This document shows, in pieces, positions 1-16,639 of a stretch of 16,639 nt of DNA. Made by a program: the position numbers and the translations under genes. The notes beneath the pieces are model-generated. The model was given only the letters and a program-made list of their open reading frames with translations, was not told the origin of the DNA and did not search any database. The DNA comes from Rheinheimera sp. (lineage in GTDB: Bacteria > Pseudomonadota > Gammaproteobacteria > Enterobacterales > Alteromonadaceae), in assembly GCF_020217005.1 (NCBI RefSeq), contig NZ_JAIWOI010000329.1, positions 1-16,639 on the forward strand, read 5' to 3'. Numbering within the stretch: the stretch's first letter is position 1; each line of letters opens with the position of its first letter.

Positions 1-1
1 G

Positions 2-1087
2 CCATCCGCCGGTGCTTATGCCTATGCCTTTGACTGGGCCGATCAAAAGGCACCCTTGCTGGCTCAGGCGCTGTTGGATCAAGGTGTGGTATTACGCGCT
101 GCCAGCAAGCCATTTTTTGCCAAAACAGCAGAGGGCGAACAGGCCTTTAGCGCTGGTGCTATCGTTATAGCGGCTGGTTTGCAGCAGCACAACAACTGGT
201 TTGAACTTTTAGGTAAAGCCCAGCAGCAAACAGGCTTAGCCATCACAGCTCTTACGTCAGGCTTAACCGCTAAGGGCCAGGATTTAGGCAGTAATGGTTT
301 TGTGCCTGTGACTAAACCTAATGTGCTTTTGGTGGCAGGCCCTGATGTCAACTCCACTGAAGCTGGCGAAGTTTGGTTTAATCTGGAAAAACTGGCTGGT
401 ATTTCGCCAAGTTTAATCGAACCTCAGCGTTTAAGCCGTGTGGATTTAAGTCGCTACACTCACATCATTTTACCGGATGGCAGTTACAACAGCGTGCAGC
501 AAAAGGAGCAACAATTGCTGAATGACTGGGTGAAAAAAGGTGGCGTGCTTTGGGGGCACAAAGGTGGCGCAGCCTTGTTGGTGCGCTCAGGTTTATTGAA
601 AACCAAAGCCTGGAACTCTGCAGACATGAGTATGCTGATTGTTGATCAAGGTTTAAGTTATGCCGATAAAGAAAGTCTGGCTGGTCAGCGCCGTATTGCT
701 GGTGCTATTTATCAGACGCAACTGGATTTAAGTCATCCTTTAACTTTTGGTCTGTCGAATAAAAACCTGCCCGTGTTTAAAAATGGCACTTTCTTGTTGG
801 CGCCCAGTGAAGAGCCTTTTATCAACGTGGCTCGGTATACAGATAAACCTCAACTGGCCGGTTATACAGCGCCCGAATATGTCAGCCGTATCGCTGAAGG
901 TGCGGCAGTCGTTGCGCATAATCATGGCGAAGGTCGTGTCATTGGCATGACAGATAATCCGGTGTTCCGTGGCTATTTTGTTGGCTCCAGCCGTTTACTG
1001 ATCAACGCTTTGTATTTTGGCAAAATGTTTAGCGCGGAGTCCTCTGATGGCGAAGGCGAAGAAGCCCACGAAGACGAAGCGCATTAG
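2..1087 (+). CDS. M14-family zinc carboxypeptidase, C-terminal part (5' end outside window)
   Basis: The reading frame is open from the first bases of the window, so the gene begins to the left. About 361 residues are visible, with no signal peptide and no M14 zinc ligands (HxxE...H), which would lie upstream. The visible part resembles the long C-terminal region of large secreted M14 metallopeptidases of Alteromonadales. It contains an alpha/beta segment like a class I glutamine-amidotransferase fold: a strand VLLVAGPDV, then a YTHIILPDGSYN strand-turn, then WVKKGGVLWGHKGGAA. A later segment ends in RVIGMTDNPVFRGY. The extreme C-terminus is acidic and His-rich (GEGEEAHEDEAH). The TAG stop lies in the 4-bp duplication flanking the adjacent MITE-like element, so the natural C-terminus is kept. 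The family call is recognition from memory of the C-terminal region only; the catalytic domain cannot be checked here. Confidence 0.72.
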   Translation, partial: PSAGAYAYAFDWADQKAPLLAQALLDQGVVLRAASKPFFAKTAEGEQAFSAGAIVIAAGLQQHNNWFELLGKAQQQTGLAITALTSGLTAKGQDLGSNGFVPVTKPNVLLVAGPDVNSTEAGEVWFNLEKLAGISPSLIEPQRLSRVDLSRYTHIILPDGSYNSVQQKEQQLLNDWVKKGGVLWGHKGGAALLVRSGLLKTKAWNSADMSMLIVDQGLSYADKESLAGQRRIAGAIYQTQLDLSHPLTFGLSNKNLPVFKNGTFLLAPSEEPFINVARYTDKPQLAGYTAPEYVSRIAEGAAVVAHNHGEGRVIGMTDNPVFRGYFVGSSRLLINALYFGKMFSAESSDGEGEEAHEDEAH

Positions 1088-1322
1088 ATAACCTGAACTC
1101 GGTGTAAGCCGCGTCGCTGAATAGGCATCTTTTTGCCGCCTCTCTGCGTTGCTCTGTCTAGCCATAGCTCACTATGGCGTACGACAAAGCGCCTTGAGAT
1201 CCACAAAAATCTGCGCATTCCGTTGGTAAAGAATATAGTGTTTAAAAGGTGTAATTTTACTGCATTGATTTTATTGGCTAAATCAAAGAGCGCCGACACT
1301 CATTACCCCGAGTTCAGGTTAT
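1088..1322. mobile_element. MITE-like non-autonomous element, 235 bp, with TIRs and TTAG target duplication
   Basis: The ends are inverted repeats: 1088-1107 (ATAACCTGAACTCGGTGTAA) and the complement of 1303-1322, differing at one base of 20. Both sides carry the same 4 bases, TTAG (1084-1087 and 1323-1326), as expected of a target-site duplication. There is no credible coding frame inside. An internal perfect hairpin GCCATAG-CTCA-CTATGGC lies at 1161-1178. The element fills the whole gap between the convergent carboxypeptidase and comF genes. Terminal repeats, duplication, size and lack of coding capacity together fit a MITE; the parent transposase family is not identifiable from this window. 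Confidence 0.75.
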
Positions 1323-2020
1323 TTAGCCCTGGTGATGGCCAGAGTCCAGACGCTGACGGTCTGGACTCCTTTAGCTTTGAGCAAAGCGCTCAGGTAATCC
1401 AGAGTGGCCCCTGTAGTTATGACGTCGTCCACCAAAGTGACATGAGCGGGCAGGGCGCGTTTTTGCAGCTCAATTTTGCCTTTTAAATTCGCCAGCCGCT
1501 CTTTGCGATTCAGTCCAATCTGATGGGGTACTAAATTTGTGCTTTGAAACAAACTGACACAAGGTTTTTGCCAGGCGGCAGAGAGCTGTAGTGCCAACAG
1601 TTTTGCCTGATTAAAGCCTCTTTCCTGCAGTCTTTGATTAGATATGGGTGTATAGCTAATACAATCCGGCAGGGAGCCACCTTGCTGTTGATAGACTAGT
1701 GCCTGCTGATAAATCAACTGACACAACAACTCGCCTGCTGCGTGATGCTGCTGAAATTTCCACTGGCTGATCCAATGGCGGTAAGGTTGTCGGTACCAAC
1801 TTAAGCTGCAAAGACGATCAAACTTGGGCCTGGTGAAACCTTGTGCGACTTGAGGTAGTAACAAAGCATTGTGTTCAACCCAGCTTAAATCCAATTTAGG
1901 TAATTGAGCATGGCAAAAATCGCATAGCTGGGCCTGCGGTTGTTGCACCTGCATTTGGCACCAAAGACAGCTGTTTGGCGCTAGATGATGCACCAGTCGC
2001 TGCAATAAAGTCGCTTGCAT
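1319..2020 (-). CDS. comF: ComF/GntX family phosphoribosyltransferase-like protein
   Basis: ComF-family proteins combine an N-terminal zinc ribbon with a type I phosphoribosyltransferase fold. They are linked to DNA uptake in competent bacteria and, as GntX/YhgH, to use of DNA as a nutrient. Counting from the ATG at 2024-2026, Cys20-xx-Cys23 and Cys35-xx-Cys38 form the zinc ribbon, and residues 196-206 (VTLVDDVITTG) are the PRPP-binding loop. I place the start at the second ATG (2018-2020), giving 233 aa, because AGGG sits 6 bases before it while the first ATG directly abuts that site. The gene is divergent from bioH, with only about 50 bp between them, the same pairing seen in E. coli (bioH-gntX). 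The stop codon (1319-1321) lies inside the terminal repeat of the MITE-like element, so the C-terminus after Arg-Ala was probably altered by the insertion. Confidence 0.9.
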   Translation of the reverse strand: MQATLLQRLVHHLAPNSCLWCQMQVQQPQAQLCDFCHAQLPKLDLSWVEHNALLLPQVAQGFTRPKFDRLCSLSWYRQPYRHWISQWKFQQHHAAGELLCQLIYQQALVYQQQGGSLPDCISYTPISNQRLQERGFNQAKLLALQLSAAWQKPCVSLFQSTNLVPHQIGLNRKERLANLKGKIELQKRALPAHVTLVDDVITTGATLDYLSALLKAKGVQTVSVWTLAITRAK

Positions 2021-2074
2021 CTGCATCCCTGCTTTGATAAAAGGCCTGTCATAACCTCAAGTATGGTCGAGTGA

Positions 2075-2830
2075 ATGAGCGAACAACTAAAATTTAGCCA
2101 AACCCCAGTGGTGTTCTTGCATGGCTGGGGCTTAAACCATCAGGTCTGGTCGCAACTGGTGTTGGCATTACCAAAAGAACTGGATATAAGGACGCCTGAT
2201 CTGCCTGGCTTTGGTTTGTCTCCTTGTCCTGAGTCCTATGATATTGACTCTGTGCTGACGCAATTGGCTGAGCAAATCCCGGATCAAAGCATTTTGATAG
2301 GCTGGTCTTTAGGTGGGGTATTGGCCATAGCATTAGCCAGCCGCTACCCGGAAAAAGTACAGAAGCTGGGGCTAATTGCCAGTTCGCCCTGTTTTATGGC
2401 GAAAGACAACTGGCCAGGCATGGAAGGGCGGGTGATGCAGCAATTTGCTGGTCAATTGCAGCAGGATCTGGCCTTAACAGTAGAGCGATTTTTAGCTATT
2501 CAGGCCATGGGCAGCAGCACAGCACGGCAGGATATTAAACTATTAAAACAAGCAGTCTTGAGTTTAGCTTTGCCTTCGGCTACTGCTTTACAAGGTGGAC
2601 TGGAGTTATTGGCCACTTTAGATATGAGGCAAGAATTTGCCGCTTTAACATTGCCCGTTTTTAGCATTTTAGGTCGTTTGGACTCACTGGTCCCCGTCGC
2701 TATAGCCCCCTTGTTACAAAGTTTACGCCCTGAGTTACAGTTGGCTATACTGCAGAAATCCTCACACGCACCTTTTATTTCGCATCAACAAGAGTTTATT
2801 TCCCTTTTATTGCCACATTTGTCCGATTAA
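2075..2830 (+). CDS. bioH: Pimeloyl-[ACP] methyl ester esterase BioH
   Basis: BioH removes the methyl group from pimeloyl-ACP methyl ester, closing the BioC-BioH route that makes the pimelate moiety of biotin; it acts in the cytoplasm. The 251-aa product is a typical alpha/beta hydrolase. The oxyanion segment is VFLHGWGLN (13-21), the nucleophile elbow GWSLGG carries Ser78, and the remaining triad members are Asp203 (GRLDSLVP) and His231 (SSHAPF). Order and spacing match the E. coli enzyme closely. The ribosome site (GAGTGA before the ATG) is weak. The gene is divergent from comF and followed by a hairpin terminator at 2861-2880. Confidence rests on triad placement, length and neighbourhood. 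Confidence 0.93.
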   Translation: MSEQLKFSQTPVVFLHGWGLNHQVWSQLVLALPKELDIRTPDLPGFGLSPCPESYDIDSVLTQLAEQIPDQSILIGWSLGGVLAIALASRYPEKVQKLGLIASSPCFMAKDNWPGMEGRVMQQFAGQLQQDLALTVERFLAIQAMGSSTARQDIKLLKQAVLSLALPSATALQGGLELLATLDMRQEFAALTLPVFSILGRLDSLVPVAIAPLLQSLRPELQLAILQKSSHAPFISHQQEFISLLLPHLSD

Positions 2831-2860
2831 ATTTAACTAAATTAGAAAAATCTGCAATTT

Positions 2861-2880
2861 GGCGGCAAATACTTGCCGCC
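2861..2880 (+). terminator. Likely intrinsic terminator of bioH
   Basis: A perfect 8-bp GC-rich stem GGCGGCAA/TTGCCGCC with a 4-nt loop lies 30 bp after the bioH stop, followed by a loosely T-rich stretch (CTTTCGTTTT). The T-run is interrupted, so termination may be partial. It separates bioH from the next two genes. Confidence 0.6.
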
Positions 2881-2943
2881 GGGCTTTCGTTTTGCCGAAA
2901 AATGACTAATAATTACTCAGTTAAATTAGTCAACGAGGTCAGG

Positions 2944-3213
2944 ATGGAAATCAGTTCAGCCTTTACGAGCGGTTTTCAGGGCTTTCAGCGTGCATCAGAC
3001 GCTGTGACTGAAGCGACCGCAAATATAAATCAGCAAACTGCCCAAAGCAGTAATCAACGTGCACTGGAAACTCCGGTGGAGCCAAGTACTGGCCCCTCAA
3101 TAGAGCAAAGTCTGGTGACGTTAACTAATGAACAAATTAATGCTGAAGCCAATATGAAGTCTGTAAAAACAGCCGACGAGATGTTGGGTTCTATAATTGA
3201 TTTAAGGGTGTAA
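2944..3213 (+). CDS. Small protein resembling the C-terminal segment of flagellar rod/hook proteins
   Basis: The 89-aa product starts at the ATG at 2944, preceded by GAGGTCAGG. An earlier in-frame ATG at 2902 would add 14 residues but has no ribosome site. The first half is Ser/Thr/Gln/Ala-rich, with no signal peptide or membrane segment. The last 35 residues follow the pattern of the FlgE/FlgG/FlgC C-terminal helix: an amphipathic segment (SLVTLTNEQINAEANMKSVK) and then TADEMLGSIIDLRV, close to the KTADEMLGTLLDL ending of hook/rod proteins. The normal N-terminal rod domain and the large middle domain are absent, so it is not a structural rod gene in the usual sense. It is followed after 9 bp by the SprA-like gene, suggesting one transcription unit. 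The similarity is from my own reading; its role is unknown. Confidence 0.75.
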   Translation: MEISSAFTSGFQGFQRASDAVTEATANINQQTAQSSNQRALETPVEPSTGPSIEQSLVTLTNEQINAEANMKSVKTADEMLGSIIDLRV

Positions 3214-3222
3214 TTAAGCTTT

Positions 3223-4110
3223 ATGTTACTGACTTCGAATTACCCAAATGTGCCATTGCACACTGGTAATCCGGCCATGGATATGGTCCGGCGCGATAAT
3301 TTGCGTCGTGAAGTTATTGAACCTGTCGCAGCTATGGAACGCTCTGCTGCCGAAAAAGGCCTGATGGCGGATGAAAAAAGCCGCAATGGTAACAGTCCTA
3401 CCCCAAGTACATATGAAGACGTCAAAACCAAAGGCTTAGAATACCGTCAGGCCGTAGTGGAAAAAGATCCGCAATCAGGTTCAGATCAGGAGAAACAAGG
3501 TTCCTCTGAACAGCAAAAAGACGATCCTCAGCAGCAAAAAGAAGAGCAGGCTGAACAAAAACGTATTGCGGAATTAAAAGCCCGGGATCAGGAAGTAAAA
3601 GTTCACGAGCAGGCTCATGCAGCTATTGGCGGTCAATATGCCGGTGCACCCAGCTATGAATATGAAACTGGTCCCGATGGTCAGCAATACGCAGTAGGTG
3701 GTGAAGTCCGTATTGATGTGTCTGAAGTACCTAATGATCCACGTGCTACCATCCAAAAAATGCAGCAGGTTAAAGCTGCTGCTTTAGCCCCAGCAGAGCC
3801 ATCTAATGCAGACCGGGCTGTAGCAGCTCAGGCAAGTCGTACCTTAATGGAAGCCCAAGCCGATTTAGCGGCAGAAATTGCGCAGATGGCTACTGCAAGT
3901 CCGGAGAAAACAGCACAAACTGCTTCTTCTGATGGTACTGAATGGGAGCCCTATGAAGCGCCTGCGAATAATGAGGCCAATGATTTTGCACCTGCTGATT
4001 TCAAATCTCTGCAGCGTGACCCATTAATGTCACTGCGTTCTGATGTGATTTCAGGTTTTTATGCCAGAGCAACTCAGGTTTCTGAACGGCCTTTATTGCA
4101 AATTGCTTAA
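3223..4110 (+). CDS. SprA-related putative zinc metalloprotease (CJM1_0395-like)
   Basis: The 295-aa product has a disordered, Gln/Glu/Lys-rich segment (about 55-120), then a conserved block starting near 120. That block holds HEQAH (128-132), an HEXXH zinc-binding signature, followed by AAIGGQYAG, YEYETGPDGQQYAVGGEV and a PRATIQKMQQVKAAALAP segment. This order is characteristic of the SprA-related family, often annotated as a putative metalloprotease. Whether the family is proteolytic is not established as far as I know. There is no signal peptide. The ATG has a poor ribosome site and lies 9 bp after the preceding stop, so translational coupling with the small rod-like protein is likely. The C-terminal third is low-complexity and variable. 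A strong terminator follows at 4161-4184. Confidence 0.82.
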   Translation: MLLTSNYPNVPLHTGNPAMDMVRRDNLRREVIEPVAAMERSAAEKGLMADEKSRNGNSPTPSTYEDVKTKGLEYRQAVVEKDPQSGSDQEKQGSSEQQKDDPQQQKEEQAEQKRIAELKARDQEVKVHEQAHAAIGGQYAGAPSYEYETGPDGQQYAVGGEVRIDVSEVPNDPRATIQKMQQVKAAALAPAEPSNADRAVAAQASRTLMEAQADLAAEIAQMATASPEKTAQTASSDGTEWEPYEAPANNEANDFAPADFKSLQRDPLMSLRSDVISGFYARATQVSERPLLQIA

Positions 4111-4160
4111 CGCTACCTGATCCAACTCCAGTGGATATATGGTTGGAATAGAATTTAAAC

Positions 4161-4184
4161 AAAAGCCGGGCAGACCCGGCTTTT
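4161..4184. terminator. Bidirectional intrinsic terminator between the SprA-like gene and tex
   Basis: A perfect stem AAAAGCCGGG/CCCGGCTTTT with loop CAGA, followed on the plus strand by a T-rich tail. A-rich and T-rich flanks on both sides let it serve both convergent genes. Confidence 0.9.
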
Positions 4185-4209
4185 GTTTTATAGTGCCAAA
4201 TCGAGGGTA

Positions 4210-6531
4210 TTACTTTTTAAACTTGGCAAAAGCCTGAGCAAAAGCATTGCCCATAGCGGCATTTGGTACTTCTGGCGTTTTTGCTGGTTTAGCCGCTTTG
4301 GCTGAACCTGAGCCTGCAGAACGTGACGCCTCTTTTCCGGCACCGCCAGCGCCCTTGGCCGCCGGTTGTTCGTCCATTCGCATCGTTAACGCTATACGTT
4401 TACGGTCCAGTTCAACTTCCAGTACTTTCACTTTGACGATATCGCCAGCTTTAACCACCTGATGTGGGTCTGAGACAAACTTGTCCGTTAAAGAAGAAAT
4501 ATGCACTAAGCCGTCCTGATGCACGCCGATATCGACGAAAGCGCCAAAGTTGGTGACATTAGTGACCACGCCTTCCAGCAACATACCAGGCTTTAAGTCG
4601 GCCATGGTTTCTACGCCATCTTTAAAGGCAGCAGTTTTAAATTCAGGGCGAGGATCACGGCCTGGTTTATCCAGCTCTTTAATCACGTCTTCTACTGTAG
4701 GCAGACCAAAATGCTCGTCGACAAAATCGGCAGGATTCAGGCTTTTTAAGAAAGCGCTGTTGCCCAGCAGTTGCTCTATAGGTTGGCCAAATTTCGCCAG
4801 AATTTTTTCCACTAAAGGATAAGCTTCAGGGTGAACTGAAGAGGAATCCAAAGGATCCAAACCTTTGTTAATACGAAGGAAACCTGCAGCTTGTTCATAA
4901 GCTTTAGGCCCTAAGCGGGCAACTTTCAATAAATCTTTACGTTGCTGGAAGCGGCCGTGGGTGTCACGGTACACCACAATATTTTGGGCCAGCGTTTTGT
5001 TTAAACCTGCTACCCTTGCCAGTAAAGGCACGGACGCCATATTTAAATCCACACCAACGGCGTTTACACAGTCTTCCACTACGGCGTCCAGAGACTTCGC
5101 TAACAAGCTTTGGTTCACATCGTGCTGGTATTGCCCAACACCTATAGCTTTAGGCTCCACTTTCACCAACTCGGCCAATGGATCCTGTAAACGACGGCCT
5201 ATAGACACAGCACCACGTAAGGATACATCCAGATCCGGGAATTCCTGTGAGGCCAGCTCGGAAGCTGAATACACCGAAGCACCGGCTTCAGACACCATAA
5301 TTTTGCTGATATTCTGTTCTGGCAGCAGTTTGATCACATCGGCGGCTAACTTGTCGGTTTCGCGTGAAGCTGTACCGTTACCAATAGCGATCAGCTCAAT
5401 TTTGTGTTGTTTAGCTAAAGCCGCTAAAGTGCGGACAGATTTGTCCCAGTGATTTTGTGGGGCATGAGGGAATACAGTGGTCTGGTCCACCAGCTTGCCG
5501 GTTTCATCAATAGCAGTGACTTTCACACCAGTACGTAAACCCGGGTCCAGTGCCAGCGTAGGGCGCATACCAGCCGGGGCGGCCATTAATAAGTCTTTTA
5601 AGTTACGGGCAAATACTTTAATGGCTTCCTCTTCGGCTTGCTCACGCAATTCGCCTAACAAGTCATTTTCTAAATGCAGGTGTAATTTTACTTTCCAGGT
5701 CCATTGCACAACAGTACGCAGAAAATCATCAGCAGCACGGCCTTGCTGGCGGATATCAAAATGGTTGGCGATCATTTGTTCGCAGATGGCATGAGCAGAA
5801 GTGTCGTCGGCATCAGGTTGCAATTGCAGGTTTAAAATGCCTTCGTTGCGGCCACGGAACATCGCCAATGCGCGATGGGACGGCACTGTTTTAAAAGCTT
5901 CTTTGTGTTCAAAATAATCGCGGAACTTAGCGCCTTCCTGCTCTTTACCTGCCACCATGCTGCTTTTCAGTACGGCATTCTGGCTTAAGTGACGGCGCAA
6001 TTTTGCCAGCAACGCTGCATCTTCGGCAAAACGTTCCATCAGAATGTATTTCACACCATCCAGCACAGCTTTGCTGTCGGCAAAACCAGCTTCGGCGTTT
6101 AAATAAGTGGCAGCTTGTTGCTCCGGCACTAAAGTGGGGTCGTTAAACAGCGCATTGGCCAGAGGTTCTAAGCCCGCTTCAATAGCGATTTGGCCTTTGG
6201 TACGGCGTTTTGCCTTATAAGGCAAATACAAATCTTCTAAACGGGTTTTATTGTCTGCCGCCAACAGTTCTTGTTTCAGCTCTGGTGTCAGCTTGCCTTG
6301 TTCATCTATGGTTTTGATAATGACCTGACGTCTGTCTTCCAGCTCACGCAAATAAGTCAAGCGCAGATCCAGGTTACGTAGCTGGGTATCGTCCAGGCCA
6401 CCTGTGACTTCTTTACGGTAACGGGCGATAAAAGGCACAGTAGCGCCTTCGTCCATCAACTGAATAGCTGCTGCAACCTGCTCTGGACGTGCTGAAATTT
6501 CCAGAGCAATTTGTTTAATAATCATAGACAT
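4210..6531 (-). CDS. tex: Transcription accessory protein Tex (S1 RNA-binding protein, YhgF)
   Basis: Tex is a cytoplasmic nucleic-acid-binding protein linked to transcription and to expression of toxins and stress genes. The 773-aa length is normal. Domains in order: helical Tex N-terminus (about 1-320, with [17 protein letters not shown] at 32-48), YqgF/RNase H-like fold from about 324 ([13 protein letters not shown], then [13 protein letters not shown] at 381-393), helix-hairpin-helix region (about 495-550, VDLNMAS to [11 protein letters not shown]), and an S1 domain (about 647-718, [21 protein letters not shown]). A low-complexity Ala/Gly/Ser/Lys tail of about 55 residues ends it. The start has AGGAAG 9 bases upstream. 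In E. coli tex (yhgF) sits next to greB; here an aldehyde dehydrogenase gene lies between them. Confidence 0.97.
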
Positions 6532-6638
6532 AACTTAAAGCTTCCTTAGCATCCGGCGACTTTGAGACAAGTAAAAGCCGGACTGGTTCTTATCAACTGC
6601 GGCAATTGTCCACTGTTAAGGCTAAAAAATCCAATAGC

Positions 6639-6658
6639 AAAACGCTGAAGCGTGTTTT
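6639..6658 (-). terminator. Possible weak terminator after the aldehyde dehydrogenase gene
   Basis: AAAACGC and GTGTTTT can pair (one G:T) around a 6-nt loop, 16 bp past the minus-strand stop. On the minus strand the hairpin ends in GCGTTTT, giving a very short T-run. The structure is marginal and the call tentative. Confidence 0.3.
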
Positions 6659-6673
6659 GTCCAAACCAGTTGG

Positions 6674-8038
6674 CTAACTGAGCCAGTTCAACACTTTAGC
6701 TTTCCAATCGGCGTAAGGCGCGAAACGCACCGGAAGTTCAGGCCAAAGTGGGCGTTTTAATACAGATTTCAAATGGCTAAATTGTTCAAAACCTGCTTTG
6801 CCTGAATACTGCCCCATACCACTGGGGCCTACACCACCAAAAGGCAATTCGGATACAGCCATAAACATCAGTACATCGTTAATACACTGACTGCCACTGC
6901 TGATTTGCTCCACCCATTGCTGTTGCTGTGTACTGCTATTGCTGAACAAATAGGCTGACAATGGTTTGTCGCGTTTCTGCACTAAAGCTACGGCGGCATC
7001 AAAACCGCCGATAGAAATCAGAGGCAGTACGGGGCCAAAGATTTCCTCTGTCATCAAAGGACTCTCAAGAGGTGGGTCCAGTACTAGAGTCGGACTGAAA
7101 TACAACTGCTCCAGGTCCACTTCACCACCGTGATATACATTGGTACCGTCCAGATAACTGTGCACCCGTTTTAAGTGGCGCTGGTTAATAATACGGCCAT
7201 AGTCAGGACTGAGTTTGGGATCGTCACCATACATCTGGTGCAACTGCGCCTTAATTTCTTCCGCCAATGACTGAGCTATATCTTTGTGCGCCAGAATATA
7301 ATCAGGTGCTATGCAGGTTTGGCCTGCATTGAGCCATTTACCCCAGGCTATACGCTGAGCTGTCAGCTTTAAATCGGCACTGCTGTCGACATAGACCGGG
7401 CTTTTGCCACCTAGTTCTAAAGTGACTGGGGTTAAATGTTCAGCGGCGGCTCGCAGCACAATTTTGCCGACCTGGCCATTGCCTGTGTACATAATATGAT
7501 CAAAAGGCAGTTTCAATAACTCTGTAGTCTCAGCCACGCCGCCTTCGATGACAACCACAGCCTCTTTATCTAAATACAAGGGTAGTAAACGGGCCATAAT
7601 GGCAGAAGTGGCCGGAGCCAGTTCAGAGGGTTTGAGTACGGCACAGTTACCCGCAGACAACACAGCGACCAAAGGAGCCAGAGCGAGCTGAAGCGGGTAA
7701 TTCCAGGCGCTGATAATGAGTACGGAGCCATAAGGTTCAGGTTGAATAAAAGCCATTGAAGGAAAAGTACGCAGACCCGTGCTGACCCGGCGTGGTTTGG
7801 CCCAACTTTTCAGCTTGCTAAGGCAATGTTTAATGTCTGAATGCAAGTAATTTATTTCACTGAGCATGGCCTCAAAGGACGGTTTTGCTAAATCTTGTTG
7901 TAAGGCCTGTAATAACTCGCTTTGATGCGACGTCAGCAGCAATTGAAGTTGTTTCAGTTGCTGTCTACGCCAGTTCAGATTTTTGGTGATGCCGCTGGCA
8001 AAATACAGCTGTTGTTGATTCAATACTTGCTGATACAT
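6674..8038 (-). CDS. Aldehyde dehydrogenase, class 3 type (coniferyl/fatty aldehyde dehydrogenase-like)
   Basis: Enzymes of this class oxidise aldehydes to carboxylic acids with NAD(P)+. The 454-aa product has the short ALDH3 layout: the Asn of AWNYPLQ (Asn113), the general-base Glu208 in LELGGKSP, and the catalytic Cys242 in NAGQTCIAPDY. An EEIFGPVLP motif and the C-terminal ELPFGGVGPSGMG block follow. The NAGQTC(I/V)APDY form and the length favour bacterial coniferyl-aldehyde-dehydrogenase-like members of the ALDH3 family; the true substrate cannot be read from sequence. The gene begins 8 bp after greB, and its ribosome site (AAGG) overlaps the greB stop codon, so the two are cotranscribed and probably translationally coupled. 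This insertion into the usual greB-tex neighbourhood looks like a lineage-specific gain. Confidence 0.93.
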   Translation of the reverse strand: MYQQVLNQQQLYFASGITKNLNWRRQQLKQLQLLLTSHQSELLQALQQDLAKPSFEAMLSEINYLHSDIKHCLSKLKSWAKPRRVSTGLRTFPSMAFIQPEPYGSVLIISAWNYPLQLALAPLVAVLSAGNCAVLKPSELAPATSAIMARLLPLYLDKEAVVVIEGGVAETTELLKLPFDHIMYTGNGQVGKIVLRAAAEHLTPVTLELGGKSPVYVDSSADLKLTAQRIAWGKWLNAGQTCIAPDYILAHKDIAQSLAEEIKAQLHQMYGDDPKLSPDYGRIINQRHLKRVHSYLDGTNVYHGGEVDLEQLYFSPTLVLDPPLESPLMTEEIFGPVLPLISIGGFDAAVALVQKRDKPLSAYLFSNSSTQQQQWVEQISSGSQCINDVLMFMAVSELPFGGVGPSGMGQYSGKAGFEQFSHLKSVLKRPLWPELPVRFAPYADWKAKVLNWLS

Positions 8039-8046
8039 AACACACC

Positions 8047-8532
8047 TTAGTTTTTTTGTTGGGGATACCAGATTTTGTTAATCCACCATTCTTTGATGCC
8101 GGTGGGTGTCGGCACTTTCACTTCATCATCTGCTTGTTTTTTAATCAAAGCCCTGGCCATAGGGGAGTCTATCGAAATGTAATCATTGCGACCATAAATC
8201 TCATCAGGCCCGACAATACGAAAGGTCAGTTGTTCACCTTCGTCATTTTCAATTTCAACCCAGGCACCAAAAAACACCCTGCCATCTTGTTGTGGTGAAT
8301 AATCCACCACTTTAATCACTTCCAGGCGTTTGCGTAAATACCGGACTCTTCTGTCTATTTCGCGCAAAAGTTTCTTGTTGTATTGATAGTCCGCATTTTC
8401 ACTACGATCGCCCAGACTGGCCGCCCAAGCCACTTTGGCCGTGGTATCCGGGCGTTTTTCCCGCCATAGATGGTTTAACTCCTGTTGTAAGGCTTCATAA
8501 CCTTCGCGGGTGACTAACTCTGTTTTACTCAT
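8047..8532 (-). CDS. greB: Transcription elongation factor GreB
   Basis: GreB enters the RNA polymerase secondary channel and promotes cleavage of backtracked RNA. The 161-aa product has the GreA/GreB N-terminal coiled coil (about 1-78), with the acidic tip LGDRSENADYQYNKK (Asp42, Glu45). The C-terminal FKBP-like domain (about 80-157) includes RIVGPDEIYGRNDYISIDSP and ends in GIKEWWINKIWY. The hydrophobic C-terminal block and long length favour GreB over GreA. It is the first gene of a two-gene unit with the aldehyde dehydrogenase. The ribosome site before the ATG is weak (GGATAGC). It lies near ompR-envZ, as in E. coli. Confidence 0.97.
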   Translation of the reverse strand: MSKTELVTREGYEALQQELNHLWREKRPDTTAKVAWAASLGDRSENADYQYNKKLLREIDRRVRYLRKRLEVIKVVDYSPQQDGRVFFGAWVEIENDEGEQLTFRIVGPDEIYGRNDYISIDSPMARALIKKQADDEVKVPTPTGIKEWWINKIWYPQQKN

Positions 8533-8719
8533 GCTATCCGGTGACTAAGTGACAAAAAACAAGGTGATTCTGGTCTGACTTTATAACCATTTCACTGCAA
8601 AGTGGAAAGGGAAGCTGATGAATTTCAATAGCTACCACAAAACAGCGGAATACACTTTGTCTTCAAATTAAGAAGATTGAAAAAATAAATACATATTAAT
8701 CATGCATATACGGTATTTA

Positions 8720-8744
8720 ATGAAATTTTTTTTAAAAATTTCAT
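8720..8744. promoter_or_regulatory. 25-bp AT-rich perfect palindrome in the greB/lipoprotein intergenic region
   Basis: ATGAAATTTTT and its exact complement flank a 3-nt centre. It lies in the 300-bp non-coding stretch 8533-8832 between the divergent greB and lipoprotein genes, about 90 bp before the lipoprotein ATG. The surrounding DNA is A/T-rich with A- and T-tracts and may be bent. Downstream, GATGTAACAAAAATATG (8757-8773) vaguely resembles an OmpR-type half-site, and TATAGT (8798-8803) could be a -10 element; neither is convincing alone. I see no other gene or RNA in the stretch. An operator is inferred only from symmetry and position. Confidence 0.4.
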
Positions 8745-8832
8745 CACTGTCATTTAGATGTAACAAAAATATGCTAGGCGAAATTGACTTGGCCTACTAT
8801 AGTGAAAATGTGCTTAACAAAGGAGGCCAACA

Positions 8833-9036
8833 ATGAAAGTAAAATTAACAGGTCTGATAGTCCTTGCTACGGCTCTTGTGATGACAGGCTGCAGCTCAGC
8901 GCCAGATTATGCTTACGTGATTGATCAAAAGACCTTAGAGAAACAAGAAAACTCCACACGGCTTAATGCTCATACAGCTCACGTGGTTTGGGTGAACCCA
9001 CCGATGCGTAAAGTTGAGAAGGTGCAACCTGAATAA
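8833..9036 (+). CDS. Small predicted lipoprotein of unknown function
   Basis: The 67-aa product begins with a type II signal peptide: charged MKVK, a hydrophobic core, then a lipobox-like VMTGC with the acylation site at Cys20, giving a mature lipoprotein of about 48 residues. Ser-Ser after the Cys favours outer-membrane sorting by the Lol +2 rule. The mature part has no cysteines or recognised domain; it contains a Val-Val-Trp-Val-Asn-Pro-Pro segment. A strong ribosome site (AGGAGG, 6 bases before the ATG) and a strong terminator at 9075-9109 make it a real monocistronic gene, probably well expressed. It precedes ompR, but the terminator argues against an operon. I do not recognise the family. 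Confidence 0.85.
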   Translation: MKVKLTGLIVLATALVMTGCSSAPDYAYVIDQKTLEKQENSTRLNAHTAHVVWVNPPMRKVEKVQPE

Positions 9037-9074
9037 GTTAATCAAACAAAAGCAGACAAATTTTGTAACAACTG

Positions 9075-9109
9075 AACCCGGCGCATGCCCTCCATGCACC
9101 GGGTTTTTC
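9075..9109 (+). terminator. Intrinsic terminator after the small lipoprotein gene
   Basis: AACCCGG/CCGGGTT pairs outside and GCATG/CATGC inside, with one C:A mismatch between them and loop CCCTC, followed by TTTCG. It ends 34 bases before the ompR start, so ompR probably has its own promoter nearby or relies on readthrough. Confidence 0.85.
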
Positions 9110-9143
9110 GTTTATAGTGGCATTAATCAGTGGAGGGATTGCT

Positions 9144-9869
9144 ATGCTCGGACAAGAAACAACAAAAATTTTAGTGGTCGATGATGACATGAGGTTACGT
9201 TCTTTATTAGAACGTTATTTGGTCGAACAAGGTTACATCGTCCGTACCTCAGCTAATTTCGAGCAGATGCAAAGGTTAATGGAGCGCGAAAACTTCCATT
9301 TGGTGGTGTTGGATTTGATGCTGCCTGGTGAAGATGGTCTGTCTATTTGTCGTAAACTGCGTCAGCAGGAAAATGAAATTCCTATTATTATGCTGACCGC
9401 CAAAGGAGATGAAGTGGACCGTATTATTGGTCTGGAAATGGGAGCTGACGATTACCTGCCAAAGCCATTTAATCCCCGTGAATTATTAGCCCGTATCCGG
9501 GCTGTGTTGCGTCGCAAATCCAAAGAGTTACCTGGTGCACCAGCTGTCGAAGAAAGTCAGGTGAAGTTTGGTCCTTTTGTATTTAATCTTGCGACCCGCG
9601 AAATGCGAAAAGGTGAAGAACTGATGCCTTTAACCAGCGGCGAATTTGCAGTATTGAAAGTGCTGGTGACTCATGCCCGCGAACCTTTGTCGCGTGACAA
9701 ATTAATGAACATGGCGCGTGGTCGTGATTACTCTGCCATGGAACGCAGTATCGATGTTCAGGTGTCCCGTTTGCGTCGTATGCTGGAGGATGATCCTGCT
9801 AATCCACGTTATATCCAAACTGTTTGGGGTCTGGGCTATGTGTTTGTACCTGATGGTGCTGTCAGCTAA
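9144..9869 (+). CDS. ompR: Osmolarity response regulator OmpR
   Basis: OmpR is the DNA-binding response regulator partnered with EnvZ; it controls porins and other envelope genes. From the ATG at 9144 the product is 241 aa: a receiver domain (about 7-122) with acidic pocket DDD (13-15), phospho-acceptor Asp57 (VVLDLMLPG), Thr85 (MLTAKG) and Lys107 (LPKPF), then a winged-helix DNA-binding domain (about 140-236) ending in RYIQTVWGLGYVF. The start is set by GGAGGG 7 bases upstream; a longer frame from 9117 has no such site and would run through it. The stop is immediately followed by the envZ ATG, so the pair is one operon. Confidence 0.98.
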   Translation: MLGQETTKILVVDDDMRLRSLLERYLVEQGYIVRTSANFEQMQRLMERENFHLVVLDLMLPGEDGLSICRKLRQQENEIPIIMLTAKGDEVDRIIGLEMGADDYLPKPFNPRELLARIRAVLRRKSKELPGAPAVEESQVKFGPFVFNLATREMRKGEELMPLTSGEFAVLKVLVTHAREPLSRDKLMNMARGRDYSAMERSIDVQVSRLRRMLEDDPANPRYIQTVWGLGYVFVPDGAVS

Positions 9870-11186
9870 ATGCGTTTGTTCCCTCGCAGTGCTTTTGGCC
9901 AGACAGTCTTTCTGATAGGTATTTTGCTGCTGATTAATCAGTTGGTGTCGTACTTATCCGTAGTCTATTACGTGATAAAGCCCAGTTATCAACAAATAAA
10001 CCATCTAATCGCTAAGCAAATCAAAGTGGTCTTTATCGATGTAGAGCATAGTGATGTTCTGTTGTCTGAGGAATTAACTAAAAGATTTCAACAGGCTACA
10101 GGCATAGAGGTCTACACTGATGCGACTGCACCTCTGAACGGATTAAACGAAGCCAGCTTCTATCAGTATTTTTCTGAGGAAATGTCGTTAGAACTTGGCG
10201 GGCCAGCCGAAGTACGTATTGCTCAACAAAATAGTTATGCGTTTTGGGTTAAACCTCCTCAGGCGCCCCACTATTGGGTGAAAGTGCCGCTGACGGGGTT
10301 GGATGAAACTGATTTTTCACCTTTGAAAATTTATGTTTTTGTCATAGGTTTTTTAAGTGTGGCCGGTGGATGGCTATTTGCGCGTCAGCTCAACAGGCCT
10401 TTACAGGGCTTGCAGCAAGCCGCATTAAAAGTTGGTCGTGGTGAAATGCCAGAGCCTCTGCCTGAGCGCGGGTCCACTGAGATAGTTGCTGTGACTAAGG
10501 CCTTTAACCGTATGGCTAAAGGGATAAGTCAACTTGAGAAAGACAGAGCTTTGTTAATGGCTGGTGTGTCGCATGACTTACGTACACCATTAACCCGCAT
10601 CCGCTTGGCCAGTGAAATGGTGAGTGAGCATGATAGCTGGATTAAAGATGGCATTGTCAGTGACATTGAAGACATGAATGCAATCATCGACCAGTTTATA
10701 GATTACATTCGGCATCACAAAGAAGAAGCTTTGGACGAAGAAGATTTGAATCTATTGGTGCAGGAGCAGATCAGTGCTGATAGATTGCAAAAGCGAGAGA
10801 TTAAAGCCAGCCTTTGTGAATCTTTACCTCCTGTGCCCTTGCGCCGTATCGCGATAAAACGCGTACTGACCAATCTGATAGAAAATGCGCTGAAGTATTC
10901 AGAGGGAGTTATTGAAGTAAGTACAGGAGTTGAGCGCGCCAGCCGTAAGGTTTATGTGCAAGTGCGGGATCATGGCCCTGGTATTCCTGAGCACGAAATG
11001 CAACGTATGTTTGAGCCTTTTGCTCAAGGTGATACAGCCCGCGGCAGCGGGGGATCAGGTTTAGGCCTGGCTATTATCAAAAAGATTGTCGATATGCACC
11101 ATGGCCATATCAGTATGCATAACCATGCTTATGGCGGATTGGTGGTGACTGTATATTTACCTTTAAGCCAAACTAAAACCACATAA
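9870..11186 (+). CDS. envZ: Osmosensor histidine kinase EnvZ
   Basis: EnvZ is the inner-membrane sensor kinase/phosphatase that sets the phosphorylation state of OmpR. The 438-aa product has TM1 (about 11-36), a periplasmic region of about 115 residues, TM2 (about 152-172), a HAMP linker (about 173-222), a dimerisation/phosphotransfer helix with His235 ([14 protein letters not shown]), and an ATPase domain with N-box [10 protein letters not shown] (Asn339), G1 box DHGPGIP (Asp367) and [11 protein letters not shown]. All catalytic signatures are intact. Translation starts directly after the ompR stop with no gap, indicating tight coupling. A bidirectional terminator follows. Confidence 0.97.
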
Positions 11187-11187
11187 A

Positions 11188-11212
11188 AAAAGGCTCCCAA
11201 TGGGAGCCTTTT
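11188..11212. terminator. Bidirectional intrinsic terminator between envZ and pckA
   Basis: A perfect 11-bp stem AAAAGGCTCCC/GGGAGCCTTTT with a 3-nt loop lies directly after the envZ stop and 25 bp from the end of the convergent pckA. A/T flanks on both sides allow use in both directions. Confidence 0.93.
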
Positions 11213-11237
11213 CATCAAATTCAATGTCAGTCAAACA

Positions 11238-12779
11238 TTAAGCCACTTTTGGACCTGCGTTGCGGATCGCATCAGATACATCGTATTTCTTAAAGTTATT
11301 AGCAAACTCCGCCGCCAGTTTAGCTGCGTACTGATCGTAAGCCGCTTTGTCAGCCCAGGTATCTCTTGGGTTTAACAAAGTGCTGTCCACGCCTGTGACT
11401 TTCAAAGGTACGTTTAGGTTCAACTGTGGTAAATGTACAGTTTCAGCCGTGGCTAATTCGCCAGAGACTATAGCGTCGATAATGCCACGGGTGGTTGGGA
11501 TATCAAAACGTTTACCCACACCGTGTGGACCGCCTGTCCAGCCTGTGTTGACTAAATACACTTTGCTGCCAAATTCACGTACACGTTTGATCAACAGCTC
11601 AGCGTAAACACCGGCCGGGCGTGGGAAAAACGGTGCACCAAAACAAGTCGAGAAGGTCGACTCAATGGCAGAGGTTGAACCAATTTCAGTCGAACCTACT
11701 TTGGCGGTGTAACCACTTAAGAAGTGATAAGCGGCGGCTTCTTCTGACAGGATAGACACAGGTGGTAATACACCGCTCACATCACAGGTCAGGAAGACTA
11801 CGGCTTTAGGCTCGCCAGCACGGTTTTCCAGTACACGTTTTTCGACGTGAGCTAATGGATAAGCAGCGCGGCTGTTTTGCGTCAGGCTGGCGTCTTTATA
11901 ATCCGGCGTGCGGTTAGCATCTAACACCACGTTTTCCAGAATAGTGCCGAAGCGGATTGCATCCCAAATCACAGGCTCATTTTTCTGCGACAGGTCGATA
12001 CATTTAGCATAGCAACCGCCTTCAATATTGAAGACTGAGTTTGGTGCCCAGCCGTGTTCGTCATCACCGATCAGGAAGCGTTTCGGGTCTGCAGATAGAG
12101 TCGTTTTACCTGTGCCTGACAAACCAAAGAATAAAGTGGTATCGCCGGCTTCTCCTACGTTAGCTGAGCAGTGCATTGGCAGGACGCCTTTGGCTGGTAA
12201 CAGGAAGTTTTGCACAGAGAACATGGCTTTTTTCATTTCGCCAGCATAACGCATGCCAGCCAATAATACTTTGCGCTCGGCAAAGTTGATCATTACAGTG
12301 CCATCACTGTTAGTACCGTCACGCTCTGGGTCACATTCAAAGGAAGGCACGTTCAGAATTTGCCAACTCTCTTTGCCCGCTTTGTTCCACTGTGCAGGAG
12401 TGATAAACAGGTTTTTGGCAAAAATATGTTGCCAGGCTGTCTCTGTAGTCACAGTCATCGGAATGTAGTGTTCCGGGTCTGCACCTACTTCAAGGTGAGA
12501 GACAAAATGTTCTTTGGTCGCGATAAAGTCACTGACACGGGCCCAAAGTGCAGAGAATTTCACCGGATCAAAAGGACGATTGACGTTGCCCCATTGAATA
12601 TCCTGTTCTGTACTGGCTTCTTTGACGATGAAGCGATCCGTAGGTGAGCGACCAGTTCTATGACCGGTTTTAACCACTAAAGCGCCGTTGTCCGCTAATA
12701 CACCTTCATTACGACGAATAGCGTGTTCAACTAAATCAGCCACTGTTAAATCAAGATGGCGAGTGATTGTAGAGGTCAT
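11238..12779 (-). CDS. pckA: Phosphoenolpyruvate carboxykinase (ATP)
   Basis: This enzyme converts oxaloacetate and ATP to phosphoenolpyruvate, ADP and CO2, the entry step of gluconeogenesis from C4 acids. The 513-aa product has the substrate-binding HRTGRSP segment (40-46), [10 protein letters not shown] (175-184), the P-loop GLSGTGKTT (219-227, Lys225, Thr226), the kinase-2-like metal site GDDEHGW (238-244), and [12 protein letters not shown] in the C-terminal half. These mark the ATP-dependent class rather than the GTP class. The start has AAGGAGT 9 bases upstream. A TACAAT hexamer on the minus strand (12845-12850), about 65 bp before the ATG, is a possible -10 element, but no good -35 accompanies it. 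It lies between hslO and envZ, as in E. coli. Confidence 0.98.
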
Positions 12780-12950
12780 TGTAGGGTGACTCCTTGAGGT
12801 ACGTAGGTCAGTAAATTTATGGTTTTTTAATAGGGTTCGGCACGATTGTACTCCATTTAGACGGCTAAAACACCACGAAAAACAGCCTTTTGTTGGAAAA
12901 TCAAAGGAAAAATGAAAGCTTACAAGGTGGGTTACAGGGCGAGGCTATAA

Positions 12951-12983
12951 GCTGTCAGGCCTGTTGCTGTGAGGCCTGACAGC
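12951..12983. repeat. Strong 11-bp hairpin downstream of hslO
   Basis: GCTGTCAGGCC and its exact complement flank an 11-nt loop, ending 10 bp from the hslO stop. On the minus strand no T-run follows, so it is not a classical intrinsic terminator. It may stabilise the hslO mRNA 3' end or be a REP-like unit. The rest of 12780-12993 holds only the pckA leader. Confidence 0.6.
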
Positions 12984-12993
12984 GGCAAAGGTG

Positions 12994-13842
12994 TTAGAAC
13001 TTGTTCAATAATAAAGACAATTCTGCACTATCAAACAGATAAGTACTGTTGCAGTAATCACAACTGATCTCCAGTTTGCCTTCTGCTATATGCTCTTCGA
13101 TAACAGACTTACCAAGACTAATAATAGCGGCCTCACATTTTTCTCTGGAGCAACCACAGACAAAACGTATAGCTTGCGGCGCGAACAACTCAACTTCTTC
13201 GTCGTGATACAAGCGGTGTAGCATTTGTTCAGTGGGTAAGTTCAGCAATTCGCTTGAGGTGATAGTGTCTGTGACTATCACTAAATCACTGAAGTCCTGT
13301 TTGGCTTTTTCAGGGTCTACAGGCAATACCTGCAACAGTAAACCCGCTGCCCGGCTGTGGCTTTCTGTCAGTTCAGTAAATAGATACAAACGGGTTGGCA
13401 ACTGCTCAGACTGTGCAAAATAGGCTTCTAATGTTTCTGTCAGGCTATCTCCTGTCAAAGGGATAATGCCCTGATAACGTTCACCTTGTTTTGGCGTTAT
13501 AGTGACCAGCATATAGCCTTCACCTATTAAGTCCCTGAAGCCTGTAGCGCCTATTTCAGCTTGCAGACGGGCTACTCCGCGAAACTCTTGCTCTGCAGTA
13601 CCATTGACTGCGGCAAAACGCACAGGACCATCGCCTTGCAACTGCACTGCAATATCACCATCCAGTTTTAAGGTCGCTGTCAGCAAGCTGGTAGCAACCA
13701 CCAGTTCCGCCAACAATTGTTTCACCGGATATGGGTAATCGTGATTTTGCAGCATTTGTTGCAGACTGTCGGAGGTGTACGCGATTTCGCCTCTGACGTC
13801 GCGCTGGTTAAATAAAAAACGTACTAACAGATCTTGATTCAT
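12994..13842 (-). CDS. hslO: Redox-regulated holdase chaperone Hsp33
   Basis: Hsp33 is a cytoplasmic chaperone activated by oxidation and unfolding, which releases zinc from four cysteines. The 282-aa product shows the expected C-terminal switch: Cys229-Gly-Cys231 and Cys261-Asp-Tyr-Cys264; an extra Cys236 (SREKC) is also present. The N-terminal substrate-binding domain contains LQGDGPVRFAAV and later RYQGIIPLTGDSL. A ribosome site (TAAGG) precedes the ATG. The remaining hslR copy ends 16 bp upstream, so hslR-hslO was an operon. Because that hslR is now truncated, the promoter driving hslO is probably changed. Confidence 0.97.
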   Translation of the reverse strand: MNQDLLVRFLFNQRDVRGEIAYTSDSLQQMLQNHDYPYPVKQLLAELVVATSLLTATLKLDGDIAVQLQGDGPVRFAAVNGTAEQEFRGVARLQAEIGATGFRDLIGEGYMLVTITPKQGERYQGIIPLTGDSLTETLEAYFAQSEQLPTRLYLFTELTESHSRAAGLLLQVLPVDPEKAKQDFSDLVIVTDTITSSELLNLPTEQMLHRLYHDEEVELFAPQAIRFVCGCSREKCEAAIISLGKSVIEEHIAEGKLEISCDYCNSTYLFDSAELSLLLNKF

Positions 13843-13858
13843 AACATTACCTTAGGAC

Positions 13859-14212
13859 CTAGGATTGCTGAGCTTTAATCAGCAGCAATTGACGCCGCAT
13901 TTTTTTGTCCGGTTTGGTTTCCGGGTGAGGCGCGAACAGCACATTCATTTTACGTAACTCCGCGCGTTCAAGTTTAAGCTTGATACTCTCGTCTGTTTCC
14001 TGATAAAGAGCCTGAGCTAAAGGAGCTGACAGTCTTTTGTCAGATAAACCCACTACAAGCACAGTGCGCTCGTCTGTACCTTGTGTCAGTTTCACTGTTG
14101 CTCCGACTTCAACAGTTCGGCTTGCTTTACAACGCTGGCCATTATAATGAACTTTTCCGCCTTCGATCATGTCTTTTGCCAGCGCTCTGGTTTTGTAAAA
14201 ACGACAAGCCAA
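13859..14212 (-). pseudogene. hslR: hslR copy 1, 5'-truncated remnant (Hsp15, S4 RNA-binding protein)
   Basis: Hsp15 binds stalled 50S subunits carrying nascent chains, through an S4 domain. This copy retains ACRFYKTRALAK, GGKVHYNGQRCKAS and the basic C-terminus (HPETKPDKKMRRQLL) but lacks about the first 20 residues, including the RLDxWxW start of the S4 fold. Upstream of the homologous part the frame has no ATG or GTG before an in-frame TAA (about 14233-14235). Only a TTG at 14210-14212 is available, with no ribosome site. Identity to the full copy at 14469-14867 is about 82% over 116 residues by my own alignment, too diverged for a recent tandem duplication. The break coincides with the start of repeat-rich DNA, so I read this as the native gene cut by an insertion. 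A truncated functional product is not excluded. Confidence 0.72.
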
Positions 14213-14232
14213 CGCTTTATATGTTTCAAATT

Positions 14233-14375
14233 ATGTATCCACTTAAAGGCCTGTAAAGCCAAAAGTTAGGCAAATACTAACTTTAATCGACTAATCCACT
14301 GAATAAGTGGATACATTTTTTAGGATACATTTATTTCAAGCGTTGTTGAGTCGAAATTCCAGTATCAAGGATACA
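14233..14375. repeat. Nested inverted repeats and GGATACA cluster next to the hslR break
   Basis: The outer pair ATGTATCCACTTA (14233-14245) and its exact complement (14304-14316) share nearly the same centre as an inner perfect pair AAAGTTAG (14262-14269) and CTAACTTT (14277-14284), which flank a 7-nt core GCAAATA. GGATACA or its complement occurs four times (14234-14240, 14309-14315, 14323-14329, 14369-14375), and GGATACATTT is directly repeated at 14309 and 14323. Inner arms around a 7-nt core plus additional arm-like repeats would fit the end of a tyrosine-recombinase element. The 84-bp unit 14233-14316 could instead be a tiny MITE. The rest of the 14213-14468 gap shows nothing recognisable. 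Confidence 0.6.
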
Positions 14376-14468
14376 AAATTCGCGTTTTTATGCCTTGGAC
14401 TCAAAGCGATTTTCCAGACCAAAGGCCCAAAAAAGCTCAAAACCGATCACATCTGAAATTGAAGCCGA

Positions 14469-14867
14469 TTATGATTGCTGCGATTTAAGTAACAACAATT
14501 GTCGCCGCATTTTTTTGTCAGGCTTGGTATCAGGATGTGGAGCGAAAAGGTTGTTCATTTTTCGAAGTTCGGCCCGCTCCAAACGTAAAGTTTGGCTTTC
14601 GCTGGTTTCCTCGTATAACGCCTGAGCGAGAGGTGCAGCAAGCCGTTTGTCTGATAAACCTTTTACAATGATTGTTTTTTCATCAGTACCCTGTGTGAGT
14701 CTAATGGTCGCGCCAACTTCAACCATTCTGCTCGCTTTGCAGCGTTGGCCATTATATTGGACCTTTCCACCCTCAATCATGCTTTTTGCCAAAGTCCGGG
14801 TTTTATAGAATCTCGCGGCCCACACCCAGCTGTCCAAGCGAACCGAATCAACATTATCTTTACTCAT
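14469..14867 (-). CDS. hslR: Hsp15 (heat shock protein 15), complete second hslR copy
   Basis: The 132-aa product has a complete S4 domain: VRLDSWVWAARFYKTRTLAK, then MIEGGKVQYNGQRCKAS, then VEVGATIRLTQG, and a basic C-terminal tail (HPDTKPDKKMRRQ). I chose the ATG at 14865-14867 because GAGGA lies 4 bases upstream; a longer frame to 14903 would add 12 residues without a ribosome site. A perfect TATAAT on the minus strand at 14916-14921 is a likely -10 element. It lies on the far side of the repeat cluster from the truncated copy and hslO. It probably arrived with inserted DNA and now supplies Hsp15 function. Confidence 0.9.
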   Translation of the reverse strand: MSKDNVDSVRLDSWVWAARFYKTRTLAKSMIEGGKVQYNGQRCKASRMVEVGATIRLTQGTDEKTIIVKGLSDKRLAAPLAQALYEETSESQTLRLERAELRKMNNLFAPHPDTKPDKKMRRQLLLLKSQQS

Positions 14868-14915
14868 AAGTCCTCGAAAAGCGATGCCAAGGTCTGCTAC
14901 CAATAGTATGAATTA

Positions 14916-14921
14916 ATTATA
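14916..14921 (-). promoter_or_regulatory. Candidate -10 element of the complete hslR
   Basis: TATAAT, a perfect consensus on the minus strand, lies 48 bp before the ATG. No good -35 hexamer is found 16-18 bp upstream, so the call rests on the -10 alone. Confidence 0.45.
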
Positions 14922-15021
14922 CATGATGATGTCTTTTAGAGTGATTTTGACTTGTGGGGGTGATTGCATACAAGAAGTGCCAACGATGCACCTGTATCTA
15001 TCTTCAACGCGACTTTATTAA

Positions 15022-15073
15022 CTTTAAGCGTCACAGAAATTAATCTCAAACAGACCGACGCTATGCGCTAAAG
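15022..15073. repeat. Hairpin in the gene-free stretch right of the second hslR
   Basis: CTTTA-AGCGTC (15022-15032) pairs with GACGCT...TAAAG (15057-15073), with a 6-nt bulge and a 24-nt loop. It is the only structure I find between the hslR promoter and 15250. I see no credible gene, tRNA or recombinase site in 14922-15252; very short peptides cannot be excluded. Confidence 0.4.
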
Positions 15074-15252
15074 CGGATATTCGTAATATATCTGGACGGG
15101 TACTCAGTGTTGTTTGCTTTCATCATAAAACAGGCAAGCTTTGAGCAAATCGATAGGCACATTTATCTGTTGCTGAAAAAGAAAAAACATTCTAGTTTAG
15201 AAACTTAGAGTGGATCGACCTAAAAATAACAGGCCAGATAAGAGTAATAATG

Positions 15253-15348
15253 TGCCAGCACGCGTTTGGTAGTAGCTAGCGGTGGTTGGTTGATTAATAA
15301 GTTAATGCTGCTGTTTCATCTGGTAGAACCAGATAACGCGTGCTGGCA
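15253..15348. repeat. 14-bp perfect inverted repeat around a 68-nt structured centre
   Basis: TGCCAGCACGCGTT (15253-15266) and its exact complement (15335-15348) bracket 68 nt. Inside the right arm is a second perfect hairpin ATCTGGT-AGA-ACCAGAT (15318-15334), and just outside is AACAAT-ACACA-ATTGTT (15348-15364). A transcript would fold strongly. Possible natures are a small RNA, a recombination site folded as single-stranded DNA, or a very short inverted-repeat element. No target duplication is visible. Confidence 0.6.
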
Positions 15349-15481
15349 ACAATACACAATTGTTAAGCGTATAAATCATCATGACTTGGAGGTAACGGTA
15401 GGTATTGAAGCAAGAGCAGTGATCTCGTTCGGGTTGGAAGTGAATGTTGAAGTGAAAGCGAAAGCCGTAATGGAGGTAATC

Positions 15482-15646
15482 ATGGATAATTTGATCGTAT
15501 TTATTACATGCGTTTGGTGCGGAGTGGCGTTTTTGCGGGCCTGGTGGGACACTTTCAATCCGAACGAGAGATCAGTAATTGTGAATTACCTGCCAGATCC
15601 AGGAAAAACGAGAGGGGGTTCGATTCCTCCTCCCCGCACCAATTAA
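15482..15646 (+). CDS. Possible small single-pass membrane protein, 54 aa
   Basis: The ATG at 15482 follows TGGAGG with 5-base spacing, a good ribosome site. The peptide starts MDNLIVFITCVWCGVAFL, one strong hydrophobic segment, then RAWWDTFNPNERSVIVNYLP and a Pro-rich end (GGSIPPPRTN). The frame extends upstream to a TTG at 15266 without a ribosome site, so the longer version is unlikely. The last eleven codons overlap a tRNA 3'-half-like sequence, which explains the odd Ser-Ile-Pro-Pro-Pro ending and weakens the case for an old conserved gene. I do not recognise it. It could be a real small protein whose end was created by the tRNA fragment, or a chance frame. Confidence 0.4.
   Translation: MDNLIVFITCVWCGVAFLRAWWDTFNPNERSVIVNYLPDPGKTRGGSIPPPRTN
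15614..15641 (+). other. tRNA 3'-half-like sequence (T-arm, acceptor strand, CCA)
   Basis: The layout is exactly tRNA-like: T-stem GGGGG, loop TTCGATT, T-stem CCTCC (one G:T pair), seven acceptor bases TCCCCGC, discriminator A, CCA. The matching 5' acceptor strand GCGGGGA is absent upstream. A 4-bp stem with loop TTGTGAA at 15575-15589 would mimic an anticodon arm, but D-arm spacing does not fit. It is best read as a remnant of a tRNA gene, such as a recombination scar at a tRNA 3' end, not a working tRNA. Confidence 0.5.
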
Positions 15647-15670
15647 TGAGCGCAGCAACATAGTGTCAGT

Positions 15671-15754
15671 ACTTAACAAGGGCAGGCACGGCGACTGCTT
15701 TTTCGTTTAGGCTTCGCCTCAAACATATATTCACGCATGTTGCGGGCGTTAACT
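15671..15754 (+). repeat. attC-like recombination site (tentative)
   Basis: ACTTAAC (15671-15677) matches the integron R'' form RYYYAAC. GCGGGCGTTAACT ends the region, with GTTAACT (15748-15754) one base off the R' form GTTRRRY. Between them, GCGACTGC (15691-15698) pairs with GCATGTTGC (15735-15743) through one bulge and one G:T, and GTTTAGGC-TTC-GCCTCAAAC (15705-15724) forms an inner hairpin with one bulged base. The 84-bp length suits an attC, but spacing between core sites and stem is asymmetric (13 versus 4 nt), which is atypical. Confidence 0.35.
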
Positions 15755-15767
15755 TTCTTCGGAGTTT

Positions 15768-16406
15768 ATGGCATTGATAGAAGAATCTTGTAGCTTAATT
15801 GGGACTTGGATAGAGCCGAAATATGTAATTCCGGCAGCTATGGCATTGCTATCGTCAGGGCTTTTTCCATTTTTTCTTCACAAATATAAAATGACTAGAG
15901 AGCGTGAGGAAAAGTTGTTCGATACTAGAAAAACGGAATACCAAGAATATTTCAAAGTGATGGAAAGAGCTGCTCGGTTGGCGGGACAAGATTATGACAA
16001 ATTCTTATCTGAAACATTGCCTGAAGCTTCATTGCGCCTTTATAAAGAAGAGTCCTCACCTGAATCGTTAGTTAATTATCAAAATACAATGAATGAATTT
16101 ACCAAAGGTATTCAGGAAGGTTTTCAAAAGGCAACTCATGAGTTAGTCGGGTTGCGGATTGTATGCTCAGATACACTGGCTGGGTTACTAGATAAATTTG
16201 AATCATTGTACAAAGATATTCTTTCTCTCCAACCCATGATGTTAAAGGAAATTAGAGAGTCTATGACTCCTGAGTCATTTATGTCTGGTGAGTTTAATTT
16301 CGAAACACCTACCCAAGTAAAAATGGTAGAAATGGGCACTAATTTAGGCTTGCTCAGAGATGCCATTATAAAGCAAATGCGAATAGAGCTTGGTTATAAA
16401 AGTTAA
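15768..16406 (+). CDS. Membrane-anchored coiled-coil protein of unknown function, 212 aa
   Basis: Residues about 17-38 (KYVIPAAMALLSSGLFPFFLHKY) form one hydrophobic segment, followed by a basic/acidic stretch (KMTREREEKLFDTRKTEYQEYFK). The rest is strongly helical and charged, with heptad-like hydrophobic spacing, probably a cytoplasmic coiled coil on an N-terminal anchor. There is no signal peptidase site, cysteine pair or catalytic motif. GGAG lies 3 bases before the ATG. Codon use looks more A/T-rich than in the core genes, consistent with acquired DNA. The ATG is 13 bases after GTTAACT, and the stop TAA lies inside AGTTAAC, the exact complement of that motif, the geometry expected of an integron cassette gene. 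I do not recognise the family. Confidence 0.8.
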   Translation: MALIEESCSLIGTWIEPKYVIPAAMALLSSGLFPFFLHKYKMTREREEKLFDTRKTEYQEYFKVMERAARLAGQDYDKFLSETLPEASLRLYKEESSPESLVNYQNTMNEFTKGIQEGFQKATHELVGLRIVCSDTLAGLLDKFESLYKDILSLQPMMLKEIRESMTPESFMSGEFNFETPTQVKMVEMGTNLGLLRDAIIKQMRIELGYKS

Positions 16407-16639
16407 CAAACAGAGACGGTTTTTCGTCATGGTTTCACCTTAAAAGCGAAGTTACACATACTGAGAGCGTGAATGTCTGCAATTGTTCAAAGCGTAGATC
16501 GGTTCTGTGCCAAAAGCGGAAATTTACTGAGATTCGACTAGATCGGCGCTTTTCACTGAAAGCAGACAATCCTGCCAAAACTAAAGCTGAGCTCTCGAAA
16601 ATTTCGAGACTTCAATACATCGTTAAAACGTAAAAAAGC
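16407..16639. other. Non-coding tail with several inverted repeats
   Basis: No supported gene. Inverted pairs include CAGAGAC/GTCTG (near 16410 and 16475), GTCTGC/GCAGAC (near 16475 and 16562), AAAAGCG/CGCTTTT (16512-16518 and 16547-16553), and a near-perfect palindrome TCTCGAAA-A-TTTCGAGA (16593-16609). Some may belong to a recombination site after the 212-aa gene, but no good closing core site is found. Confidence 0.4.

Follow-up and report, generated by a model that had tools for sequence, protein, structure and literature searches.

We analyzed a stretch of 16,639 nucleotides from Rheinheimera sp. (hereafter, the window), which is the entire contig C329 of a genome (G000) in 379 contigs. 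It contains two hslR genes in the same orientation, one of them truncated and lying next to hslO; this name, as well as gspD and gspC used below, is what we take these genes to be. The features of this region are as follows, with the supporting evidence in brackets:

12994..13842, minus strand: hslO, the native gene downstream of hslR (open reading frame list; gspC-hslR-hslO order in the intact relative G006)
13859..14210, minus strand: 3' remnant of the native hslR, with the start side removed (open reading frame list, homology edge, placement in the tree with the native HslR of the genus)
14211..14216, minus strand: 6-bp spacer of attR, which reads AGCGTT on this strand and not GCTTTG, the native sequence retained at attL (comparison with attB of G006 and with G010)
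14217..14468, minus strand: element right end, which contains TGTATCC/GGATACA repeats and shares 91% identity with G010 (repeat reading, pairwise identity)
14230..14257, minus strand: TTTACA-16-CATAAT, a promoter-like site directed outward from the element, to the remnant and hslO (promoter scan; possibly a chance match)
14469..14867, minus strand: complete element-borne hslR of 132 aa, the putative replacement copy (open reading frame list, identities, tree, domain and family profiles)
14868..16639, no strand: cargo side of the element, continuing off the contig end (open reading frame list)
15768-16406, plus strand: open reading frame of 212 aa in the cargo side (open reading frame list)

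A preliminary description of this locus had claimed that the hslR copy beside hslO lacks the start of its S4 domain and has an in-frame stop just upstream, and both claims are borne out. The Pfam S4 match in the remnant covers profile positions 12-48, compared with 1-48 in the complete copy, and the remnant frame has its only opening at the TTG at 14212, downstream of an in-frame TAA (by eye and from the open reading frame list). The edge of the remnant is exact to the nucleotide: homology to intact hslR stops at 14210, and the spacer follows at 14211-14216. The complete gene has an ATG start with GAGG upstream (by eye), and its product scores above the cut-off of the NCBIfam Hsp15 equivalog (162.9 versus 148 bits). 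The identity of about 82% given earlier for the two copies holds for the proteins (82.5%, 94 of 114 positions), whereas the value for DNA is 69.6% (240 of 345). What had been described as repeat-rich DNA between them corresponds to the right end of the element, the approximately 250 bp before the complete hslR, in which four copies of TGTATCC/GGATACA are located at 14234-14375.

The promoter scan gave four promoter-like sites versus 2.7 expected by chance. The hexamers of the outward-pointing site are identical in G010 (Rheinheimera sp. A13L), the second genome carrying this element, and no site was found directly before the putative replacement hslR. No tRNA or tmRNA was detected in the window by ARAGORN, and the Rfam search of 13800-16639 gave nothing. 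Two minor features were observed within the element. Positions 15612-15640 read like a tRNA 3' end (GGTTCGATTCCTCCTCCCCGCACCA), with no gene called there by ARAGORN or Rfam, and a perfect 13-bp inverted repeat, GCCAGCACGCGTT / AACGCGTGCTGGC, was noticed by eye at 15254-15266 and 15335-15347, with a 68-bp loop.

Displaced start of hslR and borders of the element

In the intact relative G006 the gene order is gspD-gspC-hslR-hslO. A 700-bp stretch of this genome, from the upstream gene through the start of hslR, was used as a query against G000 and G010. In both genomes the query splits at the same point (1/2-623 and 622/624-700): the 5' fragment of the native hslR was found at G000:C59:7318 and G010:C46:24532, and the 3' part on the contig with the two hslR copies. 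The missing 5' part and an integrase gene, both anticipated by the preliminary description, were therefore located in both carriers on another contig, the displaced fragment being joined in each of them directly to a four-gene tyrosine-recombinase operon. The fragment lies on a separate contig because the contig of the window ends inside the element. Since the two ends of the element are on different contigs in both carriers, neither hslR island was assembled in one piece.

The borders were defined by comparing the two hosts with one empty relative. The empty site attB of G006 reads GATAAATG-GCTATG-GGCTTGTCG. The left border attL consists of GATAAATG-GCTTTG in the window's genome, or GATAAATG-GCTGTG in G010, followed by the element, and the right border attR consists of the element followed by AGCGTT in the window's genome, or GTGGTG in G010, and then GGCTTGTCG. 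In both hosts the 6 bp of attB stay at attL, and a foreign 6 bp is found at attR. These borders fit the 6-bp footprint described for strand-biased circularizing integrative elements (SEs), in which, according to the part of the report consulted, the native 6 bp are retained on the intA side and the 6 bp of the previous location on the other side (PMC10214605).

In both carriers, between which it is 84.6% identical in DNA, the operon starts some 90 bp into the element from its left border and includes four overlapping or adjacent open reading frames of 413, 756 (777), 926 and 169 aa. The first of them is the only one to match the Pfam phage integrase profile, with a score below the cut-off. In alignments of 10 sequences each, inspected by eye, the catalytic residues R, H-x-x-R, H and Y are conserved in the first and third proteins (IntA and IntB), and no such set is seen in the second (Tfp), the predicted model of which (pLDDT 79) has only a moderate likeness to topoisomerase and Cre-type recombinases. 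Among 22 genomes of the genus, the recombinase is present in two, namely the two carriers of the hslR element.

We propose the following scheme of integration. The movement of the island would be driven by the left-end operon, with two catalytic tyrosine recombinases, a non-catalytic middle protein and a small helper. The recombinases would make a circular copy, which would recombine at a short site in codons 18-20 of the native hslR (the D-K-W-L-W-A stretch). Through a 6-bp crossover, the left border would keep the native 6 bp, and the foreign 6 bp of the right border would, in analogy to SEs, come from the previous site. The native hslR is split, its promoter, start and 59 nt staying with the left end and the rest with hslO, and would die in this process, and the hslR carried at the right end, in the orientation of the old gene, would most likely supply Hsp15. 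The sequences themselves show the split gene, both borders with their differing spacers, the operon, the foreign origin of the carried copy and the recurrence of this pattern in relatives; we infer that the island would still be mobile today, that it would form a circular intermediate, and that its hslR would be expressed and functional.

Origin of the element-borne hslR

HslR was identified in 141 of the 147 genomes searched (including the window's own), with one copy in 139 genomes and two copies in two, the latter being the element carriers. Relatives having both copies in the same order without mobile DNA, which the preliminary description had named as evidence against integration, are absent from this set. 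The carried hslR genes of the two hosts are 97.5% identical in DNA (389 of 399 positions), and nine of the 10 changed codons are silent; the identity between the same hosts is 84.9% for the native hslR remnants, 82.8% for hslO and 77.7% for gspC. In the HslR tree (39 rows), the carried copies group together (100/97) and lie outside the clade of native genus sequences (94/87), and both remnants fall inside the latter, one with G012 (97/93) and the other with G008 (82/82). These comparisons establish, at the level of sequence, that the carried hslR is foreign in origin.

Two hslR copies standing side by side in the same orientation are also what a local tandem duplication would leave, if one copy had decayed and repeats had been inserted between them. 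Such a duplication, already disfavored in the preliminary description, is extremely improbable given that the complete copy branches outside the genus and the remnant inside it, and that the missing 5' part is intact elsewhere beside the recombinases. The borders, the operon and the tree agree instead with the alternative put forward there, an integrating element in the 5' part of hslR that carries a replacement copy. We are highly confident in the reading that a site-specific mobile island broke the native hslR and brought its own complete, diverged hslR, which most likely replaces the broken gene.

We also considered whether the carried copy is recoded at the attachment site, which would prevent re-targeting, and this idea is unsupported across eight gene pairs. 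The 36-nt core shows somewhat higher divergence in hslR (58% versus 69-71% elsewhere), with values as low in 10-13% of the sequence segments compared; it is not more diverged in the four dinB pairs and trmL, and is more conserved in yrfG.

The cargo near the carried hslR in G010 (L039 1970-8133) includes umuC/umuD-like genes, a DDE transposase, a gamma-glutamyl cyclotransferase-like gene and a TIR protein. umuDC was also observed near the Shewanella plasmid relative described below.

Proposed gene replacement across the recombinase family

The third protein of the operon was searched for in 394 genomes of the order (8 matched), 395 genomes of the family (27 matched) and 296 genomes of a second family (16 matched). 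The searches in the two families were made by profile, and the matches include six genomes with low-scoring, shorter proteins alone. Altogether, we examined 31 elements, the two hslR ones included. Outside this set there were 10 further full-length matches (G879, G050, G1030, G997, G824, G068, G1109, G1314, the second in G1365, and G1360) and six of the seven low-scoring ones.

In 28 of the 31 elements, the break in a conserved gene falls within the first quarter of the coding sequence, and the element holds a full diverged homologue of that gene. The broken genes are dinB (14 elements), dgt (five), trmL (five), hslR (two), yrfG (one), and a small gene of about 70 aa (one), and for hslR, yrfG, dgt, trmL and dinB the gene family was checked in a single carried copy. 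The carried and native proteins are 40-83% identical (eight pairs measured), and the carried copy adjoins the right border or the fourth recombinase gene, or is located further inside the element. For example, the dgt copy is beside the fourth recombinase gene in G086 and G974, in which the 5' dgt fragments were located and the stretch read stops before the right end. The dGTPase carried by dgt elements is of another type, and in three measured cases it is 22-24% identical to the native part. In G310 (L083), the only case scanned, the broken gene (4562-6040, minus strand) belongs to the anti-phage-dGTPase family and the carried one (12998-14044, plus strand) is E. coli Dgt-like; by these family assignments, this is a replacement by a different type of enzyme rather than by an orthologue. 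The other dgt elements carry similar dGTPase copies (71-80% identical).

In the IntA tree, the targets largely follow clades: 13 dinB elements form one clade and two others a separate pair, and the trmL and dgt clades have five and six elements, respectively. The hslR elements and the plasmid relative are placed next to yrfG, with weak support. Seven carriers having the element at other sites possess one HslR each, which suggests that carriage of an hslR copy is tied to the hslR target. Since most of the related elements examined do likewise to other conserved genes, the habit looks general rather than accidental.

These data also bear on whether a plain island broke hslR and the second hslR is merely unrelated passenger cargo at its end. 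The relative on a Shewanella plasmid (outside the 31), which has the closest IntA found among plasmids (87% identical), is in line with the passenger explanation, as no hslR was found in about 51 of its 198 kb read; hslR may therefore not be a fixed part of the recombinase lineage. However, the carried gene matches the broken gene in the 28 elements over six targets and the match changes with the target, and the single HslR of carriers with the element elsewhere points the same way. We therefore regard unrelated cargo as very unlikely and retain the reading that the carried hslR stands in for the broken one.

Among the 31 elements, one is without a homologous copy (G1025 C42) and two are unclear (G055 and G1072). 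In G1025 C42 dgt is broken, and no dGTPase copy was found up to the right end at about 72 kb. A gene for a YfbR-type 5'-deoxynucleotidase (L173 4671-5303, minus strand) adjoins the right border of this element and may be a functional stand-in for the dGTPase. In G055, dinB is present at full length to the left of intA, and no 5' dinB fragment was found there. In G1072, dinB is broken in the other orientation, IntA sits on a long branch close to the trmL clade, and no dinB copy was seen in about 25 kb of cargo read, which stops short of the right end. Three operons look decayed, in IntB (G1300), Tfp (G1364) and IntA (G1025 C46), so that some family members can apparently no longer move.

With regard to wider distribution, a scan of genome contigs with two close IntA sequences had Rheinheimera sp. 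A13L as its only match, a profile search across the class detected the third protein in one of 369 genomes, the window's own, and viral contigs searched with IntA, hslR and the right-end pattern gave nothing. Distant relatives (27-29%) were found on Methylobacter and Marinobacter plasmids, and a middle protein with 51% identity is recorded from Thiomicrorhabdus; the recombinase family therefore spans more than one order.

Based on this survey, we tentatively suggest, with somewhat less than even confidence, a family-wide swap rule by which four-gene tyrosine-recombinase elements break a single-copy conserved gene near its start and a foreign homologue takes over the function. If true, the host would depend on the element for the function of the broken gene, and loss of the cargo region would therefore be selected against without any toxin. 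The swap might also alter host biology, for instance where an anti-phage-type dGTPase is replaced by a different dGTPase. A diverged 'housekeeping' gene may then be mobile, which matters for gene trees and typing.

Relation to known elements

The hslR element might be nothing more than a member of the known SE group or of the GInt group. As far as the consulted part of the SE report goes (PMC10214605), the two share the gene order intA-tfp-intB-srap, a Tfp without RHRY, the 6-bp spacer behavior and Gammaproteobacterial hosts, and the core genes of the hslR element are larger. However, its Tfp, IntB and Srap had no match by hhalign and HMM in the SE of pAQU1, the sole SE compared, and the similarity of IntA was weak (37% probability by hhalign; 8.7 bits by HMM). 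GInts, in the sections consulted (PMC5385486), also have a four-gene recombination operon at one end and 6-nt staggered cuts, with some inserted at gene 5' ends, and one case beside a duplicated gene is mentioned. In contrast to the hslR element, in which the catalytic set is missing in the second protein, in the ginABCD operon of GInts GinA and GinB are catalytic and the protein without the first catalytic arginine is the third, GinC, and in these sections the authors propose an outward promoter rather than a carried gene copy. We did not file the hslR element as an SE because of the undetected homology of Tfp, IntB and Srap and the weak one of IntA, nor as a GInt because its gene order differs from the GInt descriptions. 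Simple membership in either group thus seems rather unlikely, and we continue to treat the element as an island that brings its own hslR.

Integration into a conserved gene with its function kept is known for prfC (SXT/R391), guaA and tRNA targets, where the element restores one end of the same gene. The hslR element instead supplies a second, complete, diverged gene.

Two isolated cases of an island replacing the broken gene, bcp and recA, had previously been printed, to judge from the parts of the reports consulted. Tn6283/SE-6283 disrupts bcp and has a bcp copy of its own, 54.8% identical at the protein level, for which the authors suggested compensation (PMC5991714, PMC9345347). Like the hslR element, it combines a broken conserved gene with a diverged full copy, the 6-bp spacer rule and core genes at one end; it differs in its target, in the size of IntB (731 versus 926 aa) and in that Tn6283 is 13.8 kb long. 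The V. cholerae recA mobile element (RME) breaks recA and carries a divergent recA, the function of which was shown experimentally by its authors (PMC4405046). It resembles the hslR element, by description and not by recombinase sequence, as an island in a conserved gene that has a complete divergent copy and an integrase gene at opposite ends, and it carries umuDC; umuC/umuD-like genes are part of the G010 cargo as well. Unlike the hslR element, it targets recA at mid-gene, has 9-bp inverted repeats, and is described with a phage integrase and XerS. In a limited literature search, which covered hslR and dinB among the targets, we found neither hslR as a target site nor self-replacement as a near-rule within one recombinase family. 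The finding of 28 in 31 elements across six targets, with the target largely following the recombinase clade, would turn anecdote into a testable principle, according to which coding genes may serve integrative elements as sites, and the elements may be maintained in the absence of toxin-antitoxin systems and disseminate foreign alleles of housekeeping genes.

Two further operons were observed in the course of this work. Contig C284 of G000 (L062, 8555-14654) contains a second, different recombinase operon (414, 161+389, 686 and 163 aa, the middle gene being in two pieces), which immediately follows a bcp-like gene cut close to the 3' end. Contig C64 of the same genome (L169) encodes a full Bcp-like protein with 54% identity to the cut one, and a bcp-type element with a replacement may therefore also be present in G000. 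In G895 (L167, 353-7952), a distant recombinase operon (374, 698, 668 and 205 aa), the third protein of which scores 99 bits to our third-protein profile, lies between two ion-channel genes that are 61% identical. The ion-channel gene on the intA side is without its domain end and its counterpart is located after the fourth gene, an arrangement that may represent the same swap in a further family.
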